Shown: positions 1-64,000 of the stretch, one piece after another
How the letters are laid out: every line of letters starts with the position of its first letter
How positions within the stretch are numbered: the first letter of the stretch is position 1
Assembly: GCF_000968015.1 (NCBI RefSeq)
Contig: NZ_LACH01000062.1
Span: 1 to 64,000 of the forward strand
Length of the DNA: 64,000 nt
From: Pseudomonas fluorescens
GTDB taxonomy: Bacteria > Pseudomonadota > Gammaproteobacteria > Pseudomonadales > Pseudomonadaceae
Reading direction: 5' to 3'
The notes under the pieces: generated by a model
What the model saw: only the letters and a program-made list of their open reading frames with translations
Databases searched by the model: none
Told to the model about the DNA's origin: nothing
Made by a program: the position numbers and the translations under genes

Positions 1-29
1 ACCCCAACCTGCCCCCACCGCTGAACCCT

Positions 30-174
30 GTAGCAGCTGCGGAGCCTGCGAGGCTGCGTTCGGCTGCGCAGCAGTCGTAAACCCGGCTTGCGTGGTGTTC
101 CTGATGCACCGCGAATTCTGATTTTACGACTGCTTCGCAGCCGAACGCAGCCTCGCAAGCTCGACAGCTGCTAC
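30..174. repeat. REPIN-like inverted pair of REP elements
   Basis: The left half begins GTAGCAGCTGC and the right half ends GCAGCTGCTAC. Both contain the sequence around GAGGCTGCGTTCGGCTGCG in opposite orientation. This is the usual look of two REP palindromes in inverted order in intergenic Pseudomonas DNA. It lies just beyond the stop codon of the AraC gene. No gene is supported in 1-208. Confidence 0.75.
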
Positions 175-208
175 ACCGAACGCAGAGTTGCTACGGTTGG
201 TGGTGCGT

Positions 209-1180
209 TCAGGCGTGGGGCCGAGACGTTACCTGATTGCGCCGCCACGCCGCCGGTGGCGCTCCATACTCTCGACGAAACGCCCGACTGAACGCCGTGT
301 CAGTCTGGTAGCCCACCTCTTCGGCAATCCGCATCAACGAGCTGTTACTGCTGCGTAACAGGTTGGCCGCCAGTAGCATCCGCCATTGCGTCAGGTACTG
401 CATCGGCGAACTTCCTACCAGTTGCTGGAAGCGCTCCGCCAACACCGACCTTGAAGTGCCGGCAGTGCGCGCCAGTTCATCCAGCGTCCAGGCGTGACAC
501 GGTTTTTTGTGCAACGCGTTGAGGGCGGCGCCGACAATCCGGTCGCTCACACCCGCCAACCAACCGGTGCGACCTTCGCCCTGTTCGTGCATGTACAGGC
601 GCAGCACTTCGATGAACAGCACCTCGGCCAGTTTCGCCAGCACACCTTCGCCGCCGGGGCGGGGCGAACGCGCTTCGGCGAGCGCATAACGGACCGACGA
701 TTCCAGCCAGATACCGGCATTCGAGCCGCGCACATTGACTCGGACCACCGCCGGCAACCCGGTCAGCAACATGCCGGCCAGACGGGTATCGCACGCCAGA
801 TAGCCGCACACCAACCGTGTTACCGCGCCGCCACCGCCATAGCTCAATTGCCGTGGACGGCGCGCCAGCACCACATCCAGCCGCGCCCCGGTGGCAGGTG
901 CGAGCCCGGGTTGAGAGCTCATGCGATGGGCATCCCCCTGAGGGAAAACCACCACATCGCCGGCCGTCAGCAGGAGCGGGGGATCATCACCCAGTTCGAC
1001 ATAACACTCGCCTTCGGTGATTAAGTGGAAGATCACCACGCGTTCGGCGCCGGGCTCCAGAAACGGCGCCGCCGTGTCAGCGCTGGGCGATTGGTAGCAC
1101 CAGGGGGCAGTGAACCTGGCATTGATGAAAATCGCGCCGACCAGGCGGACGACGCGCAGCGTCTGGGACAGGGCGTCCAT
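209..1180 (-). CDS. AraC-family transcriptional regulator with N-terminal cupin domain
   Basis: A 323-residue regulator. The first half is a cupin-type sensor domain (residues about 5-170) with the run GDVVVFPQGDAH. The last 100 residues are a double helix-turn-helix AraC domain, including LDELARTAGTSRSVLAERF and the terminal IAEEVGYQTDTAFSRAFRR. An upstream in-frame ATG at 1312 would add 44 residues. I prefer the ATG at 1180 because the family starts there (MDALSQTLR) and because the longer version would run through a 14-bp direct repeat that looks like its own operator. It is divergent from the DUF4242/methyltransferase pair and is the obvious candidate regulator for them. The ligand is unknown. 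Confidence 0.9.
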   Translation of the reverse strand: MDALSQTLRVVRLVGAIFINARFTAPWCYQSPSADTAAPFLEPGAERVVIFHLITEGECYVELGDDPPLLLTAGDVVVFPQGDAHRMSSQPGLAPATGARLDVVLARRPRQLSYGGGGAVTRLVCGYLACDTRLAGMLLTGLPAVVRVNVRGSNAGIWLESSVRYALAEARSPRPGGEGVLAKLAEVLFIEVLRLYMHEQGEGRTGWLAGVSDRIVGAALNALHKKPCHAWTLDELARTAGTSRSVLAERFQQLVGSSPMQYLTQWRMLLAANLLRSSNSSLMRIAEEVGYQTDTAFSRAFRREYGAPPAAWRRNQVTSRPHA

Positions 1181-1245
1181 GGGTTTTTCCGTGCGGGCGG
1201 ATTCTTTCGATTGTGAGCCTGTGGCTGCAAACCGTGAAATCTCCG

Positions 1246-1280
1246 GACGATCGGGCAGGGTTGGCCGACGATCGGGCAGG
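1246..1280. promoter_or_regulatory. Direct-repeat operator candidate for the AraC regulator
   Basis: GACGATCGGGCAGG occurs at 1246-1259 and identically at 1267-1280, a start-to-start distance of 21 bp (two helical turns). AraC-family proteins typically bind direct repeats with this spacing. The site lies in the divergent intergenic region between the AraC gene (start 1180) and the DUF4242 gene (start 1360). The binding protein is inferred from position only. Confidence 0.5.
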
Positions 1281-1359
1281 ACGCCAGCGTTGCCCGGCGC
1301 GATAGTTGGCACACAGGGTCTGCCGACCCTGTCATCAATAACAAGAATGAGAGGTTGCC

Positions 1360-1629
1360 ATGCCTAAGTTCGTTATAGAACGCGAGATTCCGGGTGCTGG
1401 AACACTGTCAGAAAGGGATTTGAAAGCGGCTTCGCAAAAGTCCTGCAGGACGTTGCGCGACTTGCCAGAGGTGCAGTGGCAGCAGAGTTATGTCACCGGT
1501 GACAAGCTCTACTGCGTGTACATCGCGCCCAACGAAGAGTTGATCAAGGAACACGCCAGGCAGAGCGGTTTCCCGGCCAACCGCATTTCCCAGGTCACGG
1601 CCATCATCGATCCCACCACGGCCGAATAA
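1360..1629 (+). CDS. DUF4242 (SCO4226-like) small protein
   Basis: An 89-residue protein starting MPKFVIEREIPGAG. That opening, the central conserved block around QWQQSYVTGDKLYCVY and the AxIDP tail match the DUF4242 family, whose founding member SCO4226 is a nickel-binding ferredoxin-fold protein. No signal peptide or membrane segment is seen, so it should be cytoplasmic. It is 37 bp upstream of a methyltransferase on the same strand and divergent from a cupin-AraC regulator, which suggests a regulated two-gene unit. The substrate or metal is not evident from sequence. Confidence 0.85.
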   Translation: MPKFVIEREIPGAGTLSERDLKAASQKSCRTLRDLPEVQWQQSYVTGDKLYCVYIAPNEELIKEHARQSGFPANRISQVTAIIDPTTAE

Positions 1630-1666
1630 GCCGGGTTGCATTCCAGCCCGCAACGGAGCGGAATTC

Positions 1667-2479
1667 ATGAGTACACCCATTGATCTTACTGCCTTGAAAA
1701 ACCGTCAGATGGCCTCTTGGGCCAGTGGCGACTATGCCGTGATCGGCACCACTTTGCAGATCGTCGGTGAGCAGCTCGCCGAGGCCTGCGACCTGCTTTG
1801 CGATGAACTTGTGCTCGACGTGGCCGCCGGCAACGGTAACGCGACGCTCGCCGCTGCGCGCCGTGGTTGCCACGTCACCTCCACTGACTACGTGGCCGCA
1901 CTGCTGGAACGCGGCGAAGACCGGGCCAGGGCAGAGCGTCTGGAAGTCACGTTTCAAGTGGCCGACGCTGAAGCCTTGCCGTTCGAGGATGCGAGCTTCG
2001 ATGCCGTGCTTTCGACTTTCGGGGTGATGTTTACACCAGACCAGCCCAAGGCTGCCGCGGAACTGGCGCGGGTCTGTCGTCCCGGAGGGCGGATCGGCCT
2101 GGCGAACTGGACGCCCGAAGGGTTTGTCGGTCAGATGTTCAAGACCCTCGGCCGCCACCTGCCGCCACCGCCTGGCGCTCAACCGCCTTCGCAGTGGGGC
2201 ACCGAAGCCTGGCTGCACACGCAGTTCGACGAACGTGATTTTCTGCTCCAGGTGACGCGCAGGACCTTCAACTTCCGTTACCGCTCGGCGGCGCATTTCA
2301 TCAATACGTTCCGCACCTGGTACGGCCCGGTCCACAAAGCCTTTGCGGCGCTGCCTCCTGAAAGCGCCCAAGCGCTGGAAAACGACCTGACCGAACTGAT
2401 CAACCGCATGAACAGAGCGGGAGAGAAATCGCTGGTGGTGCCCAGTGAATACCTGGAAGTAGTCATCACCCGGCGCTGA
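1667..2479 (+). CDS. Class I SAM-dependent methyltransferase
   Basis: 270 residues. Motif I is VLDVAAGNGNATLAAAR near residue 50, the acidic motif II loop is near residue 70, and the motif LPFEDASFDAVLSTFGVMF sits around residue 105. This is the Methyltransf_11/25 pattern of UbiE-like enzymes acting on small molecules. The acceptor cannot be told. It is probably co-transcribed with the preceding DUF4242 gene. A REPIN follows its stop codon and may act as the transcript end. Confidence 0.88.
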   Translation: MSTPIDLTALKNRQMASWASGDYAVIGTTLQIVGEQLAEACDLLCDELVLDVAAGNGNATLAAARRGCHVTSTDYVAALLERGEDRARAERLEVTFQVADAEALPFEDASFDAVLSTFGVMFTPDQPKAAAELARVCRPGGRIGLANWTPEGFVGQMFKTLGRHLPPPPGAQPPSQWGTEAWLHTQFDERDFLLQVTRRTFNFRYRSAAHFINTFRTWYGPVHKAFAALPPESAQALENDLTELINRMNRAGEKSLVVPSEYLEVVITRR

Positions 2480-2495
2480 ACTGCCAACACAAAAC

Positions 2496-2591
2496 CCCTG
2501 TGGGAGCGAGCTTGCTCGCGATGAGGGACTTTCAGTCAACATTGATGTTGACTGAAAGTCCGCCATCGCGAGCAAGCTCGCTCCCACAGGG
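2496..2591. repeat. REPIN (near-perfect 95-bp palindrome)
   Basis: The element begins CCCTGTGGGAGCGAG and ends with its exact reverse complement CTCGCTCCCACAGGG. The interior (GACTTTCAGTCAACAT and its complement) also pairs, so the whole element can fold into one long hairpin. It sits between the convergent methyltransferase and universal stress genes and could end both transcripts. Confidence 0.85.
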
Positions 2592-2614
2592 TTTTGTAGT
2601 GGCCGGTAGATCAA

Positions 2615-3541
2615 TCACTCATCCAGCCGCTCGGTGTACACCACCCAAACACTGCACGGCATTTTGTACAGCAGATGCTCCACCGTACTGCCGATCAGCC
2701 GGCCCACGCCGCGATGACCAATCCGGCCCATGACAATCACGTCAACGTCATAGGCATCGACATAGCGGGTGAGGACCTTGGCCGGGTTGCCCATGATCAT
2801 GTGCCGCTGCTCCGGCGCGATGCCGTTGCGCTCGGCCAAATCGTTGAAGGCATCCTCCTGGTAATCGAACACGGTCCTGGCCTTGCCCGACGAGAAAAAC
2901 GCCGACCCGTTGTCGAAGCCGAATTCGTCGGCGCTGATGGATGAAAGGTCATAGGCGTAGACCACATCGAGCTCGGCATTACAGGCGCTCGCCAGTTTCG
3001 CCGCCTCGTGAAGGATCCGGTCGTTGAAGGTTTTGTAATGGTCATCGCGATGAAAGGGGTCGACCGCCGCGACGATCTTTCGCGGCAAGGCGTGCACGGC
3101 GTGGCTGACGAAATGCAGCGGCACCGGGCATTCGCGCAGCAAATGCACATCGAGCGGGGTAAACATCAGCCGCGACAGCAGCGATTCGTGCTCCAGCGCC
3201 TTGATCAGTACGTCCATCGGCTGCTCTTTGAGGTGAATCAGGATTTCCTCCAAGGGGCGTTCGACCCACGCCACTTCGGTGGTGACGTGGACCCCGATTT
3301 TGCGCAAGGGGCGGGCCTGTTCCTCAAGCCATTGGCGGTGGCGCTCGACGTAGCCCACGCGCATCTGTGCCAGAGCCTTTTCGTTGACCAGACTGGCGGT
3401 TGCCAAGCCTTCCAGATAATCGAAGGCGACGATGTGCAGCGCGGCGTCTTCGGCCTTGGCCAGTGCGGCGGCCCTGTCGAAAGCGGGGCTGTGTTCCATC
3501 AGCGGTGATGCAACCAGCATGAAGCGGGATTGACCAGACAT
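2615..3541 (-). CDS. Tandem-domain universal stress protein
   Basis: 308 residues with two Usp domains, roughly residues 1-150 and 155-305. The second ends with the ATP-binding pattern GRIGHRGVGRLIGSTVEHLL, so nucleotide binding is likely for that half. The first half lacks a clear G-2x-G-9x-G(S/T) motif. It is cytoplasmic, with no membrane segment. The start at 3541 follows a strong Shine-Dalgarno sequence (GGGAGG, 6 nt upstream). A hairpin (AGCCGC 3561-3566 with GCGGCT 3574-3579) lies in the leader, and the same Shine-Dalgarno block is repeated 74 bp further upstream in front of a four-residue reading frame. Role: stress survival, mechanism unspecified. Confidence 0.9.
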   Translation of the reverse strand: MSGQSRFMLVASPLMEHSPAFDRAAALAKAEDAALHIVAFDYLEGLATASLVNEKALAQMRVGYVERHRQWLEEQARPLRKIGVHVTTEVAWVERPLEEILIHLKEQPMDVLIKALEHESLLSRLMFTPLDVHLLRECPVPLHFVSHAVHALPRKIVAAVDPFHRDDHYKTFNDRILHEAAKLASACNAELDVVYAYDLSSISADEFGFDNGSAFFSSGKARTVFDYQEDAFNDLAERNGIAPEQRHMIMGNPAKVLTRYVDAYDVDVIVMGRIGHRGVGRLIGSTVEHLLYKMPCSVWVVYTERLDE

Positions 3542-3600
3542 GACGAACCTCCCGTGGATTAGCCGCCCGACGTGCGGCTCGTGCGTCGTACACCCAGTCT

Positions 3601-3615
3601 CTAAGTATTGACCAT
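3601..3615 (-). other. Possible four-residue leader ORF with duplicated Shine-Dalgarno
   Basis: On the minus strand ACGGGAGGTTGATC is followed by ATG GTC AAT ACT TAG. The Shine-Dalgarno block is almost the same as that of the universal stress gene (ACGGGAGGTTCGTC-ATG) 74 bp downstream. The sequence could be a leader peptide or the relic of a duplicated start region. No transcript evidence is available. Confidence 0.35.
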
Positions 3616-3680
3616 GATCAACCTCCCGTCCGTAAACGGGTGCAGTCTGAGGTTCGTGCTGCAGGTCCTTCCTGGATCAT

Positions 3681-5306
3681 TTAGAAACTGAACCGCTGCA
3701 GAATAACGCCCAGTCCGTCGGACATCGCCTTGAGTTCCTGGGTGGTTCGCACGATCCCGCTTTGGGCGGCGGCGTTTTCTTCCACGCTTTGCGCCACTCT
3801 TTCGACGTTGCAGGCGACTTGCTCACTGGCGGCGCGCTGTTCCTGCAACGACAACGAAATGAAGCTGACGGCCGCAAGGGATTCGTCCAGTGCACCCTTG
3901 ATCCTGCTCATGGAATCGCCTGCGCTTTCGACCAGTTTCTGGCCATGGGTCACGCGCTCGCAGCCTGCGGCCATGCTGTCTTTGGCTTTGACCATGCCGT
4001 TTTGGATGGCATTGACCAAGGCAACGATTTCCGTGGTGGATTGCGCTGTGCGGGCGGCCAGGCTGCGCACTTCATCGGCGACCACGGCGAAGCCACGACC
4101 TTGCTCGCCCGCGCGTGCCGCTTCGATGGCGGCATTGAGGGCCAGGAGATTGGTCTGTTCGGCGATGCCTCGAATTACCCCGACAATCAGGCTGATGTCG
4201 TTCGACTGAATCGCCAGTTGATCGATGTCCGATGAGCTCTGTGCAACCAGGTCGGCAATCTGTCCCATTTCCTGGATGGAGGCTTGCATCACCGCCATGC
4301 CTTCGCCAGTGATTTCGCCTGCCTTCTGCGCAGTGCTCTGGGCCTGTCGAGCATTGTCGGCGATGTGAGTGATGCTCACGGAAAGCTCTTCGACCGTGGC
4401 CGCCATGGAGGAGGCGGTCTCGCTTTGCAATGCGGCGCTGCTCAATCCCTGTTCGGAGGACGCAGACAATTGCAGCGTGGCTCCCTCGATCTGCTCGGAG
4501 GCCTGGCTGATCTTGCCAATCATGTCGCTCAGGCTGTGGCGCATGGTCTGGACGGAGTGCAGAACGCCGGTCGACGGCTGTTGCTGATCAAGCTGCGTTG
4601 CGGCCAGTTTTCCCTCGGCGATGTTCGAGCTGATGGCGGCCAGTTCTGCGGGTTCTGCGCCGAGCTGGCGGCCCAACAGCCTGGAGAAAAAGAACGTATA
4701 GGCGACGCCCGCGATCAGCGCCAATACCAGAATCAGCAGACTGGTTCTGAGGTTGGCGGTGTAGGCGATCTGGTTATGTTCGAACTGGTTCTTGGCTTCC
4801 ACCAGTTGAACCTCGATCAGTTCGGAAAATTTGTCTGACAAGGGGTCAATCAGCGGATACAACTGCTCGGTCGCGAAACGTGCAAGACCCGCGTCGTCGT
4901 TCTGGCGCAGCATGCCCTGCAAGTTTTGCAATGGCCCGCGGGTGGCTTCCATCAGTGGGTTGATCTGCACGATCAGGCGCGTTTCTGCCGGAATCAGTTG
5001 CGTTGATTTATACGCTTGCCACGTCTGGTCGATCTCTCGCTGGGCCTGCTCGATCCGACTCAGTGACTCAGCTTTGGTGAAGTTGCCATTGCGCGCCTTG
5101 TGGGTGGCATCGACGATGTTCACGGCGTACAGGTCGGCGATTTTTTTCAAGTCCCGCAAGGGCACGACTCGATCGAGATAGACGGTCTCCAGGCTGCGTA
5201 CCGCCGATTGCATACCAAAGAGTCCAAGTCCGCCGACACACAACAATCCGAGCAGTAACGCACTGGTGAGTAGAAGCAGATGAGTTCTGATTTTCCAGCT
5301 TTCCAT
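3681..5306 (-). CDS. Methyl-accepting chemotaxis protein (four-helix-bundle sensor type)
   Basis: 541 residues. TM1 lies at about residues 10-32, followed by a roughly 150-residue helical periplasmic domain of the 4HB_MCP type. TM2 lies at about 187-210, then a HAMP segment and the cytoplasmic signalling domain. The hairpin tip reads [20 protein letters not shown], the strongly conserved core of these receptors. Heptad-rich glutamine/glutamate/alanine helices flank the tip and would carry the methylation sites. The ligand cannot be inferred. The gene stands alone, and no che genes are in the window. Confidence 0.95.
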
Positions 5307-5791
5307 AGTCCGTAATTCCTAGATCATTCTATTCAGGTGGGCAATCGAGAGGGCAGAGTCTGTGACTTCAGTGCGCAGTGAAGGCACATTGGCATCATGT
5401 TCTGTATGGACGAAAAAAGCCGCTGCGTTACCGGCGTGTATTTACGAATTTGCGACGTTCGATCATTGCCAGGATTCTGCCGAGTCACTGACATTGAGCC
5501 GCTGAACTGAAAAAACCGGATCCTGTTTAGATCGATTATTTCTTTCGGTTATTTATATAGCTGTTGTTTGCATATCCATTACCTATAAAGCCGCGTCATG
5601 GCTGTGCAGGTATTCGTGATAACAGCGGCTTGTTCGTTGTAGCAGCCATTGTTGCCCTGAAGGCCGCACTAGGGCGGTTTCAGCATCCAATTTTGCTGCT
5701 CGGTCATCATCTTGTCGCCTCTGCGTCAGTCCTTAGAATCGGCTCCATCAGCTTCGTCCAACTATTTAATGATTCAAGGAGCAACACCAAG
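5307..5791. other. Intergenic region upstream of the Met-rich gene
   Basis: About 485 bp between the divergent chemotaxis receptor and the Met-rich gene. It contains an AT-rich block around 5530-5575 (TTATTTATATAG) that could hold a promoter, but I see no convincing -35/-10 pair. An in-frame upstream extension of the Met-rich gene exists here but has an ordinary composition and no ribosome site, so I do not treat it as coding. Confidence 0.5.
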
Positions 5792-6298
5792 ATGAATGCC
5801 ATGCCCATGCAAATGCCGATGAACACCACCCTGCCAATGATGCCGATGATGGGCATGCCGATGATGATGGCGACCATGACCTGCGAAATGATGGACGACG
5901 GCATGATGTGCAAGATGATGCCGGCGGCGGGCATGGACATGGCCATGTTCAAGAACAGCGCTGAAATGATGCAGATGATGATGAACTGCGGCATGCCGAT
6001 GATGATGCATTGCGGCAACATGAGCATGATGTGTATGTCCCAGGCGAGCATGGCCATGCCGATGATGAGCACCATGATGCCAATGCCGATGATGGGCATG
6101 CCGATGCCATCGATGAAGTGCGTGATGGAATGCACGTTGATGGCCGACTGCATGATGTGCAAAATCATGCCGATGGCGGGCATGAACATGGACATGATGA
6201 AAAACTGCTGCACCCTGATGATGAAAATGATGAACGACTGCAGCATGCCGATGATGATGAGCTGCAATGGCATGCCGCTGATGTGCTGCACCTGCTGA
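5792..6298 (+). CDS. Methionine/cysteine-rich protein of unknown function, tandem-duplicated
   Basis: 168 residues, of which I count 68 Met and 16 Cys, exactly half of the protein. The start is fixed by AAGGAG at 5776-5781, 10 nt before ATG 5792, and the compositional bias begins at that ATG. A rho-independent terminator follows 18 bp after the stop. The protein is two copies of an approximately 83-residue unit. Each unit has an MPMMGMP lead, a Cys, the core MMCK(M/I)MPxAGM(D/N)M, a K-N pair, then MPMMM(H/S)C and a final MxxMC. No signal peptide or membrane helix is seen, so it is probably cytoplasmic. Met/Cys clustering of this kind can bind Cu(I) or similar soft metals, or scavenge oxidants as Met-rich MrpX does. 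Both are inference, and I do not recognise a family. Confidence 0.8.
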   Translation: MNAMPMQMPMNTTLPMMPMMGMPMMMATMTCEMMDDGMMCKMMPAAGMDMAMFKNSAEMMQMMMNCGMPMMMHCGNMSMMCMSQASMAMPMMSTMMPMPMMGMPMPSMKCVMECTLMADCMMCKIMPMAGMNMDMMKNCCTLMMKMMNDCSMPMMMSCNGMPLMCCTC

Positions 6299-6310
6299 TC
6301 CCTGAAGCAT

Positions 6311-6348
6311 AAAAAAGCCCCCGCGGTCATACAGCCGCGGGGGCTTTT
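6311..6348 (+). terminator. Rho-independent terminator of the Met-rich gene
   Basis: A ten-base-pair stem, GCCCCCGCGG (6317-6326) with CCGCGGGGGC (6335-6344), an 8-nt loop, then TTTT. It is preceded by AAAAAA and may therefore also work in reverse for the minus strand. Confidence 0.92.
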
Positions 6349-6388
6349 GCATTCCAGCAAACACCACAGATCCCCGTGAAGAAGAGAT

Positions 6389-6498
6389 CCCTGTGGGAGC
6401 GAGCTTGCTCGCGATAGCGGTGTGTCAGTCAATGAATATGTTGAATGTTAAGCCGCTATCGTCGGAACGCCGCCCGGAGCAAGCTCGCTCCCACAGGG
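6389..6498. repeat. REPIN with variant right arm
   Basis: The left arm is CTGTGGGAGCGAGCTTGCTC. The right arm ends AGCAAGCTCGCTCCCACAGG. Next to the right arm the usual CGCG is replaced by TCGGAACGCCGCCCGG, the same replacement found in the REPIN at 49078-49183. It lies between the Met-rich gene and the XRE regulator gene. Confidence 0.85.
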
Positions 6499-6506
6499 GA
6501 TGTGGT

Positions 6507-7154
6507 TCAGTCCAGGCGTTCCGGGTACGTCACCACCAGATAGGCCACCGCCTCACTGTCGGCCGGGTTGCGGTAGCGGTGGGGCTGGTCGGCATAGAAC
6601 AGGATCGAGTCTCCGGTGGAGAGCAAGTAGCGTTCATCGTTGACACTGATTTCCAGCACGCCCTGCGACACCACCAGGTTTTCCTGCACGCCGGGGCCAT
6701 GGCCCTCGGAGACGTCTTCGCCTAGCGGGCTCAGGCGCAGTTCGTAAAACTCCGATTGGCGCGCTACGTCGAACGGGAACAGCGCGCGGCTGACAAAGGC
6801 GCCGCTGGCACTGACCAGGCGTTTGCTCTGGCTGGCCGACAGCACCGCCACGCCTTCGAAGGCCCGGTGCTCAAGAAACGCGGCCACCGACACCTTCAAG
6901 CCCTTGGCAATTTTGCACAGCACCTTGATCGACGGCACGCTGCGCCCGGATTCGATCTGCGCCAGCATGGCCCGGCTGACACCACACTGTCGGGCGAGGG
7001 CGTCGAGGGACAGATGACGCTTGCCGCGCAGACGTTGCAGGTTCTGTGCGACCCGTTCGCAGATCGGGTCTTCTCCCAGTGGTTGCAGGTTATTCAAATC
7101 CAGCACGGGCTCGTCGGCGCTCGCCAGAAAGCGCGAGGGTTGCTGCGCGTTCAT
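6507..7154 (-). CDS. XRE-family regulator with C-terminal cupin domain
   Basis: 215 residues. The helix-turn-helix domain covers residues about 30-90 (LSLDALARQCGVSRAMLAQIESGRS is the core; quoted only for orientation). The cupin fold at about 140-210 includes the ISVNDERYLLSTGDSILF turn. This is the PuuR/SutR-like architecture of one-component repressors sensing small metabolites. Its ATG overlaps the stop of a 53-residue upstream frame (ATGA, 7151-7154), which suggests translational coupling. It is divergent from the sigma-54-type operon beginning at 7606 and is a candidate regulator of it, although sigma-54 promoters also need an AAA+ activator that is not present here. Confidence 0.92.
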   Translation of the reverse strand: MNAQQPSRFLASADEPVLDLNNLQPLGEDPICERVAQNLQRLRGKRHLSLDALARQCGVSRAMLAQIESGRSVPSIKVLCKIAKGLKVSVAAFLEHRAFEGVAVLSASQSKRLVSASGAFVSRALFPFDVARQSEFYELRLSPLGEDVSEGHGPGVQENLVVSQGVLEISVNDERYLLSTGDSILFYADQPHRYRNPADSEAVAYLVVTYPERLD

Positions 7155-7312
7155 GCGTGACGCGTCTCGGTGGCTTTAGCGGCTTGCACCCACTGAAAAG
7201 CCTGTAAACCTGCATTGCGTGCATACATTTCCCACATGGCCCGCGCCCGTTGCTGAGCCTGTTTGCGTTTGCGGTAGCTGGCGAAGTCGATGAGGTTGTC
7301 AGTCGGATTCAT
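7151..7312 (-). CDS. Small basic hypothetical protein coupled to the XRE regulator
   Basis: 53 residues starting MNPTDNLIDFASYRKRKQ. Longer in-frame upstream sequence exists, but its composition is not protein-like, so I take the ATG at 7312. The stop overlaps the start of the XRE regulator by ATGA. The protein is rich in Arg/Lys/Gln and Ala and predicted helical, with no signal or membrane segment. Its function is unknown. It may serve mainly to couple translation. Confidence 0.55.
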   Translation of the reverse strand: MNPTDNLIDFASYRKRKQAQQRARAMWEMYARNAGLQAFQWVQAAKATETRHA

Positions 7313-7552
7313 GGGGCACTTCACTGTGGTGATGAATGACGGGATGAGCTGAGAGTACGCGGATATTTTTATAACGATAAATACTGATTTTGTATTTATT
7401 AATGCCTTTTGGTTCTTATTAAAGCGACGTATCCACTCAAGTGAACGCAAGTGTTGGTGAGGCAACAGGGTTTAGGCAGGCTGTGCTCAAGCGATACAGG
7501 GGGCTGGATCGATAGCTTCATTTAACACATTGATAAATAAGTAATTAGTGGC

Positions 7553-7567
7553 TGGCACGGAGGCTGC
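7553..7567 (+). promoter_or_regulatory. Sigma-54 (RpoN) -24/-12 promoter
   Basis: TGGCACG-GAGG-CTGCA matches the consensus TGGCACG-N4-TTGCA with one mismatch. The invariant GG (7554-7555) and GC (7566-7567) are correctly spaced. Transcription would start near 7579, leaving a leader of about 27 nt before the ATG at 7606. This rules out the in-frame ATG at 7576 as the translation start. Confidence 0.7.
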
Positions 7568-7605
7568 AATGGCTGTTGGCAAACAGCACTCCGAAGGATG
7601 GCCAC

Positions 7606-8694
7606 ATGACCCATACATTGCCCCAGGCCCTGTTGCTACAAGCCGAAACCCGAGGTTCGGCGATCGCCCTGCGCTACAAACGCCTGGGCATCTGGCACGT
7701 CCGCAGCTGGCGCGAACTGGCAGAGGATGTCAGGCGACTCGCCGCTGCTTTACATCAATGCGGATTCAGTCGCGGCGATGACTTGCTGATCATCAGCCAG
7801 GCACGGTCCGAAGCGTTGTTGCTGGCACTGGCCGCGCAGTGGCTGGGTGGCAGCGTCACGCTGCTGGACCCGGATCTCGACAATCGACTGCTGTTGACCC
7901 GACTGAAACCGGCCTTTGTGTTGGCCGAAGCCTTGGACGCCGTGCAGCAGGTACGCAGTATCGATACACCGCCACGGGTGTTGCTGTTCCTGGACGGGCG
8001 TGGACTGAACACGGCCGAAGATCGCGGACTGAATGCTTATGCCGAGTTGTCCGTTGGCGTAACGACGCACGCACCCACGCCGGTCAGTGATTCGGCGGCC
8101 ACGGCGTTTGTTTTCCATCCCGCCAATGGTCAGCCCCAACACTTGAGCCATGGTCAGTTGCTGGAGGGCGCACGCAAATTGGTGGCGCGAGAGTCGCTGA
8201 GCGCCAGCGAAGAAGCGCTGGCGGCCCGGGTGTTTGCCGCCAGCGGTCAGGCGCGTTACTTGCTGGCGCCGTGGCTGAGCGCCGGCTTCTGCCTGAACTT
8301 CCCTGAGGCCCTGGCCACACGCGACACCGATCGCCGGGAGCTCGGGCCGACGCTGGTGCTGGGTACCCGCGAATCCTATGCCCGCCTTGAGTTCTGGACC
8401 CGGGAGCGCCTGCCGTTGCCAGGCACCTTCAGTCATCGTGTGTACCGCTGGGCGATGGTGCCGGAGGTGAACAGTGTTCGCCGCTGGCTCGCTCACTGGC
8501 TGATCCGCCGACCGTTGCTTGACGTGCTGGGCATGAGCCGCCTGCGCGTACCGTTGTTGGTCGGGCCAGCGCTGAGCCCAGAGAGCGCCGAGTTCTTTGG
8601 TGCCCTGGGCATCCGCCCAGGCAACTGGCAGGAGCCATCCACCCCTCGGGCACTGGTCGATGCGCCAGCCCACCTGATTTCTCAATCCGTCTGA
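7606..8694 (+). CDS. Truncated, degenerate AMP-ligase-like (ANL) protein
   Basis: 362 residues resembling the N-terminal domain of acyl-CoA synthetases, with opening blocks such as SWRELAEDVRRLAAAL and a GPALSPESAEFFGALGI block. The phosphate-binding loop, normally TSGTTGxPK, reads HPANGQPQHL. The protein ends where the YGxTE motif would begin, and the C-terminal lid domain with the catalytic Lys is missing. Family members are usually about 550-650 residues. It is therefore unlikely to activate acids. GAAGGA precedes the ATG by 7 nt. It is the first gene of the Liv-type transporter operon, a position that full-length ligases occupy in related operons (recalled, not searched). A structural or binding role is possible, as is decay. 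Confidence 0.75.
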   Translation: MTHTLPQALLLQAETRGSAIALRYKRLGIWHVRSWRELAEDVRRLAAALHQCGFSRGDDLLIISQARSEALLLALAAQWLGGSVTLLDPDLDNRLLLTRLKPAFVLAEALDAVQQVRSIDTPPRVLLFLDGRGLNTAEDRGLNAYAELSVGVTTHAPTPVSDSAATAFVFHPANGQPQHLSHGQLLEGARKLVARESLSASEEALAARVFAASGQARYLLAPWLSAGFCLNFPEALATRDTDRRELGPTLVLGTRESYARLEFWTRERLPLPGTFSHRVYRWAMVPEVNSVRRWLAHWLIRRPLLDVLGMSRLRVPLLVGPALSPESAEFFGALGIRPGNWQEPSTPRALVDAPAHLISQSV

Positions 8695-8703
8695 CGAGCC
8701 CCC

Positions 8704-9504
8704 ATGAGCGCAATCACTGAATCCGTATTACTGCGGCTCGATGACATCTCCCTGTCGTTCAAGGGCGTCAAGGCCATTACGTCCATCAGCTTCGCTGTGA
8801 AGACCGGGGAAATCTGCGCGCTGATCGGCCCCAATGGCGCGGGCAAGAGTTCGCTGCTGAATGTGATCAATGGCGTCTACCAGGCCCAGAGCGGCAGCGT
8901 CAGCTACGCCGGGCAGACGCGTCGACGCATGCGTCCGCACCAGGCTGCCGAGCGAGGCATTGCGCGGACCTTTCAAAACATCGCGTTGTTCAAGGGCATG
9001 AGCGTGCTCGACAACGTGCTGACCGGTCGCAACCTCAAACGGCGCAGCAGCTGGGTCGAGCAGATGCTGCGCCTGGGACGTGCCCCTCGCGAGGACGACG
9101 AGCAGCGCCGCCACGCCGAAAAGGTCATCGAGTTTCTGCGCATCCATCCCTGGCGCCATGTACTGGTGGGCAAGTTGCCGTATGGATTGCAGAAGCGTGT
9201 CGAACTGGCCCGAGCCCTGGCCGCAGAACCTGAGTTGTTGCTGCTGGATGAACCGATGGCCGGCATGAACGCGCAAGAGAAGGGTGAGATGAGCCAGTTC
9301 ATCCGTGACATCAACCGTGAGTTCGGCACCACCGTTGTGCTGATCGAGCACGACATCGGTGTGGTCATGGGGCTGTGCGATCACGTGGTGGTGCTCGATT
9401 ACGGTCGCAAAATTGGCGATGGCACCCCTGAGCAAGTGCGCGCCAACCCCGACGTGATCGCGGCCTATCTGGGCACGCGGCGCACCCGCACGGAGCGCCA
9501 CTGA
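8704..9504 (+). CDS. Liv-type ABC transporter ATP-binding protein (LivG-like)
   Basis: 266 residues. Walker A is GPNGAGKSS at about 42-50. The signature region is LPYGLQKRVELARAL near 160, and Walker B is LLLLDEPMAGMN near 180, followed by the H-loop in VLIEHDIGVVMG. The G-x-(A/G)RTFQN motif after Walker A (GIARTFQNIALF) is typical of the LivG branch. It powers import by the permeases encoded next. Only 9 bp separate it from the ligase-like gene, and 2 bp from the next gene, so the genes form one operon. Confidence 0.95.
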   Translation: MSAITESVLLRLDDISLSFKGVKAITSISFAVKTGEICALIGPNGAGKSSLLNVINGVYQAQSGSVSYAGQTRRRMRPHQAAERGIARTFQNIALFKGMSVLDNVLTGRNLKRRSSWVEQMLRLGRAPREDDEQRRHAEKVIEFLRIHPWRHVLVGKLPYGLQKRVELARALAAEPELLLLDEPMAGMNAQEKGEMSQFIRDINREFGTTVVLIEHDIGVVMGLCDHVVVLDYGRKIGDGTPEQVRANPDVIAAYLGTRRTRTERH

Positions 9505-9506
9505 GC

Positions 9507-10388
9507 ATGGAATTTTTCTTTGAAGTACTGATTGGCGGGCTGCTGGCCGGCGTCATGTATTCCTTGGTGGCCATCGGTTTTGTGCTGATCTACAAGGCCT
9601 CCGGTGTGTTCAATTTCGCCCAGGGCGCGATGGTGCTGTTCGCCGCGCTGACCTTTGTCAGCCTGCTCGAACGCGGCTTTCCATTCGTTTGGGCTTTTAT
9701 CGCCACCCTGGCGAGCATGGTGGTGTTGGCGTTGCTGGTCGAGAAAATGGTCCTGCGGCCCTTGGTCAATCGCCCGCCGATCATCCTGTTCATGGCCACC
9801 CTCGGGCTGTCGTACATGATCGAAGGCCTTGCGCAGTTTCTTTGGGGGGCTCAGGTCCACGGCCTGGAATTGGGCATTGCCGATGAGCCACTGGAAATCC
9901 GCGGCATGTTGCTCTCGCAATTCGACCTGTTCGCCGCGGGCACCGCTGCCACCCTGGTGATTGCATTGTCGCTGTTGTTCAACAAGACCCGGGTCGGTTT
10001 GTCTTTGCGGGCGGTGGCCGATGATCCGCTGGCCTCCCTGGCGGTAGGCATTCGCCTGCCACGAATCTGGGCGCTGGTGTGGGCGGTGGCGGGTTTCGTC
10101 GGGCTGGTCGCGGGGCTGCTCTGGGGCGCTCGTCTTGGGGTTCAGTTTTCCCTGTCGCTGGTGGTGCTCAAGGCGTTGCCAGTGCTGATCATCGGCGGCT
10201 TCTCCTCGATGGGTGGCGCCATTGTCGGCGGGCTGATCATCGGCGCGGCGGAAAAACTCGCCGAGATTTACCTCGGCCCGATCATCGGCAGCGGGATCGA
10301 AAACTGGGTGCCTTACGTCCTTGCGTTGCTGTTCCTGTTGGTGCGGCCTGCCGGGTTATTCGGCGAGCGGGCAATCGAGCGGGTCTGA
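9507..10388 (+). CDS. Liv-type ABC transporter permease (LivH-like)
   Basis: 293 residues, almost entirely hydrophobic with about eight membrane helices. The family hallmarks are GLLAGVMYSLVAIGFVLIYK at the N terminus, FNFAQGAMVLF and the cytoplasmic loop GLSLRAVADDPLASLAVGI, which contacts the ATPases. It forms the inner-membrane channel with the next gene product. The substrate is not given by sequence. Confidence 0.95.
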   Translation: MEFFFEVLIGGLLAGVMYSLVAIGFVLIYKASGVFNFAQGAMVLFAALTFVSLLERGFPFVWAFIATLASMVVLALLVEKMVLRPLVNRPPIILFMATLGLSYMIEGLAQFLWGAQVHGLELGIADEPLEIRGMLLSQFDLFAAGTAATLVIALSLLFNKTRVGLSLRAVADDPLASLAVGIRLPRIWALVWAVAGFVGLVAGLLWGARLGVQFSLSLVVLKALPVLIIGGFSSMGGAIVGGLIIGAAEKLAEIYLGPIIGSGIENWVPYVLALLFLLVRPAGLFGERAIERV

Positions 10389-10410
10389 TTTTCTTTCAAG
10401 GAATACTTCC

Positions 10411-11478
10411 ATGCTGTATCGAGAAGCCGGTCAACTGAGCACCACCTACGCGGCGCAGCGGCGCACATTTCGCTTGCGCCAGGACCGCGTGGGTCTGTGG
10501 CTGCTATTGGGCTTTGCGTTCTTCGCGGTGCCTTTGCTCGGCAATGACTATTGGTTCAGCGCGATTCTGGTGCCGCTGCTGGTGCTGTCGCTGGCGGGGT
10601 TGGGTCTGAACCTGCTGACCGGCTATGCCGGACAACTCTCACTGGGTTCGGCGGCGTTCATGGCGGTGGGAGCGTTTGCGGCCTACAACCTGCAATTGCG
10701 AGTGCCGGGGTTGCCGTTGCTGGTGAGTTTTGCCCTGGGCGGGGTGATCGCCGCGCTGGTGGCCGTGCTCTTCGGTTTGCCGAGCCTGCGGATCAAAGGT
10801 TTTTACCTGTTGGTGGCGACCCTGGCCGCGCAGTTCGTTGTCGAGTGGGTGCTGACCCGGTTCAGCTGGTTTACCAACGACAATGCCTCTGGGGTCATCA
10901 CCTCGCCACCGCTGCTGATCGCCGGGCTGGATTTCAGTTCGCCCCGTGGTCGTTACCTGTTGACCCTGGCCGTGGTGGTGGCGCTGTTCTGGCTGGGCAA
11001 GAACCTGGTGCGCAGCGAGTTGGGGCGCAACTGGATGGCAGTGCGCGACATGGACACGGCCGCGGCGGTGATCGGCATTCGTCTGTTCAAAGCCAAGCTG
11101 CTGGCGTTTGCCATCAGCGGCTTCTACCTCGGTGTTGCCGGTTCGCTGTGGGCGTTCGCCTATTTGGGCACGGTGGAGCCCCACGGCTTCGATCTCAGCC
11201 GCTCATTCCAGGTGTTGTTCATCATCATTATCGGCGGCCTGGGCAGTGTGCTCGGCAACTTTCTGGGCGCTGCGTTCATCGTGCTGTTCCCGATTCTGTT
11301 GGCCAATGTCTTTGGGCTTTTGCCCTCGGGGCTGATTGATTCCGGGCAGTTGGAAAACATTCAGAAAATGCTTTTCGGCGCGCTGATCATCGCCTTCCTG
11401 ATCAAGGAACCCGAAGGACTGGCGCGGCTCTGGCAGCGTTTTCGTCAACGGGCGCGGGTCTGGCCGTTGCGTTATTGA
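10411..11478 (+). CDS. Liv-type ABC transporter permease (LivM-like)
   Basis: 355 residues from the ATG at 10411, which has AAGGAA 7 nt upstream. An in-frame start at 10321 would overlap the previous gene and is rejected. About nine membrane helices are present, with the LivM patterns LNLLTGYAGQLSLGSAAFMAVGAF and GRNWMAVRDMDTAAAVIGI. It pairs with the LivH-like permease upstream. Confidence 0.94.
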   Translation: MLYREAGQLSTTYAAQRRTFRLRQDRVGLWLLLGFAFFAVPLLGNDYWFSAILVPLLVLSLAGLGLNLLTGYAGQLSLGSAAFMAVGAFAAYNLQLRVPGLPLLVSFALGGVIAALVAVLFGLPSLRIKGFYLLVATLAAQFVVEWVLTRFSWFTNDNASGVITSPPLLIAGLDFSSPRGRYLLTLAVVVALFWLGKNLVRSELGRNWMAVRDMDTAAAVIGIRLFKAKLLAFAISGFYLGVAGSLWAFAYLGTVEPHGFDLSRSFQVLFIIIIGGLGSVLGNFLGAAFIVLFPILLANVFGLLPSGLIDSGQLENIQKMLFGALIIAFLIKEPEGLARLWQRFRQRARVWPLRY

Positions 11479-11530
11479 CTCCTTTTATCCCTGACAAAAC
11501 ACCATCGATCTCACACGAGGAACTGCCCTT

Positions 11531-12862
11531 ATGACTCACCGTAAACCGCTGCGCCGCCTGGCATTGGGCCTGGCCTTGCTGACTGCCGGGCTCAGTGCCG
11601 GCGTCCAGGCTGCCAACGAACAGTACTTTCCCTTGCAGAGCTATCGGGTCGGCCCGTACGCCGCCGGTGGCACCGGCTTCTTCGGCGGGTTTATCGATTA
11701 CCTGCAATACGTCAACGCCAAGGGCGGGGTCAACGGGGTCAAGTTGACCTGGAGCGAATGCGAAACCGAGTACGTGGTGGAGAAGGGCGTCGAATGCTAC
11801 GAGCGCCTTAAAGGTGGCCTCAACGGTGCGCCGGCGGCCGCGACCAATCCGCTGTCGGTGGGCATTGCCTACGCGACACTGGATCGTTCGACGGCCGACA
11901 AACTGCCGCTGATCACCATCAATCATGGCCGCACCGATTCCACCGATGGCAGCGTCTTCCCTTACGTGTTCCCGTTGCAGCTCAACCCGTATTCGGAAGT
12001 TTCGGCAATCATCAATTACATCGGCCAGCGCGAGGGCGGGGCTGACAAGCTCAAAGGCAAGAAAATCGCCGTGCTCTACCACGGCTCGCCGTATGGCAAG
12101 GAAACCAACGGCGTACTTGAAGCCCTGGCGAAAAACGCCGGTTTCGAGCTGACCCTTCTGGAAGTGCCGCACCCCGGCAACGAGCAACAATCGCAGTGGC
12201 TGAATATCCGTCGCCTCAAGCCTGACTGGGTGATCCTGCGCGGCTGGGGAGTGATGAACCCAGTGGCGCTGAAGTCGGCGCAAAAGGTCGGTTACCCGGC
12301 GGATCACATCATCGGCAATATCTGGAGTAACTCGGAAGAAGACGTGGTCCCGGCCGGTGCTGCCGCCAAAGGGTTCATCTCGATCACCACCCACCCTTCG
12401 GGCACTGATTTCCCGGTGCTGCAAGGCATCAAGCAAAACGTGGTGGACGCCGGCAAAGGCAACCTGGCCGATCCGAAGCGCTTCGGCACCGTGTACTACA
12501 ACCTCGGCGTGGTGAACGGCATTCTCAACGTCGAGGCCCTGCGCCTGGCACAGGAAAAGTATGGCGATAAACCACTGACCGGTGAGCAAGTGCGCTGGGG
12601 CTTCGAGCACCTGAACCTCGACGATGCGCGTTTGCAGGCCTTGGGCGCCAAAGGATTGGTGCAGCCATTGAAGCTGTCGTGTGCCGACCATGAAGGCGGC
12701 GGCGCCGTGCGCTTTCAGCAATGGGATGGCCAGCGCTGGAACCTGATCAGCGACTGGGTCCAGGCTGATCGCGCCTTGTTGCGGCCGATCATCGAAGCCT
12801 CCGCCGCCCAATACGCCAAGGAAAAAGGCATCACCCCGCGCAACTGCAGCCAGGAGCAATAA
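11531..12862 (+). CDS. Liv-type ABC transporter periplasmic binding protein
   Basis: 443 residues. A signal peptide of about 27 residues (basic MTHRKPLRR, hydrophobic stretch, AGVQA cleavage region) is followed by a Peripla_BP_6 fold. The mature part is longer than LivK (about 350). It shows FFGGFIDYLQYVNAKGG and a Cys pair that could form a disulfide. The conserved alpha-amino-acid-binding residues of LivK are not obvious, so the ligand may be an amide, a short-chain acid or another solute. It lies between the LivM-like and LivF-like genes in the operon. Confidence 0.92.
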   Translation: MTHRKPLRRLALGLALLTAGLSAGVQAANEQYFPLQSYRVGPYAAGGTGFFGGFIDYLQYVNAKGGVNGVKLTWSECETEYVVEKGVECYERLKGGLNGAPAAATNPLSVGIAYATLDRSTADKLPLITINHGRTDSTDGSVFPYVFPLQLNPYSEVSAIINYIGQREGGADKLKGKKIAVLYHGSPYGKETNGVLEALAKNAGFELTLLEVPHPGNEQQSQWLNIRRLKPDWVILRGWGVMNPVALKSAQKVGYPADHIIGNIWSNSEEDVVPAGAAAKGFISITTHPSGTDFPVLQGIKQNVVDAGKGNLADPKRFGTVYYNLGVVNGILNVEALRLAQEKYGDKPLTGEQVRWGFEHLNLDDARLQALGAKGLVQPLKLSCADHEGGGAVRFQQWDGQRWNLISDWVQADRALLRPIIEASAAQYAKEKGITPRNCSQEQ

Positions 12863-12868
12863 GGTCCG

Positions 12869-13651
12869 ATGAGCCAGAGCCTACAAGCCGACCCGCCATT
12901 GCTGAGCGTGGAGCAGGTCGAAGTTTTCTACGAACAGTCGATTCTCGCCTTGCGCGGCGTCACGCTGCAGGTCGGCAAGGGGCAAATGGTGGCCCTGCTC
13001 GGGGCCAACGGGGCGGGCAAGAGTACGACGCTCAAGGCGATTTCCAGCCTGGTGCGGGCCGAACGTGGTGAAGTGGTCAAGGGCCGAATTGTCTATCAGG
13101 GGCAAGTGATCACCGATGCCGACCCTGCCAGCCTGGTGCTGGCGGGGCTGGCCCAGGTGCTTGAAGGGCGGCATTGCTTCACCCACCTGAGCGTCGAACA
13201 GAATCTGCTGATCGGCGGATTTGTCGGGCGGCCGTCACGCAAGGTGCTGAATCAGCGTCTGGAGCGCATCTACGATTACTTCCCGCGTTTGCGCCTGCTG
13301 CGCAAGCGCCTGACTGGCTACACCTCCGGTGGGGAACAGCAAATGGTCGCCATCGGCCGGGCACTGATGTCCGAGCCGCGTCTGTTACTGCTGGATGAAC
13401 CGTCCATGGGCCTGGCGCCGCAGGTGGTCGAGGAGATTTTCGAGATTCTCGCCCGGCTCAACCGCGAGGAGGGTTTGAGCCTGTTGGTGGCCGAGCAAAA
13501 CATCAACATCGCCCTGGATTACGCTCAGTACGCATTTGTGCTGGAGAACGGCCGGGTGGTGGATGAAGGTTCGGCGGCCGGGTTGGCTGCGCGCGAGGAT
13601 ATTCAGAACTATTACTTGGGGGCCGTGGGGCAGGGCACTGTTGAACACTAA
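12869..13651 (+). CDS. Liv-type ABC transporter ATP-binding protein (LivF-like)
   Basis: 260 residues. Walker A is GANGAGKST near 46, the LivF-type VLEGRHCFTHLSVEQNL block follows, the signature region reads YTSGGEQQMVAIGRAL, and Walker B is LLLLDEPSMGLAP. It is the second ATPase of the transporter and the last gene of the operon. Its 3' end overlaps the convergent gene at 13648 by 4 bp. Confidence 0.95.
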   Translation: MSQSLQADPPLLSVEQVEVFYEQSILALRGVTLQVGKGQMVALLGANGAGKSTTLKAISSLVRAERGEVVKGRIVYQGQVITDADPASLVLAGLAQVLEGRHCFTHLSVEQNLLIGGFVGRPSRKVLNQRLERIYDYFPRLRLLRKRLTGYTSGGEQQMVAIGRALMSEPRLLLLDEPSMGLAPQVVEEIFEILARLNREEGLSLLVAEQNINIALDYAQYAFVLENGRVVDEGSAAGLAAREDIQNYYLGAVGQGTVEH

Positions 13652-14088
13652 CTGCACATGACGCTAACGGCCTTCGCGGCGCGTCGCAGTTCTAGTTTAA
13701 CGTCGACCGGTATCCGCTGTTTCACGAGTCGTTGCTCGAGGAATGTCTGATCGCCTCGGGTATCAACCTGAGCGTCGATAGCCGCATCCTCTGCTTCTAT
13801 GGTGGCCGCGTGAGCCTCTATGACCGAGTCGACTTCTGCGTCGTTCCTGGCGGCGTCGAGCGCACCAATGAGTGTCGCCACTTCGTCTTCTTCAGCCTTG
13901 CCATAGGCTTCTACAGACAGTCCGGCAGCCAATGCCCGCGCCCGGATCTCCACACCTTTGAGCGTCTGCTTGGCCTGTCCGCACAGCATTTCGTGTTTTT
14001 GGCTTTCGACGATTTTCCATTGGAAAAATCCATACATCATCGTGCCGAAAATCGCTACGGTGATACCACCGATCAGGATCCGTTTCAT
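13648..14088 (-). CDS. Hypothetical membrane-anchored helical protein
   Basis: 146 residues from the ATG at 14088 (MKRILIGGITVAIFG). An in-frame start at 14127 would add 13 polar residues before the membrane segment. One N-terminal TM helix is followed by an acidic, alanine-rich helical region and a basic C terminus ending VMCS. A Cys sits shortly after the TM helix. No family is recognised. The gene ends inside the last codons of the LivF-like gene, convergently. Confidence 0.6.
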   Translation of the reverse strand: MKRILIGGITVAIFGTMMYGFFQWKIVESQKHEMLCGQAKQTLKGVEIRARALAAGLSVEAYGKAEEDEVATLIGALDAARNDAEVDSVIEAHAATIEAEDAAIDAQVDTRGDQTFLEQRLVKQRIPVDVKLELRRAAKAVSVMCS

Positions 14089-14393
14089 GGCTACAGAACG
14101 TCCGGGGATTGAGAGTTCGGTGGACATCGCTTCGTTCTCTATTCGAGGAAATGAAAGCGTAGCACCGGAACCGGCTCAGCTCCGCCCAAAGTCAATGCAA
14201 CTGTAAATGCAAATACACATGCATTGGCGAGGGAGAGAACGGCGTGTCTTCAAAATTATGCCCTCGGCGATCAGCTTGGGCAACGAAACGTACCGGCGGT
14301 CAGACTGCCTGAATTTTTCCCTCCTGGCGGTACTCCACCGTCCGAGGAGCAGTCGCTCCTTAATGGCGGTGTAATCCGCCGGGGGAACACGTA

Positions 14394-14603
14394 ATGCCAT
14401 CGGTCGAAGACTTCAGAATCCAGTCTCACGCTTTCCTGATCGAGCTGGACGCCGCAACGATGGGCATGATGACGCTGGTTTCTTCCAAATGTGTTTCAGG
14501 ACCCGAATGGGAAGAGGCAACCAAACGGCATCACGATGCTTACGAGATTTGGAATGCCTTCCTTAATGTCTCTACTTCAAGCACTGAGTTAGTCACTCCG
14601 TAA
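14394..14603 (+). CDS. Small hypothetical protein
   Basis: 69 residues beginning MPSVEDFRIQSHAFLIELDA, with a protein-like amphipathic second half (KRHHDAYEIWNAFLNV). A GGGGGA stretch lies 7 nt upstream of the ATG. No signal, membrane segment or known domain is seen. It lies in a stretch of accessory DNA ahead of the acyltransferase-like gene. It might instead be non-coding. Confidence 0.45.
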   Translation: MPSVEDFRIQSHAFLIELDAATMGMMTLVSSKCVSGPEWEEATKRHHDAYEIWNAFLNVSTSSTELVTP

Positions 14604-14926
14604 ATTATGTTGGGCGCTGACTAAGGACGATTGTGCGGGGGACATGCCACGTCAGTTAACAGGGGCGCGACCAGGGGGTCGATCGACAATGCCATACTGA
14701 CGACGCTTCTACTGAGTCTGGAATAAAAATTGGCGTCATGAAATAGACGACTGGCGCCCCCCTATGTCGCTTGCAAAGTCGCTACCTTGATCTTTACTAG
14801 TCACTGAACGTGAGAGCGCTCCTCATAAAATATATCTTTTATATCAAGGCTTAAGCACGCCTTTTGAAGTTCCGCCTTGATCTTTTTCTGATCCACCAAA
14901 AATAAAGCTCAAAGGATGACGAAGAA
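14604..14926. other. AT-rich intergenic region
   Basis: About 320 bp with no supported gene. The second half is visibly AT-rich (ATAAAATATATCTTTTATATC around 14826-14846) and probably carries the promoter of the acyltransferase-like gene. The AT-rich style contrasts with the rest of the window. Confidence 0.5.
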
Positions 14927-16081
14927 ATGAAAAAGAACGTGGCGGAAGTTATTCGCAAACTCATATCGCCTTCAATGCGATATGAAATAAGAAACGCTTC
15001 AAACTGGTTACGAGATATTTTTGGACGTGCGTGTTTCTGGCGCTGGGAAATTGCCAGGTTCAGAGCGCAGAACGAAAGTCCTTACGAAATTCTCTATATC
15101 GGAAGGAAAAAGAAGCGGGAGATGGCCAAGCTTCTCATAAGGGGAAAGTCCCAAGGTGATTCCCCTATGGTCGACGGTGAACCGGGACCTGGCGCGTCGA
15201 GTCATGTGGTAGGGGTCAGTGAAATGCCGACCTCAGGGGCCTTGTCTGTACCCTTGTATCTGAGTGCCGTGGTACCGCTGGGGCGATCCATCGAGGAGAT
15301 CACCACAAAATACGATAGCGAATTGCGTCGAAATATACGCAAGAACCGACCGCGCTACCGAATGGTCCGGACGCTGTTGGATGAAGACATTGAAATGGCA
15401 GACAGGGAAATGCTTCGACCTTATGCCACGGCAAGGCAAGGCATCCACGCTGCGCAATTTGCCACGCAGGAGGTTTTCAGGATCGCCAAGACTGTCGGCC
15501 GGCTCGACCTGATCATGCTGGAAGACGAGGTTGTTGCATGCCACCTTGGCTGCGTAATAACCCGGGGCGGAAAGCGCTACTGGAGCACGCTACGTTTCGG
15601 ATATACCGAGGCGATATTTTCAGATGCCAAAAAACTGCGTGAAGTGAACTCGATTACCACCTTCATGGCACTTGAATGGGCAATAGAGAATGGCTTCGAT
15701 TATTACGACATCGGTCTTTGCCTGGCGCGACCAGATGACGGACTTCTGAAATGGAAAAGAAGGCGTGGCGGCGATATTGATTCCCTGGGAAACCACGCTT
15801 ATATGTTTGTGCGGCTGCCCAAGACAGGGGCAGCCAAATTCCTCTGGGACACGCCGCTATTCGCTGTCGAAGGAAAGGAAATGACCCTTCACCTTGGCTT
15901 GCCGGACGGGCTAAGCGATGAGGAGGTCGCCAGCCGTTACCATGAAATGGTATTTGGCGGACTGCACAAGATTTATCTGTATTGCGCCAAGAGTTCGGGC
16001 GAACAGTTTCTCGAAACCTTGCGTAGTCGCTACGCCAGTTTGCAGACCCCACCCATTATGAAAAGGATTGCATCCAGCTGA
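14927..16081 (+). CDS. GNAT/FemAB-fold acyltransferase-like protein
   Basis: 384 residues. The middle (about 120-290) resembles the FemAB/BioF2 acyltransferase domain. It contains a basic ELRRNIRKNRPRYRM helix, a strand block LDLIMLEDEVVACHLG and FMALEWAIENGFDYYDIG, typical of this fold, then LLKWKRRRGGD. No signal peptide or membrane segment is seen. It is followed 74 bp later by a GT61 glycosyltransferase gene, so a role in acylating or modifying a surface glycan is plausible but inferred. The base composition is less GC-rich than its neighbours, suggesting transfer. Confidence 0.7.
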   Translation: MKKNVAEVIRKLISPSMRYEIRNASNWLRDIFGRACFWRWEIARFRAQNESPYEILYIGRKKKREMAKLLIRGKSQGDSPMVDGEPGPGASSHVVGVSEMPTSGALSVPLYLSAVVPLGRSIEEITTKYDSELRRNIRKNRPRYRMVRTLLDEDIEMADREMLRPYATARQGIHAAQFATQEVFRIAKTVGRLDLIMLEDEVVACHLGCVITRGGKRYWSTLRFGYTEAIFSDAKKLREVNSITTFMALEWAIENGFDYYDIGLCLARPDDGLLKWKRRRGGDIDSLGNHAYMFVRLPKTGAAKFLWDTPLFAVEGKEMTLHLGLPDGLSDEEVASRYHEMVFGGLHKIYLYCAKSSGEQFLETLRSRYASLQTPPIMKRIASS

Positions 16082-16155
16082 GCAATGTCCACGACTGAAA
16101 TAAGCAGAGCGCTTCGCGTCTGGCTATTGACCCTGTCCCGCAGGGAGGACTCTTC

Positions 16156-17274
16156 ATGGAAAGTGATGTCTCGCCAATAAGCACGTCGACCACTGGCAAT
16201 CGAAAAAAATGGACCCTTGCCGCCTACCGGTATATGGCAAGAAAAAGATTCGCACGAAACGCGGAGATCAACTTGAAAAGCCTGGCGGCGAAAACCTGGA
16301 ATGTTGCTCCGGGTGGGACATCGTATTCTCCGCCTGCATTCTTTCTGCCCAATCAAATGGACCGTGTCACAGGATGGGAGGCGAAGCGCTTTTATCCTTT
16401 CGAGCATCCCGCTCGCACAATGGAAGGGCTGGGCAACGTAGTACAAGCTCCGACACGTGGCTACCTGATCAAGGATGTCTGGCTGATCGATGGAGCGCTC
16501 TACAAGAACAATGCAAGTCACTGGTTGTCTCTCAAGCCTGGTTTGTTTCCGCGAATTCACGTGGAAAACGAGATCGAGCGCGGGGCCGCCTACTGCACGC
16601 AAAATGGAAACACATGGTTTGGCACATGGTTGATGGAAGATTGCCCGACCTATTCATTGGCATGCGACGAAGGCGTCCCGGTAACTACCGCGCCATCTGC
16701 CAGATTTCCTCTATTTACCCAGGCCCCCGCCTATGAGGACTGGTTTGATATGAAACCGCTTCGCCTGCACAGTGCGTTTTTTCATGAGCTCGTGCTGTTC
16801 GACGATGTGAGCAACAATCAAAGCAGGCACTTACGTTTCCGTGCCATGGGTGAAAAGCTGCTGTCGCACGTGAGCTATGACACTCACCCTGGCGTGTTCA
16901 TTCTGCGGGGTGGCGACGGTGACTTGCGTTTATTGCGCAATGAAATTGAGCTCGCTGAACATCTGCGCAAGACCAGAGGGTTTCGCATCATCAATCCTTT
17001 GAAAACCGATGTTCCGACGATAGTGGCGACGTGCGCCGGGGCGCGGACCGTGGTGGGGGTCGAAGGGAGCCAGCTTGTACATGGTGTCAATGTACTGCCG
17101 CAGGGTGGTTCGTTGTTGGTACTGCAGCCACCGAATCGTTTCGTCAGCTACTTCAAGTACCTGACGGATCGCGACAACCAGAATTTTGGCTTTGTGGTTG
17201 GAACGCCAGAGGGCGATGGCTTCACAATCGACATTCAAGAGGTTGAGCGCACACTGGACATGCTCCCATCCTGA
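16156..17274 (+). CDS. GT61-family (DUF563) glycosyltransferase
   Basis: 372 residues. The second half (about 190-340) follows the DUF563/GT61 layout: LHSAFFHELVLFDD, an RGGDGDLRLLRNE segment, a helix, then IVATCAGARTVVGVEGSQLVHG, which corresponds to the family's G(A/S)xGAGLxN loop. The loop is atypical (GVEGSQLVH). Members transfer sugars onto capsular polysaccharide or glycoproteins in the cytoplasm. A Shine-Dalgarno sequence (GGGAGGA) precedes the start. It pairs with the acyltransferase-like gene upstream, and no other polysaccharide genes are nearby. Confidence 0.75.
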   Translation: MESDVSPISTSTTGNRKKWTLAAYRYMARKRFARNAEINLKSLAAKTWNVAPGGTSYSPPAFFLPNQMDRVTGWEAKRFYPFEHPARTMEGLGNVVQAPTRGYLIKDVWLIDGALYKNNASHWLSLKPGLFPRIHVENEIERGAAYCTQNGNTWFGTWLMEDCPTYSLACDEGVPVTTAPSARFPLFTQAPAYEDWFDMKPLRLHSAFFHELVLFDDVSNNQSRHLRFRAMGEKLLSHVSYDTHPGVFILRGGDGDLRLLRNEIELAEHLRKTRGFRIINPLKTDVPTIVATCAGARTVVGVEGSQLVHGVNVLPQGGSLLVLQPPNRFVSYFKYLTDRDNQNFGFVVGTPEGDGFTIDIQEVERTLDMLPS

Positions 17275-17306
17275 TGGGTGATGGCGCCTCCCAGCGATTC
17301 ACCGTA

Positions 17307-18587
17307 TCAGTGCTCTTTGACTTTCTTGATGCGGAAAATAATCAGCGCAAGGATGGCGATCGCGAGGGGCGTCATCGCCAGCATGGCATCCCGTGGGGCC
17401 ACCTCGGCGCCGAGCAGGTGCAACCCTGAGTAGCCAAGCTTGAGCAGGTTCAGCAGGTAGTAAGTAATGGCGATAATCGACAGACCTTCGACGGCGCGCT
17501 GGATCTTGATCTGGGCGTCGGCGCGGGCGTTCAGGCTTTTGAGAATTTCCGAGTTCTGCTCTTCCATTTCCACCTGAACCCGGGCTTGCAACAGGTCGCC
17601 CAGGTTGGCCACGCTTTTCGCCAAGTGCTCCAGGCGTTGTTCGGTGGCGGTGCAGTACCTGACGGTGGGTTTGAAGCGGCGTTCGATGAACACCCCGAGG
17701 CGCTGGCAATCGCCGACGTGACTTTCCCGCAATTCGCCCAGGCGTTCGTACACGAGTTGCGCATAGGCCTGGGTGGCACTGAAGCGGTGGCGGGTTTTCG
17801 CGGTACTGCTGACCACTTGGGCTGACAGGTTGGAGATGTCCGCCAGCAGGGCTTTCGCGTTGCCGCTGTCAGCGTCGGCGTTACGCTCGGAGAGGGTGAC
17901 CAAGGTCTTGTCAAAGACATCGAGTTGCGCGCTCAAGGTCTTGGCCATGGTCAACGACAGCGAGGCCATCATGCGGTAGGTCTCGATTTCCAGCAGACGG
18001 CGGATCATCCGCCCTTGGCGGTAAGCGTTGAGGCGTCGGTTGATGAACAGGATGTGGTTGTTGCCATCCTCGCTGAGACGAAAATCGCTCCAGACCACCG
18101 CATCGCCACCGCCCACGCAGGAACCGCACGGGTCCTTGAAGCCGTAGCCAGCGAGGTCAAGGCCGGCTTCGCCACGCACGACGATCTGCACCGAGTTGAT
18201 CAGCTGCGGCAAATGCGCTTCGACCTTCTGCGCCAGCGCCTCGGGCAGCGATGTCCAGGACAAGTCATCGCAGGATGACGTGACCACCAGGGTCAGGGTG
18301 AAGAACTCGGCGTGGCGTTCCCATTTCAGGGCGTGGCCATCGAGTTGGGTGATGCCCTGGGCGGCATGAGGATCGATGGGAGCAGGACAGCAGCGCTCCA
18401 GCAGCGCATTGCACTCCGGTTCTCCGCCAAGGAAGGCCAGATGAAACACATGGGCCGGTTCGTCGAAATACAGTGACGGACGCGCGTGCAGTTCGTTGTG
18501 CAGGGTTTGTCTTTGCGGATGCATGCTGTTCAGGCCATTGATCGACTGCTGTTGTAGGTGGGACAGGTCGATGAACTGATGAGTCAC
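17307..18587 (-). CDS. DUF3422 family membrane protein
   Basis: 426 residues. The N-terminal block HPQRQTLHNELHARPSLYF and the central DPCGSCVGGGDAVVWSDFRL are hallmarks of DUF3422. A long helical section (about 190-350) precedes two membrane helices near the C terminus (IIAITYYLLNLLKL and AMTPLAIAILALIIF). It is probably an inner-membrane protein with a large cytoplasmic part. The function of the family is unknown. It lies downstream of, and in the same orientation as, the ThDP enzyme gene, but a terminator separates them. Confidence 0.9.
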   Translation of the reverse strand: MTHQFIDLSHLQQQSINGLNSMHPQRQTLHNELHARPSLYFDEPAHVFHLAFLGGEPECNALLERCCPAPIDPHAAQGITQLDGHALKWERHAEFFTLTLVVTSSCDDLSWTSLPEALAQKVEAHLPQLINSVQIVVRGEAGLDLAGYGFKDPCGSCVGGGDAVVWSDFRLSEDGNNHILFINRRLNAYRQGRMIRRLLEIETYRMMASLSLTMAKTLSAQLDVFDKTLVTLSERNADADSGNAKALLADISNLSAQVVSSTAKTRHRFSATQAYAQLVYERLGELRESHVGDCQRLGVFIERRFKPTVRYCTATEQRLEHLAKSVANLGDLLQARVQVEMEEQNSEILKSLNARADAQIKIQRAVEGLSIIAITYYLLNLLKLGYSGLHLLGAEVAPRDAMLAMTPLAIAILALIIFRIKKVKEH

Positions 18588-18593
18588 ACGCTC

Positions 18594-18629
18594 AAAAAAA
18601 GGCGCCTTGTAAATCGTGAGTCAGGCGCC
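18594..18629 (-). terminator. Rho-independent terminator of the ThDP enzyme gene
   Basis: The stem is GGCGCCT (18601-18607) with AGGCGCC (18623-18629) and a 15-nt loop. Read on the minus strand it ends in TTTTTTT (18594-18600). It lies 18 bp beyond the ThDP enzyme stop and just before the DUF3422 start. Confidence 0.8.
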
Positions 18630-18647
18630 AAAAACGGTAGAAACGGG

Positions 18648-20327
18648 TTACTTCTTGCTTGATTGCTCTCTGATCTGAGTCAGGCTGAGTCGAGGGGTCA
18701 ATGCTTCAGGGTCGACTCTGACCTCAATCAAGGATGGCCGGGACATTTCGAGGCAGCGTTCAAACGCTGGCGCAAATTCCGACGTGGCGGTGACCACCTC
18801 GCCATGCAGTCCATAGGCTTGGGCGAGTGCGGCGAAATCCGGATTGAGCAATTCAGTGCCTGACACGCGTCCAGGGTAATTGCGTTCCTGGTGCATCCTG
18901 ATGGTTCCGTACATTCCGTTGTTGATCACAACGAAAATCACATTGGCCCCATATTGCGCTGCAGTCGCTATCTCCTGGCCGTTCATCAAGAAACAGCCAT
19001 CCCCTGAAAACGAAACCACCACTCGGTCCGGGCACGTCAGTTTGGCGGCCACCGCCGCAGGAACGCCGTAGCCCATGGAGCCATTGGTAGGGCCTAACTG
19101 AGTGCGGTACTGGCGGAACTGATAGAAGCGTTGAAGCCAGACGGCATAGTTTCCGGCGCCATTGGTCAGGATCGCGTCGTCTGGAAGACTGCGATTCAAC
19201 CATTCAATGATTTCGGCCATTTGCACATCGCCAGGGGAGGGCGAGTGTTGCAGATTGTCGCGGTAGTTTTTGTTGAGGGTGCGCGTCCATTCACTCTTTA
19301 CCTGGCTGATCACCGCTGGAAGCGTTGCGGCTGATTTGGCAAAGGTCGACATGCTGCTGTTAATCGCTAACGCAGGTTGGTAAACCCGTCCCAATTCCTC
19401 GATGCCTTGGTGAACATGGATCAAGGTTTGCTTCGGCACCGGGATGTCCAAGGCCGCATATCCACCCGTTGAAACCTCACCCATTCTGGAACCCACGACC
19501 AACAGCAGGTCTGCGTTTTTTACCGCTGAGGACAACTGCGCTGACGCGGCGAAACCAAGATCGCCGACATAGTTCGGGTGTCGATTGTCGAACAGGTCCT
19601 GGCAGCGAAAGGAGGCGGCAACCGGGATATTTTGCTGTTCAGCAAAAAGCCGGATGTCGTGCACTGACTCGGTGTCCCAACCGCTGCCACCCAGCACCAT
19701 CAATGGCCGCTCTGATCGCTCAAGCAGTTGCTGCATGGCGGCCATTTGCTCGGCTGCCGGGGTCATCAATACGCGTTTGAACGGCCCGGCGTCACTGACT
19801 TCCGCCATTTCGGTCAGCATGTCTTCCGGCAGTGCGACCACTACAGGCCCAGGCCTGCCATTGACCGCTCGATGGAACGCCTGGCTGATCAGTTCGGGAA
19901 TTCTGCGGGTGTCGTCTATTTGCACGACCCATTTCGCCAAGGGGCCAAACATCTGGCGAAAATCAACTTCCTGAAAGGCCTCGCGATACTGCTGATCGCG
20001 AGCGACCTGGCCAATGAACAGAATCATCGGCGATGAATCCTGGAACGCTGTGTGAACGCCAACCGAGGCGTTCGTTGCTCCCGGGCCTCGGGTCACGAAG
20101 CAGATGCCTGGCTCTCCAGTGAGCTTGCCGTAGGCTTCTGCCATATAGGCCGCCCCACCTTCCTGGCGGCACACCACCAGATCGATTTCTTCTTGCACGT
20201 CATGCAATGCATCGAGAACCGCGAGGTAGCTTTCTCCCGGAACACAAAAAGCTCTTTTGACGCCATGGATGCGTAAGGCATCCACCAATATCTGACCTCC
20301 GCTACGACGAGAAATGGTTTTATTCAT
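18648..20327 (-). CDS. Thiamine-diphosphate enzyme, acetolactate synthase/decarboxylase-like
   Basis: 559 residues from the ATG at 20327, which has AGGAGA 5 nt upstream. The longer in-frame start at 20414 lacks a ribosome site. Domain order is PYR (residues 10-180, with the catalytic Glu in VVCRQEGGAAYMAE), a central domain (195-330) and PP (370-540). The ThDP/Mg motif is SGDGCFLMNGQE, with the NN some 27 residues on. Regulatory ilvH-type partners are absent, so it is unlikely to be the biosynthetic IlvB. It may be a 2-oxo-acid decarboxylase or carboligase. It is divergent from a TetR gene whose operator lies between them. Confidence 0.88.
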   Translation of the reverse strand: MNKTISRRSGGQILVDALRIHGVKRAFCVPGESYLAVLDALHDVQEEIDLVVCRQEGGAAYMAEAYGKLTGEPGICFVTRGPGATNASVGVHTAFQDSSPMILFIGQVARDQQYREAFQEVDFRQMFGPLAKWVVQIDDTRRIPELISQAFHRAVNGRPGPVVVALPEDMLTEMAEVSDAGPFKRVLMTPAAEQMAAMQQLLERSERPLMVLGGSGWDTESVHDIRLFAEQQNIPVAASFRCQDLFDNRHPNYVGDLGFAASAQLSSAVKNADLLLVVGSRMGEVSTGGYAALDIPVPKQTLIHVHQGIEELGRVYQPALAINSSMSTFAKSAATLPAVISQVKSEWTRTLNKNYRDNLQHSPSPGDVQMAEIIEWLNRSLPDDAILTNGAGNYAVWLQRFYQFRQYRTQLGPTNGSMGYGVPAAVAAKLTCPDRVVVSFSGDGCFLMNGQEIATAAQYGANVIFVVINNGMYGTIRMHQERNYPGRVSGTELLNPDFAALAQAYGLHGEVVTATSEFAPAFERCLEMSRPSLIEVRVDPEALTPRLSLTQIREQSSKK

Positions 20328-20595
20328 TGTTATCTCCTGAGTCGAATGGTGCGGTGTGAAAGGGTGAATCGCTCTCTTTCTGACAGGTACTGACTCGATC
20401 AATTGGAAGAACAACGGCTAACGTCTGCGCCACGAATTCTGAGCATCATCGAGCAGGGGGACAAACGATGATTGCTCAGCACTTCATTCCCTCAGCTATT
20501 GAAGTCGGGCTTCAAGTCGCCAGGTTTCCCGGTGAGACAGAGTAGGTGGATGACTCATACCCTCCTTGACGGGCGAAAAAGAACTCCGTACCTTT

Positions 20596-20613
20596 CTGGA
20601 ACGATCATTCCAG
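20596..20613. promoter_or_regulatory. TetR operator copy 1
   Basis: CTGGAACGATCATTCCAG, a palindrome apart from one symmetrical pair, lies 12 bp upstream of the tetR-type ATG at 20626. The same 18 bp occur without change at 21273-21290, upstream of the MFS gene. Operator function is inferred from duplication, symmetry and position. Confidence 0.7.
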
Positions 20614-20625
20614 AGAAGTAATCAG

Positions 20626-21207
20626 ATGCGTCCCAAGGAATTTGAGCAAGACGAAATTGTCGACGCTGCCATGCAGGTTTTTTGGCAACTCGGCTATTGC
20701 GCCACGTCGATACAGCATCTGGTTGACGGTACCGGATTGTCTCGAAGCAGCCTCTACAACGCCTTTGAGAACAAGCATGGATTATACGAGCATGCACTGC
20801 GCCGGTATCACGACCTGACTGCCACGAACGTAGCGCTGCTCCAGGAGTCTGGATCGGTCAAAGGACTGATCCAGCAATTGCTGATGAGGATCGTGAATGA
20901 TGAGCTCAGCGATACCGGGCAACGTGGCTGCCTTGTCGCCAATGCCACACTGGAACTGGCCGGCCAGGACGAGTCCGTTGCCGAGTTGGTTTCGCGTAAC
21001 TTCCTGCGTCTGGAGAAAGCGTTGGAGCGCGCGCTCATCCGTGCCCAGGCAGAAGGAGAAATCGCCATGCATAAGAACCCTCGAGCGCTCGCACGTTTTA
21101 TCGTGAACACGATTCAGGGCCTGCGGGTATTGAGTAAAGGCAGTGCTCTCCAGAATCGTCGGCAACGCTTGCTGGATGTGGTTGATGTCGCGCTGGATTC
21201 GTTATAG
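20626..21207 (+). CDS. TetR-family transcriptional repressor
   Basis: 193 residues from the ATG at 20626. An in-frame start at 20566 would place the operator inside the coding region. The N-terminal helix-turn-helix (residues 10-55) reads ATSIQHLVDGTGLSRSSLYNAF, and the C-terminal ligand domain includes DTGQRGCLVANATLELAG as in the AcrR/NemR-like TetR_C groups. It probably represses itself, the MFS exporter downstream and perhaps the divergent ThDP enzyme through the two identical palindromes. The inducer is unknown. Confidence 0.92.
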   Translation: MRPKEFEQDEIVDAAMQVFWQLGYCATSIQHLVDGTGLSRSSLYNAFENKHGLYEHALRRYHDLTATNVALLQESGSVKGLIQQLLMRIVNDELSDTGQRGCLVANATLELAGQDESVAELVSRNFLRLEKALERALIRAQAEGEIAMHKNPRALARFIVNTIQGLRVLSKGSALQNRRQRLLDVVDVALDSL

Positions 21208-21272
21208 CGCAACGATTGTTTGGACGTCGCGAACGCGATGCCTGGCATCGGCCAGGATTTTTTTGTCCAGTA

Positions 21273-21290
21273 CTGGAACGATCATTCCAG
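21273..21290. promoter_or_regulatory. TetR operator copy 2
   Basis: The sequence is the same 18 bp, CTGGAACGATCATTCCAG, 49 bp upstream of the MFS exporter start. Its presence here argues against the longer in-frame MFS start at 21216. Confidence 0.7.
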
Positions 21291-21338
21291 GTGGCCGATC
21301 AGGAAACAGAAAATGAAGTCTTTATCAGGGATACCAGG

Positions 21339-22595
21339 ATGACCATGCACCGCGACAATGGATTGATAACAACAAGGCTCGACGAAACATCTTCTGCGCA
21401 AAAACTGCCTGTGTGGAGATTGTTGGCATTTACGATGGCTGGCTTCATCACCATCATGACGGAAACCATGCCAGCCGGCCTGCTGCCCCTGATCGGGCAG
21501 GGGCTGGGCGTCTCGCAGGCCATGGCGGGTCAGTTGATTACGCTGTATGCCCTGGGTTCGGTGATGGCGGCGATTCCGGTCGTTGCTGCTACGCGAAAAT
21601 GGCGCAGGAGGCCGTTGTTCCTGATGGCGATCGGCGGGTTGCTGGTCTTCAACACCGTGACGGCATTGTCCTCCCACTATGTACTGACCCTGGTCGCGCG
21701 CTTCATCGCCGGAATGGCGGCGGGCGTGATATGGGGACTGTTGGCCGGTTATGCACGCCGCATGGTGCCTCATGATTTGCAGGGACGGGCCTTGGCGGTG
21801 GTCGGTATCGGTCAACCCGTTGCGTTGTGTCTCGGTGTGCCCCTGGGCACTTGGCTGGGTGCTCTGTTTGATTGGCGTGGCGTGTTCTGGATCATGTCAG
21901 CCCTCGCGTCACTGCTGTTCGTGTGGGTGCGATTTGGCGTACCTGACTACGCCGGACAAACTGAAGGTCAGCGTCAGCCGATCCGCAGCATTCTTCTGAC
22001 TCCAGGGCTGCGTTCGATACTCTTTGTGATTTTCGTTTGGATACTTGCGCATAACATCCTTTATACCTACATAGCGCCATTCCTGGTTTCCGTCGGACTT
22101 GGCCAGCGAATAGACCTTGTGCTTCTACTTTTTGGTGTCGCCTCTATCGTCGGCATCGCAGTCACTGGAATGTGGGTGGATCGCGGGTTGCGCGCGCTGA
22201 CGCTTCTGAGTCTGGCGGTCTTCGCGATGGCGGCGCTGGTGTTGGGAATGGCAAGCACCTCGCCCGGCCTTGTGCTCCTGAGCATTGCAATCTGGGGGCT
22301 GACGTTCGGTGGGGCGCCAACACTGCTACAGACGGCCATTGCCGATACCGCTGGTGACGGCGCCGATGTCGCGCAGTCGATGCTGGTCACCATTTTCAAT
22401 CTGGCAGTGGCAGCGGGTGGCATTGTTGGTGGGTTGTTGCTGGAGAAGGAGGGACCCAGTTCTTTTCCCCCAACGCTGCTGATTTTGGCGCTGCTCGGTC
22501 TGGTCGTCGTTTGGCAAGCCAGGGATGTTGGCTTCAAGGCTGGCCATCGAGCAAATTCGCTCGGATCTCTTACACAGGAAGCCGGAAAAATCTGA
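21339..22595 (+). CDS. MFS transporter (AraJ/YdhP-like drug or sugar efflux family)
   Basis: 418 residues, about 12 membrane helices. The N-terminal pattern GFITIMTETMPAGLLPLIG and the helix 2 to 3 pattern GQLITLYALGSVMAAIP are those of the AraJ/YdhP/NepI efflux group. The motif-A equivalent reads ATRKWRRRP. Either ATG 21339 or ATG 21345 could start translation (AGGA at 21336). It would export a small molecule across the inner membrane. It is controlled, by inference, by the TetR protein encoded upstream, since operator copy 2 lies in its leader. Confidence 0.92.
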   Translation: MTMHRDNGLITTRLDETSSAQKLPVWRLLAFTMAGFITIMTETMPAGLLPLIGQGLGVSQAMAGQLITLYALGSVMAAIPVVAATRKWRRRPLFLMAIGGLLVFNTVTALSSHYVLTLVARFIAGMAAGVIWGLLAGYARRMVPHDLQGRALAVVGIGQPVALCLGVPLGTWLGALFDWRGVFWIMSALASLLFVWVRFGVPDYAGQTEGQRQPIRSILLTPGLRSILFVIFVWILAHNILYTYIAPFLVSVGLGQRIDLVLLLFGVASIVGIAVTGMWVDRGLRALTLLSLAVFAMAALVLGMASTSPGLVLLSIAIWGLTFGGAPTLLQTAIADTAGDGADVAQSMLVTIFNLAVAAGGIVGGLLLEKEGPSSFPPTLLILALLGLVVVWQARDVGFKAGHRANSLGSLTQEAGKI

Positions 22596-22604
22596 GTCAC
22601 TGCA

Positions 22605-22632
22605 AGTCGTGAAATTGCAATTTCACACGACT
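22605..22632. repeat. Imperfect inverted repeat ahead of the ParD-like gene
   Basis: AGTCGTGAAATTG (22605-22617) faces CAATTTCACACGACT (22618-22632), complementary except for two extra bases. It could be an operator for the ParD-like protein or the terminator of the MFS gene, although no T-run follows. Confidence 0.45.
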
Positions 22633-22677
22633 ACCGACTAATATACGATCCATATACATTTCATATTGGATTGGGCA

Positions 22678-22944
22678 GTGGGTATCGTAAAAATTTCAGA
22701 AGCCATGCACGAGAATCTGCGCGTCGCCAGCGATGGGTTGAGTCGCTCGATCAACGCACAAGCCGAGCACTGGATGCGCATCGGGATGCTTGCGGAGTTA
22801 TATCCCGACCTGGACCACAGCGACATCTGCCGCTTGCTGATTCGTGCCGAACTGGCTGGCGGCCTCGATGTAAAACAGCTGTGCGCACTCGCCGATTTTT
22901 CGCAAAGCGCCCAGGTTGATGCAGCATCAGGAGCCAAGCAATGA
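22678..22944 (+). CDS. ParD-like (DUF3423) DNA-binding protein
   Basis: 88 residues from the GTG at 22678 (first residues (M)GIVKISEAMHENLRVAS). The family opens MGIVKIS, so I prefer GTG 22678 over a TTG at 22666. The ribbon-helix-helix N terminus and the block SINAQAEHWMRIGMLAEL are characteristic of the ParD_like family annotated as antitoxins. The stop overlaps the methionine aminopeptidase ATG (ATGA, 22941-22944). That places a putative antitoxin in tight translational coupling with a peptidase rather than a ParE toxin. Confidence 0.85.
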   Translation: MGIVKISEAMHENLRVASDGLSRSINAQAEHWMRIGMLAELYPDLDHSDICRLLIRAELAGGLDVKQLCALADFSQSAQVDAASGAKQ

Positions 22945-23732
22945 AGGCCAATGTCAGGCTCAATACCCCGGCAGAAATAGCCATGTCTCGTGCTGCGGGC
23001 ACGCTGGCCGCCGAGGTCCTGGCCATGATTGCTCCGCATGTCAAAGCGGGGGTCACCACCGACGAACTCGATCGTCTCTGTCACGACTACATCGTCAACG
23101 TGCAGAAAGCCATTCCGGGGAATGTCGGCTATCACGGCTTCCCGAAAACCGTGTGTGCATCGGTCAACCAGGTGGTCTGCCATGGCATTCCTTCGGCCAC
23201 GCCACTAAAGGATGGCGACATCGTGAATATCGACATTGCCGTTATCAAGGAGGGTTGGTACGGCGACACCAGCCGCATGTACTTCGTGGGTGATCCCAGC
23301 CCGGATGCCCGACGCCTGGCAGAGACGACCTATGAAGCGATGTGCGCAGGTATTCGCGTCGTCCGCCCCGGCGCTACGCTGGGTGACATTGGCCACGCCA
23401 TTCAGAAGGTGGCCGAAAGAGACGGATTCAGCGTCGTGCGCGAATACTGCGGTCATGGTATCGGCAAGATTTATCACGATGAGCCGCAGGTCCTTCACTA
23501 CGGCTACCCAGGCCAGGGCCTGAAACTGAAAGCCGGCATGATCTTCACCATTGAACCCATGTTGAATGCTGGCAAACGCCATGTGAAAACGCTGGCTGAT
23601 GGCTGGACCGTGGTCACCAAGGACCACTCACTCTCGGCTCAGTGGGAACATATGGTTGCAGTCACTGACGACGGCTTCGAGGTTCTGACCCGTTGGCCCG
23701 ACAGTGTCGATGGGTATCCCGCCATCGTTTAG
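22941..23732 (+). CDS. map: Type I methionyl aminopeptidase, accessory copy
   Basis: 263 residues, the usual length for a type I enzyme. All metal and catalytic residues are present: His81, Asp98 (IDIAV), Asp109 (WYGDTSR), His172 (GHGIG), Glu205 (FTIEPM) and Glu236 (QWEHM). It removes initiator methionine from nascent proteins. The housekeeping map is normally near rpsB/tsf, and none of those genes is here, so this is presumably a second copy. Coupling to the ParD-like gene is the unusual feature. Confidence 0.93.
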   Translation: MKANVRLNTPAEIAMSRAAGTLAAEVLAMIAPHVKAGVTTDELDRLCHDYIVNVQKAIPGNVGYHGFPKTVCASVNQVVCHGIPSATPLKDGDIVNIDIAVIKEGWYGDTSRMYFVGDPSPDARRLAETTYEAMCAGIRVVRPGATLGDIGHAIQKVAERDGFSVVREYCGHGIGKIYHDEPQVLHYGYPGQGLKLKAGMIFTIEPMLNAGKRHVKTLADGWTVVTKDHSLSAQWEHMVAVTDDGFEVLTRWPDSVDGYPAIV

Positions 23733-23762
23733 GCGCTTGTGTCCATCACACGCCGCTTCTGA

Positions 23763-23876
23763 TCATCGGCGCGTATAGATCACCATCAGAATGGCCCCTT
23801 GTACCGAGCCCGCACTGTGTGCCGCGTCGGGGGCACGGCAACAGTAGTCGCCGACGTTCAGCGTTCGATCCCGTGA
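23763..23876 (-). pseudogene. C-terminal remnant of a cupin-domain protein
   Basis: The minus strand encodes 37 residues with the cupin-like run LNVGDYCCRAPDAAHSAG and IYTRR before a stop. There is no start and no upstream continuation in the same frame that fits a cupin. It resembles the end of ChrR-type or dioxygenase cupins. The remaining upstream minus-strand frame (to about 24010) reads as unrelated, so this is a fragment. Confidence 0.5.
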
Positions 23877-24010
23877 CAATCCCGACCAGCAACGCCGCCT
23901 GCACCGACCAGATGGCGATCATCTTCGACACTTGGGTCTGGATCGGCGCCTTCAGCCCTGGCAAGTCGATGTCATAAACGCTGCCATACCAGTGCGGAAT
24001 CCAATACGTA

Positions 24011-24316
24011 AAGGGCGCCATTAACGCGGCTCGTGAGGAGTTCGGGCTCAAACCGGGCAACGACATTTCAATCGTCGGTTTCGATGACATTGCCCTGGCC
24101 TCCTGGCCGGTCTTTTCGCTGACCACTTACGTTCAACCTGTTGGCGATATGGTGAGTCGCGCGGTCGGCATCATTTGCGCGCAATTGGAGAACCCTGATA
24201 CGCCTGCGATTCAAGAGGTTCTGCGAGGCCAGTTACTTGTCCGCAAAAGTTCGAAAATCCCTGAGTCCGGCGTGAAACAGGGACCTGATTGCCTTGTGTG
24301 GCAACCGCTCGAATAG
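24011..24316 (+). pseudogene. C-terminal remnant of a LacI-family regulator
   Basis: The plus strand encodes about 101 residues beginning KGAINAAREEFGLKPGND, then ISIVGFDDIALASW, LTTYVQPV and LRGQLLVRKS before a stop at 24314-24316. This is the last third of a LacI-type ligand-binding domain. The DNA-binding headpiece and the rest are absent, and the similarity stops sharply near 24010. It cannot make a working repressor. Nothing else is supported between 24317 and 24464 apart from the LysR promoter region. Confidence 0.75.
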
Positions 24317-24464
24317 TCATCAACCGTCAAGGCCAATGCGGCCAATAGTGCGACGGCATAAAACGGCAGCCGCCAGCACTCCCGTGCACCCAAGAAGCTT
24401 GCGGCCAATCAAAGGGTGAGTTAAAGCTGAAAGTAATTACGTTTACATTCGGAAAAACTCACCA

Positions 24465-25376
24465 ATGAGCAAGAAGACCCCCCTGAGCCAGGTCAGCGAT
24501 TTCGATTTGCGCCTGCTCCGGTTGTTTAAGACGGTGGTGCAATGCGGCAGTTTTTCCGCCGCTGAAAGCACTTTGGGTATCAGTCGTTCAGCGATCAGCC
24601 TGCACATGAGCGACCTGGAAAAGCGCCTGGGCATGCGGCTATGCCAGCGCGGGCGCGCCGGGTTCGCGCTGACCGATGAGGGCAGGGAGGTGTTGCGATC
24701 CAGTGAAGCGGTGTTGGCGGCGATTGAAGGTTTTCGCAGCGAGGTCAATCAGTTGCACAGCCAACTGCGCGGGGACCTGAACATCGGCGTCATGAACAAC
24801 CTGGTCACCCAGCCGAAAATGCGCATCACCCGTGCATTGAAATCACTGCGTGGCCAAGGGAATGGCGTCACGGTCAACCTGAGCATGAGCACCCCGGGGG
24901 AGATCGAGCGAGGTCTGCTGGACGGGCGCCTGCATGTAGGGGCAATCCCTTTGATTACGCCACTTTCAGGGCTTGAATACACGCTGCTCTATGAGGAGCG
25001 CTCGAATCTTTATTGCAGCTCGGAGCATCCATTATTTGGTCGTGCGCACCAGGTGACAAATGATGATCTGCGGCATGTCGATGCGGTTGTCCCAAGTTAC
25101 CGAATGACTGCCGAGGCGATCGGGCTTCATCAACTGCTGGAGTGTGCGGCGACCGCCACGGACCGCGAAGGCATCGCTTTTCTGATCCTCACTGGCAGCT
25201 ACATCGGTTTTCTTCCCGACCATTTTGCCGCTGGCTGGGTGGAGAAGGGTTTGATGAAACCCCTTGCGCCACAGCGCCTGTATTTCGATGCGCCACTGGC
25301 TGTAGTGACCTCGAAAAGTCGCCGCCCGAGCCTGATTCTCGATCACTTCCTCGAAGCCATTCAGCAGACTCTTTAG
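24465..25376 (+). CDS. LysR-family transcriptional regulator
   Basis: 303 residues. The N-terminal winged HTH (FDLRLLRLFKTVVQCGSFSAAE, ISRSAISLHMSDLEKRLG) is followed by an effector-binding domain from about residue 95. It stands just upstream of the amino-acid ABC importer and hydroxyproline genes on the same strand. A separate sigma-70-like promoter follows it, so it is likely a neighbouring regulator and not part of the operon. The effector is unknown. Confidence 0.92.
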   Translation: MSKKTPLSQVSDFDLRLLRLFKTVVQCGSFSAAESTLGISRSAISLHMSDLEKRLGMRLCQRGRAGFALTDEGREVLRSSEAVLAAIEGFRSEVNQLHSQLRGDLNIGVMNNLVTQPKMRITRALKSLRGQGNGVTVNLSMSTPGEIERGLLDGRLHVGAIPLITPLSGLEYTLLYEERSNLYCSSEHPLFGRAHQVTNDDLRHVDAVVPSYRMTAEAIGLHQLLECAATATDREGIAFLILTGSYIGFLPDHFAAGWVEKGLMKPLAPQRLYFDAPLAVVTSKSRRPSLILDHFLEAIQQTL

Positions 25377-25444
25377 CTTTCCCCCTCCCCAAAGCGGTCG
25401 TCCGACCGCTCGGTCATTTTTCTCATAAATCTTTTCGACACGTG

Positions 25445-25474
25445 TTGACAGTTCAATTCATTCAAAACTAATCT
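25445..25474 (+). promoter_or_regulatory. Sigma-70-type promoter of the importer/hydroxyproline operon
   Basis: TTGACA (25445-25450), an 18-bp spacer, then TAATCT (25469-25474), upstream of the binding-protein gene start at 25563. The -35 is perfect and the -10 matches at four of six positions. Confidence 0.5.
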
Positions 25475-25562
25475 GCATACAGCGCTGCACACATGATGGC
25501 GCACAGTGATGTTGAGTTTGTACCTTCCTGCCTACAAGAACGAAATCATCGGAGAGGTCAAA

Positions 25563-26405
25563 ATGGCTCGGTTCCTTCCTCGCTCCATCCGCAACATGCT
25601 CGTTTGTGCATCCGCTATTGGTGCGTTGCTCACTCAGGTCCCAGCCCAGGCGGCTGATGTTTCACTGTGGAAAGACATTCAGAAAACGGGAGTTCTACGG
25701 TGTGGGGCTGCCGTCGCGGCGCCTTATGTCATGCGCGACGCCCGTTCTGGTGAATACAGCGGTTACTTCGTGGACCTGTGCCGCGACTTCGGCGAGAGGG
25801 TGCTGAAGGTGAAAGTCGAGTTCGTCGACACGAACTGGGACAACCTTGTGGCGGGGTTGCAAGGTGGCAAGTGGGACATGGCCATGGCGCTCAACCAGAC
25901 ACCTGAGCGCGCGCTGGCTGTGAGTTTTTCGGTCGCCGCGACCGACTATCAAGTCTCGTTGCTGATCAATAAAGACAACCCGAAACTGGCCAATGTCGGT
26001 AACGCCATTGCGGACTTCGACAAACCTGAAGTGACCTTCGCGGTCATGTCCGGGACGGCTCAGGACAAGGCCATTTCGTCTGTGATCAAGCAAGGCAAGA
26101 TCATGCGCTTGCCGGGTATGGATGAGGTTCGTCTTGCCGTTATGTCCAAGCGCGCTGACGTGTTGGTCGATGCCAGCGACACCAATCACCTGTTTGCCGT
26201 GGCCAACCCAGGCTGGTCGAAGGAAGTGCTGCCCAAGCCCGCCCTGGCCAAGCAAGGTGTGGCGTTCGGTGTTCGACGAGATGTCAGCGCCGCAGACTTG
26301 CAGACGTTGAACATCTATCTCACGCAACGCCGTGAGACCGGTGAAATCGATGCGCTGGTCGATAAGGCCTCGCAACTCGCCAACGCCGATAAAACCCCTC
26401 AGTAA
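25563..26405 (+). CDS. Amino-acid ABC transporter periplasmic binding protein
   Basis: 280 residues from the ATG at 25563, preceded by GGAGAGG. A signal peptide (MARFLPRSIRNMLVCAS through VPAQAA) leads a family-3 (SBP_bac_3) domain with GVLRCGAAVAAPYVMRD, YSGYFVDLCRDFGERV and WDNLVAGLQGGKWDMAMALN. It begins a polar amino-acid importer of four genes directly followed by hydroxyproline catabolic genes, so trans-4-hydroxy-L-proline or a related imino acid is the likely ligand, by context. Confidence 0.92.
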   Translation: MARFLPRSIRNMLVCASAIGALLTQVPAQAADVSLWKDIQKTGVLRCGAAVAAPYVMRDARSGEYSGYFVDLCRDFGERVLKVKVEFVDTNWDNLVAGLQGGKWDMAMALNQTPERALAVSFSVAATDYQVSLLINKDNPKLANVGNAIADFDKPEVTFAVMSGTAQDKAISSVIKQGKIMRLPGMDEVRLAVMSKRADVLVDASDTNHLFAVANPGWSKEVLPKPALAKQGVAFGVRRDVSAADLQTLNIYLTQRRETGEIDALVDKASQLANADKTPQ

Positions 26406-26458
26406 AAACCCGCCGATGTCGAGCGCGCAGCGGGCTGCGCGCTCTCGGAGAATGTTCG

Positions 26459-27280
26459 ATGAAAGCTTCCAATCTAGCGGCGGTGCCGCTACGGCCTCTG
26501 CACGCCTGCGAATCGAAGAGCGGTGAGTTCATTACGCTGCGCGACGTCTATAAATCCTACGGCGAAAACCTGGTGGTGATGGACCACCTGGATCTGGATA
26601 TGCGGGCTGATGACCGCCTGGTCATCATCGGTCCCAGCGGTAGCGGCAAAAGCTCTTTGCTGCGGGTCATGATGGGGCTCGAGAGTATTCAGGGCGGCAC
26701 CATTCGATTCCAGGGTAAACCCTATATCGATGGCAATGCCCGAGGCAAAGGCAAGCCAATGGATTACTCGCTGCAAACCCAGGTGGGCATGGTGTTTCAG
26801 CATTACACGCTGTTTCCGCACCTCTCCGTGCTGGGCAATCTGATCCTGGCACCGATGAAAGTCCATGGTTTGAGCAAGAGTCAGGCAACCGAGAAGGCTC
26901 AGGCACTGCTGGCTCGCCTGGGCCTGGAAAGCAAACTCAACGTTTACCCCAGCCAGTTATCGGGTGGCCAGAAACAGCGTGTGGCGATTGCCCGGGCCTT
27001 GATGCTCGAGCCCAAGTTGATGCTGTTCGATGAGGTCACTTCTGCACTCGACCCCGAGATGGTCATCGAGGTGCAGAACGTGATGCTGCAGTTGGCAGAG
27101 CAGAAGATGGCAATGATCATAGTCACCCATGACATGCACTTCGCCCGCCATATCGCGACCCGCGTGGTGTTTTGCGCCAACGGCAAAGTGGTCGAGCAAG
27201 GCCATCCCGATCAGTTGTTCACTCAGCCCAGGGAACCGCGCACCCGCGAGTTTCTGGAAAAAGTGCTGCACCTGGACTGA
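26459..27280 (+). CDS. Amino-acid ABC transporter ATP-binding protein
   Basis: 273 residues. Walker A is GPSGSGKSS, the Q-loop is QVGMVFQHYTLFPHL, the signature is LSGGQKQRVAIARAL, and Walker B is LMLFDEVTSALDPE. These are characteristic of the GlnQ/HisP group. The product drives uptake through the two permeases downstream. The start at 26459 may include an extra N-terminal segment of about 20 residues before the ABC core. Confidence 0.94.
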   Translation: MKASNLAAVPLRPLHACESKSGEFITLRDVYKSYGENLVVMDHLDLDMRADDRLVIIGPSGSGKSSLLRVMMGLESIQGGTIRFQGKPYIDGNARGKGKPMDYSLQTQVGMVFQHYTLFPHLSVLGNLILAPMKVHGLSKSQATEKAQALLARLGLESKLNVYPSQLSGGQKQRVAIARALMLEPKLMLFDEVTSALDPEMVIEVQNVMLQLAEQKMAMIIVTHDMHFARHIATRVVFCANGKVVEQGHPDQLFTQPREPRTREFLEKVLHLD

Positions 27281-27291
27281 GGAGCGCGACC

Positions 27292-27963
27292 ATGAATTAT
27301 CAATTCGACTTCAACTTTCTCAACGGCAACTTCGGTCTGTTGTGGGATGGCTTGAAAGTCACCCTGCAGTTGGCACTGGTGTCGAACATTGTCGGTCTGG
27401 TGCTCGGCTTTGGTCTGTGTCTGCTGACCTTGAGTCGCTGGTTTTTCCTGCGTTGGCCGGCACAGCTGTTCATCGAGTTCTTTCGTTGCACACCGGTGCT
27501 GCTGCAAATCGTCTGGTTCTTTTACTGCGTGCCGATGCTTTTCGACGTGTTCATCGACCCCATTACCATGGGCGTGCTTGCGCTGGGCCTGAACCTCACA
27601 GCGTTCAACGCCGAAGCCTATCGAGCGGGCGTGCAGGCAGTACCGCGTGAACACCTGGATGCCTGCGTTGCATTGGGCCTGCGCCCCTGGCAGCGAACGC
27701 TTTACGTGATTCTTCCGCAAGCGTTGCGAAGTGCCGTACCGGTGTTGATGACCAATGGCATCTCGATCCTTCAGCAAAGTGCGCTGGTGGCGATCGTCGC
27801 CGTGGCGGACCTGATGTACGTCGGCAAAAGCATCGCGACCGAAGCCTACCGTCCGCTGGAAACCTACTCGCTGATCGCGCTCATCTACTTCGCCCTGTCG
27901 CTGCCCATTGCTCAGTTCGTGCAGTGGCTGGAACGTCGTCAGGACGCTGCGCTCGCGCGCTGA
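27292..27963 (+). CDS. Amino-acid ABC transporter permease 1
   Basis: 223 residues from ATG 27292 (MNYQFDFNFLNGNFG) with GAGGAG upstream. About five membrane helices, and the EAA-type loop AEAYRAGVQAVPREHLDACVALGL with the HisMQ-type RTLYVILPQALRSAVP. It forms a heterodimeric channel with the next product. Confidence 0.94.
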   Translation: MNYQFDFNFLNGNFGLLWDGLKVTLQLALVSNIVGLVLGFGLCLLTLSRWFFLRWPAQLFIEFFRCTPVLLQIVWFFYCVPMLFDVFIDPITMGVLALGLNLTAFNAEAYRAGVQAVPREHLDACVALGLRPWQRTLYVILPQALRSAVPVLMTNGISILQQSALVAIVAVADLMYVGKSIATEAYRPLETYSLIALIYFALSLPIAQFVQWLERRQDAALAR

Positions 27964-27973
27964 GGAGACTGTC

Positions 27974-28639
27974 ATGAATCTTGATTTTACCGTGGTGTTC
28001 TCTTACTGGCAGGCCTTGCTGCAGGGGCTGGCGCTGACGCTGGCGTTCACCGTGGGGTGCGCCATTCTGGGCAGTCTGTGCGGTTTTCTATTGAGCTTGC
28101 TACGAGCTTCCCGTAGTCGCTGGTTAAGCGTACCTGCCGGTCTCTATGTGGAGTTGTTCCGCGGCACGCCTCTGCTGATTCAACTGTTCTGGGTGTTCTT
28201 CTGCTTCCCGGTGGTGTTCGGCATCGATGTGCCGCCCTACGTGTCGGTACTGCTGGCGCTGACCCTGTACATGACTGCCATCACCAGCGAGACCTTCCGC
28301 GGCGCCCTGAAATCCATCCCCGGCGAACAACACGATGCGTGCGTCGCATTGGGCCTGGCCTCGTGGAACAAGACGATCTTCGTGGTGTTTCCCCAGGCCT
28401 TGCTGCGGGGCATTCCGCCGCTGCTCTCCAATGTGGTTTCGCTGTTCAAGGAGAGCGCGCTGATTTCCTCGGTGGGCATCGCCGACTTGATGTTCGTCGG
28501 CCAGAACATCTCCAACAGCACGGCCCGCCCGGTCGAGTTTCTCTCCGCGGTGGCTGTGATCTATTTCCTCGTAGCGTTCCCGTTGACCCGCCTGGTCGGC
28601 GTGATCGAGACGCGGATGCTGCGACGTTATGCGTACTAA
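27974..28639 (+). CDS. Amino-acid ABC transporter permease 2
   Basis: 221 residues from ATG 27974, after GAGGAG. It has about five membrane helices, the conserved LYVELFRGTPLLIQLFW and the EAA loop SETFRGALKSIPGEQHDACV. It is 10 bp downstream of permease 1. The N-terminal MNLDFTVVFSYW supports the start chosen. Confidence 0.94.
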   Translation: MNLDFTVVFSYWQALLQGLALTLAFTVGCAILGSLCGFLLSLLRASRSRWLSVPAGLYVELFRGTPLLIQLFWVFFCFPVVFGIDVPPYVSVLLALTLYMTAITSETFRGALKSIPGEQHDACVALGLASWNKTIFVVFPQALLRGIPPLLSNVVSLFKESALISSVGIADLMFVGQNISNSTARPVEFLSAVAVIYFLVAFPLTRLVGVIETRMLRRYAY

Positions 28640-28676
28640 TCCAACCCTGTCATCCAACTTAAGTGGAGTGTCTTCA

Positions 28677-29558
28677 ATGACTCAACTCAAAGGCATCCTG
28701 CCTGCTCTGGTCACGCCTTTCGACAAGGCCGGCAATGTCAATTACGACATGCTCTCCAACATTATCGAGTTCCAACTCAAGGCTGGCGTCAAAGGTTTCG
28801 TGCCGCTGGGTTCCACCGGTGAGTATTACGCCCTGACCAATGAAGAGCGGCGTCAGGTTCTGGCGACCGTGCGCGAAGTAGTGGGCGACCGTGGTGTGCT
28901 GATTGCCGGTGCCAATGGGTCCTGCACCCGTGAGGTCATCGAACAGGTCAAGCAGACCCGCGATGCGGGCTACACCAACCTGCTGATCGCGCCACCGTAT
29001 TACGCACTGCCATCGCAGGAAGAGCTGATCGGTCACTACCAGGCGATTCTCGATGCAGCGCCCGATATCAACGTGGTGTTGTACAACTACCCGGTACGCA
29101 CCAACGTCGAAGTTGGCTTCGGCGTACTGGATGCCTTCAAGGACAACGAGCGCGTGATCGGCATCAAGGAAAGCAGCGGCAACCTGCTGCGCGCCATCGA
29201 AATTGGCGGCACCTACAAGGACAACTATCAGCTGTCGTGCGGTTCCGATGACCAGGCGCTGGACTTCTTCCTGTGGGGCGCTACCAGCTGGATCTGCGGC
29301 CCGGCCAACTGCCTGACTCAACAGGTCTGCGATTTTTACACCCAGTACACCAGCGGGGATCTGGCGGGTGCCCAAGCCATCGTGCGCTCGCTGTTCCCTG
29401 TATTGGCGGACATGGAATCCGGCAAGTTCATTCAGAAGGTCAAGTACGGCTGTGAATTGGCGGGTTTTGAAGCCGGCAACGCGCGGATGCCGCTGCAACC
29501 ACTGACCACCGAAGAGAAGGCCAGCTTCCGCAAGGCTTTCGAACTGGCTCAAGGTTAA
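28677..29558 (+). CDS. DapA-family lyase, probable 1-pyrroline-4-hydroxy-2-carboxylate deaminase
   Basis: 293 residues, a TIM-barrel of the DHDPS/NAL family. The Schiff-base Lys is Lys164 in VIGIKESSGN. Tyr138 in LYNYPVRT and the GSTGEYYALT loop (46-54) complete the site. Given the flanking epimerase, FAD dehydrogenase and aldehyde dehydrogenase, the expected reaction is deamination of pyrroline-4-hydroxy-2-carboxylate to 2-oxoglutarate semialdehyde (LhpC/HypD-type). That is inference from pathway context, since the family alone does not fix the substrate. Confidence 0.88.
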   Translation: MTQLKGILPALVTPFDKAGNVNYDMLSNIIEFQLKAGVKGFVPLGSTGEYYALTNEERRQVLATVREVVGDRGVLIAGANGSCTREVIEQVKQTRDAGYTNLLIAPPYYALPSQEELIGHYQAILDAAPDINVVLYNYPVRTNVEVGFGVLDAFKDNERVIGIKESSGNLLRAIEIGGTYKDNYQLSCGSDDQALDFFLWGATSWICGPANCLTQQVCDFYTQYTSGDLAGAQAIVRSLFPVLADMESGKFIQKVKYGCELAGFEAGNARMPLQPLTTEEKASFRKAFELAQG

Positions 29559-29617
29559 GGGTGCCTGCCGCATCGGTCGCCACGCACGGCCGATGTGGCT
29601 CTACGGAGTGATATGAC

Positions 29618-30661
29618 ATGACCCGACACGTTTTCAACTGTATCGAAGGCCATACCGAAGGCATGCCGGTGCGCATGGTCGTCGCCGGAGCGCCGCAGCT
29701 TAAAGGCGCGACCATGAGCGAACGGCGCGAACATTTCACGGCCGAGTTCGACTGGGTGCGCCGCGCCTTGATGCTGGAGCCGCGCGGCCATTCGCACATG
29801 TCGGGCACGATTTTCTATCCGCCGATGCGTGCTGACAGTGACTTCAGCCTGCTGTTCATCGAGACCTCGGGCTGCCTGCCAATGTGCGGGCATGCCACCT
29901 TGGGTTCCATTACCTTTGCGCTCGAGACCGGGCTGATCGAACCCAAGGTCCCGGGGACCGTGGTGGTCGACGTTCCGGCGGGCCAGATTCACGCCACCTA
30001 TACCCGTAGCGGCGATAAAGTCAGCTCGGTGTGTTTCACCAATGTGCCGTCCTTTTTGCTGCACCGTGATCTGACTATCGACTTCCCACCACTTGGGGTG
30101 TTGAAAGTCGACATCGCTTACGGCGGCAACTTTTATCCGATTATCGACGTGCAGCCCAATTACCCGGGGTGTGAACATTTCACCCCGCAGCAACTGCTGG
30201 AGTGGGGGCGAGAAATGCAGGATCTGGTCAACCTATCCGTGGACGTGATTCACCCGCAAAACCCGGCGATCAGAGGCGTCAAACACTGTATGTGGACAGG
30301 CGCGCCGTTGTCGACCGAGTCCCAGGGCCGAGCGGTGGTCATTGCCGGCGCCAGCCTCATCGATCGTTCGCCATGCGGTACCGGTAGCTCGGCCCGGGTC
30401 GCTCAGCGATTTGCCCGTGGCTGGATGGCCGAAGACGCTGCTTATCGCCATGAAAGCCTGATCGGCAGTTTTTTCGTGGGGCGTGTGGCGCAGCAGCTTC
30501 AATTGGAAGATGGCCGTCCTGCGATTCGTCCCAGTATCGAAGGACGGGCATGGATCACTGGCCGCGCCGAGTTTATTGTCGACGATACCCAACCTTGGTG
30601 GGACGGCTTCAGTCTGGAAGATTATGCCGCTCCGGCCTCTGCTCAAGAGACTTCCCAATGA
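29618..30661 (+). CDS. 4-hydroxyproline 2-epimerase (proline racemase family, Cys/Cys)
   Basis: 347 residues. The two catalytic cysteines are present: Cys90 in PMCGHATLG and Cys253 in [12 protein letters not shown] Cys/Cys pair marks true racemases and epimerases of the family. It would convert trans-4-hydroxy-L-proline into cis-4-hydroxy-D-proline, the first step of hydroxyproline breakdown (LhpA-type). Its stop overlaps the FAD dehydrogenase start (ATGA at 30658-30661). Confidence 0.88.
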
Positions 30662-31956
30662 TACCTTTGCGCTCAACTGCACAAGAACCCGCCTTTCGCG
30701 AAATGGCCGTTGTGGTGGGCGGGGGCATCGTTGGCGTCTGTTGTGCCCTGTACCTGCAACGGGAAGGTTATGCGGTCACGGTGATTGACCCGGCAGCGGC
30801 GGGGGACAGCACCGCCAAGTGGAGTTGCGGGCAGATGGCGGTCAGCGAAGTTATTCCGCTGTCCAAGCCGGGGATTCTGAAAAAAATACCCGGCTGGCTG
30901 CTCGACCAGAAAGGGCCCCTGGCGTTAAGACCCGGCGCATTGCCCGGCATTTTGCCGTGGTTCCTGCGATTTTTGGCCTGTGCCCGGCACTCGAAAATTG
31001 TCGAAATTTCCGAGGACATGGCGACGCTTACGCATCATGTCTATGAAGACTACGCGCCCTTGCTGGACGCGTGCCCGGACAAGACCCTGATGGGGAAGAG
31101 ACCGATCATCGAGGTGTTCGACTCACCATCGGGTCTGGATCATGAGCGCCCTCATCTTGAGCTGCGCAAAACCCTGGGCTTCAAATCCGAGGTGCTGGAC
31201 CGTGCCGCTATCTCGGACCTCGAACCTTCTCTGGCGGGTAAATTCAGCCACGGCTTGCTGTTTCCGGACTGGCGCGCGGTCAGCGACACCCAAGGCTTCA
31301 TCGCGGCACTCACGCAAAGCTTTATCGATCAGGGCGGCGTTCGTGTGCGTGCTCAGGTCAAACACATCGATGAAGTGGCCGACCGTGCCAGCGGTGTCAC
31401 CCTCACCAACGGTGAACGCTACGCTGCCGACCATGTGGTGATTGCCGCGGGAACCGGCTCACGGCAGTTTTTCGAACAGATCGGCGCTCAGGTTCCCTTG
31501 GCTGGCATCGCTGGCTATCAAGTGCTGTTGCCGACACCTGGGGTGGAAGTCCGCCACTCGGTGATCTACGCCGATGGCGGGTTCTGCTTCAGCCCGATGA
31601 CCCGAGGCCTGCAGATCGGCGGAACCATCGAATTCGCCAGCCCGAATGCCGAACCTAATTTCAAACGCGCCGACATCATTCTTGAGAAAGCCCGAAAAAT
31701 TCTTCCTCAGTTGCAACTGGACAACATTGAGTACGGCGTCGGCTATCGCCCGTTTCTTCCCGACACTAAACCGGTTATTGATCGCAGCAGCCGGCTATCG
31801 AACGTGTTCCTGGCGTTTGGCCACGGCCAGCTCGGCCTGACATTAGGTGCGACGACCGGGCGACTGATTGCCGACATGGTCGCCGGTCGCACACCCGCCC
31901 AGGACTTGAGCCCTTTTAGCGCCAGGCGCTTTGCCCTATTTGGAGACCACGCATGA
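30658..31956 (+). CDS. FAD-dependent D-amino-acid dehydrogenase (probable D-hydroxyproline dehydrogenase)
   Basis: 432 residues from the ATG overlapping the previous stop. The FAD-binding motif is [20 protein letters not shown], followed by the DAO-family [10 protein letters not shown] and [19 protein letters not shown]-terminal pattern. It is of the single-subunit DadA/HypO kind, which passes electrons to the respiratory chain. In this cluster it should oxidise cis-4-hydroxy-D-proline to the pyrroline. The ATGA overlap with the next gene (31953-31956) indicates coupled translation. Confidence 0.88.
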
Positions 31957-33434
31957 AATCCTATGATCAGCTGTACATCGACGGCCAGTGGGTTCGCCCG
32001 AAGAAAGGTGGCACGTTTGACACCATCGACCCCAGCAATGAGTCAGTCATCACCCAGGTCGGAGCAGCAACGGCAGAAGATGTCGACCTGGCAGTAAGCG
32101 CCGCGCGCCGTGCTTTCGATGAAGGTCCGTGGCCGCAAATGACCGGCGCTGAACGTGCGACGGTTCTGCGGGCAATCGCCAGTGGTATTCGCGAACGCCA
32201 GGACAAACTTGCCGAGCTGGAGGTCCGAGACAACGGCAAACCATTGCCTGAAGCCCTTTGGGACATTGGTGATACGGCGGGCTGCTTCGACTTTTACGCC
32301 GACCTAGCCGACGATCTCGATGGGCACCGTGAACAGCGCATTTCGCTCGCCGATGAACGCTTCACTTCCATCGCGCGCAAGGAGCCGATGGGTGTCGCCG
32401 GGGCCATCATTCCCTGGAACTTCCCGATGCTGATGGCCGCCTGGAAAGTGGCCCCAGCCTTGGCTGCCGGCTGCTGCATGGTGCTCAAACCATCGGAGCT
32501 GACGCCGTTGACCGCCCTGGAACTGGCGGACATCGCCCATCAGGCTGGTTTACCTGCCGGCGTGCTCAATGTCGTGACAGGGTTGGGGCAGGAGGCCGGC
32601 GCACCGCTGAGCGAGCATCCGGGTATCGACAAACTGGCCTTCACCGGTAGCGTTCCGACAGGCACCAGGATCATGCAAGCTGCCGCCCGAGATATCAAAA
32701 ACATCAGCCTGGAGCTGGGTGGCAAGTCTCCCTTCATCATCTTCGACGACAGCGATATCGAAGCGGCCGTCGAATGGATCATGTTCGGGATTTTCTGGAA
32801 CCAGGGTGAGGTGTGTTCGGCGACGTCGCGGGTGCTGGTCCAGCGTGAGCTGTATGAGCCTTTGCTCAAACGCCTGGTGGAGCAGACCCAGAGCCTGAGC
32901 ATCGGCAACGGGATGCGCGAAGGCGTGCTGCTTGGCCCGCTGGTAAGCCGGGGCCAGTACGACAAAGTCCTGGAAGCCATCGCCCGTGGTCGGGAGGAGG
33001 GTGCAACATTGCTTACCGGCGGTACCCGCCCGGCGAACTGCGACAAGGGTTATTTCCTGACACCGGCGATCTTTGCCGACGTGCCCTATAACAGCTGGAT
33101 CTGGAAAGAAGAAATCTTCGGGCCGGTGGTGTGCGTTCGTCCTTTCGACGATGAAGCTGAAGCACTGCGTAGCGCTAACGACTCGCGCTTCGGACTGGCC
33201 GCTGCGGTCATGTCGCGAGATCTGGAGCGAGCCGAACGCGTCGCTCGGCGGCTGCGAGCGGGCATCGTCTGGATCAACTGCTCGCAACCAACCTTTACCG
33301 AAGCCCCGTGGGGCGGTTACAAACAAAGCGGTATCGGACGCGAACTGGGGGAGTGGGGGCTGAACAACTACCTGGAAACCAAGCAGATCACCCGCTATGA
33401 CAGCGAACAGCCGTGGGGCTGGTACATCAAGTAA
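31953..33434 (+). CDS. Aldehyde dehydrogenase (probable 2-oxoglutarate semialdehyde dehydrogenase)
   Basis: 493 residues, standard NAD(P)-dependent aldehyde dehydrogenase length. The active-site Cys lies in NQGEVCSATSRVLV, the general-base Glu in LELGGKSP, and the Rossmann pattern is FTGSVPTG. The C-terminal EAPWGGYKQSGIGRELG is typical. In this context it should oxidise the semialdehyde to 2-oxoglutarate, completing hydroxyproline degradation. A second, different aldehyde dehydrogenase of possible similar role is at 62123-63688. Confidence 0.9.
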   Translation: MKSYDQLYIDGQWVRPKKGGTFDTIDPSNESVITQVGAATAEDVDLAVSAARRAFDEGPWPQMTGAERATVLRAIASGIRERQDKLAELEVRDNGKPLPEALWDIGDTAGCFDFYADLADDLDGHREQRISLADERFTSIARKEPMGVAGAIIPWNFPMLMAAWKVAPALAAGCCMVLKPSELTPLTALELADIAHQAGLPAGVLNVVTGLGQEAGAPLSEHPGIDKLAFTGSVPTGTRIMQAAARDIKNISLELGGKSPFIIFDDSDIEAAVEWIMFGIFWNQGEVCSATSRVLVQRELYEPLLKRLVEQTQSLSIGNGMREGVLLGPLVSRGQYDKVLEAIARGREEGATLLTGGTRPANCDKGYFLTPAIFADVPYNSWIWKEEIFGPVVCVRPFDDEAEALRSANDSRFGLAAAVMSRDLERAERVARRLRAGIVWINCSQPTFTEAPWGGYKQSGIGRELGEWGLNNYLETKQITRYDSEQPWGWYIK

Positions 33435-33445
33435 AGGAGCCCGTT

Positions 33446-34468
33446 ATGCGCTGGAAAAAAACGCTGCAAATGGCCGATGTGCATTGCGAAGGTGAGATCG
33501 GCAAAGTCATCACCGGTGGGGTCATTGATATTCCCGGCAAGACCATGCTCGACAAGATGAATTACATCAATGAAGTCGACGACAGTCTTAGAAGGCTGGT
33601 GATTCTCGAGCCGCGTGGTTGCCTGCAAATGTCGGTGAACCTGCTATTGCCACCGACCCGACCCGAAGCCCAGGCCGGTTTCATCGTGCTGCAGGCGGAC
33701 AAGGCTCATCCCATGTCCGGCAGCAACTGCATTTGTGTGGTGACGGCACTGCTGGAACTCGGAATGTTGCCGATGGAGGAACCCGTTACCACGGTCGTGC
33801 TCGACACGCCTGCCGGTTTGGTGACGGCCCGTGCCCTGTGCGAGGACGGGCGCTGCCGGAGCGTCTCGCTCGATATGGTGCCCTCCTTTGTCGAACAACT
33901 GGACGTCCCGATCCAGACGGCGGAATTCGGCTGCATCAAGGCGGATATCGCCTTCGGCGGTGTGTATTACGCGTTGGTGGACGTTGATCAGGTCGGTTTG
34001 ACCATCGCCCCCGAAAACGCTCGTGAACTGGCGACTCAGGGTGTCCGCCTGAAAGGCCTGATCAATCAGCAGGTGAAGGTCAGTCACCCGTTGTTCAAAG
34101 AGCTCAACGAAGTGGCGTATGTGATGTTCCGCAATCGCCTGGACAAAAGCACCTACCAGACCTGCACCACGCTGCCACCAGGGCGGGTTGACCGGTCACC
34201 CTGCGGGACGGGCAGTTCCGCCAATCTGGCGACCTTGAGTGCACGAGGTTTGGTCGAAGTGGGGGACAAGCTCACTTCACGGTCCACCATCGGCGGTGAG
34301 TTTCAGGTTGAACTGCTGGGGTTGACGGAAGTGGCGGGGAAACCCGCGGTTCTGCCCAGAATCACCGGGCGGGCCTGGATCTACGGGTTGCATCAGATCG
34401 GGGTCGACCCGGACGATCCCCTGGCAGAAGGCTTCATGCTGAGCGATACCTGGGGTGAAGGTTTTTAA
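33446..34468 (+). CDS. Proline racemase-family protein with Ser/Cys active site
   Basis: 340 residues from ATG 33446. The position of the first catalytic Cys is Ser91 (HPMSGSNC), and the second is Cys253 ([11 protein letters not shown]). Cys/Cys members are racemases and epimerases and Cys/Thr members are trans-3-hydroxyproline dehydratases. A Ser/Cys pair occurs in a subgroup whose substrate is not fixed by motif. It could act on another hydroxyproline isomer. It is 11 bp downstream of the aldehyde dehydrogenase and presumably the last gene of the operon. Confidence 0.85.
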   Translation: MRWKKTLQMADVHCEGEIGKVITGGVIDIPGKTMLDKMNYINEVDDSLRRLVILEPRGCLQMSVNLLLPPTRPEAQAGFIVLQADKAHPMSGSNCICVVTALLELGMLPMEEPVTTVVLDTPAGLVTARALCEDGRCRSVSLDMVPSFVEQLDVPIQTAEFGCIKADIAFGGVYYALVDVDQVGLTIAPENARELATQGVRLKGLINQQVKVSHPLFKELNEVAYVMFRNRLDKSTYQTCTTLPPGRVDRSPCGTGSSANLATLSARGLVEVGDKLTSRSTIGGEFQVELLGLTEVAGKPAVLPRITGRAWIYGLHQIGVDPDDPLAEGFMLSDTWGEGF

Positions 34469-34539
34469 CTATCCCCAGACGGGTGTTAAAGTTGCAGGCT
34501 GGTCGGATAACTGGCCTGCACCGCTGAGAACATGACCTT

Positions 34540-35250
34540 ATGAGCAAAGAAACGACTGAAGTCGCCAGTGGTGCGAAACGCCATGGCGGTCGCTATATCT
34601 ACGAAGAATTGCGCAAGCAGATCCTGACGTTGAAGCTCAAGCCGGGCATGCCGCTGGACGAGGTCTCTCTAGCCGCCCAATTTGGTCTTTCCCGGTCTCC
34701 AGTGCGAGATGCGCTTGCCCGTTTGATCAGCGAAGGGTTGGTCACCATTCTGCCGAACCGCACGCTGTTGGTGACGCCCTTCGAAATCGAAGAATTCCCC
34801 AATTATATTTCCGCCCTGGACCTGATTCAGCGCGCGGTGACAAGGCTTGCGGCCCTGCAGCGCACTGAAGATGATCTGGTGCGTATACGTGCGGCCGACG
34901 CAGCTTATCTGCATGCGGTCAGTACCGGAGACTTCCAGGCCATGTCCGAGACCAACAAGGCCTTTCACATGGCGATCGCCGAAGCCGGGAAAAACCCGTA
35001 CTTCATCAGTTACTACGAAAAGCTGTTGGGTGAAGGCCAGCGCCTGCTGCATCTGCACTTCGACTACATCATCAGTGCAGCTAGTAAGACAACACGATTA
35101 GGTCGAGACCACGATGAAATCGTGAATGCCATTGAGGCGCGCAAACCCGATGAAGCCGAGAATGCGGCGCACGAGCATACGATGCTTTTTCAACGACGGT
35201 TTCTGGCTTACATGCAGCAGAACCTTACTGAGAAAATGTCAGTGGGTTAG
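34540..35250 (+). CDS. GntR-family (FadR/FCD-type) transcriptional regulator
   Basis: 236 residues. The N-terminal winged HTH reads IYEELRKQILTLKLKPGMPL and LSRSPVRDALARLISEGLV. The rest is an all-helical FCD domain that binds carboxylates. Its position just after the hydroxyproline operon makes it the natural candidate regulator. A short inverted repeat (TGCAGGC / GCCTGCA at about 34493-34520) lies in its leader and could be an operator. Confidence 0.92.
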   Translation: MSKETTEVASGAKRHGGRYIYEELRKQILTLKLKPGMPLDEVSLAAQFGLSRSPVRDALARLISEGLVTILPNRTLLVTPFEIEEFPNYISALDLIQRAVTRLAALQRTEDDLVRIRAADAAYLHAVSTGDFQAMSETNKAFHMAIAEAGKNPYFISYYEKLLGEGQRLLHLHFDYIISAASKTTRLGRDHDEIVNAIEARKPDEAENAAHEHTMLFQRRFLAYMQQNLTEKMSVG

Positions 35251-35251
35251 C

Positions 35252-35419
35252 TTACAAATCGATCACAAGGTTTGACGTAGGTTTACTGCAACAGAGCAAG
35301 CGCAGCCCTTTGTCGATTTCACGCTGGCGGATGCCGCCGTTGTGATTCATCTCCACCGTGCCTTGCAGCACGGCTGTTTTACAGGTGCCACATACCTCTT
35401 GGCTGCAGGAAGAGGGGAC
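35252..35419 (-). pseudogene. C-terminal remnant of a 2Fe-2S oxygenase reductase
   Basis: On the minus strand 55 residues end at a stop (35252-35254) and show the plant-type ferredoxin cluster pattern C-x4-C-x2-C (SCSQEVCGTCKTAVL) and a late CC (LLCCSKPT), ending in LVIDL. This is the last quarter of a VanB/phthalate-dioxygenase-reductase-like protein. A stop codon immediately precedes the preserved part, so the rest of the gene is lost. Confidence 0.75.
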
Positions 35420-35539
35420 TTAATCGGAACGTTTGACGGCATCAGACCCAGTATCGGTGGCTGGACGCAGATTACCGGGCACAACACTATTTTCATCGGC
35501 GATAAGAACCCTCTACGTCACGGCTTTCAGCTGGCCTGA
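35420..35539 (+). pseudogene. C-terminal remnant of a proline racemase-family gene
   Basis: 39 residues plus stop: a LIGTFDG strand, RPSIGGWTQITGHNTIF and PLRHGFQLA. This is the C-terminal end of a hydroxyproline epimerase/proline racemase, with ITGHNTIF diagnostic of that end. It is a third family member in 10 kb but has no catalytic part. It abuts the reductase remnant base to base. The junction suggests a deletion between two convergent genes of a former imino-acid/betaine catabolic cluster. Confidence 0.7.
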
Positions 35540-35675
35540 TCAATCGTAAAATGGCGCTAGTGGTTTTGAAACTTCTACAGTTAGCATTGAGGTTTATCAA
35601 CGCACCTAACGACAGGTTGGGTTACGTCACCAAGTAGGCCGAACATTGATCGAACGACGCCAATTTAGCGGAGGC

Positions 35676-36659
35676 ATGAAGGGGAAAAATCTCCGCTATC
35701 TGAATGAGAACCCCAACGAGAAAACTCAAATGGTTCGGGCAGGATTTCTGTTGCTTGAGCATTTCTCGCTGCCCGCATTCACGCAAGCACTGGATACGAT
35801 TGTCACCGCCAATCTTCTGCGACCCGGGTTGTTCTCTTCCCGAACGTTCGGCTTGACCGATGAGGAGGTCATCAGCGACCTGGGCCTGGTCATTCGGCCG
35901 GATACCCGTTTCGATTGTTCAGCGATCCACGACCTGGACCTTCTGGTCATTTGCGGCGGCTACAGGACAGAGCTCAAAGCGACGGATGACCTCATCTCCC
36001 TGTTGAGGGCCGCGTCAGACCAAGGTGTCAGTCTGGCCGGGTTGTGGAATGGCGCATGGTTCCTGGGAAGGGCAGGCTTGCTTGACGGATATCGTTGCGC
36101 GATTCATCCCGAACATCGCCCCGCGCTCGCGGAAATCTCCAAGGCGACGCATGTCACCAGCGAGCCCTACGTCATTGATCGAGACCGGCTCACGGCTTCC
36201 AGTCCCTCGGGGGCATTTCACATGGCGCTGGACTGGATCAAAGGTCTGCACGACAAAGCCCTTGTCGAGGGTATCGAGGACATCCTGGCTTTCGAGGAGT
36301 CACGGTATCGGCGCATAAAACCGACTGAAAATGTCTGCGTGAGTGCGCCGTTACGCGAGGTGGTGAAGCTGATGGATGCCAACCTCGAGGAGCCTCTGGA
36401 GTTGGAGCAGTTGGCGGTTTACGCAGGCCGTTCGCGTCGACAACTCGAGCGCTTGTTCAAGGAGCAACTGGGCACAACGCCGCAACGGTATTACATGGAA
36501 TTGCGGATTACCGAAGCGCGTCGCTTGCTCCAGCACACGGAGCTGTCCCAGGTGGACGTGCTGGTTGCGTGTGGTTTTGTATCGCCGAGCCATTTCAGCA
36601 AGTGCTATAGCTCGTACTTCGGATACAGGCCTTCCAAGGAAACGCGACTGGTCAAATAG
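35676..36659 (+). CDS. AraC-family regulator with DJ-1/PfpI domain (GbdR/CdhR-like)
   Basis: 327 residues from ATG 35676. The start is uncertain: GGAGG lies only 1 nt upstream, and TTG 35646 and ATG 35730 are alternatives. Residues about 20-190 form the amidotransferase-like domain (FLLLEHFSLPAF, LLVICGGYRTE). The C-terminal AraC domain includes LEQLAVYAGRSRRQLERLF and VACGFVSPSHFSKCY. The layout and C terminus match GbdR, CdhR and ArgR, which activate betaine, carnitine or arginine catabolism. The target is not evident, since the adjacent metabolic genes are remnants. It may once have controlled them. Confidence 0.85.
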   Translation: MKGKNLRYLNENPNEKTQMVRAGFLLLEHFSLPAFTQALDTIVTANLLRPGLFSSRTFGLTDEEVISDLGLVIRPDTRFDCSAIHDLDLLVICGGYRTELKATDDLISLLRAASDQGVSLAGLWNGAWFLGRAGLLDGYRCAIHPEHRPALAEISKATHVTSEPYVIDRDRLTASSPSGAFHMALDWIKGLHDKALVEGIEDILAFEESRYRRIKPTENVCVSAPLREVVKLMDANLEEPLELEQLAVYAGRSRRQLERLFKEQLGTTPQRYYMELRITEARRLLQHTELSQVDVLVACGFVSPSHFSKCYSSYFGYRPSKETRLVK

Positions 36660-36708
36660 CACTGCTTTTTGAGTCTGTGCTTACTCCTGATTTGCGCAGC
36701 TTTTTTGG

Positions 36709-37149
36709 TTACGGACGGCGGCTTGCCCGGTAGGTGTATCGCAAACCCATCAACAGAAACAGGGTGATCAGGGCGAAGGCCAACCCACGAGACATCGCCG
36801 GTTTAACCAATGGCACAAGGTTATCTTGTTGACAGGCTGCGCTATCGGCTTCCACGACGGTGATTTGCCCGTAGTCTGTCAGGTGCAGCTTTTCGCTATT
36901 CAGGATCGCCGACTGTTGCTCCAGATCCAAAGCCTGATACTTCCAGAGCGTTGGCGATCCTTCTCGGCAATAGGTGAACGTTTTCGGGTTTGACGCGGCA
37001 ATAATACAAGCGTCGTTGATACCCCGTTTTTTCAGCGTTTCAGCAGCCGACCTTGTGAAGTCCAGGTCGAGGACGGGAATGATCCCTGTGGCAGAAGCCG
37101 CGACCGAAACCAAAAGGGTGCCCGCGAAGCAGATTGTTGAAATTTTCAA
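36709..37149 (-). CDS. Hypothetical membrane protein with signal peptide
   Basis: 146 residues. An N-terminal signal peptide (MKISTICFAGTLLVSVAASA) leads a periplasmic stretch of about 90 residues with three Cys, then one TM helix (LAFALITLFLLMGLRY) and a basic tail (RASRRP). AGGAG lies upstream of the ATG. The topology is consistent with a single-pass inner-membrane protein facing the periplasm. No family is recognised. Confidence 0.7.
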   Translation of the reverse strand: MKISTICFAGTLLVSVAASATGIIPVLDLDFTRSAAETLKKRGINDACIIAASNPKTFTYCREGSPTLWKYQALDLEQQSAILNSEKLHLTDYGQITVVEADSAACQQDNLVPLVKPAMSRGLAFALITLFLLMGLRYTYRASRRP

Positions 37150-37790
37150 GGTAGGGTTCTCCTTGTTGATTTTTTATTTTTATATTTGCGCGCGGAGCGT
37201 GGCCAGCCTGTCTTTAATGAAGTTCGGCAATCAATAAGCCAGCCAGCTCTGGCGGGCCAAAGTCCCCAACCTTGGGGGTGTTCCTGAAAGTGGAGCGGTC
37301 TGCCTCAGCACCAGCGCTCGCCTGCCAAGCCCTGGCAGGCATAAACACTCGACATTCCGCAAAGATGGCCAGGCCCCGCAAAGAGGCCAAAGCAAGGCCT
37401 GAGCCAATAGCCAGGTATTTCGACGAGACCGATGACTCGGGGGCGTCTGCGGAGCTTTCGACCGTCACACCTTCTTCGACGCAATAACTCGTCTGCGTTC
37501 TTGCAGACGAGGAAATCCCTGCTTAACTCTGAACATATGGTCAGCCAGTGACTCATTAGTCACGGTGGCCATCCGAGCACCCTCGCGCTGTTGTCGCTTG
37601 TCCGTGTTTCCAGATTAAGCCCGAGGAGGCCTATGCGTTGACGTTTGAAAATCACCCTGAGTTATTAGTTATTAATGTATTGGCCTGGCACTTCACTGTC
37701 AGGTCCACGTGTTCTGCTGTCTGCGACAGGGCCCTGTGGGCATCCCAAACGCTGTGCGCTTAGTCCAATGGGTTCAAGGAAGTAAATGTC
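37150..37790. other. Intergenic region ahead of phaG
   Basis: 640 bp. Several overlapping short reading frames exist on both strands (for example 37214-37468 minus and 37272-37487 plus), none with a clear ribosome site or recognisable domain, so none is called. The last 150 bp before phaG are AT-rich (TTATTAGTTATTAATG near 37660) and probably hold the phaG promoter. TTGAAA upstream is a weak -35 candidate. Confidence 0.4.
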
Positions 37791-38666
37791 ATGATGCCGA
37801 AAACTGCCATCGTCGAGATCTGCGGGAAGTACAAGGTTTATACCGAGCACTATCTCAACACTGCCGCTGATAAGACCATCATTCTGGTCAACGGCTCACT
37901 GGCAACGACCGCATCTTTTGCCCAAACGGTGCGTTACCTGCAGCCGCGATTCAATGTGGTTCTCTACGACCAGCCCTACGCCGGTCAGTCGAAGGAACAC
38001 AACCTCCACGGCCAACCGATCCGAAAGGAAGACGAGGCCGCGATACTGCTGGATTTAATCGAACACTTTGGTGCGCACCACGTGCTGTCCTTTTCCTGGG
38101 GCGGTGCGGCCACTTTGTTGGCGCTGGCTCAACGGCCGCGACGTATCGAGAAGGCGGTGATCAATTCATTCGCAGCGCGTATCAATACACCGATGCGCGA
38201 TTACCTGGAGAGCGGCCTGAACCACCTCCAGGCTTGTGACCGCCTCAATGTCGGTCGCTTGATCAACAGCACAATCGGCAAGCACCTGCCGTCGCTGTTC
38301 AAACGCTTTAATGACCGCCATGTCAGAAGCCTGGACGAGCATGAGTACAGGCAGATGCATTTCCACGTCAATGAGGTGCTGACCCAAGACACCCATTGCT
38401 ATGTCGCCTGTGCCGCGGCCATCGAAATACCGCTGCTGTTTGTCAACGGCGAATGGGATGAGTACACCTCGGTCGAAGACGCCCGGCTGTTCGCCGATCA
38501 TGCGGCTCAGTCCCGGTTCCATACCATCAGGAACGCCGGGCACTTCCTCGATATGGAACATGCAGCGGCCTGGCAAGACACCCGGCAGGCCTTGCTCGGT
38601 TTTCTGGACCCGGCTTCCAGGAGGCAAGGCCGCGTTGCCTCAGAGATCCAGGTCAATCACGTATGA
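37791..38666 (+). CDS. phaG: PhaG-type (R)-3-hydroxyacyl-ACP:CoA transacylase/thioesterase
   Basis: 291 residues, alpha/beta-hydrolase fold. The line IILVNGSLATTASFAQTVR, then VVLYDQPYAGQS, SFSWGGAATLLALA (nucleophile elbow) and IGKHLPSLFKRFN match Pseudomonas PhaG closely, and the relation to RhlA is more distant. PhaG links fatty-acid synthesis to medium-chain polyhydroxyalkanoate monomers. The catalytic Ser in SWGG, the late Asp and the His in AGHFLDME are all present. No pha synthase is nearby. The 3' end overlaps the convergent phosphoesterase by 27 bp. Confidence 0.9.
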   Translation: MMPKTAIVEICGKYKVYTEHYLNTAADKTIILVNGSLATTASFAQTVRYLQPRFNVVLYDQPYAGQSKEHNLHGQPIRKEDEAAILLDLIEHFGAHHVLSFSWGGAATLLALAQRPRRIEKAVINSFAARINTPMRDYLESGLNHLQACDRLNVGRLINSTIGKHLPSLFKRFNDRHVRSLDEHEYRQMHFHVNEVLTQDTHCYVACAAAIEIPLLFVNGEWDEYTSVEDARLFADHAAQSRFHTIRNAGHFLDMEHAAAWQDTRQALLGFLDPASRRQGRVASEIQVNHV

Positions 38667-39407
38667 GCGATTAAATTCCGGGTTTTCATTAATGCCATTT
38701 TTGGCATAGCCCCGGGGGTTGCAAATGACGCGAGTGTTGCCCACCTGGTAGTCAAAGCTCCCATGGGTATGGCCATGCAGCCAAAGTGCCGGCTGCCAGA
38801 CTTTGATCCGGTCTTCGAGGTCTGAAACAAAACTCGCGTTAATCGGCGAATTCTCAAACAGCGGGCTTATGCTCAACCGTGTCGGTGCAAAATGCGAAAC
38901 CACCACCGTGGGAGTGGTGCTGTCGCGGGTGAAGCAGTCTTCCAGCCAGGCGACTGTCTGTAAAAAAATCAGTTGGGAAATTGCCGGGCTGAACAGGTCT
39001 GGAAAATCTGGCGAGATTTTTATATGGGTGAAGTCCCGCATGAGCTTCGTAGCCAGATCAACACCCTGTGCCCGATGCTCCGCAGAATCGAAAAGTCGAT
39101 AGTCAGACCACAGCGTGCAACCCAAAAAACGCACGCCGTTGTGGACATACTCCGAGCGTTCCAATACGTGGATCTGTGTGCCTTGCGACAACCTGTTCAA
39201 GTGCTCGTAGGTAGAGATCAAGTCGCTGCCATAAAACTCGTGATTCCCTGCCACGTACACGATCGGAACAGGGCACGATCTGGCCCACTCAATGGCCATG
39301 GCCGGTCGGGAGATGTCTCCCGCGAGGACGACTATGTCGGCATCCACATCGGGAAAAGGTAACGCGTTGACGGACAAATGGATGTCTGACAGCAAGGCGA
39401 TGCGCAT
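38640..39407 (-). CDS. Calcineurin-type metallophosphoesterase
   Basis: 255 residues with the full metal-binding set: SDIHLS near the N terminus, LAGDIS, VAGNHEFYG and the C-terminal HGHTHGS. These bind two metals for phosphoester hydrolysis. The substrate could be a nucleotide or protein. It is cytoplasmic and convergent to phaG, with overlapping 3' ends. Confidence 0.9.
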   Translation of the reverse strand: MRIALLSDIHLSVNALPFPDVDADIVVLAGDISRPAMAIEWARSCPVPIVYVAGNHEFYGSDLISTYEHLNRLSQGTQIHVLERSEYVHNGVRFLGCTLWSDYRLFDSAEHRAQGVDLATKLMRDFTHIKISPDFPDLFSPAISQLIFLQTVAWLEDCFTRDSTTPTVVVSHFAPTRLSISPLFENSPINASFVSDLEDRIKVWQPALWLHGHTHGSFDYQVGNTRVICNPRGYAKNGINENPEFNRSYVIDLDL

Positions 39408-39475
39408 CGATCAACTCCTACCTGTTTTGAATGGCAGCCCATTCTACTGACAAGTTGATTACCTCCTGCCACACC

Positions 39476-40687
39476 TTATTTGCGTTGCAGCCAGATGTGT
39501 TGGCGTTGCAGAACCGATAGAGCCGTCTCTCCCACCAGTTCGCCGTAAACGGCAGGCGCGGTGGCGCCTTCGGTGCTGATGAGCAGAACCCGTGAGCACT
39601 CATCAATGCCCACTTCAGCGGCCAGGTGGGGCGACTTGAGCAACTGGATCAACCCCGCGAGCCCGGCCACCGCCGACTCACCGGCCACCAGCGGAACGTC
39701 CCGATCACTGCCCCGCGCCAGCCTGCGCATGGCGTTGACGGCATCCTCATCTTCAATCGTCATGAAATGGTCGATGCTGGTCTGCAGGAATTTCCAGGCC
39801 AGGGGCGAGGTTTCACCGCAGGCCAGCCCGGCCATCACGGAATCCACCGAGCCTCGGGTTTTCGCCGCATGGCCGGCGAGGGCGCTTTGGAAGAGGCAGT
39901 CGGCCTGTTGCGGTTCGACAACAATCATCGCGGGCCGCGCTTTGCCATAAAGCTCCCAGAAGTAACTGGCGATTCCAGCCGCCAGACCACCTACGCCCCC
40001 CTGAAGGAATACGTGAGTGAAGGTTTGGCCACTGACCTGCTCAACGATTTCCGCTGCAATAGTGCCGTAGCCTTGCATCACATCCCGGGGAATGTCTTCG
40101 TAGCCCTCGTAGGAGGTGTCGGACACCACTTGCCAGTCGTGCTCGACAGCCAGCGCGGCGGCTTCATCTACCGATTCATCGTAGTTGCCGGGGACTCGCA
40201 CGATCTGCGCACCATAGGCGGCGATGGCCTGTTCCCGTTCGATGCTGACGTTGACGTGCAGCACAATGACGCAACGGCAACCGACGCTTTGTGCCGCCGC
40301 GGCGAGGGCACGGCCGTGGTTGCCGTCGGTGGCGCTGATCACCGTAAAGTCCTTCAAGGCGTCGCGGTAATCGCCCATCAGCAGGCCACGGGGTTCGAAA
40401 GGGTGTTCGGGGAACAGGCGCAAGATTAACCGCACCAGGGCAATCGATGCGCCCAGCGCTTTGAAACTCCCCAGCGGCGAACGGCTTGACTCATCCTTGA
40501 TCAGGAGCTCGGCGATACCAAGATTGGCGGCCAGGTCTGGCAGGCTGAACAAGGGCGTGCTGGCGCGGTTGAGTGTGTTCCAGTTCGCCAGCCAGGTGCG
40601 GCTTTCGGCGGCTGTCTGAATGTTCAGGATGGCCTTGAGGTCATCGGGATAGGTATTACGGCTGGCGTTGGGGTTGGCGATCAGCAT
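39476..40687 (-). CDS. dpaL: Diaminopropionate ammonia-lyase
   Basis: 403 residues, fold-type II PLP enzyme. The Schiff-base Lys76 lies in RSPLGSFKALG. The phosphate-binding loop is GGVGGLAAG, and the SATDGNHGRALA block marks the diaminopropionate ammonia-lyase branch. It converts 2,3-diaminopropionate to pyruvate and ammonia. The divergent Lrp-type regulator at 40826 lies 138 bp away and probably controls it. Confidence 0.92.
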   Translation of the reverse strand: MLIANPNASRNTYPDDLKAILNIQTAAESRTWLANWNTLNRASTPLFSLPDLAANLGIAELLIKDESSRSPLGSFKALGASIALVRLILRLFPEHPFEPRGLLMGDYRDALKDFTVISATDGNHGRALAAAAQSVGCRCVIVLHVNVSIEREQAIAAYGAQIVRVPGNYDESVDEAAALAVEHDWQVVSDTSYEGYEDIPRDVMQGYGTIAAEIVEQVSGQTFTHVFLQGGVGGLAAGIASYFWELYGKARPAMIVVEPQQADCLFQSALAGHAAKTRGSVDSVMAGLACGETSPLAWKFLQTSIDHFMTIEDEDAVNAMRRLARGSDRDVPLVAGESAVAGLAGLIQLLKSPHLAAEVGIDECSRVLLISTEGATAPAVYGELVGETALSVLQRQHIWLQRK

Positions 40688-40825
40688 CGTCGGCTCCAGG
40701 TGGTGGGCAGCGGAGTGAAATAATATCTCGCCGCTGTCACACTAATTTCTTGAAGTTGGCACCGTCGCCGCACTTTAATTACCCATTCATGCGGTTTACA
40801 TCAATTTTATTGCGAGCCCCTCACC

Positions 40826-41302
40826 ATGAGTCTCGATGCCTTCGACCTGAAGCTGATTGCCGAAGTCCAGCAAGATGCCGGCCTTTCCCAAAGCGAACTG
40901 GGCGCGCGGGTCAATTTGTCCTCGGCCGCCGTCAACCGCCGCCTTAAACGCCTGACTCAGGACGGCTTCATCAAAGGCACTGTGGCTGTGGTGGATCAAG
41001 AGAAACTCGGCTACCCGCTGACCATCGTCGCCCAAGTCGAAGTGGAGAGTGAGCGTCTGGATTTGCTGGATGCCATGAAGCGCAGCTTCGCCAACTGCCC
41101 GCAGGTGCAGCAGTGTTACTACGTGGCCGGGGAGTGGGACTTTGTGCTGGTGCTGGCGGTGCGCAACATGGAGCAGTACACAGAACTGACGCGTGAGTTG
41201 TTTTTCGAGAACAACAATGTGAAGCGGTTCAAGACGCTGGTTTCCATGAGCAACGTCAAGGTGGGATTGCAGGTGCCGGTGGAGGAGGAGACCGGCCACT
41301 GA
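40826..41302 (+). CDS. Lrp/AsnC-family transcriptional regulator
   Basis: 158 residues. The N-terminal HTH contains QNDAGLSQSELGARVNLSSA-type helices (here QQDAGLSQSELGARVNLS) and AVNRRLKRLTQDGFI, and the C-terminal RAM domain ends with FKTLVSMSNVKVG. These proteins sense amino acids and bind as octamers. It is divergent from diaminopropionate ammonia-lyase, which it likely regulates. Confidence 0.93.
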   Translation: MSLDAFDLKLIAEVQQDAGLSQSELGARVNLSSAAVNRRLKRLTQDGFIKGTVAVVDQEKLGYPLTIVAQVEVESERLDLLDAMKRSFANCPQVQQCYYVAGEWDFVLVLAVRNMEQYTELTRELFFENNNVKRFKTLVSMSNVKVGLQVPVEEETGH

Positions 41303-41335
41303 CTATGTTGCCCACGCTCGTCTCGGGCTTTCTGG

Positions 41336-42253
41336 CTAGGCATAGCCATTCTCGGATTTCCCAGCATGTTTAATCCAACTGGTCAGCTCGGTGACCAGTT
41401 GATTGACTTCACTGCCTTCGGGCTCGGAGGGGCGAATAATCGCGTTCCAGGCGATATCCAGCCCGTCATTCAGGGCTGCCCATGCAAGCTCTCCGCGCTC
41501 AAGACTGGGCGTCACCAAGTCGCGTTGCAAAATGCTGATTCCGTATCCCGAGCGCACCAGTTCGACGATGGCTTCAATCAACTCCACGGTAATCATTCGG
41601 CGCGGCAAAATACTCGCGGGCGCGAAGAACCGGTCATATTCCCAGCCGCTTGCGCGGTCCGTTGAATACGTCACCAGGTTGTAAGTTTTGAAGTCTTCGG
41701 CATAAATGTTTTTCCTCTGCGCCAGTGGGTGATCGGTTGCCATGATCGCAATCAGGTCGTCACGGAAAAGCGGCAACTTGGCAACACCACTCGGCACCAT
41801 ACCGTCATCAATAATCGACACATCGAGCCTGCCTTGCATCAGGCTGGCATAAACATCGTTACGGGGCACGGTCACCAGTGTTATTTCGATGTCTGGACGA
41901 AGACTGGAGTAATGCTTGATAAATTTTGGAATCCAGCGAAACGGTCCGTATGAGGTGACACCCATACGCACAAAGGCGGTGACCCCGCCTGCCATGGATC
42001 TGGCCTCCGCCTCCGCTTCGTTAAGAATCGCGATGATGTCCCTTGCTGCTCGCTCCAGGCGCACACCCGCAGGGCTGAGTCGCAACTTTCCCCCTGAGCG
42101 CTCTGTCAGGCTCACGCCAAGCCGGCGTTCCGCCTCCCGCATGCGATGACTGACGGCTGAAGGTGTCAGCCATAGACGCTCGGCCACAGCGGTCACCGAA
42201 TCGACTTCCGACAGGGTTTGCAGCATCACGAGGTGATCCAGGGTGAGTCTCAT
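41336..42253 (-). CDS. LysR-family transcriptional regulator
   Basis: 305 residues. The HTH is LDHLVMLQTLSEVDSVTAVAERLWLTPSAVSHRMREAERRLG in layout, with the effector domain from about residue 92. It is divergent from the 2-oxoglutarate-dependent oxygenase gene (110 bp between starts). That spacing is typical for a LysR protein regulating its divergent neighbour. Confidence 0.92.
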   Translation of the reverse strand: MRLTLDHLVMLQTLSEVDSVTAVAERLWLTPSAVSHRMREAERRLGVSLTERSGGKLRLSPAGVRLERAARDIIAILNEAEAEARSMAGGVTAFVRMGVTSYGPFRWIPKFIKHYSSLRPDIEITLVTVPRNDVYASLMQGRLDVSIIDDGMVPSGVAKLPLFRDDLIAIMATDHPLAQRKNIYAEDFKTYNLVTYSTDRASGWEYDRFFAPASILPRRMITVELIEAIVELVRSGYGISILQRDLVTPSLERGELAWAALNDGLDIAWNAIIRPSEPEGSEVNQLVTELTSWIKHAGKSENGYA

Positions 42254-42362
42254 AGGTTATGACCTGAAAATAATTCACAAAATAGCGTAAAAATATGAGC
42301 GTGACTTGTTTTTGCCTCCGATGCAATCTGACTCCAGCAAGAGCCACCGGAGACCAATAATC

Positions 42363-43202
42363 ATGCCTATGCTGCCTCTCACACCCGCCGTAACCCTGGG
42401 CGATGTCATCGACCTAGAGCGTTATCCCATTACCGATCGAACCCACCCCGCTTATCGGGCGCTGGTTACTCAAAGCCAATCATTGCTCGGCCAGGAAGGC
42501 GTCGCGATCTTCCCGGGATTTGTCCGTGATGAGTCGGTTGCAACGATGGCGGATCAAACGCTTGCACTGCACCCGCGCATGTTTCATTTCCGGGAAAACC
42601 ACACGGTTTATTTCAAACCTCAAGAGGAAAGCGTTGATTCAGGGCATCCCCTGCGGCGTTTGATGAAAACCGAAAAAGATACCGTCGCCTACGCGGATAT
42701 TCCTGCCGACAACTTGATCAGGCGGATCTATGAATCGGACGAAGTGCTTTCTTTCATCAAGGACGTGTTGGGTCTGGGCACGCTCTATCGCCATGCAGAC
42801 CCATTAGCTGCACTTAACTTGCAGGGCTTTACGACGGGACAGCAATTGGGGTGGCATTTTGATCGCTCCGACTTCAGCGTCACGCTGTCACTCCAGGCCG
42901 CAAGTGCCGGCGGGGATTTTGAATATGTACGCATGCTTCGCAATGAGGACGACGACTGTTATGACGCGGTCAGGCAATTCCTTGATAACCCCGACACCCA
43001 GCAGATAGAGGTTCTGCCTCAAGTGCCTGGAACACTGACATTGTTTCGCGGCCGCTATTCACTGCATCGTGTTACGCCGGTGGTGGGGGACAGGTTAAGA
43101 CTCAACGCTGTATTGGCTTACGTGGATCAGCCAAATGTCGAGTTCAGCGCCTATGCCCGTCAATTGTTTTACGGGCGCACCACGGTAGAGCCTTTGAATT
43201 AA
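42363..43202 (+). CDS. 2-oxoglutarate/Fe(II)-dependent oxygenase
   Basis: 279 residues from ATG 42363 (an in-frame extension to 42306 has no ribosome site). The metal triad is His165 and Asp167 in GWHFDRSDF and His235 in SLHRVTP, with Arg244/Arg246 (GDRLRLNAV) to bind 2-oxoglutarate. The substrate is unknown. The fold resembles small-molecule and amino-acid hydroxylases. It precedes a betaine-type binding protein gene by 151 bp on the same strand, which hints at action on a quaternary ammonium or amino acid substrate. Confidence 0.88.
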   Translation: MPMLPLTPAVTLGDVIDLERYPITDRTHPAYRALVTQSQSLLGQEGVAIFPGFVRDESVATMADQTLALHPRMFHFRENHTVYFKPQEESVDSGHPLRRLMKTEKDTVAYADIPADNLIRRIYESDEVLSFIKDVLGLGTLYRHADPLAALNLQGFTTGQQLGWHFDRSDFSVTLSLQAASAGGDFEYVRMLRNEDDDCYDAVRQFLDNPDTQQIEVLPQVPGTLTLFRGRYSLHRVTPVVGDRLRLNAVLAYVDQPNVEFSAYARQLFYGRTTVEPLN

Positions 43203-43353
43203 GTTACCAATCAACAATAAAACTATTCACTCACTCCATCGCTTCACGTGTATGCACAGGCACCTGTCCACGTTAGATCTGATGGCACTCGCTTGCCTCT
43301 TTTGTAGCAAGCAAGAGCTCCCTGCCCCCCATAATGTTTCGGAGCGTCTGATC

Positions 43354-44322
43354 ATGAAATACAAGAAGAACTTGCTGGCCTCGTTACTCACCCTCGGCTT
43401 ACTCGTCGGTAGCGCTTCAAGTCAGGCTTCAGGGTGGTGTGAGTCAGGCAAATCGGTGAAATTTGCCGGTCTGAATTGGGAGAGCGGGATGCTCCTCACC
43501 GACATCATGATGATTGTTCTCAAGGATGGTTACGGTTGCGCAACCGACCAGTTGGTGGGTAACACCATCATTCTGGAGACCGCCCTGGCCAGCAACGACA
43601 TTCAAGTATTTGGCGAAGAGTGGATGGAACGTAGTGAAGTCTGGAAGAAAGCCGCGGCCGCTGGAAAGGTCATTGCAGTTGGCTCACCGATCATCGGTGC
43701 AGTCCAGGGCTGGTACGTGCCGCGCTATGTGGTTGAGGGGGACGCTAAACGCAATAAACCCGCTCGCGCTCCAGACCTCAGGTCGGTTGCCGACCTGAGC
43801 AAATACCCAGATGTTTTTCGAGACTCGGAGGAGCCTTCCAAAGGACGTTTCTACAATTGTCCTGCGGGGTGGATTTGTGAACAGGACAATACCGAGATGT
43901 TGAAAGAGTACGGTCTTGAAAGCACCTACACCAACTTCCGCCCGGGGACCGGCGCTGCACTGGATGCGGCTGTGCTGTCCAGCTATAAGCGCGGTGAACC
44001 TGTGCTGTTCTACTACTGGTCACCGACGCCGCTGATGGGGCAGATCGATGCGATAAGACTGGAAGAGAAACCGGGGGTCGACAAAAACGTCATCACTAAA
44101 GTCGGACTCTCCAAAGCTTTTCATGAGCAGGCGCCAGAACTGGTTGCGGTTCTGGAGAAGGTCAACATTCCCATCGATCTGTTGAATCAGAACCTGGCGA
44201 GGATGACCAAGGAACGCATCGAGTCCCCCAAACTGGCCAGGATTTTCCTCAAGGAACACCCGGAAGTGTGGCACGCCTGGGTCAGTGAAACCGTCGCGAA
44301 AAAAATCGACGCATCGCTCTAA
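43354..44322 (+). CDS. Glycine-betaine/choline-type ABC transporter binding protein (OpuAC family)
   Basis: 322 residues with a signal peptide (MKYKKNLLASLLTLGLLVGS to SSQASG). The mature part shows the OpuAC/ProX-like pattern: VKFAGLNWESGMLLTDIM, WMERSEVWKKAAAAG and a C-terminal VSETVAKKIDAS. No ATPase or permease gene is adjacent, so it is an orphan binding protein that may feed a transporter encoded elsewhere. It is co-directional with the oxygenase gene. Confidence 0.88.
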   Translation: MKYKKNLLASLLTLGLLVGSASSQASGWCESGKSVKFAGLNWESGMLLTDIMMIVLKDGYGCATDQLVGNTIILETALASNDIQVFGEEWMERSEVWKKAAAAGKVIAVGSPIIGAVQGWYVPRYVVEGDAKRNKPARAPDLRSVADLSKYPDVFRDSEEPSKGRFYNCPAGWICEQDNTEMLKEYGLESTYTNFRPGTGAALDAAVLSSYKRGEPVLFYYWSPTPLMGQIDAIRLEEKPGVDKNVITKVGLSKAFHEQAPELVAVLEKVNIPIDLLNQNLARMTKERIESPKLARIFLKEHPEVWHAWVSETVAKKIDASL

Positions 44323-44380
44323 TCGGCAAAGGGGCAAGGACGCCTGCCCTGTGTAACGTCCCTCAGCTTCATCTGCGTAA

Positions 44381-45570
<1,190 letters not shown>

Positions 45571-45663
45571 CTCAGCCGGCTTGGCGATGGCCGCCGGGGC
45601 GAGTCTCGCCCTGACGAAACTGCAATACCCACCCACCACGTTTCTACCAAAGAGAACATCACA

Positions 45664-46047
45664 ATGAGCATCTTCACGCACGTCACCGTCGGTACCAACG
45701 ATCTGCAAAAAGCCCGCAGCTTTTACGACAATGTGCTCGGAGCACTAGGCCAGAAGCGTATCGCTGACCTGGATGACAATGGCTCGATCTGGGGGCAGAA
45801 CGCCCCGTCCTTCTTCGTGCTGAAACCGGCCAACGGCGCTCCTGCCAGCGTGGGCAACGGCGTCACTGTCAGCTTTGAAGCACCGGATCGAGCCGCCATT
45901 GACGCGTTCCACGCCGCCGCTCTGGCCAGCGGCGGAACTGACGAAGGTGCGCCGGGGCCACGAGGCTGGGCCCCTAATGCTTATGCCGCTTACGCCCGAG
46001 ACCTGGACGGTAACAAGCTGGCCGCGTACTGCTTCAAGCCCGCTTAA
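45664..46047 (+). CDS. VOC-superfamily (glyoxalase-like) protein
   Basis: 127 residues starting MSIFTHVTVGTNDLQKARSF, the glyoxalase/bleomycin resistance fold with two beta-alpha-beta-beta-beta units. It is 93 bp downstream of the alcohol dehydrogenase gene on the same strand. The RDLDGNKLAAYCFKPA end is typical of the small VOC group near formaldehyde-detoxification genes. The substrate is unknown. Confidence 0.88.
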   Translation: MSIFTHVTVGTNDLQKARSFYDNVLGALGQKRIADLDDNGSIWGQNAPSFFVLKPANGAPASVGNGVTVSFEAPDRAAIDAFHAAALASGGTDEGAPGPRGWAPNAYAAYARDLDGNKLAAYCFKPA

Positions 46048-46222
46048 GCTTCAGGCACGGCATCAACCGGGCGCGTCATTTATCCTCATGACCAGGTGAA
46101 TCTCCCGTAGTGTCGTCGTCACTTTCGACAGCCTGTTGGTGAACATGCCTATTGTTCGCGCAACAGGCTGGTTGTGGCGACTACACGCTTATCGATGCTT
46201 GCGACGAAGACCTGGCGTTGGC

Positions 46223-46621
46223 TCAACAAAGCGCGGATGTGAGCTGCGCACCTCGCGCCTTTAACAACTCCCGCAACACCGACCGATGGCAATGCGCTTC
46301 ATCTTCGCAATAACAGCCAATGGCCAGTGACGTTTGGTGGGACAACGCCGCCAACAAATCGAGCAGTTGGCTGGGCGCCGGCTGGTTCATTTCGGTCTTG
46401 AACTTGCGCTTGAACACTTCCCACGCCTTGGCGTCTTCTGCCGCTTTGGCTTCTGCGATCAGTTCTACACTGGGAGACAGCAGCGGCTGCCACACGTCAT
46501 AAAAATCACGGCTGGCAAACTCGGCTTTCGGCACGCCACGCGGCGGGCGACGTACCGTGCCCAGGCGCAGGCCTTCATTGGCAGTACGCGGTGAACCGAG
46601 GCGCACGATATGGATGGGCAT
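46223..46621 (-). CDS. DUF488 family protein
   Basis: 132 residues from the ATG at 46621 (MPIHIVRLGSPR). The DUF488 signature is the C-terminal block AIGCYCEDEAHCHRSVLRELL, with conserved Cys and His residues. An in-frame start at 46687 is less likely because a GAGGGA sequence lies 11 nt before 46621. Function unknown. Confidence 0.85.
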   Translation of the reverse strand: MPIHIVRLGSPRTANEGLRLGTVRRPPRGVPKAEFASRDFYDVWQPLLSPSVELIAEAKAAEDAKAWEVFKRKFKTEMNQPAPSQLLDLLAALSHQTSLAIGCYCEDEAHCHRSVLRELLKARGAQLTSALC

Positions 46622-46752
46622 GGTCGATGTGTTTCCCTCAAACCTGGAAGAAAGTCCTGGGGCTTTGTCTTTTCTTCCATTGAACAACCGCAGAGACGGC
46701 GGATATGACCGACTTCATGCAGGAGAAGCCGGCCACTCTCGACATTCCTTTA

Positions 46753-47469
46753 TCACCGCGAGTTTTCGAACCACTCCAACGCCGTGCGCCAGATGCAGAT
46801 CCCCAGGAAGTAAGCCGACATCAGCAGCCAAAGCCCCATCACCAGCGGGTTGATCACCGGATGGTTGACCACCAGCGACAAGCTGCACAGCAGCCAGATG
46901 GCCGTTACGGCGATGTTGATCGGCATGAACTTGCGCACGCGGAACGGGTGGAGGAACTTCATACGGGTCACGGTCAACAGCGCCAGGCCAATGATGGTGA
47001 GAAGAGTGATCCACGGCGACGGGGCGATGATGTACAGGCACAGGGCGACCACGTTCCAGGCGGCGGGGAAGCCCTGGAAGTAGTTGTCTTTGCTCTTCAT
47101 GTTGACGTTGCAGAAGCAAAACAGCGACGAGACCAGAATCAGCGACACGGACAGCAGCAGCGTGTAGTCCGGCAAGGGGATGTAACGATAAATGAACAGC
47201 GCGGGGATAAACACGTACGTCAGGTAGTCGATGACCAGATCGAGGATCGAGCCATCGAAACTTGGCAGTACCGACTGGACATTGACCTTGCGTGCCAACG
47301 CACCGTCCAGCCCATCGACGATCAGGGCGACGCCCAGCCACAGCAGGCAGTTTGTGGCCTGGTTTTCCAGCAGGGCGAGGGTCGCGAGGAAGGCAGTGAC
47401 CACGCCGGTGGCGGTAAAACCATGGGCGCCCCATGCTTTGAGCCTGGCGATGTGTAGAGTGGATATCAC
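46753..47469 (-). CDS. pcs: Phosphatidylcholine synthase
   Basis: 238 residues from GTG 47469 (GGAGAA 7 nt upstream), with seven to eight membrane helices. The CDP-alcohol phosphotransferase motif is DGLDGALARK, 10 residues, then FDGSILDLVIDY, giving the Asp-Gly/Ala-Arg/Asp pattern. The following CNVNMKSKDNYFQGFPAAWN is the Pcs-specific part. It condenses choline with CDP-diacylglycerol to make phosphatidylcholine in the inner membrane. The gene stands alone. Confidence 0.9.
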   Translation of the reverse strand: MISTLHIARLKAWGAHGFTATGVVTAFLATLALLENQATNCLLWLGVALIVDGLDGALARKVNVQSVLPSFDGSILDLVIDYLTYVFIPALFIYRYIPLPDYTLLLSVSLILVSSLFCFCNVNMKSKDNYFQGFPAAWNVVALCLYIIAPSPWITLLTIIGLALLTVTRMKFLHPFRVRKFMPINIAVTAIWLLCSLSLVVNHPVINPLVMGLWLLMSAYFLGICIWRTALEWFENSR

Positions 47470-47717
47470 GGGGGCGTTCTCCGGAAAGTGAAGCAAGCCT
47501 GTTATCACCCCTTCAATTGGGGGTGTCGGCAAACCAAGTCAGGTTGCATGTATCGACCGGGTATCCGGGGATAAGGTTCACCATCTGTAAATCTTAGCTG
47601 GGCCGCACAAAAATACCCCGGATAAATCCGCAGGTATTAAATGAAACATCGGCGCAGGGCGATAGCTTTTATTCAAGCGCGGTAATCGGCGGATTGATCG
47701 AGGACAGAGAGGCTTAT

Positions 47718-48143
47718 TCACAGCGCCTTGCTCATGAACACCCGACTCGTGCCTGGCGGGTCGCAGGGCACTTCGCCGAAGCGCTGCCAGCCGTGCTTTT
47801 CATAGAACTGCGGGGCCTGGAAACTGAGGGTATAGAGCACCGCCGAGCGGCAACCGCGACGACGGCCTTCGTCCTCGTACGCGTTGAGCAGTCGAGAGCC
47901 GAGCCCGGAGCCGCGCAGTGACTCGGGCAAGTAGAAAAGATCGAGAAACAGCAGACCGAGCGACGTACGCCCGGTAATACCGCCCAGCACCTGATGGGTA
48001 TCCGGATCGCGGACCGTGACCGCCAGCGACTGGCGGTCGTTGATGCCGGTCATCTGATCATTGAAGGCACTCAGCCCGGCGCTGAGTACGTGCTCGACTT
48101 CAGGTTCGATGATGTCGCTGACGACAATCAGGTGGCGGTCCAT
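47718..48143 (-). CDS. GNAT-family N-acetyltransferase
   Basis: 141 residues from ATG 48143 (AGAGGA upstream). A GTG at 48188 is a longer alternative. The acetyl-CoA loop is LRGSGLGSRLLNAYEDEGRRRG, followed by FYEKHGWQRFGEV. The acceptor is unknown. Confidence 0.88.
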   Translation of the reverse strand: MDRHLIVVSDIIEPEVEHVLSAGLSAFNDQMTGINDRQSLAVTVRDPDTHQVLGGITGRTSLGLLFLDLFYLPESLRGSGLGSRLLNAYEDEGRRRGCRSAVLYTLSFQAPQFYEKHGWQRFGEVPCDPPGTSRVFMSKAL

Positions 48144-48314
48144 GTGTTCGTTGATCCTCTGGGCATAGGGTTTGCGAGGGTAGAACACTCGCAGCCGATG
48201 GTCATCAGGGTCAAGCGCAATAAGGGTTTCACGTCAGCCAAACGGTGGTGGCGCATTTGCCCGCGAGGACTATCGTTGCCTGACTGGATCACTCCCATCG
48301 ATGAGGACATCGTC

Positions 48315-49040
48315 ATGAACACCAGCGATCTGCTCGAGCAATTACTAAGGGCCGGCCAAGGCTCAATGTCGCAACAGGGTGGCGGTGTCGCGTCAGCCCA
48401 AGGTGGTCTCGGCGGTCTCGGTGGATTGCTCGGCGGCCTGTTGGGCGGTGGTGCCGGGTCAAGCGCCGGGGGCGGTGGCCTGGGTGGTTTGCTCGGTGGT
48501 CTGCTGGGCGGTGGCTCAAGCATGGGCGGTTCGACCCAGACCCGTTCGGGTGGCGGCACCAATTACGCGGCGCTGGCTTCGCTCGGAATGATGGCATTCC
48601 AGGCCTATCAAGCCTGGCAACGCAGCCAGGCCTCGGCGCCGCAACAGGCACCGCGCACTGTCGACCTGTTGTCCGGCCCGGAAGTCGAGGACCACAGCCA
48701 TGCGATTCTTCGTGCATTGATTGCGGCAGCGAAGGCCGATGGTCGGATTGATGACGCCGAGAAGCAGATGATCAGCGCCGAAATCGGCCGCCACACGGAT
48801 GACCCGGAGCTCCAGCAATGGCTGGATGACGAAGTCGCGCGGCCGCTGGACGCCGCCGATGTGGCGCAGTCGGCCACGGATTCCGGCATGGCGGCGGAAA
48901 TGTACCTGGCCAGTGTGATGCTGGTGGACGATCAGCAGGACGCCGAACGCCGCTATCTGGATGAACTGGCTGCGGCGCTGAACATCGATCCAGAGCTGCA
49001 AGTGCATCTGGAGCAGCAGGCCAAAGGTGGCGTGGCTTGA
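48315..49040 (+). CDS. TerB-like/DUF533 protein with glycine-rich membrane segment
   Basis: 241 residues. An N-terminal NTSDLLEQLLRAGQG is followed by a strongly Gly-rich region (about residues 30-70) made of GGLLGG repeats, which can insert as a membrane or flexible segment. The C-terminal 120 residues (HAILRALIAAAKADGRIDDAEK) are the DUF533 (YebE) domain of the TerB fold. A GAGGA block precedes the ATG. Inner-membrane or periplasmic location is likely. Function unknown. Confidence 0.9.
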   Translation: MNTSDLLEQLLRAGQGSMSQQGGGVASAQGGLGGLGGLLGGLLGGGAGSSAGGGGLGGLLGGLLGGGSSMGGSTQTRSGGGTNYAALASLGMMAFQAYQAWQRSQASAPQQAPRTVDLLSGPEVEDHSHAILRALIAAAKADGRIDDAEKQMISAEIGRHTDDPELQQWLDDEVARPLDAADVAQSATDSGMAAEMYLASVMLVDDQQDAERRYLDELAAALNIDPELQVHLEQQAKGGVA

Positions 49041-49077
49041 TGATGCTGGTCAGTTAAGGGTGTGAACACCGCAACCT

Positions 49078-49183
49078 CTGTGGGAGCGAGCTTGCTCGCG
49101 ATTAGGCCGGTACATTCAATATTGATGTCGCCTGACACTCCGCCATCGTCGGAACGCCGCCCGGAGCAAGCTCGCTCCCACAG
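49078..49183. repeat. REPIN with variant right arm
   Basis: CTGTGGGAGCGAGCTTGCTC at the left and AGCAAGCTCGCTCCCACAG at the right. The right arm carries the same TCGGAACGCCGCCCGG segment as the REPIN at 6389-6498, although the two copies are some 42 kb apart. Confidence 0.85.
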
Positions 49184-49318
49184 GTTTTGCGTTTTTTTAT
49201 CTGCTCAGCGTGATCGATTACTGCGACCGAGCATCGGAAAAATCCCGGGTTTTCCCCTGTCGGCTAAAATTTATCGGGGGATTACTTCAACGCGTCCTTT
49301 CCAAGCGGGAGTTTCACG

Positions 49319-49762
49319 ATGAAAATCGTATCTTCGCTGACGTTAGTGGTTGCGGTCGGGTGGATCCTTGGGTGCTCCACAGTACCTGACCCTCAAGTCA
49401 TCAACGTTCCCTTGAACGCTACTTCCACAAATGCCGGGAGTATCGCCCAGACGACCATGATGCCCAGTGGCAGTGCGACCGTGTTCTGGTTTGCCGTCAA
49501 GGGCAAGACCATGGGCAGCGTATTACCAGGTCGTTTGGAGGCCTACATCTATCCGGGAAGTTGTGCGAGCCTGGGTTCGCAACCAGCCTTTGACCTTAAC
49601 GACGGCCCTAATGCGAGGTTCTATTCGCCGTCATCGCTCCAGTATTTCTACAAAAGCGCACCTGTAGCCGTCGATACGCTTCGAACGGGCGGCTATGCAT
49701 TGGTTGTGCGTGAAAATCCGGCTGATGGAAATCAGAATGCTTTCTGCGGGAATCTGAGCTGA
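49319..49762 (+). CDS. Hypothetical lipoprotein
   Basis: 147 residues. The N terminus (MKIVSSLTLVVAVGWILGC) is a lipoprotein signal with lipobox WILGC and Cys19, so the mature protein should be anchored in the outer or inner membrane facing the periplasm. Two further Cys (in PGSCASLG and AFCGNLS) could form a disulfide. No family is recognised. Confidence 0.75.
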   Translation: MKIVSSLTLVVAVGWILGCSTVPDPQVINVPLNATSTNAGSIAQTTMMPSGSATVFWFAVKGKTMGSVLPGRLEAYIYPGSCASLGSQPAFDLNDGPNARFYSPSSLQYFYKSAPVAVDTLRTGGYALVVRENPADGNQNAFCGNLS

Positions 49763-49829
49763 AAACAGCCGATCTTGCCCTCGTTTCTACGCGGAGTCTG
49801 GAAACGAGGGTACTGGTCTCTACCGGGTA

Positions 49830-50273
49830 TCAGGCGTTTTTCGGCACCAGAAACGTTACGCCGAAGCGCTCGGCGATTGCCAGTATCCGCGGCAAATCCT
49901 GCGGCACTTTGAGCTGATCCACCGCGGCAAAGAACTGACCCCCACGTGGATCAGATACCACGCCGATCATCTTTGCCGTCGGGCTGATGTTCTTGTAAGC
50001 ATGAATAGTCCCACCGGGGATATGCACATAACCGCCGGGGGAAACGGTGGTGACCTTACCCGCAACCGTCACTTCCACCTGCCCGTCAATGACATAGAAC
50101 GCTTCGTCCCAAGGGTGAAAGTGCAGGGGAGGCCCGCCGCCTAGGACGCCTTCCTGGATATGCATTTCAAAAGGCTTGCTCAGATCCCCGCCCGCCAGAA
50201 TGGTGATGGCCTCACCCACGACATTGACCGGGTCGGGGGTTTTTTCGGGCTCGATGACATGAACCGTTCGCAT
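49830..50273 (-). CDS. Cupin-domain protein
   Basis: 147 residues from ATG 50273 (GGAGAG 5 nt upstream). The cupin metal motif 1 is present as PPLHFHPWDEAFYVIDGQ, with His-His-Glu, and motif 2 as HIPGGTIHAYKN. It is probably a metal-dependent small oxygenase, isomerase or storage protein. A longer in-frame start at 50345 is possible but lacks a ribosome site. Confidence 0.85.
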   Translation of the reverse strand: MRTVHVIEPEKTPDPVNVVGEAITILAGGDLSKPFEMHIQEGVLGGGPPLHFHPWDEAFYVIDGQVEVTVAGKVTTVSPGGYVHIPGGTIHAYKNISPTAKMIGVVSDPRGGQFFAAVDQLKVPQDLPRILAIAERFGVTFLVPKNA

Positions 50274-50467
50274 GATTGCTCTCCGAAGGGTGTGTCCACA
50301 CTCGCTGAGTATATTCACTTGATCTGGCGTCGCGTGCCGCGCCACTTGCCCGTCTGTCCGGGCGATTTCAACGCCGATGGAATTTTCTTCCGGGGGTGTC
50401 GCTCTGCTGATGTAGAGACGTGCTGATTCAGCGTCCTGCCACTGGCCTCAGACCGAGAGACGACCCC

Positions 50468-51853
50468 ATGACTGCCCTGACACGACTTGAAGCCCAGCCG
50501 GCTCACGAACGCACGATCCTGACCACCGGCAGCATCAAAACTATCTACGAACAGTTATTGCTGAGCGACGATATCGAACACCAGCGCGCACTCGGTAAAA
50601 CCTTTCTCGAGGCTCAACTTGCGCAGGCAACGGACCTGCCCGAGGAGATGCCGCGAGACCTGTCGGCGCTGCAAACCTTTGTCGAACAGCATTGCGCCGA
50701 CGTGGCTCGCCAATACGCCGATTACCTGCAACAGCGCAAGGACGGCGGGCCGCGGCAGTTCTTCACCAACAAGGCGCACGCCTTGTTTTTCCTGCAAGCC
50801 GTTGCCCCGACCAAACTGGTGGACGGTGCGTGGCTGTATGGCCTGCTGCGGCACTGGCATGACCCGCGTTTCGAAGGCCTGATTTGCACCTATCTGGAAG
50901 AGCTGGGCGACGGCTACCCCGCGCAAAATCATGTGGTGATCTACCGCAAGCTGCTGGCCGAACATGGCTTGCTGGACAACGCGTTCATCCCGGATGAGCG
51001 TTACTTGCAAGGCGCGGTGCAATTGGCGCTGGGTTACTGCAGCGACGATTTTTTGCCGGAAGTGATCGGCTATAACCTCGGTTATGAACAGCTGCCGCTG
51101 CATTTGCTGATCAGCGCCTATGAACTCAGCGAGCTGGGCATCGATCCGTATTACTTCACCCTGCACGTGACCATCGACAATGCCAGCACCGGCCACGCGC
51201 AAAAGGCCGTGCAATCGGTGCTGCAATTGTTGCCGGTGGAAGGCGACCGTGAAGGCTTTCTGCGCAGGGTGGCGTTGGGTTATCGGCTCAACGATCTGGG
51301 GCAGGGCAGTCGCGCGATCATCGAATCGTTCGACCTGTACGGCGAGTTGCTGAACATGCTTGAACGCAAGCGCCCGTTTGGTCAGCACATGCATTCTGAC
51401 TATTGCCGGTTTGAAGGCAAGACCGTCAATCAATGGCTGTCATCGCCGGAGCAGTTGCCTGGCTTTCTCAGCGCCATGGAAACCAAGGGCTGGATCAAGC
51501 GTCACCAGGACCCGCAAGTCAGCCGTTTCTGGCAATTGATCGAGGGTGACGGCGCGGCCATGTTCGGGGTGTTCAGCCCTTACGAAAAACAACTGCTGCA
51601 CGACTGGATTGCCGGGGACTGGAGGCCTGAGCGAGCGCCGGCAGCGGTTCGACGTGGTAGCAGTGCCGCGACCGAACCACCCGTGCCCGTCAATGACCCG
51701 GATATCCAAAGCCTGCACGCTACACTTAAAGGGCTTGCCGCCGACGAGCAAATGCAGGTCTTGATTCCGTGGCTGTCTGCCCATCGGCACGCCCACCCCG
51801 CAGGCCTGATGGCCACGCGACGGTTCATCGAACTCAAATCCGGTTTTCGATAG
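50468..51853 (+). CDS. Iron-containing redox enzyme family protein (haem-oxygenase-like fold)
   Basis: 461 residues from ATG 50468, with GAGAGA upstream. The middle (about 190-280) carries blocks such as GYNLGYEQLPLHLLISA and LGIDPYYFTLHVTIDNASTGHA, in which Glu/His/Asp residues could bind a di-iron centre as in Haem_oxygenas_2 proteins. A Pro/Ala/Arg linker (about 380-405) precedes a C-terminal segment. It begins an operon with a methyltransferase (10 bp gap) and ligD (overlap). The substrate is unknown. Confidence 0.85.
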   Translation: MTALTRLEAQPAHERTILTTGSIKTIYEQLLLSDDIEHQRALGKTFLEAQLAQATDLPEEMPRDLSALQTFVEQHCADVARQYADYLQQRKDGGPRQFFTNKAHALFFLQAVAPTKLVDGAWLYGLLRHWHDPRFEGLICTYLEELGDGYPAQNHVVIYRKLLAEHGLLDNAFIPDERYLQGAVQLALGYCSDDFLPEVIGYNLGYEQLPLHLLISAYELSELGIDPYYFTLHVTIDNASTGHAQKAVQSVLQLLPVEGDREGFLRRVALGYRLNDLGQGSRAIIESFDLYGELLNMLERKRPFGQHMHSDYCRFEGKTVNQWLSSPEQLPGFLSAMETKGWIKRHQDPQVSRFWQLIEGDGAAMFGVFSPYEKQLLHDWIAGDWRPERAPAAVRRGSSAATEPPVPVNDPDIQSLHATLKGLAADEQMQVLIPWLSAHRHAHPAGLMATRRFIELKSGFR

Positions 51854-51863
51854 GGAGCCCTCC

Positions 51864-52856
51864 ATGAATCAGGAAGAACAACTCAGTGCCGCCGATCTGG
51901 CCTTGTTGCAACTGGGACGCCGCTTGCAGGCTGACGGTTACCGTTTCATCACGCCCACGCCGCTGACCCATCAGCGGGTCAATGATCGCGTCTTCGGGCA
52001 AAGCGCCCGGACCCTGCGCGAAGTATTCGGCTGGTCGCGGCCGTTCGAGCCCGGACTGTTGTCGGTGGATGAGCAGCGGCAGTTGCAGCAGGCGGGCGTC
52101 CTCGAGGAATGCAATGGTCGACTGAAAAGTCATGTGCGCTGGTCAAGCCTCGATGACCTGTTGTTCGTGCATTCGGGTTACCCCACTGATGCTGCTGACG
52201 CGGTGTTCTTCGGACCCGACACTTATCGTTTTGCACAACTGATTCACGCCCATCTGCAACAGAGCTTTGCGCCGATCAGACGCGCCGTGGACATTGGTTG
52301 CGGCGCTGGCGTCGGAGCGATTGTGATTGCCCGCGCGCGCCGTGAGGCCGAAGTGCTGGCCGTCGACATCAACCCGTTGGCGTTACGTATGACGGCGGTC
52401 AACGTCGCGCTCGCCGAGGTGGCCAACGTCAGCATCGAGGCCAGCGATGTGCTGCAGGACCTCGACGGCCACTTCGACTTGATCGTCGCCAATCCGCCCT
52501 ACATGGCCGACCCGGCCGAGCGTGCTTACCGGCATGGCGGCGGGGCGCTGGGGGCGCAATTGTCGTTGCGCATTGTCGAGCAAGCCCTGCATCGGTTGGC
52601 CCCCGGAGGGTCCCTGGTGCTGTACACCGGCGTGGCGATGATCGATGGTCTCGACCCGTTTCTGGATGCGGTGACTCCGTATCTGGAATCGCCGATGTTA
52701 GGCTGGACTTACCGCGAGCTCGACCCCGATGTGTTCGGTGAAGAACTGTTGACCCCTGGCTATCAGCGGGTGGAACGCATTGCCGTCGTCGCCCTGACTG
52801 TCACGCGTATCGGGCCAGGCATCGGGGGCACCGTCACGTCAGCCGCTGCGCCATGA
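51864..52856 (+). CDS. Class I SAM-dependent methyltransferase with NPPY motif
   Basis: 330 residues. Motif I is VDIGCGAGVGAIVIAR (about 137-152), the acidic loop is LAVDINPLALRMT, and motif IV is VANPPYM, the N(D/P)PPY signature of enzymes acting on glutamine side chains, rRNA or DNA bases. The N-terminal third is unique to this group. The last 4 bp overlap the start of ligD (ATGA, 52853-52856). Coupled with the di-iron-type protein, it may modify a small natural product or a base. Confidence 0.88.
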   Translation: MNQEEQLSAADLALLQLGRRLQADGYRFITPTPLTHQRVNDRVFGQSARTLREVFGWSRPFEPGLLSVDEQRQLQQAGVLEECNGRLKSHVRWSSLDDLLFVHSGYPTDAADAVFFGPDTYRFAQLIHAHLQQSFAPIRRAVDIGCGAGVGAIVIARARREAEVLAVDINPLALRMTAVNVALAEVANVSIEASDVLQDLDGHFDLIVANPPYMADPAERAYRHGGGALGAQLSLRIVEQALHRLAPGGSLVLYTGVAMIDGLDPFLDAVTPYLESPMLGWTYRELDPDVFGEELLTPGYQRVERIAVVALTVTRIGPGIGGTVTSAAAP

Positions 52857-55444
52857 CCAGGAGCCTGGACGATTACAATCGCATGCGCGATTTCTCGGCG
52901 ACCGCTGAACCGGCCGCCGGTAAACGTTCGGGCAAAAAAACCGCGAAAGACCATGCCTTGCAGTTCTGCATCCAGAAGCACGACGCCTCGCGCCTGCATT
53001 ACGATTTTCGCCTGGAGCTCGACGGCGCACTGAAAAGCTGGGCGGTGCCCAAAGGTCCGTCACTGGACCCCAAGGTCAAGCGCCTGGCGGTGCACGTCGA
53101 AGACCATCCGATTGATTACGCCACCTTCGAGGGAAGCATTCCCGAAGGGCATTACGGTGCCGGCGAGGTGATTGTCTGGGACCGGGGGGTGTGGATTCCT
53201 CAGGACGACCCGGCCGAGGCCTACGCCAAGGGCAAGCTTAAATTCGAGCTGAAAGGCGAGAAACTCGGCGGCCTGTGGAACCTGGTGCGCACGCACATGC
53301 CGGGCAAGCAGGAGCAGTGGTTTCTGATCAAGCATCAGGACGGCGCGGCCAAACCCGAAAGCGATTACGACGTGGTCGCCGCCGAGCCCGACAGCGTGCT
53401 CAGTAACCGGACCATCGTGGCCAAAAAGCCGAAGACCGCTGCCAATCCAAAAGCCATCAAAAAACCGGCCGCCCCGGCGCGCAAGGAAAAGTCGGCGTCA
53501 TTGACGGGCGCCCGCAAAGCCAAATTGCCGGAGCTGCTCAAACCAGAACTGGCGACGCTGGTCGAAAAAGCCCCGGGCGGCGAGTGGAGCTATGAGATCA
53601 AGTTCGATGGCTATCGGATCATGGCGCGCATCGATCACGACGAAGTCAAACTGTTCACCCGCAACGGTCACGACTGGACCCACAAACTGCCCCGGCAAGC
53701 CGAGGCGTTGGCGGCACTGGGTCTCGAATCCGCCTGGCTCGACGGGGAAATGGTGGTCGCCGACGAGCAGGGCGTGCCGGACTTTCAGGCCTTGCAAAAC
53801 GCCTTCGACTCGGGCCGCAGCGGCAACATCGTCTACTACCTGTTCGACATGCCTTACCTCAACGGCGTGGACCTGCGCGAGGTGCCGGTCGAGGAGCGAA
53901 GGGTTGCGCTGTCGACCGTGCTCAACCCTAACAAAGACCCGCTGTTGCGCTTCTCTGATGCCTTTAGTGAAGAACCGGAAGCCCTGCTTAACAGCGCCTG
54001 CCAAATGCAGATGGAAGGGCTGATCGGCAAGCGTCTGGGCTCGCCTTACGTGTCGCGGCGCAGCAGCGACTGGATCAAGCTCAAGTGCAAGCATCGGCAG
54101 GAATTTGTGGTCGTCGGTTTCACTGACCCGAAAGGCTCGCGCAATGCCTTCGGTGCGCTGCTGCTGGGGTTGCATGACCGCGACAGCGGTGAGTTGCGTT
54201 ACGCGGGCAAGGTCGGCACCGGGTTCAACGAGACGACGCTCAAGCGTATTTACGAGCAACTGAAACCGCTGCAAACCAAAAAGGTTTCGGTGGTCAATCC
54301 GCCGAGCGGTTTTGACGCCAAGGGTGTGCACTGGCTCAAGCCCACGCTGCTGGCTGAGGTCGCTTTTGCCGAAATGACCAAAGAAGGTTCAGTCCGTCAT
54401 GCAGTGTTCCATGGCCTGCGTGACGACAAACCTGCCGACGACATTACCGAGGAGCGTCCGAAAGCCGTGAAGACTTCAGCCGCGAAAAAAACCACTGCCG
54501 AAAAACCTTCCACCCCTGCCAACAAGAAAGCAGCGCCCGCACCCTCACAAATCGGCCTGGGCGAGGGCAAGGTCCGAATCACTCACCCGGACCGGGTGAT
54601 CGACGCCAGCAGCGGTACCACCAAAGTGCAACTGGCGGAGTATTACGCCAGCGTCGCCGAATGGATTTTGCCCGAACTCAAGGACCGACCCGTGGCGCTG
54701 GTGCGCGCACCGGACGGCATCAACGGCGAACTGTTTTTCCAGAAGAACGCCGAGCGCCTGGCCATTCCGGGGATCACCACCCTGGACAAGGCACTCACCG
54801 GCCAACCGGTGATGATCATCGACAACGCCGAAGCCCTGGTCGGCGCCGTGCAGATGAGCACTGTCGAGTTGCACACCTGGAACGCCACCTCGGACAACCT
54901 CGACAAACCCGACCGCTTCGTCCTCGACCTCGACCCGGACCCGGCGCTGCCCTGGAAAAGCATGGTCGAGGCGACTCAGCTGACCCTATCGGTACTCGAT
55001 GAACTGGGGCTCAAGGCGTTCCTCAAGACCAGCGGCGGCAAAGGGATTCACCTGGTGGTGCCACTGACCCGCAAGCTGGGTTGGGATGAGGTGAAAGACT
55101 TCAGCCACGCGATCGTCAGCCACATGGCCAAGTTGTTGCCGGAGCGTTTTTCCGCCGTGTCGGGACCGAAGAACCGGGTCGGGCGGATCTTCATCGATTA
55201 CCTGCGCAACGGTCTCGGCGCCACGACGATCTGCGCCTACGCCGTGCGCACCCGTGAAGGGCTGCCGGTGTCGGTACCGATCTTTCGCGAAGAGGTGGGC
55301 GAGCTCAAGGGTGGCAATCAGTGGAACGTGCACACTGTGCATGAACGCCTGGCCGAAGTCGGTGACGAACCTTGGAGGGATTTGAAGAAAACCCGGCAGT
55401 CGATCACCGCCGAAATGCGACGGCGGGTCGGGATGAAAAAGTAG
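52853..55444 (+). CDS. ligD: DNA ligase D (phosphoesterase-ligase-polymerase)
   Basis: 863 residues with three domains. Residues about 1-190 are the 3'-phosphoesterase (SRLHYDFRLELDG, IPEGHYGAGEVIVWD). Residues about 220-530 are the ATP-dependent ligase, with Lys250 of EIKFDGYR as the nucleotide-accepting residue. Residues about 555-863 are the polymerase, with the catalytic Asp692/Asp694 pair in DLDPDP. The enzyme fills and seals broken ends in bacterial non-homologous end joining, together with Ku. A ku gene is not in this window. Here ligD is the third gene of an operon that starts with a haem-oxygenase-fold protein. Confidence 0.96.
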   Translation: MTRSLDDYNRMRDFSATAEPAAGKRSGKKTAKDHALQFCIQKHDASRLHYDFRLELDGALKSWAVPKGPSLDPKVKRLAVHVEDHPIDYATFEGSIPEGHYGAGEVIVWDRGVWIPQDDPAEAYAKGKLKFELKGEKLGGLWNLVRTHMPGKQEQWFLIKHQDGAAKPESDYDVVAAEPDSVLSNRTIVAKKPKTAANPKAIKKPAAPARKEKSASLTGARKAKLPELLKPELATLVEKAPGGEWSYEIKFDGYRIMARIDHDEVKLFTRNGHDWTHKLPRQAEALAALGLESAWLDGEMVVADEQGVPDFQALQNAFDSGRSGNIVYYLFDMPYLNGVDLREVPVEERRVALSTVLNPNKDPLLRFSDAFSEEPEALLNSACQMQMEGLIGKRLGSPYVSRRSSDWIKLKCKHRQEFVVVGFTDPKGSRNAFGALLLGLHDRDSGELRYAGKVGTGFNETTLKRIYEQLKPLQTKKVSVVNPPSGFDAKGVHWLKPTLLAEVAFAEMTKEGSVRHAVFHGLRDDKPADDITEERPKAVKTSAAKKTTAEKPSTPANKKAAPAPSQIGLGEGKVRITHPDRVIDASSGTTKVQLAEYYASVAEWILPELKDRPVALVRAPDGINGELFFQKNAERLAIPGITTLDKALTGQPVMIIDNAEALVGAVQMSTVELHTWNATSDNLDKPDRFVLDLDPDPALPWKSMVEATQLTLSVLDELGLKAFLKTSGGKGIHLVVPLTRKLGWDEVKDFSHAIVSHMAKLLPERFSAVSGPKNRVGRIFIDYLRNGLGATTICAYAVRTREGLPVSVPIFREEVGELKGGNQWNVHTVHERLAEVGDEPWRDLKKTRQSITAEMRRRVGMKK

Positions 55445-55466
55445 TGGTTAGGGTGAACACGGTCGG

Positions 55467-55557
55467 TGTAGGAGCTGGCGAAGCCTGCGATCCTGGCGAC
55501 GGTTGTTACACCGACAACATCAAGATCAAAAGATCGCAGCCTGCGGCAGCTCCTACC
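55467..55557. repeat. REP pair of the GTAGGAGCTG type
   Basis: TGTAGGAGCTGGCGAAGCCTG at the left faces CAGCCTGCGGCAGCTCCTA at the right, with GCGATC/GATCGC pairing inside. This differs from the GTGGGAGCGAG REPINs elsewhere in the window. It lies between convergent ligD and lipoprotein genes. Confidence 0.8.
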
Positions 55558-55571
55558 GGGAGGGGGTGGTG

Positions 55572-56246
55572 TTACTTGATGAACGCCTGCATATCGGTGG
55601 TCAGTTTATCGATCGCCGCTTTGAAATCTTTGGCGGTAACCTTCTGGCTCTCGTTCGAAAGCTGGGTGCCGAACACCTTGCGCACCACTTTGGCCACCGT
55701 CTGATTGGTTTTCGCGTCGATGAACTCGGCTTCGATGAACAGGGTAGTGTCCTGGTCCCGGTGACCGGTCGCTGCCTGTGTCGCCCCGACCACGGCGGCG
55801 ACCGGAACCACTTCATACCACTTCATGCCTGCGTTTTCGGCACTCACCCCGGTGATGGCTGCGCGCATGATCAGGAGTTTTGAGCCTTTCGGGGCCGAGC
55901 CAGCGCTGGAGACCACGCGGTATTTCTGCCCCAGCGTACTTTTGGCTTTGCTGGTCATGTAGCTCTGAATGTCGCTGAGCGTCTGCTGGTTCACCCGCTC
56001 ATTGGGCTTGGGCGCCGGGTAGAGCTCCAGTTTGTTGAAAGCCACCGTGTCGTACGCATTCGGGTTCCATGACGGGCTCACCCAGCGCATCGCTGTTCCG
56101 CCGCTGGGGGTGGTCACTTCTTGCAGGTTGTTATAGCTGGACAGGTAGCCGGAATATTGCTCTTTCTCCGTCACCTTCGAAGTGCAACCGCCGAGCAGCA
56201 GGCCGGCCATTGCAGCGCCAACGAACAATTTGCGGGACAGATTCAT
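55572..56246 (-). CDS. DUF3313 family lipoprotein
   Basis: 224 residues from ATG 56246. The lipoprotein signal NLSRKLFVGAAMAGLLLGGC ends in lipobox LLGGC (Cys20). The body, beginning SKVTEKEQYSGYLSSYNNLQ, follows DUF3313. It lies 47 bp downstream of a FadL-type porin on the same strand. It probably sits in the outer membrane. Function unknown, but a role with the porin and arylsulfatase encoded upstream is suggested by the operon. Confidence 0.85.
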   Translation of the reverse strand: MNLSRKLFVGAAMAGLLLGGCTSKVTEKEQYSGYLSSYNNLQEVTTPSGGTAMRWVSPSWNPNAYDTVAFNKLELYPAPKPNERVNQQTLSDIQSYMTSKAKSTLGQKYRVVSSAGSAPKGSKLLIMRAAITGVSAENAGMKWYEVVPVAAVVGATQAATGHRDQDTTLFIEAEFIDAKTNQTVAKVVRKVFGTQLSNESQKVTAKDFKAAIDKLTTDMQAFIK

Positions 56247-56293
56247 AGTGGTGTGTGCTCCATGGATTAAGTCGTTTTTTCGGTAGCAGGGCA

Positions 56294-57562
56294 TCAGAAT
56301 CGCCAGGTCATGTTTCCGGTCACGGCTTGAATCCAGGCATTGTCGAACTGACCTGATATTCGATTACCGGACGTTGATTTGGTCTGGTCGACCGGCATGT
56401 CACCGAGCCAGACCATCGCCCAACTGACGTTGACGTCGGTGTCCTTGTTCAGAGCATAGGTGGCTCCTGTCGCAATGCGCCAGGATTCGGCCATTGGCAC
56501 CGTTACAGTGCGATCACTGTCCGAGACGGCGCTGCTGTCGTAAGCCACTCCGAAGTTCCACAACCATTGTGGCGTGGCCTGGTATTGCGCGCCGAGCGCC
56601 AGTTGCCAGGTGTCTTTGTAGTTGGCATCAATCGTGGTCGATCGGGCATCGACCGCTGTAGTGTCGACCTGGACCCCGACCTCGCCGAACTCTGACCAGT
56701 CCTGCCAATTGACCGAGGCGAGCAAGGCCCACTGCCGGTCGAGTTGCTGGAACAGGCTCAGGGTGACGGTTTGTGGCACGGTTACGTCGAGTTGGGTGTT
56801 CAGGCCATTCAATCGATCCAGCGCCGGGCCATTGCCTTTGACGTCTAGCCCGTCCTCAAACTGCAGGTCGACCTTGCTGGTGTAAGCCAGGCCAATGCGC
56901 GTGCCGGCTTGCGGAGCGTAGATCACCCCCACATTCGCGCCAAAACCCCAATCCTTGTCTTTGTACTTGAACTGGCCGTCGCTGCGGTCGGTAAGGCCGA
57001 ACGGCGAGCGGTCAATCGCGGTGTCGGATTGCAACATGCCATACATGGCTTTCACGCCAACGCCCACCGACCATTGCTCGTTAAAGCGATAAGCCACGCT
57101 GGGTACAAAAGATAAACCGCCGAGGCTGGCGTTCTGCGCGAAATAGCGCCCGGACCAGTCGTTGTCGTAATTCTCTGCCAACCCGAAGTCAGCATACTGG
57201 CCGAAGCCAACGCTCCAGTGGTCATCGAGTTGATGGCTGATAAAGAAACTACCGCCGGGAATGGGGTCGAGGGCGTTGCCACTGCCGCTACCCGGGACGT
57301 TGGTGTCGTCGTCGCGATTGAACTTGAGGTTGCCGTAGAGCACTTGCAAGCCGCCGGTGATTTGCGTGCCTGGCAGGTAACTCATGCCCGCCGGGTTACT
57401 GGCGATGGTCGAGGGACCTTGAGCGCGGGCCGCAGCACCGGCGTTGGCCAGGCCGGCGTTATCAGTGCCGATTTCGTAGAGCATGAGACCGCCGGCATAC
57501 GCTTGCTGACAGCACAACGCAAGCAAGGTGAAGGCGGGCAGGGTGGATGTTTTTATCTGCAT
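56294..57562 (-). CDS. FadL/OmpP1-family outer-membrane porin
   Basis: 422 residues with a signal peptide (MQIKTSTLPAFTLLALCCQQAYA). Just after the cleavage site are the family's GGLMLYEIGTDNAGLANAGAAARAQGPSTIASNPAGM features in the N-terminal plug. A beta-barrel with aromatic-ending strands fills the rest and ends with Phe (TWRF). FadL porins take up hydrophobic compounds. It lies between the arylsulfatase and the DUF3313 lipoprotein genes in one operon, so it may import a hydrophobic alcohol or sulfate-ester product. Confidence 0.9.
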   Translation of the reverse strand: MQIKTSTLPAFTLLALCCQQAYAGGLMLYEIGTDNAGLANAGAAARAQGPSTIASNPAGMSYLPGTQITGGLQVLYGNLKFNRDDDTNVPGSGSGNALDPIPGGSFFISHQLDDHWSVGFGQYADFGLAENYDNDWSGRYFAQNASLGGLSFVPSVAYRFNEQWSVGVGVKAMYGMLQSDTAIDRSPFGLTDRSDGQFKYKDKDWGFGANVGVIYAPQAGTRIGLAYTSKVDLQFEDGLDVKGNGPALDRLNGLNTQLDVTVPQTVTLSLFQQLDRQWALLASVNWQDWSEFGEVGVQVDTTAVDARSTTIDANYKDTWQLALGAQYQATPQWLWNFGVAYDSSAVSDSDRTVTVPMAESWRIATGATYALNKDTDVNVSWAMVWLGDMPVDQTKSTSGNRISGQFDNAWIQAVTGNMTWRF

Positions 57563-57631
57563 TGGGTTACCTCAGCAAATGTCCTTCCCGAACGCGGGTG
57601 GCCAGCGTTGGCCACCCGTTGACTCGACTGT

Positions 57632-59248
57632 TTACTTGGCCATTTCCGCCCGAGCGGCTGCGATCTTGGCTTTGACGGAATCGAGGTTGAAGCTCGCGCC
57701 TTTTTGCATCGGCGGGAATTCAATCGCGGTTTCAGCCAGCTTGGCGACCTGCTGCTGGACGAACACGAACCGCCAGAACTGGAATTTGAACCAGTCGAAG
57801 TACTGCTGGGACCCTTGCGCTGACTGGTTTTCCGGCCAGCCCATACGTTCGAACGGGTCGAGACGAAGGTTGGTCAGGATCGGTACATCGACCGCCAATT
57901 TGGCGCCCATCCAGCCACCTGGTTGTTCAATGAAACGGTATTTGTAGTCATCGATCCGTACCGCACCGAGCGAACTCTCGCCAAAGTAGAAGATTTCATG
58001 CCGGTTCGACGGACCTTTGCCGGTGATCATCGGCGTCTGGTCGTAGCCGTCCAGATGCACCTTGTACGTGGTATCGCCCAATTGTTTGCCCTTGAGCAGT
58101 TCGGCAGTGATGTTCGGATTTCCGGCTGCCGCGACCAGGGTCGGGAACCAGTCCATACCGGACATGATGCCGTTTGCCACCGTATTGACCGGTACTTTGC
58201 CCGGCCAGCGAATGATCGCCGGTACGCGGAAACCACCTTCCATCACTGTGCCCTTGCCCATGGCAAACGGGGTGGTGCCGCCATCCGGCCAGGTGAAGTT
58301 TTCCGCGCCGTTGTCGGTGGTGAAAATCACGATGGTGTTGTCATCCATGCCGTCTTTTTTCAGCTTGGCCATCAGGTCGCCGACGATATCGTCGAGCTGT
58401 GCCATGCCTGCTTCCTGTTCTGACCAGCCATTTTGCGCATTGCGCATGGCCTCATACTTGTCGGAGAGGTGCGTGACGATGTGCATGCGGGTGGGGTTGA
58501 GCCAGAGGAAGAATGGTTTATTGTCCTGCTTGGCCTTGTCCACAAAGGCGAATGCCTTGTCACGAATCTCTTCGTCGATGGTTTTCATCCGCTCCGGATA
58601 CAGCGTGCCGGCGTCTTCGATTTTCTGTTTGCCGACCTTGCCCCAGCGCGGCATCACGGTCGCGTCGTCAGTCGTCGTGGCCCAGCTGTGAACCATGTTG
58701 CGTGGGCCGACGGTGGGCAGAAGATCTTGTGGATAGTTGGGGTGCGCCGGGTCTTCCATGGCGTCGAGGTGGTAGAGATAGCCGAAGAACTCGTCGAAAC
58801 CATGCACGGTCGGCAGGAACTGATTCAAGTCGCCCAAGTGATTTTTGCCGAACTGGCCGGTGGCGTAGCCCATGGACTTGAGTGTGGTGGCGATGGTGAC
58901 GGCTTCGGCGGGAATACCAACGGGAGAACCGGCCTGACCGACAGTGGTCATCCCGGTACGGATCGGCAGTTCGCCGGTAATGAAGTTGGCCCGCCCGGCG
59001 GTGCAACTGGCTTCGGCGTAGTAGTCGGTGAAACGCATGCCTTCAGCCGCGAGCTGGTCGAGGTTGGGTGTTCGACCGGCCATCATGCCCTGGTTGTAGA
59101 CACCGATGTTGGACCAGCCAATATCGTCACCCATGATGACAACAATGTTGGGGACTGTTTTGTCGGCTGCTTGAGTGATGCCGGGGACAACCATTGCAGA
59201 TAGAAGTAAGGGGACGGCGAACACCGAGGATAGTTTTGTCCGGTTCAT
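57632..59248 (-). CDS. Secreted arylsulfatase (type I, formylglycine-dependent)
   Basis: 538 residues from ATG 59248. A signal peptide (MNRTKLSSVFAVPLLLSA to ITQAADK) leads the sulfatase fold. Metal residues lie in IVVIMGDDIGWSN (Asp41, Asp42). The formylglycine site is Cys82 in SCTAGR, which fits the C-x-(P/A)-x-R rule. Later there is TTDNGAEN with conserved Asp/Asn. It hydrolyses sulfate esters in the periplasm. The maturase that makes formylglycine is not nearby. FadL and lipoprotein genes follow at 69 bp and 47 bp spacing. Confidence 0.92.
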   Translation of the reverse strand: MNRTKLSSVFAVPLLLSAMVVPGITQAADKTVPNIVVIMGDDIGWSNIGVYNQGMMAGRTPNLDQLAAEGMRFTDYYAEASCTAGRANFITGELPIRTGMTTVGQAGSPVGIPAEAVTIATTLKSMGYATGQFGKNHLGDLNQFLPTVHGFDEFFGYLYHLDAMEDPAHPNYPQDLLPTVGPRNMVHSWATTTDDATVMPRWGKVGKQKIEDAGTLYPERMKTIDEEIRDKAFAFVDKAKQDNKPFFLWLNPTRMHIVTHLSDKYEAMRNAQNGWSEQEAGMAQLDDIVGDLMAKLKKDGMDDNTIVIFTTDNGAENFTWPDGGTTPFAMGKGTVMEGGFRVPAIIRWPGKVPVNTVANGIMSGMDWFPTLVAAAGNPNITAELLKGKQLGDTTYKVHLDGYDQTPMITGKGPSNRHEIFYFGESSLGAVRIDDYKYRFIEQPGGWMGAKLAVDVPILTNLRLDPFERMGWPENQSAQGSQQYFDWFKFQFWRFVFVQQQVAKLAETAIEFPPMQKGASFNLDSVKAKIAAARAEMAK

Positions 59249-59536
59249 ATCGAGCTCCTGCGCACTTGCGTTGGTACTCTGAGACGAGCCCCCGACCGCC
59301 CAGGAAATTTTGGATCCCCCGCGAAGAGCGTAGGTAAGAATTGTGAAATTTCCAGTCATTTGTTTTTCGGCCGAAGGCCTTGTTTCATGGGCTTTACAGT
59401 TTGTTGTGGATTCGGATGATTACTGACATCTCAATCAGATGAAGTCCTCAGTCCGTGCCGGAACCGGCCATATGGGATGTGATATTAGAAGTGCGGGAGG
59501 GCATGGAGCGGCGAGCGTGGCTCGCCGCTCCAACGA

Positions 59537-59818
59537 CTATTGCTTGCCGACAGCGGCCGCCAGCAGCGGCGCTATCTGTTCATCAGTCAGTGCTGCCTGG
59601 ACCTCCATGGTCATGAGGTCGCTCCATTCCAGCACCCACTTCTGAATGGCTGCCGGATCACTGGCCTCTGCCACGCCAAAACCGGATGCACCACCGACGG
59701 CGTGCCAGCGTCCCAGCATTTTGACGCCAGTGGGTGGAGCCCCCCCAGTCTTGAGGAAGCGCTCGATCGCACTGTTACGATTTGCCGAACTGATAGACCA
59801 ACTGACTATGAATAACAT
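59537..59818 (-). CDS. DUF3303-family protein
   Basis: 93 residues from ATG 59818, preceded by AGGAGGT at good spacing. The block MLFIVSWSISSANRNSAIERFLKTGG fits DUF3303, a small ferredoxin-fold-like family of unknown function. The 59249-59536 gap before it holds no gene I can support. Confidence 0.8.
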   Translation of the reverse strand: MLFIVSWSISSANRNSAIERFLKTGGAPPTGVKMLGRWHAVGGASGFGVAEASDPAAIQKWVLEWSDLMTMEVQAALTDEQIAPLLAAAVGKQ

Positions 59819-60058
59819 TGGCCACCTCCTGCTACGGATTGGCACCTGTTGCTCTTCGCGCACCTGGCTGGTGCCGGGACCACGATCACGCTTGAGTGTC
59901 CAGCTTCATCCCTGACTGGCTTGAAACCATTGCTCCCATGAGAAGGCATAGCAGCGGGCCAGACTCTGCGTATGACCGCTGATCCTGTTTCGTTGCTTTT
60001 GTACAGGGTCGTGGATGACGTGTGTTTCACCAACGAAACAAGGTTCATCAGGCTGATT

Positions 60059-60460
60059 TCACGCGTCGCGCAACAGGTCGTTGGCGTTGAGCAGTTCGTA
60101 GGCAATTTCCGGGCGCTTCTCCAGTGCGCGGCGAATCGCGGCCGGGATCGACTGTCGGGTTTTGCGGCATAGCCCCGGTTGTTCGCCAAGGTTAATACCG
60201 ATACCGCGCATGGTGCGTACTTCATTGAAACTGGGGACGATGTCCACGCGGATGCCCAACTGCTCATACATCCGCCGTTGCAGACGTTCGAGGTCACTCA
60301 GGCTTTGGAGGTTTTCCAGGCGTTCGACCAGGCGCTTTTCTTCCGAACGGGTCAGAAACAGAATGCGCACGTCCGCCCCCGGTGTTTCCAGCAGTGGGTC
60401 ACGCCCGCAGTCGCAGGCGCCGGGCGGGCAGGGTTGGCGGATCGGAGGCGTGGTGGTCAT
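60059..60460 (-). CDS. Hypothetical protein with N-terminal cysteine cluster
   Basis: About 133 residues from the ATG at 60460. A TTG at 60469 is an alternative with a better-placed GGAG. The N terminus has a C-x4-C-x-C cluster (CPPGACDC), followed by a helical segment (LFLTRSEEKRLVERLENL) and a later helix pair. It might bind a metal or zinc. No family is recognised. It has no signal peptide. Confidence 0.6.
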   Translation of the reverse strand: MTTTPPIRQPCPPGACDCGRDPLLETPGADVRILFLTRSEEKRLVERLENLQSLSDLERLQRRMYEQLGIRVDIVPSFNEVRTMRGIGINLGEQPGLCRKTRQSIPAAIRRALEKRPEIAYELLNANDLLRDA

Positions 60461-60654
60461 GGGGTTCAATCATAGAGTGCTCCAATCGGGTTTGCCCATA
60501 GGGATTCTTGCCCTTCTGGCGAACGGATCACGCCGGGTCTAGGCTGAAGAGTCCGCAGTATCAGGGCAGCGATATGACTTATGTCGTGGTTAATGCGCCT
60601 TGAGTCGGGAGGGTGGATCACATTCCGACCGCTTGATTTTAGAGGAGACGCAGC

Positions 60655-61047
60655 ATGGAGCGATTCACGGGTGGTTGCCTGTGCGGCAACGTCCGACTTG
60701 AAGCGTCGGGACTCCCATACCGAGTCGGCCTTTGTCACTGCCTCGACTGCCGCAAGCATCATGGGGCGCTTTTTCATGCTTGCGCGATATTCCCTCAGAG
60801 TGCAGTGACGATCGAAGGCGAAACACGCGACTACGCAGGGCGGTTTTTCTGTCCCCGCTGTGGCTCGTCCGTTTTTTCGCGCACCGACGACGAAATCGAA
60901 GTGAACCTGGGATCCCTGGATGCCCCTGACCAATTGATGCCAACCTACGAAAGCTGGATCGTGCGTCGCGAGGCCTGGTTGCCGCCGTTTCCGCTCACGA
61001 GACGATACGAGCGCGATCGTGACGTCACGGGTCGCTTTGAGGAGTAG
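60655..61047 (+). CDS. GFA/CENP-V family protein
   Basis: 130 residues with the zinc-binding pattern of the GFA family: GGCLCGNVRLE near the N terminus, CHCLDCRKHHGA, and FCPRCGSSVF. The family includes glutathione-dependent formaldehyde-activating enzymes, although most members have no proven function. Glutathione or formaldehyde chemistry here would complement the broken alcohol dehydrogenase, but that is only a suggestion. It is followed 33 bp later by a phosphoesterase gene. Confidence 0.9.
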   Translation: MERFTGGCLCGNVRLEASGLPYRVGLCHCLDCRKHHGALFHACAIFPQSAVTIEGETRDYAGRFFCPRCGSSVFSRTDDEIEVNLGSLDAPDQLMPTYESWIVRREAWLPPFPLTRRYERDRDVTGRFEE

Positions 61048-61080
61048 GTGGCGATGCCTGAACCTGATCTGGAGCGCTGC

Positions 61081-61539
61081 ATGAAAGTGGGCGTGATTTC
61101 CGATACCCATGGCTTGCTCCGCGCCGAAGCCCTTGCTGCACTGCAGGGGTGTGAACGGATTATTCACGCGGGCGACATCGGCAACCCCGAAATCCTCGAT
61201 CAACTGGCATCAATAGCCCCGCTGCACGTGGTCCGCGGGAACAATGATCTGGATGCCCCTTGGGCAGAAAATATCGCCGACTGCCTCTGTTTCGACCTGA
61301 ACGGATGGCAGACCTTGCTGGTACATGACAGTGCCGATGTCCCTGCCGTGCTTGATCCAGGCATAAAGCTGGTGATCACCGGCCACTCGCACAAGCCACG
61401 CATAGAATGGCGCGGCGAACAGCTCTACCTCAATCCCGGCAGCGCGGGACGCCGGCGCTTCAAGCTGCCGGTGACACTGGCTCTGCTTGAGGTGCTTGAG
61501 ACCTCAATTGAGCCGCGTCTGATCTCGCTAGTGGAATGA
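61081..61539 (+). CDS. YfcE/MJ0936-type metallophosphoesterase
   Basis: 152 residues from ATG 61081 (MKVGVISDTHGLLRAE), with GGAG 8 nt upstream. GTG 61048 is a longer alternative. The metal motifs are SDTHGL, HAGDIGN, RGNNDLD and TGHSHKP. Members are small phosphodiesterases. The substrate is not evident. Confidence 0.88.
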   Translation: MKVGVISDTHGLLRAEALAALQGCERIIHAGDIGNPEILDQLASIAPLHVVRGNNDLDAPWAENIADCLCFDLNGWQTLLVHDSADVPAVLDPGIKLVITGHSHKPRIEWRGEQLYLNPGSAGRRRFKLPVTLALLEVLETSIEPRLISLVE

Positions 61540-61660
61540 CCTTTCCCAGGTTTTTAGTTTTTACTGTGAGCAGGGCCTTGCCAAACCGGGCGTTCCACAC
61601 TGAGTTTTCCAGCCGCTATATACTCGACGGCCCCTTTACCCCCTCAAGCAAGAGATCCCC

Positions 61661-62041
61661 ATGGCAAACCACGACATCACCTTCCTCCCCGACCCCGATC
61701 CGGAATCCATCTCCTCGGATGTCGCCGGTTTTGGCGGCCTGTTGGTCTCCACTCAAATCCCCACCCGCGCCGACGGCAGCCTGGAACTGGGCGACATCAC
61801 TCTGCAAAGCGAATGCACCCTGCAGGCACTCAAGGTTGCATTGGAGCACGCCGGCAGTTCCATGGACCGGGTTCTGCATCTGACCATCTACCTCACCGAC
61901 ATGGCCGACCGCGCCGCCTTCAACGAGGTCTACCAGCGCTTCTTCGCCAAGCCCTGGCCGGTTCGGGCCGCTGTTGGCGTGGCCTCCCTGGCAGTTGAAG
62001 GCATGCGCGTGGAAGTCACCGCGATGGCGGCCAAGGGCTGA
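61661..62041 (+). CDS. RidA-family protein
   Basis: 126 residues with the YjgF/RidA pattern: GGLLVSTQIPTRADGS, QALKVALEHAGSSMDRVLHLTIYL and VRAAVGVASLAVEGMRVEV (the catalytic Arg region). It may deaminate reactive enamine or imine intermediates. The predicted aldehyde dehydrogenase gene lies downstream, convergent. Confidence 0.88.
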   Translation: MANHDITFLPDPDPESISSDVAGFGGLLVSTQIPTRADGSLELGDITLQSECTLQALKVALEHAGSSMDRVLHLTIYLTDMADRAAFNEVYQRFFAKPWPVRAAVGVASLAVEGMRVEVTAMAAKG

Positions 62042-62122
62042 GTCCGCGGGCTTGACCGGCGGCCTCGTTCAACGAGCGGGCTCCACCGGGCGGGTTGGCA
62101 ACGACGGCGTCAAGGATGGCTT

Positions 62123-63688
62123 TTATGGGCCGTCTACCAGGCGAGGCAGCCCCAAGGGATTAACCTCGCGTAATGGCTCAGGCAATAGCGCGTCCGGAAA
62201 ACCCTGGTAAGACACCGGGCGCAAAAAGCGTTCAATCGACGTCATGCCAACCGAGGTGAAGCGGCTGTCCGAGGTTGCCGGAAACGGTCCACCGTGGATG
62301 GTGGCGAAAGACACCTCCTGTGGATGCGCGAAGGCGTTGACAACGATTCGCCCGGTGCGCCGCTCCAGAACCGGCAACAAGCGATGAGCCAGTGGCATAT
62401 CGCGCTCATCAAGCTGCATGGCGGCGCTGAGCTGGCCCTTGAGCGCGCGAGCGACAGCGAGCAGTTCATCCTCATCCTTGACGTTCACCAGCAGTGCTGA
62501 CGGACCGAATACTTCTTGCGCAAGTACCGTCTCGGTCAGGAAATGTCGGCCGTCGACCTCATGCAACATCGACTGGCCCTCAAAATCAGCGTTGGATAGC
62601 GAGCCCTCGGCGACGCGGTTTGCACCAAGGCTCTCCATTGCGGCGAGGCCGCTCAAGTAGGACGCATGAATCCCCGGCGTCAGCATCGTGCGCGCCGATG
62701 TTTCGGTGACACGCTTGACCATGGCGGCGAGCATTGCTTCAAAACCAGCCCCTTTGATGGCGAAGAGGAGGGCCGGTCTGAGGCAGGCTTGCCCCACATT
62801 GACCAGCATGCGCTCGATAAAGCCATCACCGATTTGCGCTCCACGCGCAGCCAGCGCATGGGGCAGGATGAACGTGGGGTTGACGCTGGTCATCTCGGTG
62901 AACACGGGAATGGGATCGGGGCGTTGCTGCGCACGGCGGTACAGCGCCATGCCGCCACCCTCCGAGCCGGTGAACGTCACGGCCTTGATCAACGGATGAT
63001 CGACCAAGGCTTCGCCGATCGTGTTGCCACCGCCACGTACCATCGAGAAAACACCCTCAGGCAGTCCGTTCTCTTGCACCGCCTTGCGGATGGCACGGGC
63101 CTGAATTTCTGATGCGCCTGGGTGAGCGTTATGCGCCTTCACAATAACGGTCGCGCCGGCCGCCAATGCTGAAGCGGTATCGCCACCGGCGACCGAATAT
63201 GAAATGGGAAAGTTGCTCGCACCGAAAATAGCCACCGGGCCGATCGCCATTTTCTGAAGTCGATGATCCATGCGTGGGCGAGGCTGACGATGAGGCTGTG
63301 CCGGATCGATGGCCAACTGGAGGAAGCGTCCTTTGCGTACGACATCCGCGAATTGGCGAAACTGGGTCGCGGCTTTTGCCGCTTCGCCCTCAAGCTGAGC
63401 CTCAGGCAAACCCGTTTCGAGCGCGGCCCGTGCGGCAAGCTCATGGCGGACAGCGTCGAGATTGTCGGCAATGCTTTCCAGGAACGCAGCGCGCTCGGCG
63501 AGTGAGGTATGGCTGTAACGGTCGAATGCTTCGTCGGCGAGCGTCGCCGCCTGGTCGACTTCCGCCACGCCACCGAATGCGAAATCCGGTTCGATCAACT
63601 GGTTGGTTGCGGGGTTGAGCGCCTTCATCGTCCCTTCAGTGGCCGGGACTTCGTTTGCACCAATGATGAGGTTTCCAGTCAATTTCAT
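62123..63688 (-). CDS. Aldehyde dehydrogenase, NADP-type (possible 2-oxoglutarate semialdehyde dehydrogenase)
   Basis: 521 residues. The pattern AIFGASNFPISYSVAGGDTASALAAG and FTGSEGGGMALYRRAQ resemble KGSADH type II/long-chain aldehyde dehydrogenases. The general base Glu is in FTEMTSVNP. The active-site Cys lies in VNVGQACLRPAL, where other members read GQFCTNPG. It may act on a semialdehyde from sugar-acid or hydroxyproline degradation, but no partner genes are nearby except a partial isochorismatase-family gene upstream. Confidence 0.88.
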   Translation of the reverse strand: MKLTGNLIIGANEVPATEGTMKALNPATNQLIEPDFAFGGVAEVDQAATLADEAFDRYSHTSLAERAAFLESIADNLDAVRHELAARAALETGLPEAQLEGEAAKAATQFRQFADVVRKGRFLQLAIDPAQPHRQPRPRMDHRLQKMAIGPVAIFGASNFPISYSVAGGDTASALAAGATVIVKAHNAHPGASEIQARAIRKAVQENGLPEGVFSMVRGGGNTIGEALVDHPLIKAVTFTGSEGGGMALYRRAQQRPDPIPVFTEMTSVNPTFILPHALAARGAQIGDGFIERMLVNVGQACLRPALLFAIKGAGFEAMLAAMVKRVTETSARTMLTPGIHASYLSGLAAMESLGANRVAEGSLSNADFEGQSMLHEVDGRHFLTETVLAQEVFGPSALLVNVKDEDELLAVARALKGQLSAAMQLDERDMPLAHRLLPVLERRTGRIVVNAFAHPQEVSFATIHGGPFPATSDSRFTSVGMTSIERFLRPVSYQGFPDALLPEPLREVNPLGLPRLVDGP

Positions 63689-63692
63689 TGTG

Positions 63693-64000
63693 TCACCCCT
63701 GCTGTGCCAAGGAGGCGATCAGCTCGTCCGTCGCCACAATGGCGTGGGCGAACGTGGGACCGTTGAGTTCATGCGCGGCATGCATCATTTCCGGTTTGAA
63801 GGCAGCGGTCGCATCGCGCACCAGTGTGACGTGGTAACCGAGTTCCACGGCGTAGCGCGCTGTTGCCTCGATGCAGGTATTGGCCAGCAGGCCAACGATG
63901 ATCACGTGCGTGATGCCTTTCTGCTTGAGGCGAAAATCAAGGTCGGTATTGGCAAAGCCGCTCGAGCCCCAATGCTCCTGAACGACGATGTCGCCGTCCT
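63693..64000 (-). CDS. Isochorismatase-family cysteine hydrolase (partial)
   Basis: The 3' part of a gene, truncated by the window edge. The readable 102 residues contain VGLLANTCIEATARYAVELG, with the family's nucleophilic Cys. Members hydrolyse amides or pyrimidine-derived compounds. The start and N-terminal catalytic Asp lie outside the window. It is 4 bp from the aldehyde dehydrogenase ATG, so the two are co-transcribed. Confidence 0.85.
   Translation of the reverse strand, partial: DGDIVVQEHWGSSGFANTDLDFRLKQKGITHVIIVGLLANTCIEATARYAVELGYHVTLVRDATAAFKPEMMHAAHELNGPTFAHAIVATDELIASLAQQG

Follow-up and report, generated by a model that had tools for sequence, protein, structure and literature searches.

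The locus

The window analysed here is a stretch of 64,000 nucleotides of Pseudomonas fluorescens DNA, and its relevant features are listed in Table 1. It carries a gene for a protein very rich in methionine and cysteine, referred to below as the Met/Cys-rich protein, together with a convergent gene for an XRE-cupin transcriptional regulator and an ORF of 53 amino acids. The Met/Cys-rich protein is one half of a regulated module with these two partners, and the module is new here; the XRE-cupin partnership was absent from the initial annotation, which had been made from the sequence alone. The coordinates that it gave for the Met/Cys-rich gene, the length of the product and the counts of Met and Cys residues are exact, and the consensus Shine-Dalgarno sequence that it described is present.

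Table 1. Features of the Met/Cys-rich gene and its surroundings; positions are those of the window.
Feature	Position	Strand	Evidence and remarks
Far-upstream element, TTAGA...ATATCCAT	5527..5579	+	Inner spacing fixed; ends 131 bases before the -35 box
Conserved promoter, CTTGTC, 17 bp, TAGAAT	5711..5739	+	CTTGNN-17-TAGAAT in 102/106 distinct upstream stretches
Antisense His-rich ORF, 197 aa	5774-6367	-	Open over the whole Met/Cys-rich gene
Shine-Dalgarno sequence, AAGGAG	5776-5781	+	10 bases before the start; similar purine-rich stretches in most relatives
Met/Cys-rich protein gene	5792..6298	+	168 aa, 68 Met, 16 Cys
Unit 1, residues ~26-86	5867..6049	+	Half-versus-half alignment; predicted beta-beta-alpha-beta-beta, block pLDDT 62-86
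Unit 2, residues ~107-168	6110..6295	+	Half-versus-half alignment; same predicted elements, additional Cys, CCTC tail; block pLDDT from 86 to 46 at the end
Hairpin with A-run and T-run	6307..6350	.	-31.7 kcal/mol, z -5.8; after the stop of the Met/Cys-rich gene
XRE-cupin transcriptional regulator (HTH_3 + Cupin_2), convergent partner	6507..7154	-	Pfam; co-occurrence; synteny; match to 1Y9Q
53-aa ORF	7151..7312	-	Overlaps the regulator start by ATGA; on 120/128 loci
AT-rich operator-like element before the 53-aa ORF/regulator operon	7369..7404	-	Conserved; palindrome in the window, ATAAATAC-N7-GTATTTAT

A conserved protein gene

The Met/Cys-rich gene is a genuine, conserved protein gene under purifying selection. 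The annotated frame has a median dN/dS of 0.22 (800 sampled pairs, of which 799 were usable, among 105 distinct relatives) and 0.26 when all Met codons are left out (399 of 400 pairs usable), against 1.04 in the antisense codon-on-codon frame (673 usable pairs) and 0.67 to 1.20 in the other four frames (300 pairs). The low value in the sense frame relative to the other five gives independent support for its status as a protein gene. An initial proposal was that failing conservation of the Met and Cys positions among homologues would mark the protein as an artefact; in the 105 distinct proteins these are the least variable columns, with a mean probability that two sequences differ of 0.099 in the 66 Met-majority columns and 0.063 in the 16 Cys columns, compared with 0.23 in the remaining 75.

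That the gene is a low-complexity artefact, or the antisense of a real minus-strand gene, is therefore hardly credible. The antisense frame is indeed open across the whole gene, and a similar antisense ORF is found on 110/110 loci, but the ORF is His-rich (ATG gives CAT when complemented), Pfam has no match for it, and its substitution pattern is without purifying selection, whereas the ribosome-binding site, promoter and stop of the sense gene are conserved.

Within the genus, the Met/Cys-rich protein is present in 92 of 398 genomes. Relatives occur in 38 of 298 genomes of the family, from 3 of its 19 genera, and among 369 genomes of the class the window's own genome is the sole carrier. A species-level collection gave 127 loci, of which 80 were kept (79 from Pseudomonas and one from a 'gamma proteobacterium'), and plasmid records gave no match to the protein. 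The carriers include P. protegens and P. chlororaphis (loci L060 and L058). The two genome collections partly overlap, so that the 128 loci used below are not independent; the distinct proteins number 90 and 105. Loci L045, L046 and L063, whose starts lie outside the start pattern, were omitted from the 90-protein table, and these three and L153 were omitted from the 105-protein counts. In the L153 copy (genome G320) a frame break separates the two units, although each half can still be recognised; this is possibly decay or an assembly error.

Composition, duplication and predicted structure

Met and Cys together make up 50% of the 168-residue product, or 84 sulfur atoms per 168 residues, and Met alone about 40%. 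The 105 distinct homologues keep to narrow ranges (59-75 Met, 13-17 Cys, 159-174 residues), and in them Met accounts for 93% of all M/L/I/V/F/W/Y residues, a share that looks as if Met content itself were selected. Of the 16 Cys-majority columns, 13 reach an identity of 99% or more; the Cys pair 139-140 is nearly invariant, and so is the CCTC tail. The variance of total Met was 3.7 against an expected 4.5 over ungapped columns and 9.0 against 7.1 over all columns, and this comparison does not clearly point to a constant total of Met among the 105 homologues.

The tandem duplication claimed at the outset was borne out. Aligning one half of the window protein with the other gives a score of 208, compared with a mean of 50.5 (sd 13.0, maximum 92) for 500 shuffles of the second half and a mean of 77.5 (sd 14.5, maximum 132) for 500 shuffles in which every Met was kept in place. 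Since the score far exceeds even the Met-fixed shuffles, the duplication reflects more than common Met content.

No signal peptide is visible by inspection in the window protein or in 105 distinct relatives, in agreement with the initial annotation: the first Lys/Arg of the window protein does not come before residue 41, and none of the relatives (0/105) has Lys or Arg within its first 28 residues, i.e. there is no charged N-region. We infer that the Met/Cys-rich protein is cytosolic.

The window protein matches no Pfam or NCBIfam family above cut-off (one Pfam listing, at E 2.1, is far below it), the best E value in a Pfam scan of 30 family members was 0.27, and no PDB sequence matched at E up to 10. 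An AlphaFold2 model from 78 aligned sequences has a mean pLDDT of 64.7 and a pTM of 0.59. For each unit it predicts a helix preceded and followed by two strands, with block confidences of about 58 to 86, and pLDDT falls below 50 at residues 1-23, 89-106 and 161-168; a first model, built from 30 sequences, has these elements too. Foldseek with that first model found nothing at E of 0.001 or below, and a fold search with the second model found nothing at Z of 5 or above (best 4.5). The fold searches neither prove a new fold nor support a known one. This medium-confidence model suggests that the Met/Cys-rich protein is probably a folded protein of two beta-beta-alpha-beta-beta units.

The XRE-cupin regulator and the module

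The partner has the domains of an XRE-cupin regulator, an XRE-type helix-turn-helix with a cupin domain (HTH_3 at 50.5 bits, cut-off 23; Cupin_2 at 43.9 bits, cut-off 27.2), and, as in an XRE-cupin local functional unit, it forms a conserved pair with a neighbouring gene. Across the 398 genomes of the genus, 92 carry the Met/Cys-rich protein, 92 the regulator, 90 both and 304 neither, where the regulator was counted as a close relative at E up to 1e-70, a threshold set in this analysis. Fisher's test gives 1e-84; this value takes no account of the kinship of the genomes, and the exceptions and the synteny therefore weigh more.

The exceptions are few. The protein occurs without the regulator in G206, an assembly of about 1150 contigs with the gene at a contig start, and in G379, an unexplained exception. 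The regulator occurs without the protein in G272, with about 1200 contigs and the gene at a contig start, and in G183, where the regulator has an internal stop. Among the 90 double carriers, the regulator has an internal stop in G318 and the protein gene is broken in G320. We note that the stop inside the G183 regulator goes with a genome in which no Met/Cys-rich gene was found, as if the halves of the module decay together.

On 122 of the 128 loci the regulator is present, on the opposite strand and facing the protein every time, at a median distance of 633 bases from the protein start and up to 5.2 kb (the distance at L153 is unreliable). Of the six loci without it, L006, L052 and L061 end within 250 bases, and L035, L082 and L141 span at least 5 kb. 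The 53-aa ORF that accompanies the regulator has no Pfam match. The other neighbours in the window are rarely kept on the 128 loci (a chemotaxis receptor on 5, a universal stress protein on 1, a ligase on 5 and two transport genes on 16 and 4), and other flanking families each reach at most 31 of 110 loci. Sulfur genes are not among the conserved neighbours. Judged by the frequency of flanking families and not by gene names, the conserved neighbours are the XRE-cupin gene and the 53-aa ORF only, with no Msr or sigma-factor gene among them.

Regulatory sequences

The promoter and regulator-residue counts come from a run in which row L169, a wrong-frame reading, was ignored. Farther upstream, the far-upstream element was recovered as blocks in 88 of 90 upstream stretches (L008 and L028 missed the pattern), and its inner spacing is constant in 87 of the 88 blocks measured. 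It also occurs in relatives from two other genera, and it precedes the Met/Cys-rich gene in all seven genomes searched (7/7). In the window's own genome one extra match appears at two mismatches, as does one match to a reversed control pattern, and a stricter pattern finds the known site only. This conserved element is probably regulatory.

The operator-like element before the 53-aa ORF is less symmetric in other clades than in the window, and at up to three mismatches it has one match each in five of the seven genomes and none in two. Since each of the two elements is essentially single-site in the seven genomes, the motifs point to no wider regulon. Compared matrix against matrix, the operator-like and far-upstream elements resemble each other about as much as expected by chance (53 of 1000 column shuffles were as good); the modal placement recurs on 56 loci against a maximum of 54 in 100 shuffles, and the mean best score lies within the shuffle range. 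An operator common to the regulator and the Met/Cys-rich gene is suggestive at most, and direct action of the regulator on the Met/Cys-rich gene is put forward as a proposal.

The strong hairpin after the stop of the Met/Cys-rich gene is a probable bidirectional terminator. The gene had been credited with a terminator of its own; a terminator is indeed likely, but because the hairpin lies between two convergent genes it is probably common to both. The further statement that the ribosome-binding site and terminator show expression was overstated, as such signals do not show it. Between the Met/Cys-rich gene and the regulator, an inverted repeat (GTGGGAGCGAGCTTGCTCGC...) spans 6389-6499, which resembles a Pseudomonas REP element. 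A search for RNA families in 5300-6510 gave nothing above the gathering score.

Control by CysB or sulfur starvation was considered and rejected. The far-upstream matrix was run over six stretches of the window's own genome, namely two above the alkanesulfonate-monooxygenase cut-off, two weaker monooxygenase-like ones below it and two sulfate-binding-protein loci, and the best score reached in them was -0.2, whereas the lowest-scoring of the 88 members had 18.4. No published CysB consensus was found in the open-licence literature. At L125, upstream of a sulfate-binding protein gene, an AT-rich promoter was seen by eye to have a short pattern in common with the far-upstream element of the window; this likeness was dropped because other clades lack the corresponding part of the element. 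The small gene before the sulfate-binding protein gene at L125 resembles oscA.

A lead to the ligand

Among solved structures, the regulator matches PDB 1Y9Q best (E 5e-24, 88 bits), over residues 33-213 of the regulator's 215 and at 37% identity. In the reverse search of the window's own genome, the best match of the 1Y9Q fragment is the regulator of the module at 87.5 bits, with the next at 51.4, and 59 of the 173 fragment residues are common to more than 90% of 103 module regulators, including the D-Q-P-H-x-Y motif (DQPHxY). 1Y9Q is an XRE-cupin protein of Vibrio cholerae, reported with D-methionine in the cupin pocket; it is one of few solved full-length XRE-cupins and has also served as the modelling template for others (PMC7901475). 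The same source describes the XRE-cupins of P. aeruginosa as mostly repressing neighbouring genes as local units, with PauR as one that has scattered targets, and the known XRE-cupin signals as metabolites of the regulated pathway (PMC7901475). The partnership points to a small metabolite, perhaps methionine, as the controlling signal. The ligand in 1Y9Q may be incidental.

Function of the Met/Cys-rich protein

A regulator whose relative is a methionine-bound sensor, near-inseparable from a protein with 40% Met, suggests a response of that protein to methionine, as a sink or a reserve. The reading that we tentatively favour is a cytosolic sink or reserve of reduced sulfur, held as Met and Cys, under XRE-cupin control with a methionine-like signal. 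In the course that we infer, from cytosolic location and fold through repression and ligand to storage and release, the XRE-cupin protein would repress the Met/Cys-rich gene and possibly its own operon too. Binding in the cupin of a ligand like methionine (the D or L form, or a derivative) would relieve the repression, surplus Met and Cys would then be deposited in the Met/Cys-rich protein as a compact reserve or sink, and proteolysis could later release them. A specific form of this, somewhat more doubtful, is a folded store with Met at nearly every large hydrophobic place, made when methionine, perhaps D-methionine, is sensed, and analogous to cyanophycin. Cyanophycin stores nitrogen. Against a reserve, the positional conservation of Met and Cys is stronger than a pure store would need, total Met is not visibly constant, no sulfur-gene companion is conserved, and the far-upstream element is absent near the six sulfur-gene loci.

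The two roles first suggested for the protein, soft-metal storage and an oxidant buffer, are both possible, and neither gained specific support here. As a buffer of soft metals, the protein would hold several Cu(I), Ag(I) or similar ions on ordered Cys and Met ligands in the cytosol, in the manner of the copper storage proteins. The supply of 16 Cys and 68 Met would suit this, and fixed Cys fit metal buffering well, as the Cys columns are the most conserved and the Cys pair and the Cys tail hardly vary. We nevertheless consider a metal buffer rather unlikely: there is no Pfam, NCBIfam or PDB sequence match, the medium-confidence model shows beta-beta-alpha-beta-beta units and not a four-helix bundle, and the conserved neighbours, by frequency of flanking families and not by metal-gene names, are the module genes only. 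The promoter spacer of MerR/CueR is 19-20 bp, and the spacer conserved here, at 17 bp, also speaks against it. Still less probable is a sacrificial scavenger whose Met and Cys would react with HOCl or peroxide and be restored by Msr enzymes and thioredoxin, as a cytosolic version of MrpX. The extreme Met content fits such a role, and the methionine-rich MrpX is a known oxidant sink (PMC8550376), but no signal peptide is seen by inspection, the frequent neighbours (again not sought by Msr-gene names) are those of the module only, and the positional constraint is strong and the Cys many. A specific structural or regulatory role, with Met as a by-product of an unusual core, would account for the near-perfect co-occurrence and the high positional conservation; the protein might, for instance, respond to redox state or to a ligand as a partner of the XRE-cupin regulator. 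We regard such a role as improbable, since so large a Met share among the large hydrophobic residues makes little sense if Met itself is of no importance.

Sulfur amino acids come at a high cost, and the usual accounts of Met-rich proteins, as metal ligands or oxidant sinks, are post hoc. Here a family that has no Pfam or NCBIfam model and is half Met and Cys, with a near-inseparable regulator in many Pseudomonas species, makes it possible to ask by clean genetics why a cell builds a protein packed with these residues. If the favoured reading of a sulfur amino acid reserve is true, bacteria would have a dedicated Met/Cys store with its own sensor, of which we found no example in the accessible portions of the open-licence literature. 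The module is a hint of a dedicated sulfur amino acid stock under control, or of a sulfur-based sponge, in some bacteria. It may also be a case in nature of a protein whose core is almost entirely methionine, and it gives a starting point for finding what an uncharacterised XRE-cupin responds to.

Comparison with known systems

No paper on the Met/Cys-rich protein of the window was found in the open-licence literature. One paper gives about 170 database sequences with more than 20% Met and tables seven proteins (PMC3514235); the family described here may be among the 170, and so may already have been noticed there. The nearest of the tabled proteins, compared by composition alone, is MRP1 (FeNos), a hypothetical protein of Nostoc sp. 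PCC 73102 with 41 Met (33%) and 15 Cys (12%), which was used as a reagent for work on Met oxidation (PMC3514235, Table 1). The profile of the window family finds nothing outside the host family in 369 class genomes, among which there is no cyanobacterium. The other Met-rich proteins in that table are natural, with 21-25% Met, and include the maize seed storage protein DZS18; they have 0-4 Cys, DZS18 and the protein of P. putida W619 included, compared with 16 in the window protein. By its composition (32 Met, 21%; 1 Cys; PMC3514235) the W619 protein is not a member of the window family.

The analogy with MrpX drawn in the initial annotation proved weak. The two proteins, set side by side by description only, are both small and Met-rich. 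MrpX is encoded with Msr and a sigma/anti-sigma pair, and neither Msr nor a sigma factor is a conserved neighbour of the Met/Cys-rich gene. Unlike MrpX of Azospira, a periplasmic oxidant sink that works with methionine sulfoxide reductase (PMC8550376), the window protein shows no sign of export by inspection, is rich in Cys, consists of two units and is paired with an XRE-cupin regulator. With the Csp3 copper storage proteins it shares a small size, many Cys and, probably, a cytosolic location. The Csps are four-helix bundles organised as tetramers (PMC7558416), whereas the window protein is predicted to form beta-beta-alpha-beta-beta twice and has Met as the dominant residue.

The module as a whole is closest in plan to the local functional units of XRE-cupins described in Pseudomonas, in which an XRE-cupin gene with HTH_3 and Cupin_2 domains is likewise paired with a conserved neighbour (PMC7901475). 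The neighbours in those units are mostly enzymes or transporters, whereas the neighbour here is the convergent gene for a Met/Cys-rich protein.
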